Below, one piece after another: positions 1-64,000 of a stretch of 64,000 nt of DNA (position 1 is its first letter; each line of letters begins with the position of its first letter). This DNA comes from Actinophytocola algeriensis (lineage in GTDB: Bacteria; Actinomycetota; Actinomycetes; Mycobacteriales; Pseudonocardiaceae). The position numbers and the translations under genes are program-made. The notes beneath the pieces are model-generated. The model was not told where the DNA came from. It made no database searches and saw nothing but the letters and a program-made list of their open reading frames with translations. Where the stretch lies: positions 656,869-720,868 of the forward strand of contig NZ_JACHJQ010000005.1 of assembly GCF_014203735.1 (NCBI RefSeq), in the 5' to 3' direction.

Positions 1-128
1 CCAAGGGTGCTGAGCGGAGCTTGCGGAGCGAGCCAAGGGTGCTGAGCGGAGCTTGCGGAGCGAGCCAAGGGTGCTGAGCGGAGCTTGCGGAGCGAGCCAA
101 GGGTGCTGAGCGGAGCTTGCGGAGCGAG
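1..128. repeat. 32-bp tandem repeat, four perfect copies
   Basis: Four identical 32-bp units start at 1, 33, 65 and 97. The array stops at 128 and probably continues beyond the left edge. Each unit ends in a 21-bp core made of GAGCGGAGC, then TT, then GCGGAGCGAG. Closely related cores occur elsewhere in the window near 34698 and 36869, so the array looks like a local expansion of a dispersed intergenic repeat. It lies directly upstream of idi. Confidence 0.95.
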
Positions 129-159
129 CCGTGGCTGCCGTGCGGCTATCCTCGGTGAA

Positions 160-747
160 GTGACAGAACAGGTCGTCCTGCTCGACGAGCAGGGGCACGG
201 GATCGGGGTCGCCGACAAGGCGACGGTGCACCACCTCGACACGCCCCTGCACCTCGCCTTCTCGTGCTATGTGTTCAACTCGCGCGGTGAGCTGCTGGTG
301 ACGCGGCGGGCGCGGGGGAAGAAGACGTGGCCGGGCGTGGTGACCAACAGCTGCTGCGGTCACCCCGGGCCGTCCGAGCCGTTCGTGGCCGCCGTCCAGC
401 GCAGGCTCGCCGACGAGCTGGGCCTGCCCGCGGCGCCGAGTGTCGACCTGCTGTTGCCGAAGTTCCGGTACCGCGCGGTGATGGACAACGGCACCGTCGA
501 GAACGAGCTGTGCCCGGTGTTCCGCGCGGTCACCGACACGGCGCCGGACCTGTCGCCGGACGAGGTGGACGAGTACGGCTGGATGTCCTGGCCGCTGTTC
601 GTCAGCCTCGTGACCGGCGGCGAGCTGACCGTGTCGCCGTGGTGCCGGGAGCAGGTCGATCAGCTGGTGGCGCTGGGTTCGGACCCCTTGACCTGGCCGG
701 TCGCGGACGAGGCCGGACTGCCTGCGGCGGCCAGGGTCGTCGCGTAG
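160..747 (+). CDS. idi: Isopentenyl-diphosphate delta-isomerase, type 1
   Basis: This Nudix-fold enzyme interconverts isopentenyl and dimethylallyl diphosphate for isoprenoid synthesis in the cytosol. From the GTG at 160 the product has 195 residues, normal for the family. The catalytic Cys lies in NSCCGHP (Cys66), and the metal/catalytic glutamates lie in ENELCP (Glu114 and Glu116). I chose the GTG at 160 because family homology begins there. A TATCCT box at 147-152 would make the transcript leaderless. Longer versions would read into the 32-bp repeats. Its 3' end overlaps the convergent pnuC-like gene by 88 bp. Confidence 0.93.
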
Positions 748-1292
748 TCGGCGCGCCAGTTGCGCAGGCCGAGCACGCACAGTGCGAGGAAGCCGACGTA
801 CAGGACCGCGGTAAGCCACAGGTCCTTGTAGGCGTAGAGCGGCACGTAGATGACGTCCGCCGTGATCCACAGCCACCACGACTCGAGCTTCTTGCGTGCC
901 TGCCCCCACGTGGCGAGCAGGGACAGCACGGTCGTGATCGCGTCCGGCAGCGGCACGGTCGAGTCGGTCACCGTGTCGAGCAGGACGGTCAGCCCGGCCG
1001 TGCCGAGCACCCCGAGGCCGCCGAGCACGAGCCACTGGCTCCGGGTCGTGCGGGTGACGGTCAGCGCCGTGTGCTGGACGCCGCCGCGTAGCCAGGCCCA
1101 CCAGCCGTACAGCGCGAGCCCCATGTAGACGATCTGCAGGCCGGCGTCCGCGTAGATCCCGGCCGTCCAGAACAGGATCAGGAACATGACGTTGTTCGCG
1201 ATCCCGATGGGCCAGTTCCAGATGTTCTGCCTGGCGACGAGCCACACGCACAACGCGCCCGACACGAACCCGAGGATCTCGACGATGTCCAC
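660..1292 (-). CDS. pnuC: PnuC-family nicotinamide riboside transporter
   Basis: The predicted 210-residue protein has about six or seven hydrophobic segments and the family signature NWPIGIANN near residue 27, plus the tryptophan-rich YGWWAW segment. PnuC proteins carry nicotinamide riboside or related vitamin precursors by facilitated diffusion, and a kinase then traps the substrate. No NadR-like kinase is next to it. The GTG start is preceded by an AAAGGGG ribosome site on the minus strand. The last roughly 29 codons overlap idi in the opposite direction and read as a polar tail. Substrate specificity cannot be told from sequence alone. Confidence 0.85.
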
Positions 1293-1308
1293 CCATGCCC
1301 CTTTAGTG

Positions 1309-1336
1309 TTGACTTATATAAGTGGGACTCGATACG
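1309..1336 (+). promoter_or_regulatory. Promoter with 12-bp palindromic operator
   Basis: TTGACT (1309-1314) and GATACG (1331-1336) form a plausible promoter with a 16-bp spacer for the SRPBCC gene. The perfect palindrome ACTTATATAAGT (1312-1323) sits over the -35/spacer region and is strikingly AT-rich for this genome. It resembles ArsR/SmtB-type operators. No ArsR gene is adjacent, so the regulator would act in trans. Confidence 0.5.
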
Positions 1337-1374
1337 GTGCTGTCCCCGACCAATGACACCAGAGGAGACCCCCG

Positions 1375-2028
1375 ATGATCGATGTCGGTGAGCAGATCAA
1401 CGCGGTGAGCCGCCACATCGGCAGCCGCGTGTTCGGCCAGGGGGAGGCACGCGTCGCGACGATCAGCCAGACCTACGACACGGACGTCGACGACGTGTGG
1501 GACGCGTGCACCAACCCAGAGCGGCTCCCGAGGTGGTTCCTGCCGGTCACCGGCGACCTGAAGGTGGGCGGGCACTACCAGCTCGAAGGGAACGCGGGTG
1601 GCACCGTCGAGCGCTGCGACCCGCCCAAGAGCTTCTTCGCGACGTGGGAGTTCAACGGGATGGTCAGCTGGATCGAGGTCCGGGTCGCGCCGGAGTCCGA
1701 CGGCAGGACCCGCCTTGAGCTGGAGCACACCGCCCACGTCGACGACGACCTGTGGGCGCAGTACGGCCCCGGCGCGACCGGCATCGGCTGGGACCTGGCC
1801 CTCTGGGGCCTGGTGAACCACCTGGCGCCCGGCGCCCCGGCCGTGACCCCGGAGAACGCCGAGGCGTGGACCCTGTCGCCCGAGGGCATCGCGTTCGTGA
1901 CGGCCGCGGCTGATCGCTGGCGGGCCGCCCACGTCGAGTCGGGCACCGACGAGGCGGCCGCGGAGGCCGCGGCGGCACGCGTGATGGCCTTCTACACGAC
2001 CCCGCCCGAGCCTCCGGCCGGCGACTGA
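1375..2028 (+). CDS. SRPBCC (AHSA1-like) family protein
   Basis: The 217-residue protein carries an AHSA1/START-like SRPBCC domain at about residues 25-140. It has the usual opening (T-Y-D-T-D-V-D-D-V-W), the P-x-x-L-P-x-W-F segment, and a G-G-x-Y beta-strand region. Such domains form a helix-grip cavity that binds hydrophobic ligands. Relatives are often paired with ArsR regulators and are involved in detoxification, but the substrate is unknown. AGGAG lies 8 bp before the ATG. It is expressed divergently from the pnuC-like gene and is followed by a strong hairpin terminator. Confidence 0.85.
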   Translation: MIDVGEQINAVSRHIGSRVFGQGEARVATISQTYDTDVDDVWDACTNPERLPRWFLPVTGDLKVGGHYQLEGNAGGTVERCDPPKSFFATWEFNGMVSWIEVRVAPESDGRTRLELEHTAHVDDDLWAQYGPGATGIGWDLALWGLVNHLAPGAPAVTPENAEAWTLSPEGIAFVTAAADRWRAAHVESGTDEAAAEAAAARVMAFYTTPPEPPAGD

Positions 2029-2047
2029 CCGGGGACTGAAGGTGGCC

Positions 2048-2079
2048 GGCTGCCCGCTCGCGTGGTCCGGCGGGCAGCC
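2048..2079 (+). terminator. Rho-independent-type hairpin after the SRPBCC gene
   Basis: A perfect 10-bp stem (2048-2057 with 2070-2079) closes a 12-nt loop 20 bp after the stop codon. There is no U-tract, as is usual in actinobacteria. Confidence 0.65.
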
Positions 2080-2099
2080 GCCTCGTAGGCTCGGCTGCC

Positions 2100-3065
2100 A
2101 TGGACTCGCTTGCCACGGACAACGAGGTGCTCGTGATCGGCGCGGGGGTCAGCGGCCTGACCACCGCCATCTGTCTCGCCGACGCGGGCTGGTCCGTCCG
2201 CGTACTGGCGCGTGACCTCCCGCACGACACCACGTCCGAGGTCGCGGGCGCGCTGTGGGGGCCGTCGTTCCAGGAGCCCATGGCCAAGACCATGGCGTGG
2301 ACCGACCGGTCCCTCGCCGACTTCACCGCGCTCGCCGAGGACCCCGGGTCCGGAGTGCGCATGGCGCAGACCCTCACCGTCAGCACCATGCCCGCCGGTG
2401 ACCCGCCGCCGCAGGCACGCGCCATCCCCGAGCTTCGCGCGTGCGAGCCGGCCGAGCTCCCGCCGGGCTTCGCCAGTGGCTTCCGCGCGGTCATGCCGCT
2501 CGCCGACATGCCCCGCTACCTCGACCACCTGACCGCACGCCTGGCGGCGGCGGGAGTGGTGGTCGAGCAGGGGACCGTGACCTCGCTGGACGAGGCCGTC
2601 CGCGAGGCGCCGCTGGTCGTCAACTGCGCCGGTCTCGGCGCTACGGATTTCGGCGACGACAGCGTTCGCCCGGTGTTCGGGCAGCACGTGGTCGTCACGA
2701 ACCCAGGTCTGGACCTCCTGTTCATGGAACTGTCGATGGCCGACGAGTGGACGAGCTACTTCCCGCACGGCGACCGCGTCGTCTGCGGTGGCGTGCGCAT
2801 CCCCGGCCGCTGGGACCGCACACCGGAACCCGGGATCACCGACCGGATCCTGGCGCGGGTCCGCGCGCTGGCGCCACGCCTACGGGACGCGGAGGTGATC
2901 GAGGTCGTCACCGGCCTGCGCCCCGACCGGCCGTCGGTGCGCGTGGAGACCGAACAGCTCGGTACCGGGTGGTGCGTCCACAACTACGGGCACGGCGGTA
3001 ACGGCGTCAGCCTCTCGTGGGGCTGCGCCCGCGAGGTCACCGAGCTGGCCGGCCGGCTGCGCTAG
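2100..3065 (+). CDS. D-amino-acid oxidase-like FAD-dependent oxidoreductase
   Basis: The 321-residue protein matches the DAAO family in length and layout. An N-terminal Rossmann FAD motif GAGVSG lies at 14-19. The substrate-domain arginine motif GLRPDRP lies near residue 275. The C-terminal FAD signature HNYGHGGNG lies at 294-302. These enzymes oxidise D-amino acids to keto acids, ammonia and hydrogen peroxide. A TAGGCT box at 2086-2091 places transcription start at about the ATG, suggesting a leaderless message. The stop overlaps that of the convergent MmcQ/YjbR gene by 4 bp. The actual substrate (D-Asp, D-Ala or other) is not determinable here. Confidence 0.88.
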   Translation: MDSLATDNEVLVIGAGVSGLTTAICLADAGWSVRVLARDLPHDTTSEVAGALWGPSFQEPMAKTMAWTDRSLADFTALAEDPGSGVRMAQTLTVSTMPAGDPPPQARAIPELRACEPAELPPGFASGFRAVMPLADMPRYLDHLTARLAAAGVVVEQGTVTSLDEAVREAPLVVNCAGLGATDFGDDSVRPVFGQHVVVTNPGLDLLFMELSMADEWTSYFPHGDRVVCGGVRIPGRWDRTPEPGITDRILARVRALAPRLRDAEVIEVVTGLRPDRPSVRVETEQLGTGWCVHNYGHGGNGVSLSWGCAREVTELAGRLR

Positions 3066-3424
3066 CCGTCCAGCCGCGCGGTGAGCCTGCGCGGCGCCTG
3101 TAATCGGTACGCGTCGGTGAGCAGCTCCCGCACCTCGGCCCAGTCGGGCTCGCCCACGTCCAGCCGAAGCGCCGCCCAGCCGCGGGCGCCGAGGTACGCG
3201 GGCACGTAGAAGCGCTCCGGGTCCGACGTCACCAGCGCGCCCTGCTCACCGGGTGCCGCCTTGAACGCCACCCCGATGACCCCGTCGCCGTGGTGGTCGT
3301 CGAGGAAGTAGCCGAACGTCTTCTTGCGCACGGCCAGCGTCAGGTGCCGGTCGCCGGTGCACGTCGCCTCCGGCAGCTCTGCGACGATCGCGGCGACCCG
3401 CTCGCGGAGCAGGTTCTCGGACAT
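3062..3424 (-). CDS. MmcQ/YjbR family protein
   Basis: This small 120-residue protein has the CyaY-like fold of the MmcQ/YjbR family. Recognisable features are the R-K-K-x-F-G-Y-F core and the terminal GARGWAALRLD segment that pairs with a D-W-A-E-V-R-E-L-L-x-D-A-Y helix. Family members have been described as DNA-binding, but no clear cellular role is established. The gene is monocistronic, convergent with the oxidase and divergent from the MFS relic. Confidence 0.85.
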   Translation of the reverse strand: MSENLLRERVAAIVAELPEATCTGDRHLTLAVRKKTFGYFLDDHHGDGVIGVAFKAAPGEQGALVTSDPERFYVPAYLGARGWAALRLDVGEPDWAEVRELLTDAYRLQAPRRLTARLDG

Positions 3425-3511
3425 GGGAGGACGCTAGCGCGCACCACCGACAGTTCCGGGCGCGGCGAGAGTTCGCCTGTCACCGAACGGTTCCGGCGCG
3501 ACACTCGGAGC

Positions 3512-3981
3512 ATGGTCCGCTCGCCGCTACTGGTCGTCATGTGCGCCGGGTACTTCCTGGTCCTGCTCGACGTCACCGTCGTCAACGTGGCGCTCCCGGA
3601 CATCGGCGGCGCGCTCGCGTCCGGTCCGGCCGGCCTCCAGTGGGTGGTCGACGGCTACGCGATCGCCATCGCCGGGTTGCTCCTCGTCGGCGGCACCGTC
3701 GGCGACGTCCACGGCCACCGATGGTCGCCGGTCTCCTCCTCGCGGCCGCCGGGTTCGCGCTGCTGACCGGGCTGCGGGCGGACTCGTCCTACCAGGTGCT
3801 CCTGCCCGCGCTGCTGCTCTGGGGCCTCGGGCTCGCTGCCCTCACCCCGGCGTTCGGAGCGGTCGCGGGCACTGCGTCGAACGCGCGGGCGTTCGTGTCC
3901 GGGCTGCACCTGACCGGCCTCGTCGCAGCCGCGTTGTTCCTGGTAGCGGCGTTGTCCACACTGCTCATGCGTTCGAATTGA
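3512..3981 (+). pseudogene. Decayed MFS (DHA2/EmrB-type) drug exporter
   Basis: From the ATG at 3512 the sequence encodes the first transmembrane helices of a 14-TM major facilitator. It includes LLDVTVVNVALPDI, LQWVVDGYAI and a degenerate motif A (GGTVGDVHGHR). At about 3720 the homology continues only after a frame change (GLLLAAAGFALLTGL onward) and jumps to late helices, ending with a final hydrophobic helix at 3981. Only about 155 residues of an expected 450-500 remain. At least one frameshift and large internal deletions are therefore needed to explain it. It is non-functional as a transporter. Confidence 0.85.
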
Positions 3982-4013
3982 CACGAGTTCGAACGTGTGT
4001 TCGACTATGCCCC
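3978..4013 (+). promoter_or_regulatory. LexA-controlled (SOS) promoter of the radical SAM gene
   Basis: A perfect TTGACA -35 box lies at 3978-3983, and a GACTAT-like -10 lies near 4003-4008. Between and over them sits TCGAACGTGTGTTCGA (3989-4004), which matches the mycobacterial/actinobacterial SOS box TCGAAC-N4-GTTCGA exactly. LexA bound here would block RNA polymerase. The -10 position predicts transcription starting at or next to the GTG at 4014, so the mRNA would be leaderless. Confidence 0.8.
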
Positions 4014-5966
4014 GTGCGATGGGAAAGCCAGCGCGTCGATCATGACGGCAACGACGGCCCCGGTGGCAACGGCGGCCAGCAGACACTGCCCGGTCTCCCC
4101 GGGCTGGTGCGCAGCGTGCGCACCCCGGAGTTCGCGAACGTCGTCTTCCACGAGGTGCGGGCCAAGTCCGTGCTGAACAAGGTGCCCGGCCAGTCGCGGA
4201 TGCCGTTCGGGTGGACGGTCAACCCGTACCGCGGGTGCAGTCATGCCTGCCGGTACTGCCTCGCGGGGGACACCCCGATCCTGATGGCCGACGGCCGCAC
4301 CAGACCGTTGTCCGGGCTGCGCGCGGGCGACCGGATCTACGGCACGGAGCGGGTCGGCAACCGGCGCAGATATGTCGCGACCCAGGTGCTCGCGCACTGG
4401 ACCACGCACAAGCCCGCGTTCCGGGTCACGCTGCGCGACGGCACACAGCTCATCGCCAGCGGCGATCACCGCTTCCTCACCGACCGCGGCTGGCGGCACG
4501 TCGCGGAGGGCGCGTGCGAGGACGAGCGGCGGATCCTCGTGCCGGGCGACCGGCTGGTCGGCACCGGCCACTTCGCGACCCCGCCCAAAGGCGGCGAGGA
4601 CTACCAGTGCGGCTACCTGGCCGGCATCGCGGCGGGGCACGGCGAGCCGGTCGACCCGAGGGTGCTCGAACGGGCCAGGGAGTTCCTGACCGGGGAGGAG
4701 TCGATCAGCCTGCCGATCCAGCGTCCCGATGTGCCGAGCGAGGAGTGGCACAAGGGTTTCCTGGCCGGCGTGTTCGACGTGGACGGGGACTACTCCAGGG
4801 GGCGCCTGCGGGTCGGTCGCACTGGCCGCGCCGTGCTGCCGGAGGTCGTCGCGGCGTTGCGGCGCTTCGACTTCGCCTTCGTCGTGGAGGAGGCGGGGCA
4901 CCGCAGCGGCGTGTGCCGCTTCCGGCTGACCGGCGGGCTGGGGGAGCACCTGCGCTTCCTGCACTCGGTGGACCCCGCGCACACCGGCACCAACGAGCTG
5001 AACGGTGTCGTCCTGCGCTCTGCGGCGCAGCTCGCGGTGGCGACGATCGAGCCACTCGGCCTGGAACTGACGCTGTACGACATCACCACGGGCACCGGCG
5101 ACTTCATCGCCAACGGCGTCGTCAGCCACAACTGCTTCGCCCGCCGCACACACGAGTACCTCGACCTCGACGCCGGCGAGGACTTCGACTCGCAGATCGT
5201 GGTCAAGGTCAACGCACCCGAGGTGCTGGCCACCCAACTGCGCTCGCCGCGCTGGACCCGCGAACCCGTCGCGATGGGCACCAACACCGACCCCTACCAA
5301 CGCGCCGAGGGCCGGTACCAGCTGATGCCGGGGATCATCCGAGCCCTCGCCGGCAGCGGCACCCCGTTCAGCATCCTCACGAAGGGCACGGTCCTGTCCC
5401 GCGACCTGCCACTCCTGTCCGAGGTGAGCAAGGACGTCGAGGTGGGTGTTGGCGTGTCGATCGCCTTGGTGGACCGGGAACTGCAACGCAAGCTGGAACC
5501 GGGCACGGCAAGTCCCCAGGCGAGACTGGAGCTGGTCCGCAAGATCGTGGAGGCCGGCCTGCCCTGCGGTGTGTTCGTGGCCCCGGTGTTACCTGGTCTA
5601 ACCGACTCGGTAGAGCAGTTGGACGCACTGCTGTCGTCGATCGCCGACACCGGGGCGACCGGCGTGACAGTGCTGCCACTCCATTTACGCCCGGGCGCGA
5701 GAGAGTGGTTCGCCGCGTGGCTGGCACGCGAACACCCACGGCTCGTGCCGGAGTACCGCCGCATCTACGCCAAAGGCAGCAACGCGGACGTGCGCTACCG
5801 CCGCTGGCTGGGCACCAGGGTCGGCCCGCTGTTACGCAGGCACGGCCTGGGTCCGAAAGCGACGCGGCCTGTGGACACGGCTGAACCTGGCTGGCCGGAC
5901 GGCAGCCTGACCGACCCGGCGAAGGCCGCGGAACCGGTGCGGCAGGAACAGCTGTCGCTGCTGTGA
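4014..5966 (+). CDS. Intein-containing Rv2578c-family radical SAM protein
   Basis: The 650-residue precursor is a radical SAM protein related to SplB-like DNA repair photolyases, split by a 292-residue intein. Residues 1-81 and 374-650 are the host protein (358 residues after splicing, close to mycobacterial Rv2578c). The Fe-S motif is C75-x3-C79-x2-C. Its third cysteine is supplied by residue 374 after splicing, while in the precursor the intein's own Cys82 occupies that place. I chose GTG 4014 because the N-terminus MRWESQ resembles Rv2578c and because upstream codons lie inside the promoter. LexA control fits a DNA damage role, but the lesion or substrate is unknown. Confidence 0.9.
   Translation: MRWESQRVDHDGNDGPGGNGGQQTLPGLPGLVRSVRTPEFANVVFHEVRAKSVLNKVPGQSRMPFGWTVNPYRGCSHACRYCLAGDTPILMADGRTRPLSGLRAGDRIYGTERVGNRRRYVATQVLAHWTTHKPAFRVTLRDGTQLIASGDHRFLTDRGWRHVAEGACEDERRILVPGDRLVGTGHFATPPKGGEDYQCGYLAGIAAGHGEPVDPRVLERAREFLTGEESISLPIQRPDVPSEEWHKGFLAGVFDVDGDYSRGRLRVGRTGRAVLPEVVAALRRFDFAFVVEEAGHRSGVCRFRLTGGLGEHLRFLHSVDPAHTGTNELNGVVLRSAAQLAVATIEPLGLELTLYDITTGTGDFIANGVVSHNCFARRTHEYLDLDAGEDFDSQIVVKVNAPEVLATQLRSPRWTREPVAMGTNTDPYQRAEGRYQLMPGIIRALAGSGTPFSILTKGTVLSRDLPLLSEVSKDVEVGVGVSIALVDRELQRKLEPGTASPQARLELVRKIVEAGLPCGVFVAPVLPGLTDSVEQLDALLSSIADTGATGVTVLPLHLRPGAREWFAAWLAREHPRLVPEYRRIYAKGSNADVRYRRWLGTRVGPLLRRHGLGPKATRPVDTAEPGWPDGSLTDPAKAAEPVRQEQLSLL
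4257..5132 (+). mobile_element. Intein with degenerate LAGLIDADG homing endonuclease
   Basis: The intein covers residues 82-373. It begins with the nucleophile Cys82 (CLAGDTPILMADG, block A). Block B is SGDH at 149-152, block F is LYDITTGTGDFIANG, and it ends in His372-Asn373 followed by Cys374. All residues needed for protein splicing are present. The endonuclease core keeps the second dodecapeptide LAGVFDVDG (250-258). The first reads LAGIAAGHG (202-210), with His where the metal-binding Asp should be. Homing activity is therefore probably lost while splicing is retained. The insertion lies exactly before the third cluster cysteine. Confidence 0.9.
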
Positions 5967-5982
5967 TGACGTGAGGGCACGT

Positions 5983-6006
5983 GCGAGGACAGGCGCCTGT
6001 CCTCGC
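5983..6006. terminator. Bidirectional terminator, perfect 24-bp palindrome
   Basis: A 24-bp perfect palindrome (GCGAGGACAGGC and its complement) lies 16 bp after the radical SAM stop codon, between convergent genes. It would act as a hairpin terminator on both strands. Confidence 0.6.
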
Positions 6007-6066
6007 GTACCTCGCGATCAGCATCCCGTCCGGCATCGACCGCGGTGATCGACGTGTGTCGTCACC

Positions 6067-7056
6067 TCACGCGACGACGAAGCTGAGGCGATGCAGCAAC
6101 TGTTCCTCCGCGACCGGAGTCAGGCGGTAGCCATCGGCCACCGCGACGATCGCGCCGGACGTGACCTCGTCGTCCCACCAGTCGCGGATGAATCCCTCCG
6201 CGAACCCGTCCGTGCTGAATCCATACGGTTCGGCGACGAGCGAGAACACGATCATCAGCTCGTAACAGGGCAGGTCGTACGAAGGCCTGTCCCTGTCGTA
6301 GCGCAGGAAGTCCTCGAAGGACGACGCCGTCGTCAGGTGGGAGTACAGCCAGAAGAGAAGCCGGTACATGAGCAGTGAGGACTCGTCGGCGTGCAGTGAG
6401 AAATAGCCCTTCTCGTCGACGATCCGGCGCCCCAGCGCCCGCAGCGCCCGCTCCCCGTCCGGTAGCCGGGACGCCGCCAGGGCACGCGACACGATCGGCG
6501 ACAAGGAACCGCGCTCGACCGTGGTCAGGGCCTCCAAGCGGTCCTCCTCGGCGGTGTCGAACTCGTCCTCGGGAACCAGGCCGTCGACGAACGTCGCGAA
6601 GTCCGGTGCGACCGCCGTGACGCGATAGTCGGCTTCCTGGTCGACGTGCACGACCCGGGGCTCGCCGCGGCGGCCGCAGGCGCGGTAGTCGAGCATGATC
6701 AGCTCGTGGCCCGCGGACGGGGTGTCCGCGATGCCGACACCGATCGGCGGATATCCCCACTCACGCAGCATGAACGTCGATCCCAGTGGCCCGCACAGCG
6801 AGTAGTCCGCGGTCCGGCCGATCGCGTAAAGGCCGGTGATCATGAGATAGGCGTCGTCGGGAAGCGGGTGGCAGCACCGCCGCACCATGCCGCCGTTGTG
6901 GCCGCGCGCGAGGTCGACGTAAGCCGCGGGCAGCCGGTACCCGCCCAGCTCCTCCTCGATCGAGGCGATCAGCTCATCGCTCGGTGGCGGCTCGATGTAG
7001 TGCGCCAGCGAGTACGGGTGGTCGTCCCAGAAATCCGTGAGCTCGGGATCGGTCAG
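6067..7056 (-). CDS. SUKH (SMI1/KNR4) family protein, probable CTG start
   Basis: The C-terminal 273 residues include a SUKH core with GGYRLPAAYVDLARGHNGG just upstream of the first ATG. The WxxD-like opening (FWDDHPYSLAHY) also lies upstream, so the ATG at 6888 would truncate the domain. Reading back, the only candidate start is CTG at 7054-7056. It overlaps the stop of the upstream XRE gene (CTGA) and is preceded by GAGGGAG. This gives 329 residues. SUKH proteins are often immunity proteins against secreted toxins or regulatory scaffolds. No toxin gene is present here. The function is a family-based guess. Confidence 0.75.
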   Translation of the reverse strand: MTDPELTDFWDDHPYSLAHYIEPPPSDELIASIEEELGGYRLPAAYVDLARGHNGGMVRRCCHPLPDDAYLMITGLYAIGRTADYSLCGPLGSTFMLREWGYPPIGVGIADTPSAGHELIMLDYRACGRRGEPRVVHVDQEADYRVTAVAPDFATFVDGLVPEDEFDTAEEDRLEALTTVERGSLSPIVSRALAASRLPDGERALRALGRRIVDEKGYFSLHADESSLLMYRLLFWLYSHLTTASSFEDFLRYDRDRPSYDLPCYELMIVFSLVAEPYGFSTDGFAEGFIRDWWDDEVTSGAIVAVADGYRLTPVAEEQLLHRLSFVVA

Positions 7057-8048
7057 GTGCGCTCCCTCGGCCAGTCCCAGCGCACGCAGAACGTGCCCGG
7101 ACCGAAGTCGAGCGCGACCGCGTGTGCCTGGCCGTTGGGTGTGACCTCGACCTTGCGCCGCGTCGTGGTCTGCTCCTCCGGGTTGACCGTGTACAGCTCG
7201 CAGTACGCCGGCAGGGCGTCCGGGTCGAACTGCATCTCGAGCACGAACTCACGCACCGGCGTCGTGAACCGCCTGCAGTAGCTGTCGTCACCGCGTGAGT
7301 AGGGCGGGCCGGGGTGGTTGAGCGCGTACTCGACGATCGCCGTCTCGCCGCGGGCCAGGGGTGCGTCGAGCAGGATCTCGGCCGCGATGAGGCCGGCGTC
7401 CTCGTCCCGGGCGACCCGGCCGATCTGGCACGACTGGCCTGCCACGACGTCCGGGAACGGCCTGCCGATCCGTTCGAGGTCGTACACCATGACGGTCCGG
7501 TCGACGCCGTCGCGCTCGGCACGCAGCACCTGCCGCACCGCGATCCGCTTCTCGCCCCAGTCGGCCGCGACGTCCATGCGGTCGTGCTGCGAGAGCTTCG
7601 TCAGCGCCGTCTCCGTGGTGAAGTCGATGCGCTTGAGCAGCTTCGACAGCGCCTCACTGCCCGGGAACAGCGACGGGATCGGTACCCGCGACGACTCCCG
7701 CTGCACACGGCCGCGCGGGCGCGGTGGCCCGAGCAGGGCGATCAGTGAGCCCGGTGCGACACCCAGCACGGACTCGAGATGCCCGAGCGCCGCCAGCGAC
7801 TCGGCTCGTTCCGGTCTGCGCCGCCCCGACTGCCAGTAGCTCAGCGCCGTCACGCTGACCGACACGCCACGGGCGCGTAACCGGTACTGGATGCGATCGA
7901 GGCTGAGCCCACTGGCCTGGATGGCGGTGCGCAGCGCGGTCGGAAAAGCATCGGCCGCGAGGCTGTCCACCGGGTGGGGGAGCGCACGCCTGATCTCGCC
8001 GGTTCGGTGCAGCTCTCGAACTGGTTCGCGGGTCGCGCCGCCACCCAT
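7053..8048 (-). CDS. XRE-family transcriptional regulator
   Basis: The 331-residue product has an N-terminal helix-turn-helix at about 34-95 ([12 protein letters not shown] and [10 protein letters not shown]). About 200 residues follow with no domain I recognise. AGGAG lies 8 bp before the ATG at 8046-8048. It is transcribed with the downstream SUKH gene (4-bp overlap), so the two products probably act together. Two near-identical 13-bp repeats upstream could be its operator. The target genes are unknown. Confidence 0.8.
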
Positions 8049-8091
8049 CGTGGTCTCCTCGCGTTCTCCCCAGTTGTCCCTACCTACCACC

Positions 8092-8139
8092 TGGTAACCA
8101 ACACCCTACGACGTACCGGCTGGCCGTGGTAGCCAACAC
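8092..8139. promoter_or_regulatory. Paired 13-bp direct repeats, candidate operator
   Basis: TGGTAACCAACAC (8092-8104) recurs as TGGTAGCCAACAC (8127-8139), with starts 35 bp apart. They lie in the divergent gap between the XRE gene and aspS. They could bind the XRE regulator for autocontrol. This is inference only. Confidence 0.4.
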
Positions 8140-8266
8140 GTTAAATCCACGCGTGACCGTTTCGGTGCTCACGGTGATCGTAGCGCCGGAAACCTGCTGG
8201 ACGGAACAGTGCCGCCGTTGGCTAGCCTCTATCAGCACATCATCCCTCGACAGGAGAGAGCACGCC

Positions 8267-10057
8267 GTGATCCGCACGCACGAGGCCGGGACGCTTCGCG
8301 CCGAACACGCCGGACAGTCCGTCACGCTGAGCGGCTGGGTTGCCCGCCGGCGCGATCACGGTGGGGTCATCTTCGTCGATCTGCGTGACGCGTCCGGCGT
8401 CGCGCAGGTGGTGTTCCGCGAAGGTGAGATGGCCGAGCGCGCGCACGGCCTGCGCGCCGAGTACTGCATCAAGGTCGTCGGCGAGGTGGCCAAGCGGCCC
8501 CAGGGCAACGAGAACCCCGAGATCGCCACCGGCGAGGTCGAGGTCCTGGTCACGGAGCTGACCGTGCTCAGCGAGGCCGCGCCGCTGCCGTTCCAGCTCG
8601 ACGAGCACCTCACCGTCGGCGAGGACGTCCGCCTCCGCCACCGCTACCTCGACCTGCGCCGCGGCGGCCCCGCGCGGGCCATGCGCATGCGCAGCGAGGC
8701 CAACCGCATCGCCAGGGACGTCCTCCACGCCGAGAAGTTCGTGGAGGTCGAGACCCCGACGCTGACCCGCTCCACCCCGGAAGGCGCCCGCGACTTCCTG
8801 GTGCCCGCCCGCCTGCAGCCCGGCTCCTGGTACGCGCTGCCGCAGTCGCCGCAGCTGTTCAAGCAGCTGCTGATGGTCGGTGGCCTGGAGCGGTACTACC
8901 AGATCGCCCGCTGCTACCGGGACGAGGACTTCCGCGCCGACCGCCAGCCGGAGTTCACCCAGCTCGACATCGAGATGAGCTTCGTCGAGCAGGACGACGT
9001 GATCGCGCTGGGCGAGAAGGTCATCGCGGCGCTGTGGAAGGAGCTGGCCGACCACGAGATCCAGCTGCCGATCCAGCGGATGACCTACGCCGACGCGATG
9101 GCCCGCTACGGCACCGACAAGCCGGACCTGCGCTTCGGCCTCGAGCTGACCGAGCTGACCGAGTACTTCGCCGACACGCCGTTCCGCGTGTTCAAGGCCC
9201 CGTACGTCGGCGCGGTCGTCATGCCGGGCGGCGCCGACCAGCCGCGCCGCCAGCTGGACGCGTGGCAGGAATGGGCCAAGCAGCGCGGCGCGAAGGGCCT
9301 CGCCTACGTCCTCGTCGGCGCCGACGGCACGCTCGGCGGCCCGGTCGCCAAGAACCTGTCCGAGGCCGAGCGCGAGGGGCTCGCCAAGGCCACCGGAGCC
9401 AACCCCGGCGACTGCGTCTTCTTCGCCGCCAACACCCCCTCCGAGGCCCGTGCGCTGCTCGGCGCCGCCCGCGTCGAGATCGGCCACCGGCTCGGGCTGA
9501 TCGACGAGTCGGCGTGGTCGTTCGTGTGGGTCGTCGACGCGCCGCTGTTCGAGGAGGCCGAGGCCGCCCGCAGCTCAGGTGACGTCGCGGTCGGCGGTGG
9601 CCGCTGGACCGCCGTCCACCACGCGTTCACCTCGCCGACCCCCGACTGGATCGACCGGTTCGAGGAGGACCCTGGCAACGCGCTGGCCTACGCCTACGAC
9701 ATCGTCTGCAACGGCAACGAGATCGGCGGCGGGTCGATCCGTATCCACTCCGTCGACGTGCAGAAGCGGGTCTTCGAGGTCATGGGCATCTCCGAGGCGG
9801 AGGCCGAGGAGAAGTTCGGCTTCCTGCTGGAGGCGTTCAAGTTCGGCCCGCCCCCGCACGGCGGCATCGCCATCGGCTGGGACCGCACGGTCATGCTCCT
9901 GGCGGGCGAGCCGTCGATCCGCGACGTCATCGCCTTCCCGAAGACCGGCGGCGGCTACGACCCGCTGACGGCCGCGCCCGCGCCGATCACGCCGGAACAG
10001 CGCAAGGAGGCCGGTGTGGACGTCAAGCCGCAGCAGCCCAAGGCCGACAAGGCGTAA
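8267..10057 (+). CDS. aspS: Aspartate--tRNA ligase
   Basis: This class II aminoacyl-tRNA synthetase of 596 residues charges tRNA-Asp. It may also charge tRNA-Asn where the GatCAB route is used. An N-terminal OB-fold anticodon domain ([20 protein letters not shown]) is followed by the bacterial-type catalytic core. Motif 2 is [14 protein letters not shown], and motif 3 is [16 protein letters not shown]-type insertion lies between them. The GTG at 8267 follows AGGAG (8252-8256) and matches the conserved N-terminus MIRTHEAG. It is followed after 3 bp by a DUF389 membrane gene. Confidence 0.97.
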
Positions 10058-10060
10058 CGC

Positions 10061-11002
10061 GTGCTGCACCTGCGGGTGGTCAGCCCGCCGGAGCACACCG
10101 AAGCGGTGGTCGCCGAGCTGCGGGAGCACCCGGGCGTGGCGCACGTGGTGTTCCTGCCTGGCGCCGCCATCCAGCCCGCGGGCGACGTGGTCGAGGCCGA
10201 CGTCGCCCGCGAGGCGGCCGACGAGCTGATCTCGGTGCTGTGCTCGCTCGGGCTCGACCACACCGGCGCCATCACGCTCGAGCAGATCGACACGGCGCTG
10301 TCCGACGCCGCCGACCGGGCGGAGGAGTCGGCGCCGGGTGACGGCGCCGACGCCGTGGTGTGGGAGGAACTGCTCGCGCGGACCGGCGAGGAGTCGCGGT
10401 TCAACGCCACCTTCATGGCGTTCCTGGCGATCGCGTGCCTGCTCGCGGCCGTCGGCGTGATCACCGACTCGCCGGTGACGCTCGTCGGCGCGATGGTCGT
10501 CGGGCCGGAGTTCGGGCCGCTGGCCGCGATCGCGGTCGGGCTGGTGCGCCGGCGCTGGGACCTCGTGCGCAGGGCGTCGCTGGCGATCGCGATCGCGTTC
10601 CCGCTCGCCATGCTGATCACCGCGGGCGGCACGGCGCTGGGCAGCGCGGCCGGGTTGTTCGACGCGTCCGCGTTGCGCGGCGAGCACGAGGTGGACTTCG
10701 TGTTCGACGTCGGCCCGTGGTCGCTGATCGTGGCGCTGCTCGCCGGGGCGGCCGGGATGCTGTCGATGACGTCGGCCAAGTCCGCGGCGCTCGTCGGCGT
10801 GTTCATCTCGGTCACCACCGTGCCGGCGGCAGGCTACGCGAGCATCGCCGCGATCCTCGGCGAATGGTCCCGGGCCGTCGAGTCGCTCGCGCAGCTGGTC
10901 ATCAACCTCGTCGGCATCGTCCTCGCCGCTGCTGTCGTGCTCCTGCTGCGCCGCGCCACGTGGACCACGACGGACTCGGGCCGTCCACTCTCAAACGGCT
11001 GA
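10061..11002 (+). CDS. DUF389 integral membrane protein
   Basis: The 313-residue protein has an ACT-like soluble N-terminus (about 1-105, opening LHLRVVSPPEHTEAVV) and five or six membrane helices. It also has the family signature SPVTLVGAMVVGPEFGPLAAIAVGLV at about 143-168. DUF389 proteins have no established biochemical role. It starts 3 bp after aspS, so it is probably co-transcribed, although a functional link with translation is unlikely to follow from position alone. Confidence 0.88.
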   Translation: MLHLRVVSPPEHTEAVVAELREHPGVAHVVFLPGAAIQPAGDVVEADVAREAADELISVLCSLGLDHTGAITLEQIDTALSDAADRAEESAPGDGADAVVWEELLARTGEESRFNATFMAFLAIACLLAAVGVITDSPVTLVGAMVVGPEFGPLAAIAVGLVRRRWDLVRRASLAIAIAFPLAMLITAGGTALGSAAGLFDASALRGEHEVDFVFDVGPWSLIVALLAGAAGMLSMTSAKSAALVGVFISVTTVPAAGYASIAAILGEWSRAVESLAQLVINLVGIVLAAAVVLLLRRATWTTTDSGRPLSNG

Positions 11003-11134
11003 GCCCCACCTTCCCGCCCAGTCGCAACAGTCCTGACACGAAGCTGTTTTCGTTATTTATCCGAAGAACAATGGCTACTTGATCGATGGACATGACTACG
11101 GTCGGTGGTACGAGCGGGAGTAGGGTCTGAGGAG

Positions 11135-12340
11135 ATGAGTGTGGAAACCGCCGCCGACCCACCGACACTTGGTGGCGAAGCGGACCCCGAAGTACTGGCG
11201 ACCGTGGTTGCGGCCGAATCGGTGCTCAGCAGACGGTTCGGCGCCCGGATCCGGTTGACCGAGCCGGAGGATCTCGGTGGCTCCACGCGTTCCTGCGTGG
11301 TGCGGGTGCGGGTGGCGGAGAGCCCGTTCTCCCTGCCGAGAACACTCGTGCTCAAGCGCTACCTCGCGCCGCTCGACGAGCACTGCGACAGCTTCGTGCG
11401 GGAGGCGGCGAGTTACCAGCTGTTCACCGCGCTCGCGTCCGAGGACCGGATGTGCCCTGAGCTGTTCGCGCATGATCCCGTCAGCAGGTTGCTGGTGCTG
11501 GAGGACCTCGGCCGCGCGCCGACCCTCGCGGACAAGCTCCTCGGTGACGACGCACGCGGTGCGGAACGCGCGCTGCTGTCGTACTCGCGGTCGCTCGGCA
11601 GGCTGCACGCGACCACCGCGGGCCGCGAGGCCGACTTCGACGCGCTGCAGCGGCGCCTGACGGTCCCGGACTTCAAGGACCCGCTCTCCATCGACGGCGC
11701 CGCCGCGTTGAACGACCTGCCGGACCTGCTGGCGGAGGAACTGGGCGTCACCACGTCCGTCGCCGTGCTCGAGTGCGCGGAACGCAGTCGCAAGCTGCTC
11801 GAAACGGGCAGGCACCGCGCGTTCAGCCCGTCGGACTCCTGTCCTGACAACAACCTGAGCACCAGCCGTGGCGTGCGCTTCCTCGACCTCGAGGGCGGCT
11901 GCGTGCGCAACGCGATCTTCGACGCGGCCTACCTCCGGGTGCCGTTCCCGTCGTGCTGGTGCCCGTTCGCGCTGCCCAACGGCATGACCGACGCGATGCT
12001 CGCGGGCTGGCGCGCCGAGGTCCGGGTCGTGTGGCCCGACCTGGACGACGACTCCGTGCTGCTGCCCGCGTTGCTCGACGCGCAGCTGTTCTGGGTGTGG
12101 CTGACCACGTGGCAGTTCTTCTCGCAGCCCCACGCCGCGCAGACGCACTCGACGCTGCCCGTGGACACCCCGCCGGAGACCCACGTGCTGACCGACCGCT
12201 GGCGCCGTCTCGCCGACGACGCGCTGCTGGCCGGTTCGGACGCGGTGGCCGAACACGCGGCCGCGGTCGGTGACCGGCTGCGCAAGCGGTGGTTCGACGA
12301 CGACCCGATCCTGGCCGTGTACCCGGCTTTCCGCCGCTGA
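11135..12340 (+). CDS. APH-like phosphotransferase family protein
   Basis: The 401-residue protein has the aminoglycoside-phosphotransferase/choline-kinase fold. An N-lobe lysine lies in TLVLKRY, the hinge is RLLVLEDLG, and the catalytic loop is SPSDSCPDNN followed by FLDLEGG. In the catalytic loop the usual H-x-D reads P-S-D, although the Asp and the Asn five residues later are kept. This suggests a divergent small-molecule kinase subfamily. The substrate is unknown, and resistance function cannot be claimed. The ATG at 11135 fits a leaderless message from TAGGGT (11121-11126). GTG 11141 is an alternative with TGAGGAG upstream. Confidence 0.75.
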   Translation: MSVETAADPPTLGGEADPEVLATVVAAESVLSRRFGARIRLTEPEDLGGSTRSCVVRVRVAESPFSLPRTLVLKRYLAPLDEHCDSFVREAASYQLFTALASEDRMCPELFAHDPVSRLLVLEDLGRAPTLADKLLGDDARGAERALLSYSRSLGRLHATTAGREADFDALQRRLTVPDFKDPLSIDGAAALNDLPDLLAEELGVTTSVAVLECAERSRKLLETGRHRAFSPSDSCPDNNLSTSRGVRFLDLEGGCVRNAIFDAAYLRVPFPSCWCPFALPNGMTDAMLAGWRAEVRVVWPDLDDDSVLLPALLDAQLFWVWLTTWQFFSQPHAAQTHSTLPVDTPPETHVLTDRWRRLADDALLAGSDAVAEHAAAVGDRLRKRWFDDDPILAVYPAFRR

Positions 12341-12398
12341 CGGACGAGCGGAGCGAGCGGATCACGGTTGTGTCGGTGGTCCGCGTTACCGTGCGCGC

Positions 12399-12860
12399 AT
12401 GGGATTCTCCGAGCGGTACCTCCGCCCAGCGGGTGTCGCGCCGGCAGGGGACTGGCGCGTCAAGCAGTACCAGGTGACGGTCACCGAACAGCCGATCGAG
12501 GGCGCCGTGGTGGTTGCGGCCGAGGCGTACCTGCCGAAGCTGATGCCTGCCTCGGCGGCGACCGACGCCACGCCGAGGGTGGCGTTCTCCGTGCTGCACA
12601 AGGGAGTCGACGCGGTCTGGCTCATGGCGTACGCGTGGGTGCACGGCGAGATCGTGCACAGCCGCGGTGCCAGTGCCGGACTGGACGCGCCGACGTCGTT
12701 CACGCCGCTGACCGAACCGCTGATCGGCTGCGTGTGGGAGCTGCCCGCCCTCGTACACGAGCGGTCGTCGTGGGTACGCCACGGTTTACAGCCGGAGCAC
12801 GCCGCCGTCGACGCCTACCTGGCGGACGTCCTACCCGAGGGTCCCGTCGGCGGGCCGTGA
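12399..12860 (+). CDS. Hypothetical protein
   Basis: I do not recognise this 153-residue soluble protein. It starts at ATG 12399, opens MGFSERYLRPAG, and has no signal peptide or membrane segment. It shows alternating beta-strand and helix character with conserved-looking aromatic residues (VWLMAYAWVHGEIVH). Codon use matches neighbours, so it is likely real. A GTTACC box about 8 bp upstream could give a leaderless transcript. It lies between the phosphotransferase and a methyltransferase fragment. Confidence 0.65.
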   Translation: MGFSERYLRPAGVAPAGDWRVKQYQVTVTEQPIEGAVVVAAEAYLPKLMPASAATDATPRVAFSVLHKGVDAVWLMAYAWVHGEIVHSRGASAGLDAPTSFTPLTEPLIGCVWELPALVHERSSWVRHGLQPEHAAVDAYLADVLPEGPVGGP

Positions 12861-12914
12861 TCTGCGGGGCACCGCACCCGGACGTACGTTGGGAACACGG
12901 TGAAGGGAGACGCG

Positions 12915-13409
12915 ATGACCGAGCGGACTGTGGACGCACCGGCGATCGTGTCGGCGTACGACTGGGGTGCGCTCGGCCACGTCGTGGACGTGGGCGGCGG
13001 GGACGGGACGTTGCTGATCGCGCTGCTGAACGAGTACCCGGCGCTGAGCGGCACGGTGGTCGACCTGCCGGCCACGGCGGAGGTCGCGCGGAAGATGTTC
13101 GAGGCGGCCGGGTTGTCGGACCGCGCGAAGGCGGTGGCCGGCGACTTCCTCAGCGAACTGCCGGACGGCGCGGAGGGCTACCTCCTGTCCTCGGTCCTCC
13201 ACGAGTGGGGCGACGACGACGCGTGCGCGATCCTCCGCAACTGCGCGCGAGCCGCAGGGGAGGACGGGGCGGTCTTCGTGATCGAACCCGACGGTGCCGG
13301 GGGCCGCGGTGTTCCCGAGCTGACCGCCTGCGCCGAGAGTGCGGGGCTCGTCGTCGCGGCGGTGCACACCGCCGGCACGATGGCGATCGTCGAACTGGCG
13401 GCGCGCTGA
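12915..13409 (+). pseudogene. Truncated O-methyltransferase (COMT type)
   Basis: The 164 residues match only the AdoMet-binding half of plant-type O-methyltransferases. Motif I is VVDVGGGDGTLL, followed by DLPATAEVARKMFEAAGL and the SSVLHEWGDDDACAIL block. The N-terminal dimerisation domain (about 150 residues) is missing. The text jumps from VFVIEPD to GVPELTACAESAGL, losing about 50 residues that contain substrate contacts. It has a good ribosome site (AAGGGAG) before ATG 12915, so it may still be translated. I judge it a relic or a stand-alone fragment. Confidence 0.6.
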
Positions 13410-13410
13410 C

Positions 13411-13983
13411 TCAGGTCTTCTGCGTGAACCGCACGTCCTCCGGCGCGAGGTCGCGCAGGTACCGCAGCGCGTCGTCGAGCACGCGTGCCTTCTGCTCCGC
13501 GACGGCGAGCGGTGACCCGAACGTGCGCGTGAGCCGCCGTGCCCGCCTGGCGAGGCGCGGATCGGCGGCGAGCGCGGCACTCGCCTCGTCGGTCAGGTCG
13601 AACGACAGGTAGCGGGCGGTGACGCCGCGGCGGCCGTGCCACAGGTGCAGGGTCACGACCGTGACCTCCGGCCAGTCCAGGCGCACGGACCGCGGCGAGA
13701 AGAACCCGCCCGTCCGCACCCAGACGTGCTCGCCGTCCGCCGCGAGCAGTGGGCCGAACGAGACCTGCGCGCGGACGAGCAGCAGCTCCAGCACCACCCC
13801 GGCGAGGCACAGCGACCCGATCACGAGCCACACCACCGACCAGGTGGTGGCGACCCCGAGCGCGGCGACCGCCGTCGTCCCGACGAAGATCGCGACCGTC
13901 GGGCCGTGCTCGCGCACCGCGTGCCGCGACTCCGCGGGCACGACCAGCTTCACGTCGTCGGGGATGCGGGCGGCTCGTTGCAC
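13411..13983 (-). CDS. Small membrane protein with two TM helices
   Basis: From GTG 13983 the product has 190 residues. A short cytosolic N-terminus is followed by two adjacent hydrophobic helices (TVAIFVGTTAVAALGVATTWSV and a second ending LELLLV). A soluble C-terminal domain with a PH-like strand pattern follows. No family was confidently recognised and no enzymatic motif is visible. A GGATACCC box lies just upstream, suggesting a leaderless start. It is divergent from the SGNH hydrolase gene. Confidence 0.65.
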   Translation of the reverse strand: MQRAARIPDDVKLVVPAESRHAVREHGPTVAIFVGTTAVAALGVATTWSVVWLVIGSLCLAGVVLELLLVRAQVSFGPLLAADGEHVWVRTGGFFSPRSVRLDWPEVTVVTLHLWHGRRGVTARYLSFDLTDEASAALAADPRLARRARRLTRTFGSPLAVAEQKARVLDDALRYLRDLAPEDVRFTQKT

Positions 13984-14047
13984 GTCGGCGAGGGTATCCG
14001 GCGGCGATACGCTGGTGGCGCGGACGTCGTGAGGGAGAGGTGAGCGG

Positions 14048-14818
14048 GTGTACGAGCGGTACGTGGCGATCGGGGACAGCCAGACGGAAGGTCTCGGCGA
14101 CGGCGACGACACCACGGGCCTGCGCGGCTTCGCGGACCGGCTCGCCGCCCGCCTCGCCGAGGAGAACCCGGACCTGCGCTACGCGAACCTGGCGGTGCGC
14201 GGCAAGCTCGCGGGCGAGGTCCACGCCGAACAGCTCGCGACCGCGCTCGAGCTGCGGCCCGACCTCGCGACCGTCGTCGCCGGGCTGAACGACGTGCTGC
14301 GCCCCAAGTGCGACGTGGACCTGGTCGCCGGGCACATGGAGGCGATGTTCTCGTCGCTGCGGGCCGCGGGCGCCACCGTCGGCACGGTCACCTTCCCCAA
14401 CGTCGCGAGGATCGCGCCGCTGGCCAAGCCGCTGCTGCCGCGCGTGCTCGCGTTGAACGCCCGGATCCGGGAAGCCGCCGCCCGCCACGGCGTGAAGGTC
14501 GTCGAGACGTTCGCGGTGGACGTCACCACCGACGCCCGCATCTGGTCGCCGGACCGCCTGCACGCGAGCCCCGAGGGCCACCAGCGCATCGCCGACTCGA
14601 TGGCCCACGCGCTGGAGCTCCCCGGCGCCGACGACTCCTGGACCCTCCCGCTCCCGGTACTGCCGCGGCCGGACCGCCTGACCGTGATCCGCACGGAACT
14701 GCGGTGGCTGAGCGGGTTCCTCGGCCCGTGGCTCGGCCGCCGCCTCCGCGGTATCTCCTCGGGCACCGGCCGGGTGGCGAAACGTCCGGACCTGACCCCG
14801 TTCCGCCAGGACGGCTGA
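14048..14818 (+). CDS. SGNH/GDSL-family hydrolase
   Basis: The 256-residue esterase/lipase-like enzyme shows all four SGNH blocks: GDSQTEG near residue 9 (catalytic Ser), the glycine in AVRGK, GLNDVL (block III Asn), and DRLHASPEGH (catalytic Asp/His). There is no signal peptide, so it should act in the cytosol. A GAGAGG ribosome site precedes the GTG start. The C-terminal 50 residues form an arginine-rich tail. Its stop abuts that of the convergent ankyrin-repeat gene. The substrate is unknown. Confidence 0.87.
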   Translation: MYERYVAIGDSQTEGLGDGDDTTGLRGFADRLAARLAEENPDLRYANLAVRGKLAGEVHAEQLATALELRPDLATVVAGLNDVLRPKCDVDLVAGHMEAMFSSLRAAGATVGTVTFPNVARIAPLAKPLLPRVLALNARIREAAARHGVKVVETFAVDVTTDARIWSPDRLHASPEGHQRIADSMAHALELPGADDSWTLPLPVLPRPDRLTVIRTELRWLSGFLGPWLGRRLRGISSGTGRVAKRPDLTPFRQDG

Positions 14819-15922
14819 TCAGACGAGCAGGTCCCGCGCCGCCGCCTGCCCGTTGTGCTCCGCCCACCCCGCTGGCGTGGCCCCGTACACCTCGTCCTGG
14901 ATCGTCGTATCCGCGCCCGCCGCAAGCAGCACCTCGATCACCTCGACGTGACCGGACTCGGCGGCGTGGTGCAGCGCGGTCGTACCCACCCCGTGCCGCG
15001 GCCCGCCGAACGTCCCGCGCACGTCCACCCCGGCGCCCAGCTCCAGCAGCCGCCGCACCGCGGCGACCCGGCCCTTCGCCGCCGCCCAGATCAGCGGCGT
15101 CCCCCGGTACACGTCCGCGTCCAGCGCGGCCCCGCGCTCGGCGAGCCACGTGATCGCCTCGACCGCGTCGCACCGCGCGGCCCAGCTCACTGCCTCGTCG
15201 CGGATCTCGGTGAGCGAGTCCGACGGCCGCCACACCGGGAAACCGCTGTGCGGGCGGTAGAAACCGCGGCCCGACCCCGGCACCGAGGACTCGAGCAACG
15301 CGACGTCGTCCAGCCCGGCCGCCGTCCGCAGGTTGTGCGGCACCACCTCGACCGCCGCCAGCACCCGCGCGACCTCCACGTGCCCCCAGAACAACGCCGC
15401 GGCCAGCGGGGTCCCGCCGTCGCCGCGCGCGGACAGCGCCGTGGGTGCCCCGGCGTCGAGCAGCACCCGCGCCATCAGCGGCAGGTTCGCGTACCCCGCC
15501 TGGTGCAACGCGGTCCAGCCGTGGACGTTCGCGTGCGCCACGTAGGCGCCCCGCGCCAGCAGCACCGTGACGAGGCGCTCGTCGCGTGTCGCCGCCGCGA
15601 GCCCCAGCAGGTCGTTGCCGCCCGTCCCCACCACGTCCACCGCGCCGGGGAACCGGTTGGTCAGTGCCGCGAGCCCGTCCACGTCACGTGCCTCGACCAG
15701 CCGGTAGGCCGCCGCGAACGCGGACGGCTGCAGGAACGACTCCCAGTCGTCGAAGCCGTGCCCGCGCGCGAGCACCAGCCGCGCCCCGTCCGGTGTGTGC
15801 GGGGCCGACCAGCGGGCGAACTCCGCGACCACAGAGGGTGTGCCGTCCAGTGCCGAGGCCAGCAGGCCGTCGGCGCGCTCGGCAAGGTAGTCGGGATCGT
15901 CGCGGAACACGTGCCAGGTCAC
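14819..15922 (-). CDS. Ankyrin-repeat protein
   Basis: The 367-residue protein has five or more ankyrin-like repeats spread from about residue 85 to the end. Examples are GWTALHQAGYANLPLMARVLLDAG, GTPLIWAAAKGRVAAVRRLLELGA and GTTALHHAAESGHVEVIEVLLAAGA. The first 80 residues (DDPDYLAERADGLLASALDG and DDWESFL) are the cap found in bacterial relatives. Ankyrin arrays mediate protein-protein contacts, and the partner is unknown. GTG 15922 was chosen because a TACGAT box lies about 8 bp upstream and only 34 bp separate it from rarA, which points the other way. Confidence 0.85.
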   Translation of the reverse strand: MTWHVFRDDPDYLAERADGLLASALDGTPSVVAEFARWSAPHTPDGARLVLARGHGFDDWESFLQPSAFAAAYRLVEARDVDGLAALTNRFPGAVDVVGTGGNDLLGLAAATRDERLVTVLLARGAYVAHANVHGWTALHQAGYANLPLMARVLLDAGAPTALSARGDGGTPLAAALFWGHVEVARVLAAVEVVPHNLRTAAGLDDVALLESSVPGSGRGFYRPHSGFPVWRPSDSLTEIRDEAVSWAARCDAVEAITWLAERGAALDADVYRGTPLIWAAAKGRVAAVRRLLELGAGVDVRGTFGGPRHGVGTTALHHAAESGHVEVIEVLLAAGADTTIQDEVYGATPAGWAEHNGQAAARDLLV

Positions 15923-15956
15923 CGGCGAATCGTAGGCCCCGGGTAGCGTCGCAGGC

Positions 15957-17327
15957 GTGGACGATGGGCTCGACCTGGAACTGTTCGACACCGGCTCCGC
16001 ACCACAGGGGGAGCGACACCCCGGCGGCAAGGAGCGGGTGAGCGCGAACGCGCCGCTGGCCGTCCGCATGCGGCCCGCGACGCTCGACGAAGTGGTCGGC
16101 CAGGACCACCTGCTCGGGCCCGGCGCGCCGCTGCGGCGGCTGGTCGAGGGCGCGGCGCCCGCGTCGCTGATGCTGTACGGACCGCCCGGCACCGGCAAGA
16201 CCACCCTCGCGATGCTGGTCTCCAGCGCGATCGGCCGCCGTTTCGTCGCGTTGTCCGCGCTGTCGGCGGGGGTGAAGGAGGTGCGGGGCGTCATCGAGGA
16301 GGCACGCCGCCGCCTCACGCACTCCGGCGAGTCCACGGTCCTGTTCATCGACGAGGTGCACCGCTTCTCCCGCACCCAGCAGGACGCGCTGCTCGGCGCC
16401 GTCGAGGACCGCATCGTGCTGCTGGTCGCCGCCACCACGGAGAACCCGTTCTTCTCCGTCGTCTCCCCGCTGCTGTCCCGTTCGCTGGTCCTGCAGCTGC
16501 GTTCGCTCACCGACGACGACGTACGCGCCCTGGTGCGGCGCGCGATCGCCGACGACCGCGGCCTCGGCGGCACGGTCACCCTCGAGTCCGACGCCGAGGA
16601 CCACATCGTGCGGCTCGCGGGTGGTGACGCCCGCCGCGCCCTCACCGCGCTGGAAGCGGCCGCCGACTCCGCACTCGCCACCAACGACGGGAAGGTGGAC
16701 CTGCCGACCGTCGAGTCCACCGTCGACAAGGCCGCCGTCCGCTACGACCGGCAGGGCGACCAGCACTACGACGTCATCAGCGCGTTCATCAAGTCCATCC
16801 GCGGCTCGGACGTGGACGCCGCGCTGCACTACCTCGCTCGCATGATCGAAGCGGGGGAGGACCCGAGGTTCATCGCGCGGCGCCTGGTGATCCACGCGAG
16901 CGAGGACGTCGGCATGGCCGACCCGACCGCCCTGCAGACCGCCACCGCCGCCGCACAGGCCGTGCAGCTGATCGGGCTCCCGGAGTGCGCGCTGAACCTG
17001 GCGCACGCCACGGTCCACCTCGCGACCGCACCCAAGTCGAACGCGGTGACCACGGCCATCGGCGCCGCCATGGCCGACGTCCGCCAGGGCGCGGTCGGCA
17101 CCGTGCCCGCCCACCTGCGTGACGGCCACTACGCGGGCGCGAAGAAACTGGGCAACGCCACCGGCTACCGCTACCCGCACGACGTGCCGGAGGGCGTGCT
17201 CGAACAGCAGTACCCGCCGGACGAGCTGGTGGGCAAGGACTACTACCAGCCGACCCAGCGCGGCGCTGAGCGCGCACTCGCCGAGCGGGTCCCGAAACTG
17301 CGGCGCGCCATCAGGGGGAACAGGTGA
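15957..17327 (+). CDS. rarA: Replication-associated recombination protein A
   Basis: The 456-residue AAA+ ATPase of the RarA/MgsA/WRNIP1 family acts at stalled replication forks. Walker A is GPPGTGKTT (about residues 75-83), Walker B is LFIDEVHRF, and sensor 1 is AATTENPFF. The C-terminal tetramerisation region contains [15 protein letters not shown] and the conserved PHDVPEG. A TAGCGT box at 15943-15948 precedes the GTG, so it is probably leaderless. The last 4 bp overlap the next gene (GTGA), coupling the two. Confidence 0.95.
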
Positions 17328-18133
17328 AGATCGGGTACTGGCACACCCTCTTCGGGGACGGCATCCACCCCGTGGAACTCGGCCGTGCGCTGGAGGAGCG
17401 CGGGGTCGACGCGTTGTTCGTCGGCGAGCACACGAACCTCCCGGTGGCCGGTGCCGAGGACCTGCCCGACGACCAGCGGCACTCGCACCCGAGGCTCACC
17501 GACCCGCTCGTGACCCTCGCCGTCGTCGCGGGCGCCACCGAACGCCTCACGCTCGGCACGTCCGTGCTGCTCGCCGCCCAGCACGAGCCGATCGCGACCG
17601 CGAAGGCCATCGCGAGCCTGGACGCGTTCACCGGCGGCCGGGTGGTCATCGGCGTCGGCGCGGGCTGGCACGACGGTGAGCTGGCCGCGCACGGTGTCGA
17701 CCCGAAGCAGAAGGTCGCCGTGCTGCGCGAGCACGTGCTCGCCATGCGGGCGATCTGGAGCCACGACGAGGCCGAGTTCCACGGCGAGCACGTCGACTTC
17801 GGGCCGCTGTACTCGTGGCCGAAACCGCCCAGCGGTCCGCAGGTGCTCGTCGGCGGCGGCCGGAAACCGGCGGCGCGCAAGATCGCCGAGTACGCCGACG
17901 GCTGGCTGCCCATCTACCCCGGCGACCCGGACACCCTCGTCGGCGACATCGCCACCCTCCGCGAACAGGTGGGCCGGGACGTCCCGGTCACCGTGATGAA
18001 CGCACCCGCGGACAAGGACGTCCTCGCCCGGCTGGCCGACGCGGGCATCGAACGGGCACTGCTGGAGCTGCCCCGCGCCGGCCGCGACGCCACGCTGCGC
18101 ACGCTGGACGGACACGCCGGTCTGATCACCTGA
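17324..18133 (+). CDS. LLM-class (F420-dependent type) oxidoreductase
   Basis: The 269-residue luciferase-like monooxygenase fold is recognisable from [13 protein letters not shown] at the N-terminus, [23 protein letters not shown], and [11 protein letters not shown], which is typical of F420-dependent actinobacterial members. Such enzymes reduce or oxidise diverse substrates using F420 or FMN, and the substrate is not predictable. It is translationally coupled to rarA (GTGA overlap), but this coupling need not mean a shared pathway. Confidence 0.85.
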
Positions 18134-18207
18134 TCCGAACGGGCCGGTGTCGGTGGCGCGCGGTAACCTGACCGGCATTCGCAGACCACTTACACCTTGG
18201 AGGGCTT

Positions 18208-18618
18208 GTGTCAGCAGGGCAGATCGCCGCGCTGATCGCGGCCGGCGCGTTCGTGCTGCTCGTTCTGCTGCTGGCGATCCCGTTGATCAAGCTCGGGCGC
18301 ACGCTCGACGAGGCGACCATCGCGATCCGCAAGGCGCACACCAACACCGACCCGATCTTCTCCGAGGCCAACACCACGCTCACGCGGGTGAACACGCAGC
18401 TGGAGCGAGTCGACGGCATCACGTCGAACACGCAGGCCGTCACCGGCAACGTCTCGGCGCTCACGTCGGTGTTCACCGCGACGCTCGGCGGCCCGCTCGT
18501 GAAGGCCGCCGCGTTCTCCTACGGCGTCAGCAAGGCGCTGAAGGCCCGCCGCAAGATCAAGGGCGAGACCGACGGCAAGCACGCGCGGCGCGGGAAGCGC
18601 AAGGGAGCCACCTCGTGA
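18208..18618 (+). CDS. DUF948 domain membrane protein
   Basis: The 136-residue protein has one N-terminal membrane helix (IAALIAAGAFVLLVLLLAI) followed by a heptad-like region (LDEATIAIRKAHTNTDPIF to NVSALTSVF) and a basic tail. This pattern defines DUF948. GGAGGG lies upstream of the GTG. The gene sits in the conserved actinobacterial order DUF948-DUF6167-alaS-ruvX-mltG-aroE. It overlaps the next gene by 4 bp. The role is unknown and an envelope location is likely. Confidence 0.88.
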   Translation: MSAGQIAALIAAGAFVLLVLLLAIPLIKLGRTLDEATIAIRKAHTNTDPIFSEANTTLTRVNTQLERVDGITSNTQAVTGNVSALTSVFTATLGGPLVKAAAFSYGVSKALKARRKIKGETDGKHARRGKRKGATS

Positions 18619-18935
18619 AGCGGCTCTTCTGGCTCGGGGTGGGTGTCGTCGCAGGCGTCACCCTGTCCCGCAAGGCCAAGGAGACCGCAAAGCAGGCGAC
18701 CCCGGCCGGGATCGCGGGTAACCTGGGTGAGGCGATCAGCGAGCTCGCGGGCGCGATCGGGTCCTTCGGGGCCGACGTCCGCGCGGGCATGTCGGAGCGG
18801 GAAGAGGAGTTGTCCGAGGTGGTGGAGCAGCGGTCCGGGGTCAGCCCCGTGGCGCGGCGTGCCCTCGGCGGCCGTGACGAGACGCGGAGGCCGACCAGGT
18901 CGGCCGGTACGCGAGCTAACAGGGCGGGCAGCTGA
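18615..18935 (+). CDS. DUF6167 family protein
   Basis: The 106-residue protein begins VKRLFWLGVGVVAGVTLSRKAKE, a short hydrophobic N-terminus. The family core G-I-A-G-N-L-G-E-A-I-S-E-L-A and an E-R-E-E-E-L-S-E helix follow. It is coupled to the DUF948 gene (GTGA) and lies just upstream of alaS, as in other actinobacteria. The function is unknown and it is possibly membrane-associated. The last 25 residues are a low-complexity basic tail. Confidence 0.85.
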   Translation: MKRLFWLGVGVVAGVTLSRKAKETAKQATPAGIAGNLGEAISELAGAIGSFGADVRAGMSEREEELSEVVEQRSGVSPVARRALGGRDETRRPTRSAGTRANRAGS

Positions 18936-19007
18936 GCCGCGCCCTGTAGCGCCGCGCTGTCCGCCTCGCCGGACCTCCGCACCTTCTCGCACCCCAAGGA
19001 CTGACCC

Positions 19008-21677
<2,670 letters not shown>

Positions 21678-21695
21678 CCGGAGCGGCTTGCCGTC

Positions 21696-22184
21696 ATGAC
21701 CGAACCTGATCGGCCGGGTCACCGGGATCCGGGACCCGGCCGCAGGCTCGGCGTCGATGTCGGATCTGTACGGGTCGGGGTCGCACTGAGCGATCCCGGT
21801 CCGGTGCTCGCGACGCCACTCGTTACGCTGTCTCGCGACGAACGCTCGGACGGCGACCTCGATCGCCTCGCCGAGCTCGTTGTCGAGCACGAGGTGGTCG
21901 AAGTGGTGGTCGGTTTACCCAGGACGCTCGCGGCCCGCCATGGCAAGGCGGCGGCCATCGCGACGGCGTACGCCAGGAAGCTGGCGCGGCGGGTCCGGCC
22001 CATTCCTGTGCGATTGGCCGACGAACGCTTGACTACGGTCAGCGCCACAAGAATGCTCAGCGACCGCGGAGTGCGTGGAAAGCAACAGCGGGCGGTGGTC
22101 GACCAGGCGGCGGCCGTCGAGATCTTGCAGGCCTGGCTGGACGGGCGGGCACGTCAGATGCCCCCGGAGGCGCAGGAACGATGA
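21696..22184 (+). CDS. ruvX: RuvX/YqgF-type Holliday junction resolvase-like nuclease
   Basis: The 162-residue RNase H-fold protein has the family opening [18 protein letters not shown], the middle strand [14 protein letters not shown], and [15 protein letters not shown] containing the second acidic residue. The last acidic residue lies in [16 protein letters not shown]. YqgF proteins are linked to 16S rRNA 5' processing and possibly junction resolution. The end overlaps mltG by 4 bp (ATGA). Confidence 0.92.
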
Positions 22185-23410
22185 CTCAACACGACGACGA
22201 CCTCGATCTGTTCTCCGAGGCACGTACCGAGCGTCACCGGCCGGTACGCGTTGACCGGGGCGGCCGGAGGCCACCGCCGCCCAGGAAGAAGAAGCGCAAG
22301 ACCGGGCTGTGGATCGGCATGCTCGTGGTGCTCGTGCTGATCGCGGCGGGCGGCTACTACGGCTACAAGCAGCTGACCGGCATCGGTGACTACGAGGACT
22401 TCGCCGGACAGGGTGAGGGCGACGTCGTCATCCAGGTGCACAACGGCGACTCGACCGGCGACATCGCCGCCACCCTCGTCGACGCGGGTGTGGTGGCCAG
22501 CTCACGGGCGTTCGTCGCGGCCGCCGAGTCGAACACGGACGTGCGGGGTGTGCAGCCCGGCTACTACGTGATGAAGACGAAGGCGTCCGGCTCCGCCGCC
22601 GTGTCCAAGATCGTCGACCCGAAGTCGCGGGTGGGTGCCATGGACATCAAGCCGGGCGCCCAGCTCGAGAACGTCATCCTCGGGCAGGACAAGGTGGTGA
22701 AGGGCATCACCGCGATGCTCGCCGACGCGTCCTGCGCGGAACTCGACGGCAAGAGCACCTGTGTGCCGCCGGAGCAGCTCGCCGAGGCGGTCAAGACCGC
22801 GGATCTCGCCAAGCTCGGCGTGCCGGACTGGGCGATCCCCGACGCCAGCAAGGCGGAGCCGCAGCGCAGGCTCGAGGGCCTGATCATGCCGGGCGTGTAC
22901 CACGTGAAGCCGGGCTCCACGCCGGAGGAGCTGTGGCAGCAGCTGGTGGGCGAGTCGGCGACGCGGATGCAGGCGTTCGGGCTGCCGGACGTCGCGAAGG
23001 ACACCGGGTACACGCCGTACCAGGTGCTCGTGATGGCGTCGCTGGTGGAGAAAGAGGCCATCACCAAGGACTTCGGCAAGGTGTCGCGGGTGACCTACAA
23101 CCGCCTGCGCGAGTCGATGAAGCTCGAGTACGACTCCACGATCAACTACGTGCTGGACCGCCCGGCGATCCGCACGAACGAGGAGGACCGCGACCGGGTC
23201 GGCCCGTACAACACCTATGACAACACCGGTTTGCCGCCGACGCCGATCTCGGCGCCGGGCGAGGGCGCGCTCGAGGCGGCCGTGAACCCCGAGCCCGGCG
23301 AGTGGCTGTTCTTCGTGAAGTGCGAGAAGGACGGCACGTCGTGCTTCGCGGTGACGAACGACGAGCACAACGACAACCGCGTGAAGGCCCAGGCGAACGG
23401 TGCCTACTGA
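22181..23410 (+). CDS. mltG: Endolytic murein transglycosylase MltG
   Basis: The 409-residue protein is anchored by one membrane helix at about 44-65, after a basic cytosolic stretch (PRKKKRKTG). It carries a LysM-like segment ([23 protein letters not shown]) and the YceG catalytic domain with the key glutamate in [10 protein letters not shown] and the [17 protein letters not shown] signature. It cleaves nascent glycan strands outside the membrane. The start overlaps ruvX, and the end overlaps aroE by 11 bp. Confidence 0.94.
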
Positions 23411-24236
23411 CGTCCGCTGCGCCGCGGTCGTCGGGAAGCCGGTAGCGCACTCGTTGTCGCCGGTGCTGCACGGCGCCGCGTACGAGGCGCTGGGGTTGCC
23501 GTGGACGTACACGCGGCTGGAGGCGTCGGAGTCCGAGTTGCCCGCGCTGGTGGCGGGCCTGGACGAGTCGTGGGTCGGCCTGTCGGTGACGATGCCGGGC
23601 AAGGGCGCGGCACTGGAACTGGCCACGACGGCCACCGACCGCGCCCGCGCGGTGGGCGCGGCGAACACGCTGGTGCGCCGCGCCGGCGGGTGGGCGGCGG
23701 ACTGCACGGACGTCGACGGGGTGGCGGGTGCCCTGCGGGCCGCGGGTTTCGCCGGCGGCACGTCGGGCCTGGTGCTGGGCGCGGGCGGTACGGCCAGGGC
23801 GGCGCTCGCCGGCCTGGCCGAACTGGGCGTGACCTCGGTGACGGTCGTGGTGCGCGACCCCGCCCGCGCCGACGCGGCCAGGGCGTGCGCGGCGGCGGTG
23901 GAGGTGAAACTCGAGGTCGTGGCGTGGGCGTCGGCCCACTTTCCCGCGCTGGTGGCGGGTTCGTCGGTGCTGGTGAACACGGCACCTCCGGACGCGGTCT
24001 CCCCGGACGCCCTCGGCGGCACCCCGTTCCTGCTGGACGTCATCTACCACCCGTGGCCGACGCCGCTGGCGACGGCGGTGGCCGGGCGGGGCGGTCACGT
24101 GGCGACGGGCCTGGACATGTTGCTGCACCAGGCTTTCGGACAGGTGGAACAGTTCACCGGCACGAGCGCGCCCCGCCAGTCGATGCGCGACGCGCTGCAC
24201 ACGGCCACGGGCGGAATCCTGCCGCTGCCGCTCTAG
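23400..24236 (+). CDS. aroE: Shikimate dehydrogenase
   Basis: The 278-residue enzyme reduces 3-dehydroshikimate with NADPH. The shikimate-binding start is VGKPVAHSLSPVLHGAAYEALGL. The catalytic lysine lies in SVTMPGKGAALELA. The nucleotide fold shows GLVLGAGGTARAALAGL. C-terminal features are DVIYHPWPTPL and GLDMLLHQAFGQ. GTG 23400 is the only start compatible with the full N-terminus and overlaps mltG by 11 bp. It is separated from the rest of the aro genes by two unrelated genes and a repeat-rich gap. Confidence 0.95.
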   Translation: MPTDVRCAAVVGKPVAHSLSPVLHGAAYEALGLPWTYTRLEASESELPALVAGLDESWVGLSVTMPGKGAALELATTATDRARAVGAANTLVRRAGGWAADCTDVDGVAGALRAAGFAGGTSGLVLGAGGTARAALAGLAELGVTSVTVVVRDPARADAARACAAAVEVKLEVVAWASAHFPALVAGSSVLVNTAPPDAVSPDALGGTPFLLDVIYHPWPTPLATAVAGRGGHVATGLDMLLHQAFGQVEQFTGTSAPRQSMRDALHTATGGILPLPL

Positions 24237-24246
24237 AGTGGGTTGT

Positions 24247-24807
24247 GTGGACGAGGAACAGTTGCGCGCCATCACGATCGGTGAGCTGACCCCGCACGCG
24301 ACGAAGATCGTGATCGAGGACTACGACCCGGCGTGGCCGGACTGGTTCGAGTGGGACCGCGTGCGCATCGCCGACGCCCTGGGACCTGTCGCGCTGTCGA
24401 TCGAACACGCGGGGTCGACCTCGGTGCCGGGCCTGCCCGCGAAACCGGTCATCGACATCCTGCTGCAGGTGGCCGACACGACGGCCGAGGACACGTACGT
24501 CCCCCACCTGGAGGCCGCTGGCTACGCGTTGAGGGTCCGCGAGCCGGAGTGGCTGGAACACCGGTTGCTGCGCCGCCGAGGGGAACCCCACGACGTGAAC
24601 CTGCACGTGTTCTCACCCAGGTACGCCGCGGCGGAGATCACCCGGATGCTGACCTTCCGCGACTGGCTGCGCACGCACGAAGCCGACCGGAACCTGTACG
24701 CCGCGACGAAACGGGAACTGGCCACACGAGACTGGCGGTACGTGCAGGACTACGCGGACGCGAAATCCGACGTGGTGAAACAGATCCTGGCCCGCGCCGG
24801 CGCCTGA
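24247..24807 (+). CDS. GrpB/UPF0157 nucleotidyltransferase-fold protein
   Basis: The 186-residue protein matches GrpB (UPF0157), a branch of the polymerase-beta nucleotidyltransferase superfamily. The family signature is IEHAGSTSVPGLPAKPVIDILLQV, and HDVNLHVFSP and LTFRDWLRTH lie downstream. The biochemical activity is unproven. The GTG at 24247 is 7 bp beyond a TAGAGT box (24234-24239), so it is probably leaderless. An in-frame GTG at 24238 is an alternative that would start inside the box. It is followed by a perfect 9-bp hairpin. Confidence 0.88.
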   Translation: MDEEQLRAITIGELTPHATKIVIEDYDPAWPDWFEWDRVRIADALGPVALSIEHAGSTSVPGLPAKPVIDILLQVADTTAEDTYVPHLEAAGYALRVREPEWLEHRLLRRRGEPHDVNLHVFSPRYAAAEITRMLTFRDWLRTHEADRNLYAATKRELATRDWRYVQDYADAKSDVVKQILARAGA

Positions 24808-24813
24808 ACCAGA

Positions 24814-24838
24814 CCGAGCGAAAGTCCCATTCGCTCGG
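24814..24838 (+). terminator. Hairpin terminator after the grpB-like gene
   Basis: CCGAGCGAA (24814-24822) pairs perfectly with TTCGCTCGG (24830-24838) around a 7-nt loop. A pyrimidine-rich run follows. It lies 7 bp after the stop codon. Confidence 0.7.
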
Positions 24839-24881
24839 CCTTCTCCTTGTCTCCCACGGCTTTCCGGTGGACCGTGGACAC

Positions 24882-25517
24882 ATGAACTTCGCACTCCTCC
24901 TCACCGCCCTCGGCGCGGTCACCGGCGTGGCGTCCCAAACCCTGCTGACCCGGCTGCGCCGGGGTGCGTCCGTCCATACAGGATGGTGTGCCGTCGGGGT
25001 GGCGGCACTGTGGGCCGTGGCGGGCTGGCGTACCGAGACAGGCCACCTCCCGTGGTGGTGGCTGCCCATCCCGTTGGTGGTGGCCTGGTTCGCGGTGACG
25101 CTGACGGTGGTGGACCTGAAACACCGAAGACTGCCGAACGTGCTGACACTGGCGGCATATCCGGCCGTCGCGGTGGCGACGACGGTGGCGGCGACCCAGT
25201 CTGGCTGGCAGATAGTGGAAGGCGCGCTACTGGGCGGAGCGGCCCTCACGACGATGTACCTGGCGATCCACCTGATGTGGCCAACGGCGATGGGCGGCGG
25301 GGACGTCAAGCTGTCCGGCAGCCAGGGCGCGGTACTGGGTGCGGTGGGCTGGCCCGCGGTGCTGGTGGGCACGACACTGGCGGCCGTCCTGACTCTGGTG
25401 CTGAACGCGGCGGCCCCGAAACGCCGACGAGAGTCCTGGCGCACCGGCATCCCCCACGGCCCGGCCTTACTGGCGGCGACCTACCTGGTAGCCACCTTCC
25501 CGGCGATCCAGGGATGA
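24882..25517 (+). CDS. A24-family prepilin peptidase
   Basis: The 211-residue polytopic membrane protein has about six helices and the two aspartates of type IV prepilin peptidases. These lie in VVDLKHRRLPNVL (D followed by the P-N motif) and in GGGDVKL (the G-x-GDxK signature). It would cleave prepilin leader peptides at the membrane. It lacks the N-terminal methylase domain of PilD. No pilin gene is nearby. Its place between aroE and aroC is typical in actinobacteria. ATG 24882 is favoured, and GTG 24867 in frame is possible. Confidence 0.88.
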   Translation: MNFALLLTALGAVTGVASQTLLTRLRRGASVHTGWCAVGVAALWAVAGWRTETGHLPWWWLPIPLVVAWFAVTLTVVDLKHRRLPNVLTLAAYPAVAVATTVAATQSGWQIVEGALLGGAALTTMYLAIHLMWPTAMGGGDVKLSGSQGAVLGAVGWPAVLVGTTLAAVLTLVLNAAAPKRRRESWRTGIPHGPALLAATYLVATFPAIQG

Positions 25518-25773
25518 CGGGCCATGCCCAGCACCGTCAGCGCCCAACGAGCGCGCCCTCACCGATCGAGGCGCATCCGACATCGAGCCTGGCCGCATCC
25601 CGCCCCGCCCGCCCCGCCTGGCCCGCCCGGCTTGGCCGCGTCCCCGCTCCGCCTGGCCTCGCCTGGCGCGACTCGGCCTGGCCGCGCTCCGCATGGCCTT
25701 GCCCGGCCGCGCCCGGCCGACCTGGCCTGGCCTTGCTGTTCCCGGTCCTCCCCGGCTTGCCGCGCCCTCCGCC

Positions 25774-25827
25774 GGTGCCCTGAAAAGGCGCTTTCAGGGC
25801 ACCGAACGCCCCGAAACGCATTTCGGG
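25774..25827. repeat. Two adjacent REP-like hairpins
   Basis: GGTGCCCTGAAA (25774-25785) pairs perfectly with 25792-25803 around a 6-nt loop. CCCGAAA (25810-25816) pairs with 25821-25827 around CGCA. Two unrelated perfect hairpins 6 bp apart resemble the composite palindromic elements scattered between actinomycete genes. The first can also act as a terminator. Confidence 0.7.
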
Positions 25828-25963
25828 ACACCGCCAGAACCACGAAAGGCGCGAAAGGCGCGCGCGGGGGCCGCAAGCCCCACACACCACTCCCGAGGCA
25901 GACCGACCCTTGCCAGAGAACCGAAGATGCCGAGCCGGGTAGCCATCCCGGAGACCGGCCCCT

Positions 25964-26008
25964 CCGGCGAGGAGGCCCGTCCGGCGAGGAGGCCCGTCCG
26001 GCGAGGAC
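25964..26008 (+). repeat. 17-bp tandem repeat, 2.6 copies
   Basis: The unit CCGGCGAGGAGGCCCGT occurs at 25964-25980 and 25981-25997, with the first 11 bp again at 25998-26008. Confidence 0.9.
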
Positions 26009-26130
26009 AAACCACACCGAGCAGGACCTCCGACGAGGACAACACCCACCCCCACAACGGGCACGTCACGGCCGGTGTGACCCAGTCGCCCGCCGATCGG
26101 GGCTTCAGGCGGGCATGACAGGATCGTCGG

Positions 26131-27312
26131 GTGCTGCGTTGGATCACCGCTGGGGAGTCGCACGGGCCTGCGTTGGTGGCCGTGCTCGAAGGCATGGTTG
26201 CCGGGGTCGAGGTCACGACCACCGACCTGAACGAGCAGCTCGCCCGCAGGCGGCTCGGGTTCGGGCGCAGCCCGCGCATGGGCTTCGAGACCGACCGGGT
26301 CGAGTTCCTTGGCGGGGTGCGCCACGGGCTGACCCAGGGCGGGCCGGTCGCCGTGCGGATCGACAACGCCGAGTGGCCCAAGTGGGAGCAGGTCATGTCC
26401 GCGGACCCCGTGGACCCCGAGGTGCTCGCGGGCCTGGCCCGCAACGAGCCGCTCACCCGCCCTCGGCCGGGACACGCCGACCTCGCGGGCATGCAGAAGT
26501 TCGGCTTCGACGACGCGCGGCCCGTGCTCGAGCGGGCCAGTGCCCGGGAGACCGCGGCCCGCACCGCGCTGGGGACCGTCGCGCGGCAGTTCCTGCGGCA
26601 GTTGCTGGGTGTGGAGATCATCAGCCACGTCGTGTCGATCGGTGGTGCCGACGCACCCGAGGGGCCGCTGCCCGGACCCCAGGACCTCGCCGCCATCGAC
26701 GAGAGCCCTGTCCGCGCGTTCGACCCGGCGGGCACCGAGGCGATGGTGGCCGAGATCGAGGCCGTGAAGGAGGCGGGGGACACCGTCGGCGGCGTCATCG
26801 AGGTCATCGCCTACGGGCTGCCGCCTGGGCTGGGCTCGCACGTGCACTGGGACCGGCGTCTCGACGCCCGCCTCGCCGCCGCCCTCATGGGTGTGCAGGC
26901 GATGAAGGGCGTGGAGATCGGCGACGGGTTCACCACCGCACGCCGGTGGGGGAGCAAGGCCCACGACGAGATGGACCCCGCGCACCCCGGCGTCACGCGC
27001 CGCACCAACCGGGCGGGTGGTCTCGAAGGTGGCATCACCAACGGTGAGCCGCTGCGGGCGCGGGTCGCGATGAAGCCGATCTCGACCGTCCCTCGTGCAC
27101 TGTCCACAATCGACACCGCCACGGGGGAGCCTGCGGTGGCGATCCACCAGCGGTCCGACGTGTGTGCGGTGCCCCGCGCCGGTGTGGTGCTGGAGTCGGT
27201 CGTCGGGCTGGTGCTCGCCGAGGCCGCGCTGGAGAAGTTCGGCGGCGACTCGATCGGCGAGACCCGCCGCAACGCCGAGTCGTACCTCAAAGCACTCCAG
27301 GAGCGCTGGTGA
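26131..27312 (+). CDS. aroC: Chorismate synthase
   Basis: The 393-residue FMN-dependent enzyme makes chorismate from EPSP. The N-terminal signature is [18 protein letters not shown], with GFGRSPRM and the basic FMN-site stretch [17 protein letters not shown]. The C-terminal arginine-rich block [21 protein letters not shown] follows, with the second conserved histidine region near [12 protein letters not shown]. The GTG start follows the repeat-rich gap. The stop overlaps aroK by 4 bp (GTGA). Confidence 0.97.
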
Positions 27313-27821
27313 CTGGCCCCGCACTGATCCTCGTCGGCCCGCCCGGGTCCGGTAAGTCCACGGTCGGCCGCATGGCCGCCGAGCGGCTCGGCCTCGAGTT
27401 CCGCGACTTCGACGACGACATCGAACGCGTCCACGGCGTCCCGGCGGGCGAGCTGGTCGTGAAGCTCGGGCGCGAGAAGTTCCAGGAGTCCGAGCGCGAG
27501 ATCCTGGCCGACCTGCTGCCCCAGCACGACGGTGTGCTCGCGCTCGGTGGTGGCACGCCGACCGCGCCGGGCGTCGCGGAGCTGCTCGAACCGCACCACG
27601 TGGTGTTCCTCGACGTGAACCTCGACCAGCTCCTGCGCCGCGAGGGCCTGGTGACGCTGCACCCGTGGCTGCTGCCCAACCCGCGCGCCCACCTGAAGGA
27701 ACTGCTCAACACCCGCAGGCCGGTCTACGCCGCGGTGTCCGCGGCGACGATCCCGACGAGCGAACGCACCCCCGAGGACGTCCTCGCCGACGTGCTCGCC
27801 ACGATGCCCGTCACCAGCTGA
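27309..27821 (+). CDS. aroK: Shikimate kinase
   Basis: The 170-residue P-loop kinase phosphorylates shikimate at O3. The Walker A motif is GPPGSGKST, the DxD-type substrate motif is [11 protein letters not shown], and the strand is [12 protein letters not shown]. The C-terminal arginine lies in [10 protein letters not shown]. The segment [10 protein letters not shown] corresponds to the usual GExxFRxxE substrate loop but has Gln where Arg normally binds shikimate. It starts inside the aroC stop codon and is translationally coupled. Confidence 0.93.
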
Positions 27822-27858
27822 ACCGGAAACTGTCGGTGCGGTCCGATATGCATGACCC

Positions 27859-29007
27859 ATGGCACACCGACTCGACCGTGCCCAGGTCCTCGCCTACCGG
27901 GCCGGGGCCCAAGGACTCACCGGCGCGGACCCCGCCGACGTACTGACGGTCGGCCTGCAGGACACCCCCGGCGGGTCGGCCGCTCTGGCCCTGCGGCAGC
28001 GCACCGGCGGTGCCCTGACACCGGACCTGGTGCTCGCGCTGACCATGCGCGGCTCACCGCACCTGCACCGCCGCGCTGACCTGCCGATGCTGCGCGCCGC
28101 GCTTCGGCCACCGGACAACCAGGCGCTGCGCGCCTACCTCGGCGGCTACGGCGACACCCTCATCGCCGCCGACATCGACGGGCCCGCGCTTCTGGCCGAG
28201 GTCGCGCACGAGCTGCGGGCCGCCTTCCCCGGCGAGACCGCGACCAAGGGCGAGCTGTCCGGTGCCGTCACCCCGCGGGTGCCTGAGGTCGCCCGCCCGT
28301 GGTGCGCGGGCTGCGGCGTCCACCACGTCGCCGACGGGCTGTTCCGCCTCGCCACCCTCTACGCCGGCATCGAGCTGGTGCCGGGGGAGGGCCGCCGCCT
28401 GCGGTTCCGCCTCGGACCGGACCCCGGGGACGAGCCCGCTGGGGAAAGCGCAGAGAGAACACAGAGGAGCACGCAGGAGAACACAGAGGGGAAGGCGACC
28501 GCCGCCCTGTTGCGGACCGCGGTGCGGCTGGCGGGTCCGCTGACACTCGGCGACCTCGTCATGTGGCTCGACACCAGATCGGTGACAGCCCCACCCGAAT
28601 GGTTACGTCCCGCGTGGTCCGCTCTCGACGACCTCGTCGAAGTGGACGTCGACGGCATCACGTTGCACGCCGACCCGGCCGCGCTCGACGGTGCGGCACC
28701 GGCGCCGCCGCCCGTGCTGCTCCTGCCGCCACGCGACACCTACCTGCTGGGGCACCGGCCGCTGCTCGTGCCCGACCGGGCACTCGCGAAGGAACTGTGG
28801 CGTCCCGTCGGCAGCCCCGGCTCGCTCGTGGTCGACGGGGAACCGGCGGGAGTCTGGCGTGCGAGCAAGTCCGGCAGGACGCTCACCCTCACCGTGACCG
28901 CACACCGGAAGCTGACCGCCCGGCACCGCTCGGCGCTCGACGCGCAGGCCGCGGTGGTCGCCGAGGCGCGGGGACACGACGGGACGGTGGTGGTCGACGT
29001 CGGCTGA
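27859..29007 (+). CDS. AlkZ-like winged-helix DNA-binding protein
   Basis: The 382-residue protein matches the winged-helix (AlkZ/YcaQ-like) family. Some members are DNA glycosylases unhooking bulky or crosslinked adducts. Visible features are the N-terminal L-D-R-x-Q-V-L-A-Y-R-A motif, the L-T-M-R-G-S-P-H-L-H strand, and the C-terminal F/Y-L-L-G-H-R-P-L-L-V-P-D segment. The glycosylase QxQ signature is not evident, so activity is uncertain. Residues about 195-212 are a compositionally odd Ser/Thr/Glu/Gln insertion. It interrupts the aroK-aroB order. Confidence 0.8.
   Translation: MAHRLDRAQVLAYRAGAQGLTGADPADVLTVGLQDTPGGSAALALRQRTGGALTPDLVLALTMRGSPHLHRRADLPMLRAALRPPDNQALRAYLGGYGDTLIAADIDGPALLAEVAHELRAAFPGETATKGELSGAVTPRVPEVARPWCAGCGVHHVADGLFRLATLYAGIELVPGEGRRLRFRLGPDPGDEPAGESAERTQRSTQENTEGKATAALLRTAVRLAGPLTLGDLVMWLDTRSVTAPPEWLRPAWSALDDLVEVDVDGITLHADPAALDGAAPAPPPVLLLPPRDTYLLGHRPLLVPDRALAKELWRPVGSPGSLVVDGEPAGVWRASKSGRTLTLTVTAHRKLTARHRSALDAQAAVVAEARGHDGTVVVDVG
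28441..28494 (+). repeat. Purine-rich insertion inside the AlkZ-like gene
   Basis: A 54-bp A/G-rich stretch unlike its GC-rich surroundings contains GAGAACACAGAGG twice (28455-28467 and 28477-28489). It keeps the reading frame. It encodes a flexible polar linker and looks like the in-frame purine-rich inserts seen in several bacterial genomes. Confidence 0.75.
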
Positions 29008-30144
<1,137 letters not shown>

Positions 30145-30258
30145 GCGGCGGCAAGATCAACCGTGCATGATCAACCGTGGCCGTCGGCCCCCCGACATCC
30201 AGCGTAGTCGCGAGCACCGACAGCGACGGGCCGTGGCGGTGGAGTTGTCCACAGCCGG

Positions 30259-30283
30259 GGGCGCCGTCCCCGTGACGGCGCCC
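30259..30283. terminator. Bidirectional terminator between aroB and the rhodanese gene
   Basis: A perfect 10-bp GC stem (30259-30268 with 30274-30283) closes a 5-nt loop between two convergent genes. Confidence 0.7.
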
Positions 30284-30294
30284 TCGGCTCTTGG

Positions 30295-30621
30295 TCAGTT
30301 CGTTTCCAGTGGCAGGCCCGCGGCGGTCCAGTCCTCGATGCCCTCGCGGTACGTGCGGACGTGTGAGTACCCGAGGCCTTCGAGCAACGCGGCCACCTGC
30401 CCGCTGTTCGGGCACGCGGGGTTCGAGCAGTACGTCACGATCGCCGCGTCGTGGTCCGGGAGCAGGTCGGCCGCACGTGTGGAGACGTCCGCCGCCACCA
30501 GCGGGATCGCGCCCGGCAGATGTTGCTTCGCCCAGTACTCGCCGCCCAGGGCGTCGACCACCGTCACCGTGCCTGCCTCGATCGCGGCCCGCAGGTCTGC
30601 CCTGCTGATCAACTCCGTCAT
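30295..30621 (-). CDS. Rhodanese-like domain protein
   Basis: The 108-residue single-domain protein has the rhodanese fold with VVDALGGEYWAKQHLPGAIPL near the start. The active-site loop Y-C-S-N-P-A-C-P-N-S contains the catalytic Cys, and it ends GIEDWTAAGLPLE. Such proteins bind sulfur as persulfide or act as stress sensors. GGAGG lies 7 bp before the ATG. It is divergent from a TetR gene only 33 bp away, which probably controls it. Confidence 0.9.
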   Translation of the reverse strand: MTELISRADLRAAIEAGTVTVVDALGGEYWAKQHLPGAIPLVAADVSTRAADLLPDHDAAIVTYCSNPACPNSGQVAALLEGLGYSHVRTYREGIEDWTAAGLPLETN

Positions 30622-30631
30622 GTCGCCTCCA

Positions 30632-30650
30632 AATGGACTATGGTCCGGAT
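30632..30650. promoter_or_regulatory. Candidate TetR operator in the divergent gap
   Basis: The imperfect palindrome GGAC-TATG-GTCC (30635-30646) lies in the 33-bp gap between the rhodanese and TetR genes. It overlaps a TATGGT -10 box for tetR, so binding would shut off at least the regulator itself. Confidence 0.5.
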
Positions 30651-30654
30651 TGAC

Positions 30655-31266
30655 ATGAGCGACAACAGCGGACCGCGGTCCGGTTATTCCCAGCCCGTCA
30701 CGGAGCGGGCCGATGCCGCGCGCAACCGTGCCCGCGTGCTGGCGGCCGCCGCCGAGCTGTTCCGGGAGCACGGGGTCGCCACGGTGTCGATGGACCAGGT
30801 CGCGGCCGCCGCCGGGGTCGGCAAGGGGACGCTCTTCCGCCGGTTCGGTGACAAGGCCGGGCTCGCGGTCGCCCTGCTCGACGCGCAGGAAACGGCGCTC
30901 CAGGCCGCCATCCTGAGCGGGCCGCCACCGCTGGGGCCCGGCGCCGCACCCGCGGCACGGCTCGTCGCGTTCCTCGGCGCCTACGCCGACTTCCTGGACG
31001 ACAACCTCGACCTCGTGCACATGTCCGAGACCGCCCGGCCGGGCGCTCGCTACGCGATCGGCGCGTACCGCCTGTGGCACCGGCACGTCGCCTACCTGCT
31101 CGGCGAGGCAGGCGCCGCCGACGCCGACTACCTCGCCCACGCCCTCCTCGCCCCGCTCGCGGCGGACCAGCGGATGGCGTTGCGCGACGAGGTCGACCGC
31201 GAACGGGTGAAGTCCGGGCTGGCTAGGCTTGCGCGGTCGATCATCGAAGGAGGAGACGCACCATGA
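30655..31266 (+). CDS. TetR/AcrR-family regulator
   Basis: The 203-residue repressor has an N-terminal HTH typical of TetR ([43 protein letters not shown], split here as residues 20-65) and an all-helical ligand domain. It is divergent from the rhodanese gene with a palindrome between them, so that gene is the likely target. The stop codon overlaps an 8-codon reading frame leading into aroQ. The ligand is unknown. Confidence 0.88.
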
Positions 31267-31289
31267 GCGCGCTTGCGAGCGAGTCATGA
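31263..31289 (+). CDS. Possible 8-codon leader peptide before aroQ
   Basis: ATG 31263 has the best ribosome site in the neighbourhood (AAGGAGGA at 31247-31254). It encodes MSALASES and stops at TGA 31287-31289. Its start overlaps the TetR stop (ATGA) and its stop overlaps the aroQ start (ATGA), making a relay of re-initiation. The sequence between is a degenerate copy of the dispersed 21-bp repeat. It is probably a by-product of repeat insertion, but its translation would set the rate of aroQ translation. Confidence 0.45.
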
Positions 31290-31717
31290 TGAAGGTTTTG
31301 GTGCTCAACGGCCCCAACCTCGGCAGGCTGGGCACGCGCGAGCCCCAGATCTACGGCCACACCACCTACGCCGACCTCGTCGAACTGTGCGAGAAGACCG
31401 GCCGCGACCTCGACCTCGACGTCACCGTCCGCCAGACCGACCACGAGGGCGAGATGATCGGCTGGCTCCACGAGGCCGCCGAGCACGGGCACGCCGTCGT
31501 CCTCAACGCCGGCGCGTGGACCCACTACTCGATCGCGATCCGCGACGCCTGCGCGCTGCTGACCGCACCGATGATCGAGGTCCACATCACCAACGTGCAC
31601 AAGCGCGAGGAGTTCCGGCACCACAGCTACCTGTCCGAGCTGGCGGCCGGCGTCATCGTCGGCCTCGGTGTCGACGGGTACACGCTCGCGCTGCGCTGGT
31701 TGTCCGACCACCGGTGA
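31286..31717 (+). CDS. aroQ: 3-Dehydroquinate dehydratase, type II
   Basis: The 143-residue enzyme dehydrates 3-dehydroquinate through a trans mechanism. The start region is [22 protein letters not shown], with the catalytic Tyr in the flexible loop. [15 protein letters not shown] and [21 protein letters not shown] contain the catalytic His. Two consecutive ATGs (31286 and 31289) are possible, and homology starts at the second. Its own ribosome site is weak, so it may depend on coupling from the short upstream frame. Confidence 0.95.
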
Positions 31718-32580
31718 GCACCATCCGCCGCGTCGAGGAACGCGATCTCGAAGCGCTCGTCGACGTCATGGCTGACCCGGTCATCAACCGCTACCTCGCC
31801 CGCGACTTCACCGACCCGGACGTCGTGCGCGGGTTCGTGGCGCGCGGAGTCCTGGACGACGGCCCGCGCGGTACCGGCAGGCTCGTCGTCGAGGAGGACG
31901 GCCGGATCGCGGGGATCGCCACTCTCCGGACCTCGACGAAACTGCCCGGTGGGGTGCTCGAAACCGGCTGGTGCCTGGCCCGCGAGTACTGGGGCACCGG
32001 GCTCGCCGAACAGGTCGCGCGCACGCTGGTCGACACCGGGCTCGAACTGCGCGGCGCGGTGTTCGCGCTGGTCGCGGCGGAGAACGCGCGGGCGCGGGCG
32101 TTCGCTGCCCGTGTCGGGTTCTTCGACGTGGGCGGCGATGAGCAGGACGGCACACCCCACCGCGTCCTCGTCGCGTTGCCCGCCGTGCCCGAGGGCGTGC
32201 ACCACGTCGAGCTGTGGGTCGCCGACCTCGCCGCCGCGCAGGCGTCCTTCGGCTGGCTGTTCACCGAGCTGGGCTGGCGCGAGTACCAGCGCTGGGAGCG
32301 GGGCGTGAGCTGGCGGCGCGGCGCGAGCTACGTGGTCGTCGAGGACTCGCCCGCCCGCGCCGGTGACCGGCACGAACGGACCGCGCCCGGCATCAACCAC
32401 CTCGCGCTCCACGCCGGCACCCGCGCCGACGTGGACCGGATCGCCGCGGCCGCGGCGCGACACGGCTGGCGGCTCATGTTCGCCGACCGCCACCCGCACG
32501 CGGGCGGCCCGGACCACTACGCCGCCTACCTCGAGAACGCGGACGGTTTCGAAGTGGAATTGGTCGCCACCCATCCGTGA
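31714..32580 (+). CDS. GNAT acetyltransferase fused to a VOC domain
   Basis: The 288-residue protein joins two domains. Residues 1-150 are a GNAT N-acetyltransferase ([16 protein letters not shown] and [18 protein letters not shown] near 90). Residues 155-288 are a glyoxalase/bleomycin-resistance (VOC) domain with the start [23 protein letters not shown], the metal-ligand style H-L-A-L-H and the terminal glutamate in GFEVELV. The GTG overlaps the aroQ stop. Substrates are unknown, and a detoxification role is a guess. Confidence 0.8.
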
Positions 32581-32656
32581 CGCTCCCCTGCACGTGGCGT
32601 AATCCCTACACTGTCCTTCGGCTGAACAAGGGACAACGTATGGAGGTTCTTCCACG

Positions 32657-34183
32657 ATGCGCGTCACGCACCGTCGAAGACACCTCGTCGTCGCTACTCT
32701 CGTAGCCGCCGTCATCGCAGGCTGCACCCCCAGCGAAGCCACGCCGGTCTCCGTCCCGGAAGACCCCGCCCCCACGCTCCCGAGCGTCGCGCCCGCGCCG
32801 GAACCGGTGGTCCCCGCCACCACCGACCCCGTGAAGCTCACCACCCGCGCGGGCCGCCAGAGCCCCGGCCCGATCGCGTACGGCACCGGCGACGCGCCCT
32901 ACAACTACGCACCATCGGTCCTGTGGGACGGCGGCCGCTACCGCATGTGGTGGTGCAGCCAGCTCGGCATCGCGAACCCGCCCGGCGACGACATCCTGCT
33001 CGCCGAGTCGCGCTCGCTGAACGGGCCGTTCCGCGGTCCGGACGGCCGCGGCGGCACCCCGGTGTTCTCGGGCAGCGCGGCGCGCTTCGACGCCATGCAC
33101 ACGTGCGACCCGTCGGTGCTCAAGGTCGGCGACACCTACTACCTGTACTACACCGGCGCGGCGGGCGACCACGCCCACGGCAACGCCATCGGGCTCGCGA
33201 CCAGCCGCGACGGCCGCGTCTGGACCAGGGCCAACGGCGGCCGTCCGTTCGTCACCGCGGCCAGGGACGTCAAGCGGGACAACACCTACGGCGCGGGCCA
33301 GCCGTCCGTGGTCTACCTCGCCGGGCTGTTCTACCTGATGTTCACCGACACCACGGGCGAGCACACCGGCCACAACGGTGCCGGCCAGTTCGTGCTGCGC
33401 TCACCCGACCCGGCGTTCGGCCACGGCGTGGAAGCGCTGGGCCCCGACGGTTTCCAGCCGGTGCGGGACACGAGTGCCCGGCTCCGGTCGGTTGTCGACG
33501 CGTTCAGCGCGGACTGGATGTGGGTCGACGCGCTCGCCGCGTTCGCCATCGCCCACGAGACCCGCGACGGCACCACGATCACCTTCTGGGACTGGGGTTT
33601 CGGCTTCCAGCCCTACGAGCCGCTGCTGCTGCCGGGACCGTGGCGCGAAGGACCGGGCCTCGTGCGCCGCGCCGACGGGCACGCCGTCGTGTCGCTCGAC
33701 AACCCGTGCGGCAAGGTCGCGATCGACCTCGTGCGCGCCACCCACGAGGCGCCCGCGGGCCCGTCCGGCCTGCGGCACTTCGGCCTCGACGTGACCGACT
33801 TCAACGCCTGCGCCGAGCCGGGACGGGCCGTGCTCGCGCTCGACGGGTTCGCCGTCCCGTCACCGAGCCGGACCGTGGACCTGATCGTCGGCGGGCAGAT
33901 CGTGCGCTTCGACCGCAGGTCCGTGGCCGAGAAGCTCGCCATCCGCATCCTCGCGCGGCGGCCGGACGCGCTGGCCGGCGTCAGGGTCGCCGCGCACGTC
34001 AAACCCGGTGTGCCCGTGCGGCAGGCGCCTGGCCGTGGCCTCGGGTTCCTGCTGGACGACCGGCTGTGGCGGATCTCGTCGGCGGACGTCGCGGCGCTCA
34101 ACTCGTCGGCCGTGGGGGACACGACCTCGGAGGAGTGGGACGGCTACGAGCGCGGTCTCGACCTGGTCGGCCCGCCGCGCTGA
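32657..34183 (+). CDS. Secreted lipoprotein with beta-propeller fold
   Basis: The 508-residue protein has a lipoprotein signal: basic start RVTHRRRHL, hydrophobic stretch, and lipobox VIAGC with Cys at about 23. A Pro-rich linker follows. The region at about 75-330 shows glycosidase-like five-bladed propeller motifs (APSVLWDGGRYRMWWCS, CDPSVLKVGDTYYLYYTG, GQPSVVYLAGLFYLMFTD), as in GH43/GH62/GH32-type families. Whether it is a hydrolase is unproven. A TACACT box and GGAGG precede the ATG. Its 3' end overlaps the next gene on the other strand by 40 bp. Confidence 0.82.
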   Translation: MRVTHRRRHLVVATLVAAVIAGCTPSEATPVSVPEDPAPTLPSVAPAPEPVVPATTDPVKLTTRAGRQSPGPIAYGTGDAPYNYAPSVLWDGGRYRMWWCSQLGIANPPGDDILLAESRSLNGPFRGPDGRGGTPVFSGSAARFDAMHTCDPSVLKVGDTYYLYYTGAAGDHAHGNAIGLATSRDGRVWTRANGGRPFVTAARDVKRDNTYGAGQPSVVYLAGLFYLMFTDTTGEHTGHNGAGQFVLRSPDPAFGHGVEALGPDGFQPVRDTSARLRSVVDAFSADWMWVDALAAFAIAHETRDGTTITFWDWGFGFQPYEPLLLPGPWREGPGLVRRADGHAVVSLDNPCGKVAIDLVRATHEAPAGPSGLRHFGLDVTDFNACAEPGRAVLALDGFAVPSPSRTVDLIVGGQIVRFDRRSVAEKLAIRILARRPDALAGVRVAAHVKPGVPVRQAPGRGLGFLLDDRLWRISSADVAALNSSAVGDTTSEEWDGYERGLDLVGPPR

Positions 34184-34671
34184 GGCTTGTCCTCGTCCCT
34201 GCCGTCCTCGCTGTCCGCGTCCTCCCTGCCGTCGCGGTCAAGGTCGTCGCGGTCGTCTTCGTCGTCCACCGCCGCCGAGCGCGACGACCTGATCCAGTGC
34301 CCGGCCGCGAGCCCGATCGCCGCGGGGATCAGCACCAGCAGCGCCGTGAACGCGGCACCGCCGGTCAGCGCGCCGCCCAGGTCGGCGACCCCGGTCTGGT
34401 CCACGAACACCGACTTGCCGATCACCGCGAGCACCGCGGCACCCCACCCGGCGATCAGTGACGCGATCAGCCACGCCCGGCCCGCGTCCTCGACGTCGCG
34501 CCACCGGTCGACGGCACCCCACACGGCGGCCACGCCGGCGAGCGCGCCGAGCACGAGCGCTTCGAAGACGGTCCGCGAGGTCGGGTGGTGGACACCGAAG
34601 TCGGCGCGCACGGTCTCGGCCACGGCATGCACCACGGCCATGACCACTCCGCGCAACAGCCACGTTCGCAT
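34144..34671 (-). CDS. B-4DMT family membrane protein
   Basis: The 175-residue protein has four membrane helices in the first 130 residues, beginning MRTWLLRGVVMAVVHAVAE. It ends in a highly charged Asp/Arg tail (DDEDDRDDLDRDGREDADS). This matches the actinobacterial B-4DMT group of small transporter-like proteins, usually found beside the Xaa-Pro peptidase gene as here. The transported substrate is unknown. Its end runs 40 bp into the convergent lipoprotein gene. Confidence 0.8.
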   Translation of the reverse strand: MRTWLLRGVVMAVVHAVAETVRADFGVHHPTSRTVFEALVLGALAGVAAVWGAVDRWRDVEDAGRAWLIASLIAGWGAAVLAVIGKSVFVDQTGVADLGGALTGGAAFTALLVLIPAAIGLAAGHWIRSSRSAAVDDEDDRDDLDRDGREDADSEDGRDEDKPQRGGPTRSRPRS

Positions 34672-34697
34672 CGGTACAGGGTAAGGCCTGTCGACGG

Positions 34698-34718
34698 CTC
34701 GCTCCGCGGGCTCCGCTC
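34698..34718 (-). repeat. Copy of the dispersed 21-bp repeat
   Basis: On the minus strand this reads GAGCGGAGC, then CC, then GCGGAGCGAG. It is identical to the core of the left-edge tandem repeat except for TT to CC. It lies in the promoter gap of the peptidase gene. Confidence 0.85.
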
Positions 34719-34742
34719 GCGGGGCCCGTTAAGGTCACAGGC

Positions 34743-35834
34743 ATGCCCGAGACGCACGTACGCCGCCGCGCCGCGCTGCGAACCAGCCTCCGCGAACGTG
34801 ACCTGGATGCCCTGCTCGTCGTCGACCTGCGCAACGTGCGTTACCTGACCGGCTTCACCGGGTCGAACGCCGCGGTGCTGCTGTCCGCCGAGAACGACGA
34901 GAAGACCGTCTTCTGCACCGACGGCCGGTACCTGACCCAGTCGTCGCGGCAGGTGCCCGACCTGGAGCGGCTGATCGACCGGCCGTGCGCGCCCGCGCTC
35001 GCGAAGGTCACCGCCGACCGGAATCTCGGGCGGACCGGGTTCGAGAGCCACCGGGTGACCGTCGACGAGCTGGACGTGCTCGCCGAGCAGGCGGGCAAGG
35101 TCGAGCTGGTCCGCGCCGCCGGGCTGGTCGAGGAACTGCGCATCGTCAAGGACGACGCCGAGATCGAGGCGCTGCGGATGGCGTGTGCGGCCGCCGACCG
35201 CGCGCTCGCCGACCTCGTCGCGCACGGCGGGCTCCGGCCCGGCCGCACCGAACGCGAGGTGGCCCGCGAGCTGGAGACCAGAATGTTGGACTACGGAGCC
35301 GCTGGCCCGTCGTTCGAGTCGATCGTGGCCGCGGGCGCGAACTCGGCGATCCCGCACCACCGGCCCACCGACGCCGAGCTCGCCACGGGCGACCTGGTGA
35401 AGCTGGACTTCGGCGCTCTGGTCGACGGCTACCACTCGGACATGACCCGCACGTTCGTCCTCGGCGCGCCCGCCGACTGGCAGCGGGAGCTGTACGACCT
35501 GGTCGCGGCCGCGCAGGCGGCGGGCCGGGCCGCGCTGCGGCCGGGAGTACCGGTGGCCGACGTCGACGCCGCCGCGCGCGGGGTGGTGGAGGCAGCCGGA
35601 CGGGGCAGTGAGTTCCTGCACGGGCTCGGGCACGGCGTCGGGCTGGAGATCCATGAGGCACCGTCCCTGGCCAGGACCGGTGAAGGTAGACTCGCCGCCG
35701 GCATGGCAGTCACCGTGGAGCCGGGCGTGTACCTGTCCGGCAAGGGCGGCGTCCGCATCGAGGACACGCTCGTCGTGCGGGACGGCGATCCCGAGCTTCT
35801 CACGTTGACGACCAAACAGCTCGTCGTCGTGTAG
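34743..35834 (+). CDS. pepQ: Xaa-Pro peptidase, M24B family
   Basis: The 363-residue pita-bread metallopeptidase cleaves X-Pro bonds. The creatinase-like N-domain (1-125) is followed by the catalytic domain with all five metal ligands: Asp in KLDFGA, Asp in HSDMTRTF, His in [14 protein letters not shown], Glu in VEPGVYLSG and Glu in RIEDTLVV. It is the first gene of the conserved set pepQ-efp-nusB. Names in use are pepQ or pepE, and specificity (dipeptides or longer peptides) is uncertain. Confidence 0.92.
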
Positions 35835-35875
35835 GCGATGCGGTAGACGATCCGACCAGGAGAGAGAACGACCCT

Positions 35876-36439
35876 GTGGCATCCACGAACGACCTGAAGA
35901 ACGGCCTGGTGCTCAACCTCGAGGGCCAGCTCTGGAGCGTTGTCGAGTTCCAGCACGTCAAGCCCGGCAAGGGCCCGGCGTTCGTGCGGACCAAGCTGAA
36001 GCACGTGCTGACCGGCAAGGTCGTCGACAAGACGTTCAACGCGGGCATCAAGGTGGACACCGCCACCGTCGACCGCCGCGACATGACCTACCTGTACCAG
36101 GACGGCGCGCAGTTCGTCTTCATGGACGGCGAGACCTACGAGCAGACCTACATCGACGGCGACGTCGTCGGCGACCAGGCGAAGTTCCTGCTGGAGAACA
36201 GCACCGCCACCGTCGCCACGCACGAGGGCAACCCGCTGTTCATCGAGCTCCCGACCTCGGTCGAGCTCGTGATCCAGCAGACCGACCCCGGCCTGCAGGG
36301 CGACCGCTCCACCGGCGGCACCAAACCCGCGACGCTGGAGACCGGCGCCGAGATCCAGGTGCCGCTGTTCCTGTCGACCGGCGAGAAGGTCAAGGTGGAC
36401 ACCCGCGACGGTCGCTACCTCGGCCGAGTCAGCTCGTAG
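35876..36439 (+). CDS. efp: Elongation factor P
   Basis: The 187-residue tRNA-shaped factor rescues ribosomes stalled at polyproline. The three beta-barrel domains are complete. The modification loop is KPGKGPAFV with the conserved Lys at position 34. Domain III ends [17 protein letters not shown] start is preceded by GAGAGAA. It is immediately followed by nusB with no gap, so both are presumably one transcript. Confidence 0.97.
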
Positions 36440-36859
36440 ATGGGCGCGCGCAGCAAAGCTCGCAAGCGCGCGGTCGATGTCCTGTACGCGGCGGCGCTTC
36501 GCGACGCCGACCCGGTCCGGCTGCTCGACGAACGGAACGAGGCCGCTGAGCACCCGTCGCCGAACGACTACGCCACCACGCTCGTCGAGGGCGTGGTGGC
36601 GCACCGCGAGCGGATCGACGAACTGCTCACCGAGCACGCGGAAGGCTGGACGCTTGACCGCATGCCGTTCGTGGACCTCGCCGTGCTGCGGCTCGGTGTC
36701 TACGAGCTGTTGTGGGCGTCGGACGTCCCGGACGTGGTGGCGATCGACGAGGCCGTCCAGCTCGCGAAGTCACTGTCCACAGACGACTCACCGCGCTTCG
36801 TGAACGGTGTGCTCGGCAGGCTGGCGACCATCGCCGACCAGCTCCGCGCGACGCTCTAG
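36440..36859 (+). CDS. nusB: Transcription antitermination factor NusB
   Basis: The 139-residue all-helical factor binds boxA RNA in rRNA operons with NusE. The start is ARSKARKRAVDVLYAAALRD. The core signature is DRMPFVDLAVLRLGVYELLWASDVP, followed by VAIDEAVQLAKSLSTDDSPRFVNGVLGRLA. The ATG follows the efp stop directly. It ends a three-gene unit with pepQ and efp. Confidence 0.96.
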   Translation: MGARSKARKRAVDVLYAAALRDADPVRLLDERNEAAEHPSPNDYATTLVEGVVAHRERIDELLTEHAEGWTLDRMPFVDLAVLRLGVYELLWASDVPDVVAIDEAVQLAKSLSTDDSPRFVNGVLGRLATIADQLRATL

Positions 36860-36868
36860 ATTTCGACT

Positions 36869-36889
36869 CAGCGGAGCTTGCGTAGCGAA
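36869..36889 (+). repeat. Degenerate copy of the dispersed 21-bp repeat
   Basis: The sequence AGCGGAGCTTGCG, then T, then AGCGA matches the dispersed core with a few changes. It lies just after nusB. Confidence 0.7.
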
Positions 36890-36933
36890 CATTTCGTTCG
36901 CCACCGAAGTGTGCCCGCCATATCGTGGCGCGC

Positions 36934-37842
36934 ATGACCGACAGACGATCTCTGCTCGCCGCCGCAGTCACCGTGTTCCTGTGGGCGTCCGCCTTCGTGG
37001 CGATCCGCAGCGCGGGCGAGCACTACTCGCCGGGAGCGCTGGCACTGGGCCGGCTGTTCGCGGGATCGGTCGTACTGGTCGCGTTCCTGGTCCTCCGCCG
37101 CGAAGGCTGGCCGCGGCGCGCGGCGTGGCCCGGCATCGTGATCTCCGGCGTGCTGTGGTTCGGCCTGTACATGGTGGCGCTGAACTGGGGTGAGCAGGAG
37201 GTCGACGCGGGCACCGCCGCGATGGTGGTCAACGTCGGCCCGGTGCTGATCGCACTGCTGGGCGGCTGGTTGCTCAAGGAGGGCTTCAAACCCCGTGTCC
37301 TGGCGGGCATCGCGGTGTCCTTCGCCGGTGCGGTGGTGGTCGGCTTCTCCATGGCGGGCGACGGCCACGCGTCCGTGCTCGGCGTCCTGCTGTGCGTGGT
37401 CGCGGCGATCACGTACGCGATCGGCGTCGTGGCGCAGAAACCCGCGCTGCGCCACGGAAGCGCGCTACAGGTGACGACGTTCGGCTGTCTCGTGGGGACG
37501 GTCGCGTGCCTCCCGTTCGCGGGCCAGTTGATCACCGAGGCAGCGACGGCGCCGGCGTCGGCCACGCTGAACGTCATCTATCTCGGGGTCTTCCCGACCG
37601 GCCTCGCGTTCACCACGTGGGCATATGCCCTGGCCAGGACGACCGCCTCCCAGATGGGCGCGACGACGTACGCCGTGCCCGCGCTGGTGGTCCTGATGGC
37701 GTGGGTCCTGCTGGACGAGCTACCGGGCTGGGTCACCTTCGCCGGCGGCGCGCTGTGCCTGGCGGGAGTCGCGGTGTCCCGCACAGGTTCCCGCAAACCG
37801 GCCCCGGTGTCAGAACCGGTGGTAACCGCGAAAACGGGCTGA
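36934..37842 (+). CDS. DMT-superfamily (EamA) transporter
   Basis: The 302-residue permease has ten predicted helices arranged as two EamA repeats. The first repeat begins AAAVTVFLWASAFVAIRSAGEHYSPGALALGRL. The second begins GVLLCVVAAITYAIGVVAQKPAL. EamA proteins export metabolites or amino acids, and the substrate is unknown. ATG 36934 lies 7 bp after a TATCGT box (36921-36926), suggesting a leaderless transcript separate from nusB. Confidence 0.9.
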   Translation: MTDRRSLLAAAVTVFLWASAFVAIRSAGEHYSPGALALGRLFAGSVVLVAFLVLRREGWPRRAAWPGIVISGVLWFGLYMVALNWGEQEVDAGTAAMVVNVGPVLIALLGGWLLKEGFKPRVLAGIAVSFAGAVVVGFSMAGDGHASVLGVLLCVVAAITYAIGVVAQKPALRHGSALQVTTFGCLVGTVACLPFAGQLITEAATAPASATLNVIYLGVFPTGLAFTTWAYALARTTASQMGATTYAVPALVVLMAWVLLDELPGWVTFAGGALCLAGVAVSRTGSRKPAPVSEPVVTAKTG

Positions 37843-37911
37843 CCTCACCGGAGATGAGATCACCAAGGCACGCGACAGGTCAGGCACCCGGTTGTGAAAC
37901 GGCCGGAACGG

Positions 37912-38658
37912 TCAGCGGTCCATCAGGGCGAACACGCCCCAGCCGAGGTACTCGCGTTGGTAGCGGGCGTGGCGGGCCGGTTCGGTCGACAGTTCCGCGC
38001 GCATCTCCGGGGCCAGGTCGTCGTCCGGGTTGGTGTCGAGCCAGCGGCGGATGTTCAGCCACTGGGCGGCGGCGTAGCGGTCCCAGCTGTCCTGGTCGGC
38101 CAGCACCATCTCCACCACGTCGCAGCCGAGGTCGCCGAAGTGGGTCAGCAGGTCCGGCAGCGACAGGAAGTCGTCCCGGCTGCTCGCGTGGCAGCCGGCC
38201 AGCGTGGCCTGGTCCGGCGGGTCGCGGCGCCAGTACGGCTCACCGATCAGGAGCATGCCGCCCGGGCGGAGGCTTCGGCGCAGCAGCCCCACCGTGCCTG
38301 CCACACCGCCGCCGATCCACGTGGCTCCAACGCATGCGGCCACGTCGACCGGGTCGCCGGACACGTGGCCCTCGGCGTCGTCGTGGATGAAGGTGACCCG
38401 GCCTCCGACGCCGAGCTCGGTTGCGCGGGCCTTCGCGCCGGCCAGAAACACGGTGCTGATGTCCACGCCCGTGCCGGTGATGCCGTGGTCGCGCGCCCAG
38501 GTGCACAGCAGCTCGCCGGAACCACACGCCAGGTCCAGCACGCGGGCGCCGGGGGACAGGCGCAGCGCGGCGCCGAGCGTCGCCAGTTTGGTGCTGTCGA
38601 AGGGGTTGTGAACGCGATGGCCGCTCTCGCGAATGGTGAAGGCACGGGGGAGATCCAC
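37912..38658 (-). CDS. Class I SAM-dependent methyltransferase
   Basis: From GTG 38658 the protein has 248 residues. Motif I is VLDLACGSGELL, motif II is GVDIS, and the LRPGGMLLIGEPYW block is followed by a C-terminal helical region (QWLNIRRWLDTNPDDDLAPEMR). The substrate is unknown. The start was chosen because homology begins with IRESGHRVHNPF, and a CTCTAGCGT box lies just upstream. The longer version adds about 50 Arg/Pro-rich residues without similarity. Confidence 0.8.
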   Translation of the reverse strand: MDLPRAFTIRESGHRVHNPFDSTKLATLGAALRLSPGARVLDLACGSGELLCTWARDHGITGTGVDISTVFLAGAKARATELGVGGRVTFIHDDAEGHVSGDPVDVAACVGATWIGGGVAGTVGLLRRSLRPGGMLLIGEPYWRRDPPDQATLAGCHASSRDDFLSLPDLLTHFGDLGCDVVEMVLADQDSWDRYAAAQWLNIRRWLDTNPDDDLAPEMRAELSTEPARHARYQREYLGWGVFALMDR

Positions 38659-38979
38659 CCGGCGGACGCTAGAGATCGCCGGCCTCGTGTGTCCATCGAA
38701 TTGCGTCGCGACGGACCGGGATCGGGGTGACCCAGTCGGGTTGTTTGGTGGTGACCCGAATGGAGTAGCGGGACGCGGGCGGGCTCGGCGGTGATCAGCG
38801 CCGTTCGCCACGGAGGGTGGCGAAACGCCCGGAACGCGACCGGTCGCGGCCCCTGTCCCACGGGGTCGCGACCGGGTGTGCCCAGTCGAAATGCGGGGTG
38901 GTGCGGCTCGCCTGCCGGCCGATCTCCCGATTCCCTCGGCCGGCGGCGGCGATCGTCAGTGGCCCGTGGCGGGCCCCGC
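38659..38979. other. Intergenic region, no convincing gene
   Basis: The 321-bp gap separates bldD from the methyltransferase (both on the minus strand). It contains a 14-bp-stem hairpin (38840-38875) and a direct repeat of GGTGACCC (38726-38733 and 38750-38757). The repeat lies in the promoter region of the methyltransferase and may be a regulator site. I see no coding signal. Confidence 0.6.
38840..38875. terminator. Strong hairpin terminator downstream of bldD
   Basis: A 14-bp stem (38840-38853 with 38862-38875, one G-U pair) closes an 8-nt loop, about 105 bp beyond the bldD stop on the minus strand. Confidence 0.6.
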
Positions 38980-39468
38980 TCAGTCCTCCTTGGACGGACG
39001 TGCCTCCGGCGGAAGCACCCCCCAGTCGATGAGCTGCTCGGTGAGCTCGCCGGGGGTCATGTCGTAGATGATCGCCAGGGACCGGAGGTCCTCCGTGCGG
39101 ATCGACAGCACCTTGCCGTTGTAGTCACCGCGCTGGCTCTGGATCGTGGCGGCGTAGCGGGCCAGCGGGCCCACCTTCTCCGCCGGCAGCTGCTGGAGCC
39201 GCTCCAGGTTTATGACGATCTTCGTCGCCGGCTCCGCGCCGGAGGGCACGCGGCCCTCGGGCAGCAGCTCGACCACCGGGACACCGTAGAAGTCGGCCAG
39301 CTCGGCCAGCTTCTGCACGGTGACCGCCCGGTCGCCCCGCTCGTACGAGCCCACGACGACCGCCTTCCAGCGGCCGCCGGACTTCTGCTCGACGCCATGC
39401 AGGGACAGGCCCTGCTGCTGGCGGATGCCGCGGAGCTTGCTCCCTAGCGCCTTGGCGTAGTCGCCCAT
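38980..39468 (-). CDS. bldD: BldD, c-di-GMP-responsive developmental regulator
   Basis: The 162-residue protein is the actinobacterial master repressor of sporulation genes. Residues 1-70 form the HTH (YAKALGSKLRGIRQQQGLSLHGVE and VVGSYERGDRAVTVQKLAELADFYGVPV). The C-terminal domain keeps the c-di-GMP signature RGD, eight residues, RTED. In Streptomyces this motif binds tetrameric c-di-GMP to dimerise BldD. ATG 39468 has GGAG upstream and matches the family start. ATG 39483 in frame is possible. It lies divergent from the pyr operon, as in other actinobacteria. Confidence 0.95.
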   Translation of the reverse strand: MGDYAKALGSKLRGIRQQQGLSLHGVEQKSGGRWKAVVVGSYERGDRAVTVQKLAELADFYGVPVVELLPEGRVPSGAEPATKIVINLERLQQLPAEKVGPLARYAATIQSQRGDYNGKVLSIRTEDLRSLAIIYDMTPGELTEQLIDWGVLPPEARPSKED

Positions 39469-39676
39469 ATGGCGATTCTCCATTTCGTTCGCCCCGACGG
39501 CCGGTTGAAAAATGTACGCCGCGGGTAGCCGCATATCGACACGCAGAGTAATGGTTACCCACAGTTGTCACCAGGTCAAGCTGATCTGTGTACGACGTCC
39601 GTGGAAACCCCCGATTACCACCCGGTTGGTGGATCCGTGGGGCCTGCTACGGTGCTACAGCGCCCGCAGTGGGTGT

Positions 39677-39705
39677 ACAGCTAGACGTTCTACACAGCTA
39701 GACGT
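39677..39705 (+). repeat. 12-bp direct repeat upstream of pyrR
   Basis: ACAGCTAGACGT occurs at 39677-39688 and 39694-39705, a 17-bp period. Each copy contains a TAGACG box, so they may be tandem -10 elements or a regulator site for the pyr operon. Inference only. Confidence 0.6.
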
Positions 39706-39747
39706 CCTTTAAGGACCCGTCCAGTGAGGCGGGGAAGGAGGTCCCCC
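39704..39747 (+). promoter_or_regulatory. PyrR-binding mRNA leader over the pyrR ribosome site
   Basis: The leader folds as CCCG (39716-39719) with CGGG (39730-39733) around the loop TCCAGTGAGG, which matches the PyrR-binding loop consensus. It ends just before the ribosome site AAGGAGG (39735-39741). GGGGA with TCCCC can also pair around the site. This fits translational repression of the operon by PyrR, as shown in mycobacteria, rather than transcription attenuation. Confidence 0.8.
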
Positions 39748-39748
39748 G

Positions 39749-40333
39749 TTGACGCCGCCCCCCAGCGGTGCGACGGAACCGGCCGAGCGGCGTGAGCTGC
39801 TGTCGGCCGGCGACGTCGCGCGCACTGTCGCCCGCATGGCGCACCAGGTGATCGAGCGCACAGCGCTCGGCGCCAGCGACGCACCACCCGTCGTTCTCCT
39901 GGGCATTCCCACCCGCGGCGCTCCGCTCGCCGCCCGGCTGGCCGCCCGCATCGCCGATTTCGCCGGTATCGACGTCCCCACCGGTGTGTTGGACGTCACG
40001 CTGTACCGGGACGACCTCCGGCGCAGGCCGACCCGCCCCCTCGGCGCCACCGCGCTGCCGACGGACGGCCTCGACGACCACCTGGTCATCCTCGTCGACG
40101 ACGTCCTCTACTCGGGTCGCACCATCCGTGCCGCACTGGACGCGCTCCGTGACGCCGGCCGCCCGCGCGCGGTCCAGCTCGCGGTGCTCGTCGACCGCGG
40201 TCACCGGGAGCTGCCGATCCGCGCGGACTACGTCGGCAAGAACGTCCCCACGTCCCGCTCCGAGGAGGTCCACGTCCTGCTCACCGAGACAGACGACCGC
40301 GACGCCGTTGTTCTGGACAGGAGGGACTTGTGA
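39749..40333 (+). CDS. pyrR: PyrR, bifunctional pyr regulator / uracil phosphoribosyltransferase
   Basis: The 194-residue phosphoribosyltransferase-fold protein has the PRPP loop [21 protein letters not shown] and the family start [20 protein letters not shown]. It binds the operon's leader RNA in response to UMP/UTP. It starts at TTG 39749 behind a strong AAGGAGG, a rare start that itself lowers translation and suits the repression mechanism. It overlaps pyrB by 4 bp. Confidence 0.95.
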
Positions 40334-41292
40334 AGCACCTCCTCGTCACTGAGGGCATGGACGCCGCCACGGCCACCGCCATCCTCGACACGGCCGCCCA
40401 GCTCAAGCAGACGCTGCTGGGCCGCGAGGTCAAGAAGCTGCCGACCCTGCGCGGCCGCACCGTGATCACGATGTTCTACGAGAGCAGCACCCGCACCCGG
40501 GTGTCGTTCGAGATCGCGGGCAAGTGGATGAGCGCCGACGTGGTCAACGTGTCCAGCTCGGGCAGCAGCGTCGGCAAGGGCGAGTCGCTGCGCGACACCG
40601 CCCAGACGCTCGCCGCGGCAGGCGCGGACTGCGTGATCATCCGGCACCCGGCCTCCGGCGCCGCGCACCGGCTGGCGGGCTGGCTCGCCGAGGCAGGCAC
40701 GTCGGTGGTCAACGCGGGCGACGGCATGCACGAGCACCCGACCCAGGCGCTGCTCGACGCGGCCACCCTGCGGGAACGCCTCGGCGACGTGGACGGCAAG
40801 CGGGTCGCGATCGTCGGCGACGTGCTGCACAGCCGGGTCGCGCGGTCCAACGTCCACCTGCTGACCACGCTCGGCGCGGACGTCACCCTGGTGGCCCCGC
40901 CGACGCTGCTGCCCGCACAGGTGGAGCGGTGGCCGGTCACCGTGTCGCACACGCTCGACGCCGAACTGCCCAGCCTGGACGCGGTGATGATGCTGCGGGT
41001 CCAGGCCGAACGCATGCACGGCGGTGCCGGGCCCGCCGGCCCTGGAGGCAACTTCCTGCCCTCGGCCCGCGAGTACTCGATCGCGTACGGCATGAGCGAG
41101 CGCCGCCTCGAGCTGCTGCCCGAGCACGCGGTCGTGCTGCACCCGGGCCCGATGCTGCGCGGCATGGAGATCGCCGCCGCGGTGGCCGACTCGCCGCGCG
41201 CCGCGATCACCCAGCAGGTGTCCAACGGCGTGCACGTCCGGATGGCGGTCCTGTACCACCTGCTCGCCCACGAAGAGGAGGCCGTCGCGTGA
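40330..41292 (+). CDS. pyrB: Aspartate carbamoyltransferase catalytic chain
   Basis: The 320-residue enzyme condenses carbamoyl phosphate with aspartate. The carbamoyl-phosphate loop is [26 protein letters not shown] carries the central motif, and the aspartate-binding segment near MLRVQAERM completes the site. No regulatory chain PyrI is encoded, as expected in actinobacteria. GTGA overlaps join it to pyrR and pyrC. Confidence 0.97.
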
Positions 41293-42557
41293 GTTCGTTG
41301 CTGCTCAAGGGAGTCCGCCCCTACGGCGAGGACCCGGTCGACCTGCTCGTGAAGGACGGCTTCATCGCCGAAGGCACGGACGAGGACGAGGTCATCGACG
41401 CGACCGGACTCATCGCGCTCCCCGGGTTCGTCGACCTGCACACCCACCTGCGTGAACCGGGCCGCGAGGACACCGAGACCATCGCGACCGGCTCGGCCGC
41501 CGCCGCGCTGGGCGGCTACACGGCCGTGTTCGCCATGGCCAACACCGACCCGGTCGCCGACAACGCGGTGATCGTCGAGCACGTGGCGCGCCGCGGCCGC
41601 GAGGTCGGTCTCGTCGACGTCCACCCGGTCGGCGCCGTCACGGTCGGCCTCAAGGGCGAGCGGCTCGCCGAGCTGGGCACCATGGCGAACACCGGCGTCC
41701 TGATGTTCTCCGACGACGGCCACTGCGTCGCCGACCCGCTGCTCATGCGCCGCGCGCTGGAGTACTCGACCGCGCTGGACGTCGTCATCGCCCAGCACGC
41801 CGAGGAGCCGCGGCTCACCGTCGGCGCCCAGGCGCACGAGGGGGAGCAGGCCGCGCGCCTGGGTCTCGCGGGCTGGCCTGCCGCCGCGGAGGAGGCGATC
41901 ATCGCCCGCGACTGCCTGCTGGCCAGGCAGACCGGTGCCCGCCTGCACGTCTGCCACGTCTCCACGTCCGGTGCCGCCGAGCTGCTGCGCTGGGCCAAGG
42001 CGCAGGGGATCACGGTGTCCGCCGAGGTCACCCCGCACCACCTGCTGCTCGACGACGAGCGGCTCGACACGTTCGACCCGGTCAACAAGGTCAACCCGCC
42101 GCTGCGCACCGCCGCCGACGCGAAGGTGCTGCGGGAGGCGCTCGCCGAGGGCGTCCTGGACTGCGTGGCCACCGACCACGCCCCGCACGCCCCCCAGGAC
42201 AAGGACTGCGAGTGGGCGGCCGCCCGGCCGGGAATGCTCGGTCTGCAGACCGCGCTGTCCGTCGTGGTGGCGACCATGGTCCGGCCGGGCCTGCTCGACT
42301 GGCGCGGCGTGGCGCGGGTGATGAGCGAGCGCCCCGCCGAGATCGCGGGCCTGACCGGCCAGGGCCGCCCGATCGCGGTGGGGGAGCCCGCCAACCTGAC
42401 ACTGGTCGACCCGGACGCCACCTGGACGGTCCGGGGCGCCGAACTGGCGAGCATCGCCGCCAACACCCCGTACGAGGGCATGGAGCTGCCCGGCCGAGTG
42501 GTCACCACGCTGCTGCGCGGCAGGGTGACCGCACACGAAGGAAAGGTTCGCGCATGA
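41289..42557 (+). CDS. pyrC: Dihydroorotase
   Basis: The 422-residue class I amidohydrolase cyclises carbamoyl aspartate. Metal ligands are in [10 protein letters not shown], in [14 protein letters not shown], and in [12 protein letters not shown] (catalytic Asp). The start is [15 protein letters not shown]. It is fourth-order coupled by 4-bp overlaps to pyrB and carA. GTG 41289 is the start fixed by the overlap. Confidence 0.96.
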
Positions 42558-43661
42558 GTCAGGCTGCTCTCGTGCTGGAGGACGGCAGGGTCTTCCGCGG
42601 CGCGGCGTTCGGCGCCACGGGGACCACGCTCGGCGAGGTGGTCTTCTGCACCGGCATGACCGGCTACCAGGAAACCATCACCGACCCCTCGTACCACCGG
42701 CAGATCGTGGTGGCCACGGCCCCGCAGATCGGCAACACGGGCTGGAACGACGAGGACGACGAGTCGCGGCGGATCTGGGTCGCCGGGTACGTGGTCCGCG
42801 ACCCCGCGCGCGTCCCGTCGAACTGGCGGTCGCGCCGCAGCCTCGACGACGCGCTCATCGAGCAGGGCGTCGTCGGCATCGCCGGCGTGGACACCCGCAC
42901 GCTGACCCGCCACATCCGCGAGCGCGGCGCCATGCGCGGCGGCGTGTTCTCCGGTGACGCGCTCGGCACGACCGACGACATGGTGGCGACGGTCCTTGCG
43001 AGCCCCCAGATGGTCGGTGCGGACCTGGCGGGAGAGGTCACGGCCACGGAGGCCTACGTGGTCGCTCCGTCTGATGAAACGCGATTCCGCGTGGCGGCAC
43101 TCGACGTGGGCATCAAGACCAGCACCCCGCGCATGATGTCCCAGCGCGGCATCGAGACACACGTGCTGCCCGCGACCGCCACCATCGACGACGTCCTCGC
43201 GCTCGAACCGGACGGCTTCTTCCTCGCCAACGGCCCCGGCGACCCGGCCACGACCGACGGGCCGATGGCGCTCACCCGGCAGGTCCTCGAACGCGAGATC
43301 CCGACGTTCGGCATCTGTTTCGGCCACCAGATCCTCGGCCGCGCCCTCGGCATGAACACCTACAAGCTGCGCTACGGCCACCGCGGCATCAACATCCCGG
43401 TGATCGACGTGGCCACCGGCCGGGTCGCGATCACCGCGCAGAACCACGGTTTCGCGCTGGAGGGGGAGCCGGGTCAGCGGTTCGACACCCCCTACGGCGG
43501 CGCCGTGATCAGCCACTACTGCCCGAACGACGGCTGCGTGGAAGGCGTGCGCGCCCTGGACGTGCCCGCGTTCTCGGTCCAGTACCACCCCGAGGCGGCG
43601 GCGGGACCCCACGACGCCGCCCCGCTGTTCGACGAGTTCGTGTCCCTGATGGAGGGCAAGC

Positions 43662-43669
<8 letters not shown>
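42554..43669 (+). CDS. carA: Carbamoyl-phosphate synthase small chain
   Basis: The 371-residue glutaminase subunit feeds ammonia to CarB. The N-domain contains [17 protein letters not shown]. The GATase domain has the nucleophile Cys in [14 protein letters not shown], the H-x-E pair in [13 protein letters not shown] and the GHRGINIPV segment. The ATG overlaps the pyrC stop (ATGA). The carB start lies 8 bp inside the 3' end. Confidence 0.96.
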
Positions 43670-46975
<3,306 letters not shown>

Positions 46976-46979
<4 letters not shown>

Positions 46980-47830
46980 CCGCCGGGCCGAGGGCCCCGT
47001 TCGGGGAGCGGCTCACGGCGGCCGTCGGGACGCGGGGTCCGCTGTGCGCCGGGATCGACCCGCACGCGTCGCTGCTGGAGCAGTGGGGCCTGTCCGTCGA
47101 CGCGAAGGGCCTGGAGCGGTTCGCCATGACCTGCGCGGAGGCGTTCGCCGGTGAGGTCGCGATCGTCAAGCCGCAGTCGGCGTTCTTCGAGGCCCACGGC
47201 TCGGCGGGCGTGGCCGTGCTGGAGAAGCTGATCGCCTCGTTCCTGGACTCGGGCACGCTCGTGCTCGCCGACGTGAAGCGTGGCGACATCGGCTCCACCA
47301 TGGCCGCCTACGCACAGGCCTACCTGGGGGAGGGCTCGCCGCTCGCCGCGGACGCGGTGACGGTGTCGCCCTACCTCGGGTTCGGCTCGCTCGACCCCGC
47401 GCTGGCGCTCGCGGAGCGGAACGAGCGCGGCCTGTTCGTGCTGGCGCTGACCTCCAACAAGGAGGGCCCGCAGGTGCAGCGCGCCCGGTCCGAGGAGGGG
47501 GTCGTGGTCGCCCAGACGATGGTGGACGAGGCCGCGGCCCACAACGAGGGCGCGGCCCCGCTGGGGTCGGTCGGGCTCGTCATCGGCGCCACCGTCGGCC
47601 GCACCGAGCTGGACCTGTCGCGGCTGAACGGCCCGATCCTGGCGCCCGGATTCGGCGCGCAGGGCGCGGGGGTCGACGACCTCGCGAAGGTCTTCGGCGA
47701 CCACCTCCCGCACGTCCTGCCCGCGTCGTCGCGCGACATCCTGCGCCACGGCCCGGACGTCACGGCACTGAGGGACGCGGCGCTGCGCGTGCGGGACGCC
47801 GTGGCCGCACAGGCGCGCCAGCTCAGCTAG
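46976..47830 (+). CDS. pyrF: Orotidine-5'-phosphate decarboxylase, subfamily 2
   Basis: The 284-residue TIM-barrel enzyme makes UMP. The substrate site opens [18 protein letters not shown]. The catalytic motif [13 protein letters not shown] carries the Asp-Lys-Asp core. [15 protein letters not shown] and [13 protein letters not shown] follow. The length and motif are of the long (subfamily 2) type common in actinobacteria. It ends the pyr operon. A perfect 9-bp hairpin follows at 47871-47895. Confidence 0.96.
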
Positions 47831-47870
47831 TACCCGACACGTCCCGAAGACGACACCCGCACCGTCCGGA

Positions 47871-47895
47871 GTCCGTCCGACGACGCCGGACGGAC
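47871..47895 (+). terminator. pyr operon terminator
   Basis: GTCCGTCCG (47871-47879) pairs perfectly with CGGACGGAC (47887-47895) around a 7-nt loop, 40 bp after pyrF. Confidence 0.75.
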
Positions 47896-48424
47896 CCTCG
47901 ACGGTGCCATGACCGACTTCGAACGTGCTCTTTTTCGTGGCCGCGACCGACCGGGAATCCCGGCGAAATCGACCAGAATCCGCGTGTCGCGAAATTTCTC
48001 GTGACTATGCGTTCGGCGGTGGCGCTGGTGCGCCCGGCGCAACGACAGTGGACGCGCGACTGATCACCTGGGGATGAACCACCTGCCCGCCGCACGCCGT
48101 CTCCTGGCCTGGCGAGGGCCGCCGCGTACCGCGGCTGGTGGTCATGCCACCCACTGTCACCTGCGGAAACACGCTCTGGTTGGCAGGTCGCAGGCGGTTG
48201 GAACCACGTGCGGACGAGGGAATGCCACTCACGGTGTCATCGCGTTGTACCGGATGGCGTATCGACGGGTCGCAATACCACGTCGAAGCGCTTCGCGCGG
48301 CTCGTGCAGTATGGTCCGGTGACGCCTGAACAGCAGGTGTTACCGCTGGTCCGAGGGTAGTTCGCTACTCAGAGTTGATCTATGCTCTGTCGCGCACTAC
48401 CCACCGCACTAAGGTGGACCCGCG

Positions 48425-48454
48425 TTGTCATGAGAAGGCGGACCTCGGTAACGT
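48425..48454 (+). promoter_or_regulatory. Candidate mihF promoter
   Basis: TTGTCA (48425-48430) and TAACGT (48449-48454) are separated by 18 bp. They would start a transcript about 37 nt before the mihF GTG, which has GGAGG upstream. Confidence 0.55.
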
Positions 48455-48497
48455 CGCGACACCGATCCGCAGAAAACCCCACCCCCCGGAGGAAATC

Positions 48498-48811
48498 GTG
48501 GCCCTTCCCCAGCTGACCGAGGAGCAGCGGGCCGCAGCGCTGGAGAAGGCGGCTGCCGCCCGTCGCGCCCGAGCTGAGCTCAAGGAGCGCTTGAAGCGAG
48601 GTGGCACCACCCTCAAGGACGTGCTCGCCCAGGCTGACAAGGACGAGGTCCTGGGCAAGATGAAGGTCACCGCACTGCTCGAGGCCCTGCCGGGCGTCGG
48701 CAAGGTGCGTGCCCAGCAAATCATCGAGCGTCTTGAGATCGCCCCTAGCCGCCGACTGCGCGGCCTGGGCGACCGTCAGCGCAAGGCGTTGCTCGCCGAG
48801 TTCAGCGGCGA

Positions 48812-48815
<4 letters not shown>
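48498..48815 (+). CDS. mihF: Actinobacterial integration host factor (mIHF)
   Basis: The 105-residue nucleoid protein is unrelated to proteobacterial IHF. It has a long N-terminal helix ([31 protein letters not shown]). A helix-two-turns-helix unit follows ([36 protein letters not shown], residues 60-95) that binds the DNA backbone. GTG 48498 follows GGAGGAAATC. It overlaps gmk by 4 bp. In relatives it is essential or developmentally important. Confidence 0.94.
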
Positions 48816-50921
<2,106 letters not shown>

Positions 50922-50985
50922 GCTTCGCTCGATACCTAGTACATAGTCTTCAAGCGAGAAACGGGAAAGATTGGGTGGGTACGTC

Positions 50986-52188
50986 GTGACTGAGTCCGCG
51001 AGCAGGTTGTTCACCAGTGAGTCGGTTACCGAGGGGCATCCAGACAAGATCTGTGACGCGATCAGCGACGCCGTTCTGGACGCACTGCTGTCCAAGGACC
51101 CGAAGTCGCGTGTCGCGGTCGAGACCCTCGTGACGACTGGTCAGGTCCACGTCGCGGGTGAGGTCACCACCGAGGCGTACGCCGACATTCCGTCGCTGGT
51201 CCGTGAGACCATCCTCGGTATCGGTTACGACTCGTCGGCCAAGGGCTTCGACGGCAACTCGTGCGGTGTCAACGTCGCGCTGGGCTCCCAGTCGCCGGAC
51301 ATCGCGCAGGGTGTCGACACGGCGTACGAGAACCGCGTCGAGAGCGACGAGGACGAGATCGCCAAGCAGGGCGCGGGCGACCAGGGCCTGATGTTCGGCT
51401 ACGCGTGCACCGACACGCCGGAGCTGATGCCGCTGCCGATCGCGCTGGCGCACCGTCTGTCGAAGCGGCTGACCGAGGTCCGCAAGAACGGCCAGCTGCC
51501 GTACCTGCGTCCTGACGGCAAGACCCAGGTCACCATCGAGTACGCCGGTGACCAGGCCGTGCGCCTCGACACGGTGGTCGTCTCCTCGCAGCACGCCGAG
51601 GGCGTCGACCTGGAGAAGCTGCTGGGCGTCGACGTGCGCGAGCAGGTCGTGCTGCCCGAGATCGGCCAGCTGGAGCTGGACACCGAGAACGTGCGGCTGC
51701 TGGTCAACCCGACCGGCCGCTTCGTCATCGGCGGTCCCATGGGTGACGCGGGCCTGACCGGCCGCAAGATCATCGTCGACACCTACGGTGGCATGGCCCG
51801 CCACGGTGGCGGCGCGTTCTCCGGCAAGGACCCGTCGAAGGTGGACCGCTCCGCGGCGTACGCCATGCGCTGGGTCGCCAAGAACGCCATCGCCGCGGGC
51901 CTGGCCACCCGCATCGAGGTCCAGGTCGCGTACGCGATCGGCAAGGCCGCCCCGGTCGGCCTGTTCGTCGAGACCTTCGGCACCGAGACCGTCGACCCGA
52001 CGAAGATCCAGCAGGCCATCAGCCAGGTCTTCGACCTGCGCCCGGCCGCGATCATCCGCGACCTCGACCTGCTGCGCCCGATCTACCGCCAGACGGCGGC
52101 CTATGGCCACTTCGGCCGGCCCGAGCTGGACCTGCCGTGGGAGCGGACCGACCGCGCGGATGCACTCAAGTCGCTCGCGGGCGCCTGA
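50986..52188 (+). CDS. metK: S-adenosylmethionine synthetase
   Basis: The 400-residue enzyme makes AdoMet from Met and ATP. The opening is [45 protein letters not shown] and [22 protein letters not shown] follow. GTG 50986 matches the family start. TTG 50971 and GTG 50977 are upstream alternatives in frame. No riboswitch was seen in the short leader (50922-50985). The 3' end overlaps the next gene by 29 bp. Confidence 0.96.
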
Positions 52189-52564
52189 TCCGTTCCGCTG
52201 GTTGTGGTACGCGGTAGGAGGTTCGCTTCCTGCCGCGTACCACCAGTGGGTGCTGTTCGATCTCACGTGCCGCACGTGGGTGTTGCGGCACTTCTGCCGG
52301 GTGCTGGTGCAGTTCCTGCCGTGGTGGCTGTGTCTGCTCGTGCCCGGCCCCTGGTCGCTGCGGATCTCCATGGTGGCGCTGGGCTACCTGCTCGGGCTGT
52401 ACTTCTCACTGTCCTTCATGGAGGACGCCTGCGAGCGGCGGCTCGTGAAGGCCGGGTACCCGGCGGGGTTGAACCGGAAGATCCGCGAGGAGACCCCGGT
52501 GTCAGCGCGCGCGGACAGTGCGGCGTTCTACGCTGCTTTCTACCCGCCTCGTCAGGACAGCTGA
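52160..52564 (+). CDS. DUF5313 membrane protein
   Basis: The 134-residue protein begins inside metK (ATG 52160) in another frame. The conserved block [13 protein letters not shown] is followed by two membrane helices ([18 protein letters not shown] and the next one ending LGLYFSLSF). The signature fits DUF5313, whose function is unknown. A very stable hairpin (52204-52243) lies within its first codons. The last 13 bp overlap the convergent DUF397 gene. Confidence 0.8.
52204..52243 (+). terminator. UUCG-capped 18-bp hairpin inside the DUF5313 gene
   Basis: The 18-nt arms 52204-52221 and 52226-52243 pair fully (two G-U) around the loop TTCG. It lies 16 bp after the metK stop and within codons 16-28 of DUF5313, so it could end most metK transcripts and attenuate the next gene. 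It lacks a U-tract. Confidence 0.65.
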
Positions 52565-52734
52565 CGGAGCAACGCGGACAAGGCCGAGACCGGCAGGGCG
52601 AGGATCGGGCCGCAGGAGTTCTTGGAGTCCCGCACCGCGGCCGCTTCGTCGGTGAGGGCGATCTCGACGCAGTTGTCGTTGCCGCCCCCGGTGCCGCCGC
52701 TGAAGCTGCTCTTGCGCCACAGCCTGTCGTCCAC
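52552..52734 (-). CDS. DUF397 family protein
   Basis: The 60-residue protein reads W-R-K-S-S-F-S-G-G-T-G-G-G-N-D-N-C-V-E-I-A, the DUF397 signature. It lies downstream of an XRE/DUF5753 regulator, the standard actinomycete pair (WhiJ-like) in which the small protein is thought to antagonise the regulator. GTG 52734 follows AAGGAG. An upstream start would add eight residues. It overlaps the convergent DUF5313 end by 13 bp. Confidence 0.88.
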   Translation of the reverse strand: MDDRLWRKSSFSGGTGGGNDNCVEIALTDEAAAVRDSKNSCGPILALPVSALSALLRQLS

Positions 52735-52745
52735 AGTGGACTCCT

Positions 52746-53615
52746 TTAGCTCGACCACAGTTCGTCGGCCACCTGCTCGATCAGTGCGATCGACTCGTCG
52801 GGAGCGAGCGCCAGCGAGCGGAGGTGGACGAATCGAAGTCTAGCCGGTTCAACGAACTCGGACTTGTCCTGTCGTTCGTCGCCGAGCGCGTGGAGGGCGT
52901 GGCAGATGCTGGGCTGGCCAGGCAGCGAGAAGTCCAGGATGCTGAACCCGCCGTAGGTCGCCTCGAACGAGAAGGTCGCCGCGGGCAGGATCCGTAGCGT
53001 CACCGTGGGCAGCTCGTTGATCAATGTGAGATGCCGCAGTTGTCCCAGCATCACCGCTGGCCGAGCGGCTGCGTTCCGCAGAGCGGATTCGTGGACCACA
53101 GCGTCGAGTTGGAGCGGGTGCTCCTCGTCGGTGAGTCGCTCCTGGCGAAGCAGCCGAACCTCGAGTTGGTTGGCGATCCATTCCTCACGCCGTTTCTCCC
53201 GGCCGGAGTTGAACAGCGCGCGGGTGTAGTCGGCTGTCTGCAGCAACCCTGGGACGAGGTTGACCTCGTAGTTGCTGATCCGGGTAGCGGCCGTCTCCAG
53301 CGCGACGAAGTCCTTGTCGGAGATGCCGTAGCGCTTCCACCAGCCGGGCCTGCGTGCCTGGCGGATCATGTCGAGCACGTCGTCCATGCGCTGGTCGTAG
53401 ACGTCCATCATCGACCGCAGCAGGTGCACCGAGACGGTGCCGATCCCGTTCTCGAACCGGCCCAGTGCACTCCGGGTGATCTCCAGCCGGTCCGCGGCCA
53501 CGACGATCGTCAGCCCGGCGGCCTGCCGGGCAAGGCGAATCCGCCGCCCGACCTCCTGCCGCAGCACGACCGGACTGATGTGCCTGGTCGTGGCTCCCTC
53601 GACCCCGCTTCCCAT
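52746..53615 (-). CDS. XRE-family regulator with DUF5753 domain
   Basis: The 289-residue protein has an HTH at 19-75 (RRIRLARQAAGLTIVVAADRLEITRSALGRFENG). The C-terminal DUF5753 region follows (VNLVPGLLQTADYTRALF and TVTLRILPAATFSFEATYGGFSILDF). It pairs with the downstream DUF397 gene. ATG 53615 has GGGAGAG upstream and an in-frame GTG 53657 is possible. Such pairs regulate development and antibiotic production in Streptomyces. The target here is unknown. Confidence 0.9.
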   Translation of the reverse strand: MGSGVEGATTRHISPVVLRQEVGRRIRLARQAAGLTIVVAADRLEITRSALGRFENGIGTVSVHLLRSMMDVYDQRMDDVLDMIRQARRPGWWKRYGISDKDFVALETAATRISNYEVNLVPGLLQTADYTRALFNSGREKRREEWIANQLEVRLLRQERLTDEEHPLQLDAVVHESALRNAAARPAVMLGQLRHLTLINELPTVTLRILPAATFSFEATYGGFSILDFSLPGQPSICHALHALGDERQDKSEFVEPARLRFVHLRSLALAPDESIALIEQVADELWSS

Positions 53616-53769
53616 GCGCCAACTCTCCCGGTGCACACCGCGGAATTGAGAACTCACCGCCCGATCGAGCTAGTCGTGCCATACCGGCCGATCCGGAAGT
53701 GACACGGAGCGTTCCCGGAGGTGGGGGCGCTGACCAGCGGTGAGCCACCGATCTGGTACACCAGGCGCT

Positions 53770-55779
53770 ATGACCGGCGGGCGCGTGGTGCGCAAAGGAG
53801 AGAACCGCCCGGCCGCGACACTCCCGGTCGCCCGGGTGTACGTCGACGTGCCGCTCGCGCACCTCGACCGGCCCTTCGACTACCTCGTCCCCGACACGCT
53901 CGACGAGGCCGCTGTGCCCGGCTGCCGGCTGCGGATGCGGTTCGCCGGGAAGCAGGTCGACGGGTTCCTCCTCGAGCGGGTCGAGGCGTCCGGGTTCTCC
54001 GGGCGCATGGAGTACATCGGCAAGGTCGTCTCCTCCGAACCCGTCCTGACGCCCGACCTCGCCGCGCTCGCGCGGACCGTGGCCGACCGGTACTCCGGCA
54101 TGATGATCGACGTGCTGCGGCTTGCCATTCCGCCCCGGCACGCCAAGGTCGAGGCCGAGCCGCCCGCAGAGCAACCGGCGCCACCGGCGCCACCCGACAC
54201 CGCCGCCTGGGGCCGCTACCCGCGTGGGCCCGCCTTCGTCGACGCCCTTCGCAACGGGCGGCAGGCGCACGCCGTCTGGCAGGCGTTGCCAGGGGAGGAC
54301 TGGCCGGCCCGCCTCGCCGAACTCGCTGCCACCGCTGCCGCTCACGCGCGTGGGGCCGTCATCGTCGTGCCCGACTACCGGGACGTCGCGCGGGTGCACG
54401 CCGCCTGTGTCGAGCGGGCAGGCGCGGACAACGTCGTCGCGCTGTCCGCGGATGCCGGGCCCGCCAAGCGGTACCGGGCCTGGCTCGCCGTCAAACGTGG
54501 CGCCGCGCGGATCGTCGTCGGGACCAGGGCCAGTGTGTTCGCGCCCGTGCACGATCCCGGCCTGTTCGTCGTCTGGGACGACGGGGACGACCTGCACGCC
54601 GACCCGCACGCGCCCTACCCGCACGTGCGGGACGTGCTCATCCAGCGCGCCCACACCAGTGGGGCCTCGCTGCTGGTGGCCGGGTTCGCGCGTACCGCCG
54701 AGGCGCAGTTGCTCGTGGAGTCGGGATGGGCGCCGGAGATCGTCGCCGCGCGGGACGAGGTGCGGAAGGCCGCGCCGCGGATCACCTCGCTCGGCGAGAC
54801 CGACCAGCAGCTCGCCAGGGACCCGGCCGCGCGGGCGGCGCGCATTCCCTCCGTCGCTTTCGAGGCGGCCAGGGACGCGCTCAAGGCCGGGCGGCCGGTG
54901 CTGGTCCAGGTGCCGCGCGGGGGTTACGTGCCCGCGCTCGCGTGCCAGCAGTGCCGAGGGCCCGCTCGGTGCAGGCGCTGTGCCGGGCCGCTGGGGTTGC
55001 CCGTCAGCGGCACCGACGCGCGGCCGCCCACCTGCCGGTGGTGCGGCGTGCCCGACACCGCTTTCCGTTGTGGCAACTGTGGTTCCCGGCGGTTGCGGGC
55101 GATCGTCGTCGGGGCGAAACGGACCGCGGAGGAGCTCGGGCGTGCGTTCGCCGAGGTGCCGGTGCTGGGGTCCGGGGCCAAGGAGGTGCTCCGGCAGGTC
55201 GACGAGCGGGCCGCGTTGGTCGTCGCCACGCCCGGGGCGGAACCCGTTGCCGTCGGGGGATACGGGGCCGCGCTCCTGCTCGACGGATGGGCGTTGCTCG
55301 GGCGGGCCGACCTGCGGGCGACCGAGGAGACCCTGCGGCGCTGGATGACCGCCGCCGCGCTCGTGCGGTCCGGGCAGGACGGGGGGCGGGTCGTGGTGCT
55401 CGCCGAGTCCGCGTTGCCGCCGGTGCAGGCGCTCGTGCGGTGGGATCCCGTCTGGCACGCCGGTCAGGAGCTGGCCGCGCGCACCGAGCTTGGCTTTCCG
55501 CCCGCGGTGCGGATGGCGTCCGTCGACGGGCCGGCCAAGGCGCTCGCCACCTTCCTCGACGAACTCGACCTGCCTCCGTCCGGGGAGGTGCTCGGGCCCG
55601 TCCCCCTCGGTGAGCCCGACCGGGACGGCAACACCGAGAAGGAACGGGCGCTCGTGCGTGCCACGCGGGCCCAGGGGCGGGCACTCGCCGCCGCACTCGC
55701 CACCGCGCAGCACGCCCGCACCGCGCGGAAGGAGCCGGAGTCCATCCGCGTCCGGCTCGACCCGCTGGAGCTGATCTAG
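53770..55779 (+). CDS. priA: PriA-type primosomal protein lacking ATPase motifs
   Basis: The 669-residue protein has the PriA layout. The N-terminal 3'-DNA-end-binding domain reads VARVYVDVPLAHLDRPFDYLVP. The zinc-binding region contains CQQCRGPARCRRC, CRWCG and CGNCG. The Walker A site reads LPGEDWPARL instead of GxGKT, and Walker B reads VVWDDGDDLH instead of DEEH. Helicase activity is therefore not expected, as in other actinobacterial PriA proteins, where it may serve as a loading scaffold. ATG 53770 follows a TACACC box. Confidence 0.88.
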   Translation: MTGGRVVRKGENRPAATLPVARVYVDVPLAHLDRPFDYLVPDTLDEAAVPGCRLRMRFAGKQVDGFLLERVEASGFSGRMEYIGKVVSSEPVLTPDLAALARTVADRYSGMMIDVLRLAIPPRHAKVEAEPPAEQPAPPAPPDTAAWGRYPRGPAFVDALRNGRQAHAVWQALPGEDWPARLAELAATAAAHARGAVIVVPDYRDVARVHAACVERAGADNVVALSADAGPAKRYRAWLAVKRGAARIVVGTRASVFAPVHDPGLFVVWDDGDDLHADPHAPYPHVRDVLIQRAHTSGASLLVAGFARTAEAQLLVESGWAPEIVAARDEVRKAAPRITSLGETDQQLARDPAARAARIPSVAFEAARDALKAGRPVLVQVPRGGYVPALACQQCRGPARCRRCAGPLGLPVSGTDARPPTCRWCGVPDTAFRCGNCGSRRLRAIVVGAKRTAEELGRAFAEVPVLGSGAKEVLRQVDERAALVVATPGAEPVAVGGYGAALLLDGWALLGRADLRATEETLRRWMTAAALVRSGQDGGRVVVLAESALPPVQALVRWDPVWHAGQELAARTELGFPPAVRMASVDGPAKALATFLDELDLPPSGEVLGPVPLGEPDRDGNTEKERALVRATRAQGRALAAALATAQHARTARKEPESIRVRLDPLELI

Positions 55780-55787
55780 CGGCCGTT

Positions 55788-55837
55788 CGATGAAGGACCC
55801 CTTCGTCACGCTCAGAGTGAGGAAGGGTCCTTCATCG
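55788..55837. repeat. 50-bp REP-like hairpin downstream of priA
   Basis: The arms CGATGAAGGACCC and GGGTCCTTCATCG extend inward through TTC-x-TCAC and GTGA-x-GAA to about 20 bp with one bulge and a short loop. It resembles palindromic elements I recall from actinomycete intergenic regions. It can also terminate priA. Confidence 0.75.
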
Positions 55838-55898
55838 CGTCCAGTGGGACGAAAACCGGATGCGGTGCGGACGGGGTCGTGCGTAGCGTCCGGGAACC

Positions 55899-56654
55899 GT
55901 GAGCGACGAAGGAGACGACCCGGCGGACGGCTGGTTCCCGGAGAGCGTGGCCGCCGGTTACGACGGCCCGGGCGGGGCGAACGCGTCCGAGGCGGTGGCG
56001 GCCGTGGTCGACGCGCTGGCGGACCTCGCCGACGGGCCGGTGCTGGAGTTCGCCGTCGGCACCGGGCGGATCGCCGCGCCGCTGGCCGCGCGTGGGGTGC
56101 CGGTCAGCGGCATCGAACTGAGCCGTGCCATGGCGGCGCGGGTCGCGGGCAAGCCGGGCGGCGACGCGGTCGACGTCACGATCGGGGACATGACGACGAC
56201 CCGGGTCGCCGGTGAGTTCTCGCTCGTCTACCTGGTGTTCAACACGATCAGCAACGTGACCACGCAGGACGGGCAGGTCGACGTCTTCCGCAACGCCGCC
56301 GTGCACCTGCGGCCGGGTGGGCTGTTCCTCGTCGAGGTTGGCCTGCCGGACCTGCGCCGCCTGCCGCCCGGCCAGGACACCGTGCCGTTCGCGGTGGATC
56401 CCGGCGGCGGCTATGTCGGGTTCGACCAGTACGACGTCGTGACGCAGGAGTTCACGTCCAACCACGTCACCGTGGCACCGGACGGGACGGGGACGTTCCG
56501 CCGCATCCCCTTCCGGTATGCCTGGCCTGCCGAGATGGACCTCATGGCGCGCATCGCCGGGCTGCGCCGCAAGCACCGCTGGGCGGACTGGGACCGCTCG
56601 CCGCTCACGGCCGACAGCACCAAGCACGTGTCGGTCTGGGAGAAGACGAACTAG
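55899..56654 (+). CDS. Class I SAM-dependent methyltransferase
   Basis: The 251-residue protein has motif I VLEFAVGTGRIAAPLAARG, the acidic residue in SGIELS, the core D-M-T-T-T-R-V-A-G-E-F-S-L-V-Y-L-V-F-N-T-I-S-N motif and LRPGGLFLVEVG. A beta-rich C-terminal region follows (FRYAWPAEMDLMARIAGLRRKHRW). The substrate is unknown. It starts at GTG 55899 and its stop overlaps that of the convergent anti-sigma-like gene. Confidence 0.85.
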   Translation: MSDEGDDPADGWFPESVAAGYDGPGGANASEAVAAVVDALADLADGPVLEFAVGTGRIAAPLAARGVPVSGIELSRAMAARVAGKPGGDAVDVTIGDMTTTRVAGEFSLVYLVFNTISNVTTQDGQVDVFRNAAVHLRPGGLFLVEVGLPDLRRLPPGQDTVPFAVDPGGGYVGFDQYDVVTQEFTSNHVTVAPDGTGTFRRIPFRYAWPAEMDLMARIAGLRRKHRWADWDRSPLTADSTKHVSVWEKTN

Positions 56655-57466
56655 CCGATCGGGCCGGTCACACCCGGCGGGGGCAGATGCGGCGGGCTGT
56701 AGGCCAGCGAGCCGCTCACCACCGACAACCCCTGGCTGCTGCGGCCGATCACGTCCACGCTGTCCCCGATGCGGAACTCGCCGAGGTTCACGACGAACAT
56801 CCCGTTCCGGAAGGCGGGCACGCTGATCGGCTCGACCTCGGTTCCCTGGACAGCCGTGAACTCCAGCGCGGCCACGCTTTCCGCGTACCCGGCGAGCAGG
56901 CCGGTCGGGGACAGGTACACCGCGAAGACCGCCGCGGGACTCATGTTCGTCGGTGTGAGTGCCAGGGGGATCGGCTCGGCGGTCGGGTCGGACACCGTCG
57001 CCGTTGTGGTCGTGACCTCGCAGAACGCCGGTTTGCCACCCGTGCCCAGGAAGGCGGTGATCCGGACGCCGTCCGGTGCGGTCGCGGTGAACCGCGGGCG
57101 CCACTCGGCACGGGGGGCGAACTCGCCCGCCCTCGGGCTCGCCGCCGCCACGTCGGCGCAGTGGTCCAGGTCCTCGTTCGTCTGGGCGTACGGCACCGCC
57201 ATCGTCACCCCCCGGACCACCGGGCTGTCCGGGCTGTCCGGGGAGGTTGTGGTGGTAGCGGCGGGGGACCGGTCGTCCCCGGGCACCGGGGCCAGGTGGG
57301 AGCCGACGAACACCCCCACCGCGAGCAGTGCCACGGCGGCGGCCGCGGCCAGCGGGGCTCGGTAGCGGGAGCGCCGGTCGGCGAGCCCGGTCTCGACGGT
57401 GCGGCGGATGCGTTCGCGCGTCTCACGGGGGAGGGGCCGCCGCGGCGGCAGGTCGAGAGCGTTCAT
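56651..57466 (-). CDS. Membrane partner of ECF sigma factor (anti-sigma-like)
   Basis: The 271-residue protein has a cytosolic Arg-rich N-terminus (about 1-30), one membrane helix (PLAAAAAVALLAVGVFVGSHLAP) and an extracytoplasmic domain of 200 residues with no motif I recognise. It starts inside the stop of the sigma gene (ATGA), so it is co-translated. No HxxxCxxC zinc motif is present, so a ZAS-type anti-sigma function is unproven. It could be a sensor for envelope stress. Confidence 0.75.
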   Translation of the reverse strand: MNALDLPPRRPLPRETRERIRRTVETGLADRRSRYRAPLAAAAAVALLAVGVFVGSHLAPVPGDDRSPAATTTTSPDSPDSPVVRGVTMAVPYAQTNEDLDHCADVAAASPRAGEFAPRAEWRPRFTATAPDGVRITAFLGTGGKPAFCEVTTTTATVSDPTAEPIPLALTPTNMSPAAVFAVYLSPTGLLAGYAESVAALEFTAVQGTEVEPISVPAFRNGMFVVNLGEFRIGDSVDVIGRSSQGLSVVSGSLAYSPPHLPPPGVTGPIG

Positions 57467-58083
57467 GACAGTTCCTCGAGTTTCGTGCGCAGGCGGGCCC
57501 GCGCTCGGGACAGGCGGGAGCGGACGCTGACCTCGGCCACCCCGAGCAGTTCGGCGGCGTCGGCGGTCGGCACCTCGCCGAGCAGGCACAGCTCCACCGC
57601 CTCCCGCTCCGATCTGGGCAGGGTGCGGACCGCGGCGAGGATGCGGGCCATGCGGGCATCACCGTCGACGCGGTGCGCGACGTCGTCGGCGTGGTCGGCG
57701 GCCACCGTGTCGTCGGGCAGCCTGCGCACCGCGCGCAGGAAGCGGGTGGCGCCCCGGTGCTCGTTGCGGGCCAGGTTGCCCGCCACCGTGTACAGCCACG
57801 GCAGCGCCGAGTCACGGATCAGCTTCACCCCGTGGCACTTGCGCCACGCCAGCAGGAACGTGCTCGACGTCAGGTCCTCCGCCTGGCTCCACGACGCCGT
57901 CAGCCGGTACGCGTGGTTCCACACCGCCTCGGCGTGGCGTTCGAACAACTCGCCGAACGCGTGCCGGTCACCGGCCGCGGCGCGGGTCCACAGTTGGGCA
58001 TCCGTTTCGATGGCGGGTCCTCGGGGTGGGTTCGCGATGGTCACGTCGGGAAGTGACCGGAGCGGCACTCGACGTTGCGTCAT
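57463..58083 (-). CDS. ECF-family RNA polymerase sigma factor
   Basis: The 206-residue protein has sigma-2 (FGELFERHAEAVWNHAYRLTASWSQAEDLTSSTFLLAWRK, about 45-90) and sigma-4 (LPRSEREAVELCLLGEVPTADAAELLGVAEVSVRSRLSRARARL) regions, joined without other domains. It would direct a small regulon. ATG 58083 was chosen because a TATTCA box lies about 8 bp upstream, with GTG 58044 as an alternative. It is followed in operon by the membrane partner. Confidence 0.9.
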   Translation of the reverse strand: MTQRRVPLRSLPDVTIANPPRGPAIETDAQLWTRAAAGDRHAFGELFERHAEAVWNHAYRLTASWSQAEDLTSSTFLLAWRKCHGVKLIRDSALPWLYTVAGNLARNEHRGATRFLRAVRRLPDDTVAADHADDVAHRVDGDARMARILAAVRTLPRSEREAVELCLLGEVPTADAAELLGVAEVSVRSRLSRARARLRTKLEELS

Positions 58084-58136
58084 CCGGCACTGAATAGACT
58101 GGCGTGCGCCGCCCACGTGAGACCGATCGGAGCAAT

Positions 58137-58685
58137 GTGACCGTCCAGCCCATCCGGCTCTTCGGGGACCCCGTGCTGCGCACCCCAGCCAGCGAGGTCG
58201 TCGACTTCGACAAGGAGCTGGCCACCCTGGTCAAGGACCTCTGGGACACGATGGAGGACGAGGGCGGTGCCGGTCTGGCCGCGCCTCAGCTCGGCGTCGG
58301 CCTGCGGGTGTTCACCTACAACTGCGACGGGTTCGCCGGCCACCTCGTCAACCCCACCTGGACCGCCGTCGACGACGAGCAACAGGACGGTGAGGAGGGC
58401 TGCCTGTCCATCCCCGGCCTGTACTGGGACTGCGTGCGCGCCAAGAACGTGGTGGCGCGCGGCTGGAACATGCACGGCGAGCCGGTGCAGATCGAGGGCA
58501 CCGACATGCTGGCCCGCTGCATCCAGCACGAGACCGACCACCTCGACGGCGTGCTGTTCCTCGACCGCCTCGACGCGGCCACCCGCAAGGCGGCGATGAA
58601 GGAGATCCGCGCCGCCGAGTGGTTCGACGGCGGCGTGCCGACGATCAAACAGAGCCCGCACCCCCTGTTCGGCGGTGCCGTCTAG
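58137..58685 (+). CDS. def: Peptide deformylase
   Basis: The 182-residue metalloenzyme removes N-formyl groups from new proteins. Motif 1 is GAGLAAPQLG, motif 2 EGCLSIPG (metal Cys), and motif 3 HETDHLDG (two His and the catalytic Glu). GTG 58137 has GGAG upstream, and the longer reading frame adds only an Arg-rich start. fmt follows immediately. Confidence 0.96.
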   Translation: MTVQPIRLFGDPVLRTPASEVVDFDKELATLVKDLWDTMEDEGGAGLAAPQLGVGLRVFTYNCDGFAGHLVNPTWTAVDDEQQDGEEGCLSIPGLYWDCVRAKNVVARGWNMHGEPVQIEGTDMLARCIQHETDHLDGVLFLDRLDAATRKAAMKEIRAAEWFDGGVPTIKQSPHPLFGGAV

Positions 58686-59627
58686 ATGCGGCTGGTATTC
58701 GCGGGCACACCGGAGGTCGCACTCCCGTCGCTGCGTGCGCTCATCGCGGCGGAGCGGCACGAGGTCCTCGCCGTCGTCACCAGGCCCGACGCCCCCGCGG
58801 GCCGCGGCCGCCACCTCGTGCGGTCGCCGGTCGGCGCGCTCGCCGACGAGCACGGCATCGAGGTCCTCACCCCGGCCAAGGCGTCCGACCCCGCGTTCCT
58901 CGACCGGCTCCGCGAGCTCGCGCCCGACTGCTGCCCGGTCGTCGCGTACGGGGCGCTGCTGCCGCAGTCCGCCCTCGACATCCCGTCCCATGGCTGGGTG
59001 AACCTGCACTTCTCGATTCTGCCCGCGTGGCGGGGCGCCGCCCCCGTGCAGGCCGCGGTGCGGCACGGCGACGAGATCACCGGCGCCAGCACGTTCCGGA
59101 TCGTGAAGGCTCTCGACGCGGGCCCGGTGTTCGGGGTGCTGACCGAGGCCGTGCGGCCCGACGACACCGCGGGCCTGCTGCTCGACCGGCTCGCCGAGGC
59201 CGGTGCCGGGCTGCTGACGTCCACCATCGACGGCATCGAGGACGGCACCCTCGAAGCGGTGGAACAGCCCGCCGACGGCGTGACCTACGCACCGAAGATC
59301 ACCACCGAGGACGCGAAGCTCGACTTCACCGCACCCGCGACCGGCGTGGACCGGCTGGCCCGCGCGGTCACGCCCGATCCCGGCGCGTGGGCGGAGTTCC
59401 GCGGCGAACGCATCAAACTGGGTCCGGTCACCATCGCAGGAGACAGGGCCGACGGCACCGAACGGCTCGCACCGGGGGAGTTGCGGGTCGAACGCAAGCG
59501 GGTCCTCGTCGGCACGGCGACCGGTCCGGTCGCCCTGGGCGAGGCGCAGGCGCCGGGCAAGAAGAGAATGGCGGCAACCGACTGGGCGCGGGGCGCGCGC
59601 GTCGAACCAGGAGAGCGGCTGAAGTGA
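58686..59627 (+). CDS. fmt: Methionyl-tRNA formyltransferase
   Basis: The 313-residue enzyme formylates initiator Met-tRNA. The catalytic domain begins [18 protein letters not shown]. The formyl-THF loop is [20 protein letters not shown] (key Asn, His). The C-terminal OB-fold tRNA-binding domain begins after residue 205. The ATG follows the def stop with no gap, and the stop overlaps rsmB. Confidence 0.96.
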
Positions 59628-61063
59628 CCCAACCACGACGGCGCCCGGCGAGGTTTTCCCGGCCTCGCACGCCGCATCCCCCGAAACCGAAGGGCGGCCC
59701 CGGTCGCCCCCCGGTCGACGATCCGGCACGGCAGGCCGCGCTCGACACGCTGCGCGAGGTCCGCGCCCGCGACGCCTACGCGAACCTGCTGCTGCCGCAG
59801 ATACTGCGCGAACGGCGGATCACCGGCCGCGACGCGGCGCTCGCCACCGAGCTGGCCTACGGCGCCTGCCGGTGCATCGGACTGCTCGACCAGGTGCTCG
59901 ACGCGTGCATCGACCGGCCGCTGGCCAAGGTCGAGCCCGCGCTGCTCGACGTGCTGCGGCTGGGCTGCTACCAGCTGCTGCGCACCCGCATCCCGCCGCA
60001 CGCCGCGGTCGCGTCGACCGTCGACCTCGTGCGCGCCGGGCACGGCTCGCGCAGCAGCGGGTTCGTCAACGCCGTGCTGCGCAAGGTCTCCGAGCGCTCC
60101 GAGGAGGAGTGGCTCGACTCGCTCGCCCCGGACCCGGAGAAGGACCGGATCGGCAACCTCGCCATGCGCGAGGCGCACCCGCGCTGGGTGGCGCGCGTGT
60201 TCGCCGACTCGCTCGGCACCACCGGCGACGAGCTCGAGACGGCGCTGGCCGCCGACAACGAGCGACCGGCAGTGCACCTCGTCGCGCGTCCCGGTGAGAT
60301 CACCGCGGAGGAGCTGGCCGCCATGACCGGCGGCGAGGTCGCGCCGTACTCGCCGTACGGGGTGCGGCTCGCCGCAGGCGCGGGCGACCCGGCCGGGCTG
60401 GACCCGGTGCGGGAGCGGCTCGCGTCCGTCCAGGACGAGGGCAGCCAGCTGTGCGCGGTGGCGCTGACCCGCCCGAAGCTCGAGGGCGAGGACAGCCGCT
60501 GGCTGGACCTGTGCGCCGGGCCGGGCGGCAAGTCGGCGCTGCTCGGCGCGCTGCTGGCCATCCAGGGCGGCAGGCTCGACGCGGTCGAGAAGGCACCGCA
60601 CCGGGCACGGCTCGTCGAGCAGTCGACCCAAGGGCTGCCGATCACCGTGCACGTGGGCGACAGCCGGTCACCCGCCGCGCTCGGGCTCGAGTCCGGCACG
60701 TTCGACCGGGTGCTGGTCGACGCGCCGTGCACCGGGCTCGGCTCGCTGCGGCGGCGCCCGGAGTCGCGCTGGCGGCGCCAGCCCTCCGACGTCGGCGAGC
60801 TGACCAAGCTGCAGCGCGAACTGCTGCTGACCGCCGTCGACCTGGTGCGGCCCGGCGGCGTGGTCGGCTACGTGGTGTGCTCGCCGCACCTGTCCGAGAC
60901 GATCGGCATCGTGGCCGACGTGGTCCGCCGCACCGGCGTGACCGCGCTGGACACCCGCGAGGCGTTCCCCGACATGCCGTCGCTGGGTGACGGCCCGTAC
61001 GTGCAGCTGTGGCCCCACCGCCACGGCACCGACGCGATGTTCTGCGCACTGCTCCGCAAGTGA
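59624..61063 (+). CDS. rsmB: 16S rRNA m5C967 methyltransferase
   Basis: The 479-residue protein has a basic tail (1-35). An N-terminal NusB-like domain ([16 protein letters not shown]) is followed by the RsmB/NOL1 methyltransferase domain. That domain has [19 protein letters not shown], the catalytic Cys in [20 protein letters not shown] and the second Cys in [10 protein letters not shown]. It completes the def-fmt-rsmB set, coupled by overlaps. Confidence 0.95.
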
Positions 61064-61073
61064 GCGACGGGAG

Positions 61074-62054
61074 ATGAGCCACGTCGCGGTCATTTCCATG
61101 GGCGGCACCATCGCCATGGCGCCCAGCGCCAGCGGCGGGATCGTCCCCGCGCTCGGGGCCGACGACCTCGTCGCGTCCGTGCCGGGGCTCGCCGACCTGG
61201 ACGTGAAGATCACCACCGAGTCGCTGCGGTCGCTGCCCAGCCCGTCGCTCGGGTTCGCCGACCTCGTCGCGCTGTCGACGCGGGTCCAGGCGGAGATCGC
61301 GGCCGGGGCGACCGGGGTCGTGATCACGCACGGCACCGACACCATCGAGGAGACCGCGTTCTTCCTCGACCTGACCGTGCCCGGCGACGCGCCCGTCGTG
61401 GTCACCGGCGCGATGCGGCACCCGCACTCCGCGGGCCCCGACGGCCCGGCGAACCTGTACGCCGCGATCCGCGTCGCGCTCTCACCCGCCGCGCGCGGCC
61501 TCGGCGCGCTCGTGGTCATGTCCGACGAGATCCACGGCGCCCGGTTCGTCCGCAAGAACCACACCAGCAGCACCGGCGCGTTCGTCTCACCCGCCTTCGG
61601 TCCGCTCGGGCTGGTCGTCGAGGGCGACCCGCGCATCCGGGGCGTCGCCCGCACCGGCCTCACCCTGCCGGCCCACCAGCGGGTCGCCGACATCCGCGTC
61701 GGCCTGATCACGGTCGCGATGGGCGACGACGGCGAGCTGTTGCGCCGCTCGGGAGACCTGTTCGACGGGATCGTCATCGCGGGCCTCGGTGCCGGGCACG
61801 TGCCGGCCACCATGGTCCCCGTGGTCGCCGAGCAGGCCGCACGCGTGCCGGTGGTCCTGTCGACCCGCACCGGCGCCGGGTCGGTGCTGCGGCACACCTA
61901 CGGCTACCCGGGCTCGGAACGCGACCTGCTCGACCGCGGCCTCATCCAGTCCGGGTTCCTCGACCCCGCCAAGTCACGGGTGCTGCTCACCCTGCTGCTC
62001 GCGACGGAGACGCACAGGTCACAGATCACCCAGGCGTTCGACCTGTACCGGTAG
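61074..62054 (+). CDS. L-asparaginase (type I/II family)
   Basis: The 326-residue amidohydrolase deamidates asparagine. The first catalytic Thr lies in ISMGGTIAM and the second triad lies in [36 protein letters not shown] precedes the substrate Asp. There is no signal peptide, so it is cytosolic. It is coupled to rsmB within the same transcript. ATG 61074 follows a CGGGAG site. Confidence 0.93.
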
Positions 62055-62070
62055 TAATAGGCTCCCATGC

Positions 62071-62763
62071 GTGCCACGAACGCCGATGATCGCGCCCAGC
62101 ATCCTGTCCGCCGACTTCGCCCGGCTCGCCGACGCGACCCAGGCCGTGAAGGGTGCGGACTGGCTGCACGTCGACGTCATGGACGGGCACTTCGTGCCGA
62201 ACCTGACCATCGGGCTGCCGGTGGTCAAAGCGGTCCTGGCCAGCACCGACATCCCCGTCGACTGCCACCTCATGATCGACGACCCCGACCGGTGGGCGGT
62301 CGGTTACGCGGAGGCGGGCGCGCACAACGTGACCGTCCACGTCGAGGCGGCGGCCGACCCGGTGAAACTGGCCCACGACATCCGCGCGGCGGGCGCCATG
62401 GCCGGGCTGTCGATCAAGCCCAGGACCCCGTTCGAGCCCTATGTGGAATTGCTGACCCACTACGACACGTTGCTGGTGATGTCCGTCGAACCCGGGTTCG
62501 GCGGGCAGGAGTTCATCGCCGACGTGCTCGACAAGGTCCGCAAGGCCAGAGCCAAGGTCGACGCCGGGGAGCTGCGGGTGCTGGTCGAGATCGACGGCGG
62601 GATCAACGCCGACACGATCGAGCAGGCCGCGGAGGCCGGTGTGGACTGTTTCGTGGCCGGCTCCGCGGTGTACGGCGCGGCCGACCCCGCCAAGGCGGTC
62701 GGCGCGTTGCGGGAACGAGCACGGACGGCGATGCGGCAGGCACGAGAGACAAGGACGATGTAG
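62071..62763 (+). CDS. rpe: Ribulose-phosphate 3-epimerase
   Basis: The 230-residue TIM-barrel epimerase of the pentose phosphate pathway begins [13 protein letters not shown], with metal ligands in [29 protein letters not shown]-like and [10 protein letters not shown] motifs close the barrel. The GTG at 62071 lies 7 bp after a TAGGCT box (62058-62063), pointing to a leaderless start. ATG 62086 in frame is the alternative. Confidence 0.96.
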
Positions 62764-62765
62764 TC

Positions 62766-63428
62766 GTGTTCACGGGGATCGTTGAAGAGCGCGGCGAGGT
62801 CGTCGCCGTCCAGGACCTGCCGGATGCCGCCCGCATCACGGTCGCGGGACCGCTCGTCACCAGTGATGCGCACCAGGGCGACTCGATCGCGGTCAACGGC
62901 GTGTGCCTGACCGTCGTCGAGACCGCGGACGGGGCGTTCACCGCCGACGTCATGCGCGAGACGCTCGTGCGCAGCAGCCTGGACAAGATCAGCGCCGGTG
63001 AGCCGGTCAACCTGGAGCGGGCCGCCGAGGTCGGCAAACGATTCGGCGGGCACATCGTGCAGGGCCATGTCGACGGGACCGGGGTGATCCTGTCCCGCGA
63101 CCCGTCGCCGCACTGGGACCTCGTCCGCATCGGCATGCCGCCCGGCCTGGCGCGCTACCTCGTCGAGAAGGGCTCCATCACCGTCGACGGCGTGTCGCTC
63201 ACCGTGGTCGAGGTGACCGACGACTGGTTCTCCGTGAGCCTCATCCCCGAGACGCTGCGGGCGACCACACTGGGGATGCGCACCCCCGGCGACCGGGTCA
63301 ACCTGGAGGTCGACGTCGTCGCCAAGTACGTCGAGCGGTTGGCCCTGCCACACTTGCGCGGTACCAGTGCCGTGGCGGAGCACAATGACGTCACCGCGGG
63401 CGTCGCGGCAGAGGAGGCTCGTTCATGA
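62766..63428 (+). CDS. ribC: Riboflavin synthase
   Basis: The 220-residue enzyme dismutates lumazine to riboflavin. It has two homologous barrels: the first begins [12 protein letters not shown] and contains [14 protein letters not shown], and the second contains [18 protein letters not shown] 62766 gives the classic M-F-T-G-I-V start. The gene is also called ribE in some species. It starts 2 bp after rpe and overlaps ribBA by 4 bp. Confidence 0.96.
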
Positions 63429-64000
63429 GCGACATCGAGGGCATCGAGAGGGCGATCTCGGACATCGCCGCGGGACGTCCGGTCATCGTGGTCGACGACG
63501 AGGACCGCGAGAACGAGGGCGACCTGATCTTCGCTGCCGAGAAGGCGACGCCCGAGCTGCTGGCGTTCATGGTCCGGTACACGTCCGGGTACATCTGCGT
63601 GCCGCTGACCGAGTCCGACTGCGACCGGTTGGACCTGCCGCCCATGTTCCACACGAACCAGGACGTGCGCGGCACCGCCTACACCGTCACCGTCGACGCC
63701 AAGGAAGGCGTGAGCACCGGCATCTCCGCGGCCGACCGCGCGCACACGATCCGGTTGCTGGCGAACCGGAAGTCGGAGGCGGGTGACTTCACGCGTCCCG
63801 GCCACGTGGTGCCGCTGCGCGCCAAGGAGGGTGGCGTGCTCCGCCGCCCTGGGCACACCGAGGCCGCCGTCGACCTCGCCGTGCTCGCCGGGCTGCGGCC
63901 CGCCGGCGTGCTGTGCGAGATCGTGTCGCAGAAGGACGAAGGCGACATGGCCCGCCGCGAGGAGCTCGAGGTGTTCGCGGCAGAACACGACCTCGCGATC
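63425..64000 (+). CDS. ribBA: RibBA, DHBP synthase part (3' end outside window)
   Basis: The 192 codons present form the 3,4-dihydroxy-2-butanone-4-phosphate synthase domain. Motifs are [15 protein letters not shown] (metal/catalytic acid residues), [30 protein letters not shown] and a [15 protein letters not shown] end. It uses ribulose-5-phosphate, which links it to rpe upstream. Actinobacteria normally fuse a GTP cyclohydrolase II domain after this point, and that part is outside the window. ATG 63425 overlaps the riboflavin synthase stop (ATGA). Confidence 0.93.

Follow-up and report, generated by a model that had tools for sequence, protein, structure and literature searches.

Does an intein that interrupts the Fe-S motif of a radical SAM enzyme serve its host as a second control switch, acting after the LexA repressor has been lifted, or is it a mobile element that needs no such role? 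This question is raised by a locus in the window (the whole 64-kb stretch of DNA analysed), which belongs to a genome of 9.7 Mb in 23 contigs. We considered the anatomy of the gene, its LexA box, the intein and the relatives of all three in turn.

Organisation of the gene and of its product

The features on which the analysis relies are the following:

3989..4004, + strand: LexA (SOS) box TCGAACGTGTGTTCGA, exact match to TCGAAC-N4-GTTCGA, ending 9 bases before the GTG
4014..5966, + strand: intein-bearing Rv2578c-family radical SAM gene, start GTG, stop TGA, above the cut-offs of NF038136 and NF038135
4014..4256, + strand: N-extein, residues 1-81, ending PYRGC75SHAC79RY81 (translation and alignment)
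4236-4238 (C75) and 4248-4250 (C79), + strand: first two cluster cysteines (translation and alignment)
4257..5132, + strand: predicted class 1 intein of 292 residues, C82 to N373 (C82...VVSHN373), from the invariant splicing residues and TIGR01445
4611..4643, + strand: first LAGLIDADG motif, GYLAGIAAGHG, in which the aspartate of the GDG of longer relatives is replaced
4755..4787, + strand: second LAGLIDADG motif, GFLAGVFDVDG, with its aspartates retained
5133..5963, + strand: C-extein, beginning C374FARRTHEYL (C374 = 5133-5135), from the translation and the +1 Cys of relatives

The translation of 4014-5966 has 650 residues, and the GTG at 4014 aligns with the M/V-R-W start of relatives. The product is a member of the Rv2578c family, as it exceeds both curated NCBIfam cut-offs: it scores 853.8 bits with NF038136 (intein-containing Rv2578c family radical SAM; cut-off 700, profile positions 1-573 of 574) and 516 bits with NF038135 (cut-off 430). 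Its best named matches come from Actinokineospora, Prauserella, Amycolatopsis and Lentzea, which leads us to place the host in the Pseudonocardiaceae.

A preliminary description of this DNA placed the intein between C79-R-Y and the last of the three cluster cysteines. The translation agrees, with C75-S-H-A preceding C79 and with C374 as the third cysteine. Intein-free relatives have the cluster motif CxxxCxYCFAR or CxxxCxYCYAR, and in the predicted spliced product the CX3CX2C motif is formed by C75, C79 and C374 across the predicted splice junction. C374 would serve twice, as the +1 splicing nucleophile and, in the spliced enzyme, as third ligand of the cluster. Before splicing, it is C82, residue 1 of the intein, that fills the last position of the motif, and the true third ligand lies 292 residues off; the mimicry of the third cysteine by the first Cys of the intein, pointed out in the same description, is literally there as C75-x3-C79-x2-C82. 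It had also stated correctly that intein-bearing proteins of this family are known, since NCBIfam NF038136 names such members. As this model already covers them, the host family and the intein arrangement are already catalogued and the window protein is a further example, in which we saw no defining difference and which has a decayed endonuclease motif. Among the titles and abstract openings of open-licence papers, we found no report on this intein.

The host enzyme

The window protein scores 16.0 bits with the Pfam spore photoproduct lyase model SPL (PF20903), below the cut-off of 27, and is therefore not assigned to that family. The model of an intein-free relative (L229) has a spore photoproduct lyase-like fold: its six best PDB matches are all spore photoproduct lyases (best E-value 9.6e-8, TM-score by query length 0.51-0.54). 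With the model of the precursor, intein and homing-endonuclease structures match first and spore photoproduct lyase appears lower down. On these models, the host is probably a nucleic-acid enzyme with a fold akin to that of spore photoproduct lyase, a likeness of fold and not an identity of function. A second gene copy, without an intein, for a related enzyme is found in one congener (L265, G115:C15:17356-18300); at 405.5 bits it stays below the family cut-off of 430. A search of a phage collection with L229 returned 8 of 50,697 records, with a best identity of 32.8%.

In several species, SOS regulation of SplB-like radical SAM genes has been described. A similar case is vnz_31145 of Streptomyces venezuelae, a radical SAM gene of the LexA regulon for which LexA binding and induction by mitomycin C are reported and whose product is likened to repair enzymes for UV-induced thymine cross-links; the available portion of that account mentions no intein. 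According to a 2026 paper, loss of an Rv2578c-family gene in a Streptomyces seems neutral and the link to repair is called speculative, which places the host's need for the protein in doubt.

The LexA box belongs to the host gene

The pattern TCGAAC-N4-GTTCGA, the consensus of the actinobacterial LexA box, occurs with at most one mismatch at two sites in the 64-kb window (3989-4004 and 62486-62501), against 0.16 expected in shuffled sequences. The 9.7-Mb genome contains eight perfect sites, against one for the reversed pattern. Besides the site at the radical SAM gene, there is one each before lexA, before an imuA' gene, at the start of an ImuB-like frame and before dnaB among the other seven; the name ImuB-like is our own reading, the best NCBIfam matches of this frame (DNA polymerase IV models) being below their cut-offs.

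We collected a family sample of 111 alleles from the window's bacterial family (the window and 110 fetched ones), 72 with the intein and 39 empty. As 80 of the 110 were hand-picked among the matches listed to cover a range of genera and sizes, the proportions in this sample are no estimate of frequency. A LexA box with at most one mismatch is found at all 72 intein alleles and at 37 of the 39 empty ones (109/111 overall), against 0/111 in a control scan of an in-gene stretch of the same alleles. The box is adjacent to the start and conserved in relatives, as in members of a LexA regulon, and the SOS control that had been proposed for this gene is supported in the form of the perfect box at 3989-4004. 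Because the box of the family sample is equally common with and without the intein, LexA control, as predicted from the box, is a property of the host gene; for the same reason, we rejected the idea that the box arrived with the intein.

Two other sets were scanned. In a class-wide set the box is weaker overall than in the family sample: with at most one mismatch it is present at 11/17 alleles that have the intein and at 6/29 that lack it, under uneven sampling of genera, and the GAAC-N4-GTTC core is found at the best site in 12/17 and 19/29, respectively. Four of the 50 loci of this set fell outside the search motif and were viewed separately, two having the core box and two none. In a named set, the box accompanies 64 of 74 intein alleles and all five empty alleles; another box-bearing locus is cut off by the end of its contig and was left unclassed.

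The dnaB gene of the window genome (G000:C3:400640, L252) also contains an intein, and a perfect LexA box immediately precedes its start. We considered whether LexA-box genes attract inteins through SOS, but relatives matched as uninterrupted dnaB also carry the box: across L252 and L274-L298, a box with at most one mismatch occurs in 12 of 25 scored loci, including the window genome's own (27 loci were given to the script and 2 were dropped as not fitting the motif). Judging from these boxes, the replicative helicase may often be under LexA control in this group. A third intein of the same genome (L257, G000:C6:718278) seems to lie within gyrB, a host that we named by eye.

Splicing residues and decay of the endonuclease

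In the alignment of the 72 family inteins, C1, H71, D275, H291 and N292 are each present in 72/72; according to our own block assignments these are Cys1, the block B His, the block F Asp, the penultimate His and the terminal Asn. The window intein has the residues of a class 1 intein, with Ser in the place of the usual block B Thr (ASGDHR), and reaches 27.2 bits with TIGR01445 against a cut-off of 24.5, so that it is predicted to splice by the class 1 route. The wider set comprises 218 distinct alleles, 148 with the intein and 70 empty. All 148 inteins have Cys1, end in His-Asn and are followed by Cys+1. As the search patterns permitted other residues at position 1 and Ser/Thr at +1, the constancy of these two is a result; that of the terminal Asn and of cluster cysteines one and two is not, since the patterns fixed these residues. 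The family alignment contains no further conserved intein cysteine, the best other column having Cys in 26/72, and extra conserved cysteines as the mark of a redox sensor were accordingly rejected. The nearest solved splicing domains are those of DnaB inteins when a single sequence is used and, with a profile, that of the gp41-1 intein just ahead of DnaB; I-DmoI is a weak match to the endonuclease part.

An active LAGLIDADG homing intein has an acidic residue in both motifs, and the window intein lacks it in the first. Many relatives of 340-350 residues have GYLxGMIRGDG and GFLxGxFDAEG, and the aspartate of motif 1 is also lost in the four congeners printed beside the window intein. Across the 148 distinct alleles, intein lengths range from 143 to 382 residues and form a ladder: those of about 340-350 residues mostly have both LAGLIDADG motifs, shorter ones have decayed motifs and mini-inteins have 143-168 residues. 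A decayed endonuclease motif is common across the set.

Distribution and inheritance of the intein

The insertion site is identical, to the codon, in all resolved intein alleles, and empty alleles occur alongside in the same genera. On a quick extein tree of the 111 family alleles, at least 19 gains or losses are needed, 8 of them forced by well-supported branches, and none of 500 shuffles gave a number as low as 19. Intein and empty alleles of one genus can be closely related, with extein identities of 91.1% (L012/L009) and 88.0% (L023/L035). The two intein alleles of these pairs, L012 and L023, are 62.3% alike in the intein and 54.3% in the extein, from which a horizontal move of the intein is likely. 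Among inteins longer than 320 residues, the intein is more alike than the extein in 87 of 703 pairs, so that most pairs lack this direction. The nearest relative of an intein is within the same genus in 69 of 72 cases and intein and extein distances are correlated (Spearman 0.40; 0/200 shuffles as high), which suggests that inheritance within genera is mostly vertical; a long retention of the intein for some use may therefore have occurred.

With empty alleles in the same genera, the box in both kinds of allele and LAGLIDADG decayed in the window, the intein looks like an optional mobile element in a host gene that bears a LexA box. The picture that these comparisons suggest is one of invasion, decay and mostly vertical inheritance, followed by loss or fresh gain.

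Other mobile elements and neighbouring frames

In another genome of the window's genus (G132; L266, L264, L267 and L268), the gene is split over two contigs exactly at the intein/C-extein junction and both broken ends carry ACAACTGTT. Serine recombinase frames lie just past the left junction (one of the two matches Pfam Recombinase and zinc ribbon) and the frames on the outer side resemble, by eye, the neighbours of the window gene. If the split is no assembly artefact, it looks like the work of an integrative element that has the intein/C-extein junction as its attachment site. We also considered the attachment site of phage Samy as the intein site and rejected it: in 10/10 loci viewed of a group that we take to be Streptomyces (f21/g71, among L120-L144), the attachment core is found with 1-2 mismatches at a different place, 118 bases before the first cysteine codon. 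As the Samy core differs from the intein site, mobile elements appear to target more than one site in the gene.

Two overlapping frames immediately before the LexA box (window 3496-3980) read to us like fragments of an MFS transporter and possibly represent a decayed gene; they have no Pfam match. About 2 kb upstream of the window (L003, G000:C5), pqqE- and pqqB-like frames, named by eye, suggest a PQQ cluster just outside it.

Is the intein a second switch?

The preliminary description had gone further and proposed that an Fe-S cluster is held by C75, C79 and Cys82 in the precursor, that cluster loading and splicing compete, and that iron or oxidation gates the enzyme once LexA has been lifted, in a two-step switch. 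Cys82 does keep the CX3CX2C spacing in the precursor. The two ends of a folded class 1 intein are close together, so that the four thiols C75, C79, C82 and C374 could be neighbours. However, Cys1 and Cys+1 are required by class 1 splicing anyway and we saw no sign in the sequence beyond these needs, no other intein cysteine being conserved; Cys82 must occupy the active site of the intein for splicing; in the family sample, empty alleles have the LexA box just as often; and such alleles, found in the same genera, are common in the sample (70/218). AlphaFold models of the precursor and of the intein-free protein have parts of the cysteine loops at pLDDT below 50, and because of this low confidence they cannot judge cluster geometry. 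The literature searched offered no precedent for cluster binding through Cys1 of an intein. These claims found no positive support, and we consider the competition between cluster and splicing highly improbable.

A redox version can dispense with the cluster: in oxidised cells, a disulfide between C79 (-3) and C82 (Cys1) would block the first step of splicing and active enzyme would appear only once reducing conditions return, LexA setting the amount and the disulfide the timing. A parallel is the MoaA intein of Pyrococcus abyssi; MoaA is a radical SAM protein like the window host, and P. abyssi is an anaerobic hyperthermophile, which counts against reading its intein as a model for such a trap. 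Like the window intein, the MoaA intein has a Cys at -3 and Cys1, and a disulfide between the two is reported to have been demonstrated there and to block splicing (Callahan 2011, via two reviews). The MoaA spacing would fit an insertion before the third cluster cysteine, while the host family is another one, the host is archaeal and SOS control does not feature in the accounts given by these reviews. Oxidant-sensitive splicing is further reported for a mycobacterial DnaB intein and, in the title of a paper, for the SufB intein of M. tuberculosis. The DnaB inteins of mycobacteria have a related splicing domain, and in DnaBi1 a P-loop serine is, as described, both a functional host residue and a splicing residue, akin to the dual role predicted for C374; but DnaBi1 is a class 3 intein with a disulfide between two intein cysteines, whereas the window intein is of class 1 and has no further conserved cysteines. 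In chemical terms, a C79-C82 disulfide is plausible. All 148 distinct intein alleles have the -3 Cys/Cys1 pair, of which the search pattern demanded the -3 Cys and not Cys1. Yet the host motif and class 1 chemistry together make this pair inevitable, and its conservation therefore does not point to selection; empty alleles of the same gene in the same genera manage without it. We regard a redox trap of this kind as unlikely.

The junction thiols might also bind zinc or another soft metal, which would pause splicing with no Fe-S cluster involved. The splicing domain of the window intein is related to those of DnaB inteins, and the DnaB intein of M. smegmatis is reported to be reversibly inhibited by micromolar zinc on a catalytic cysteine; the published accounts describe inhibition of several inteins by zinc and other metals, so the effect would not be special to this site, and a metal brake here has very little probability. 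A broader form, in which SOS-made precursor is a reservoir and C75, C79, C82 and C374 as a transient metal or Fe-S site (or a C79-C82 disulfide) halt splicing for as long as iron, sulfide or reducing power is lacking, seems to us quite improbable. If it were true, an oxygen-sensitive repair enzyme would be freed only when it can be loaded.

Proposed course of events and significance

We found nothing in support of the intein as a second control switch, and the whole is probably best read as a LexA-box radical SAM enzyme colonised by a mobile class 1 intein, with no second switch needed. An intein whose splicing domain is of the DnaB/gp41-1 type would have colonised the DNA that encodes the CX3CX2C motif, LAGLIDADG homing being the presumed route of entry, and the endonuclease would later have decayed, as in the window. 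Splicing would be retained after this decay because the host protein would otherwise be broken. After damage, the lifting of LexA predicted from the box would lead to production of the precursor, in which the intein would fold and splice unaided: by class 1 chemistry, Cys82 would form the thioester, Cys374 would take over the N-extein and Asn373 would cyclise. The spliced protein would carry C75, C79 and C374 and could accept a [4Fe-4S] cluster, the true third ligand being in place only then. Cys1 stands in the place of the third ligand because any class 1 intein with Cys as its first residue, once inserted directly ahead of a cysteine, must put a Cys there. Sensitivity to redox state or metals, if any, would be a side effect of the junction thiols. 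The greater frequency of the box in intein than in empty alleles of the class-wide set (11/17 against 6/29) speaks against this reading, though genera were unevenly sampled there.

In related species, and sometimes in one genus, this LexA-box-bearing enzyme occurs in three forms: uninterrupted, interrupted by a mini-intein, or interrupted by a full homing intein. With these three states, control that depends on the intein is separable from control by LexA, and the family offers a clean test case for the disputed notion of inteins as environmental sensors, in which the present comparison leans towards the mobile-element view.
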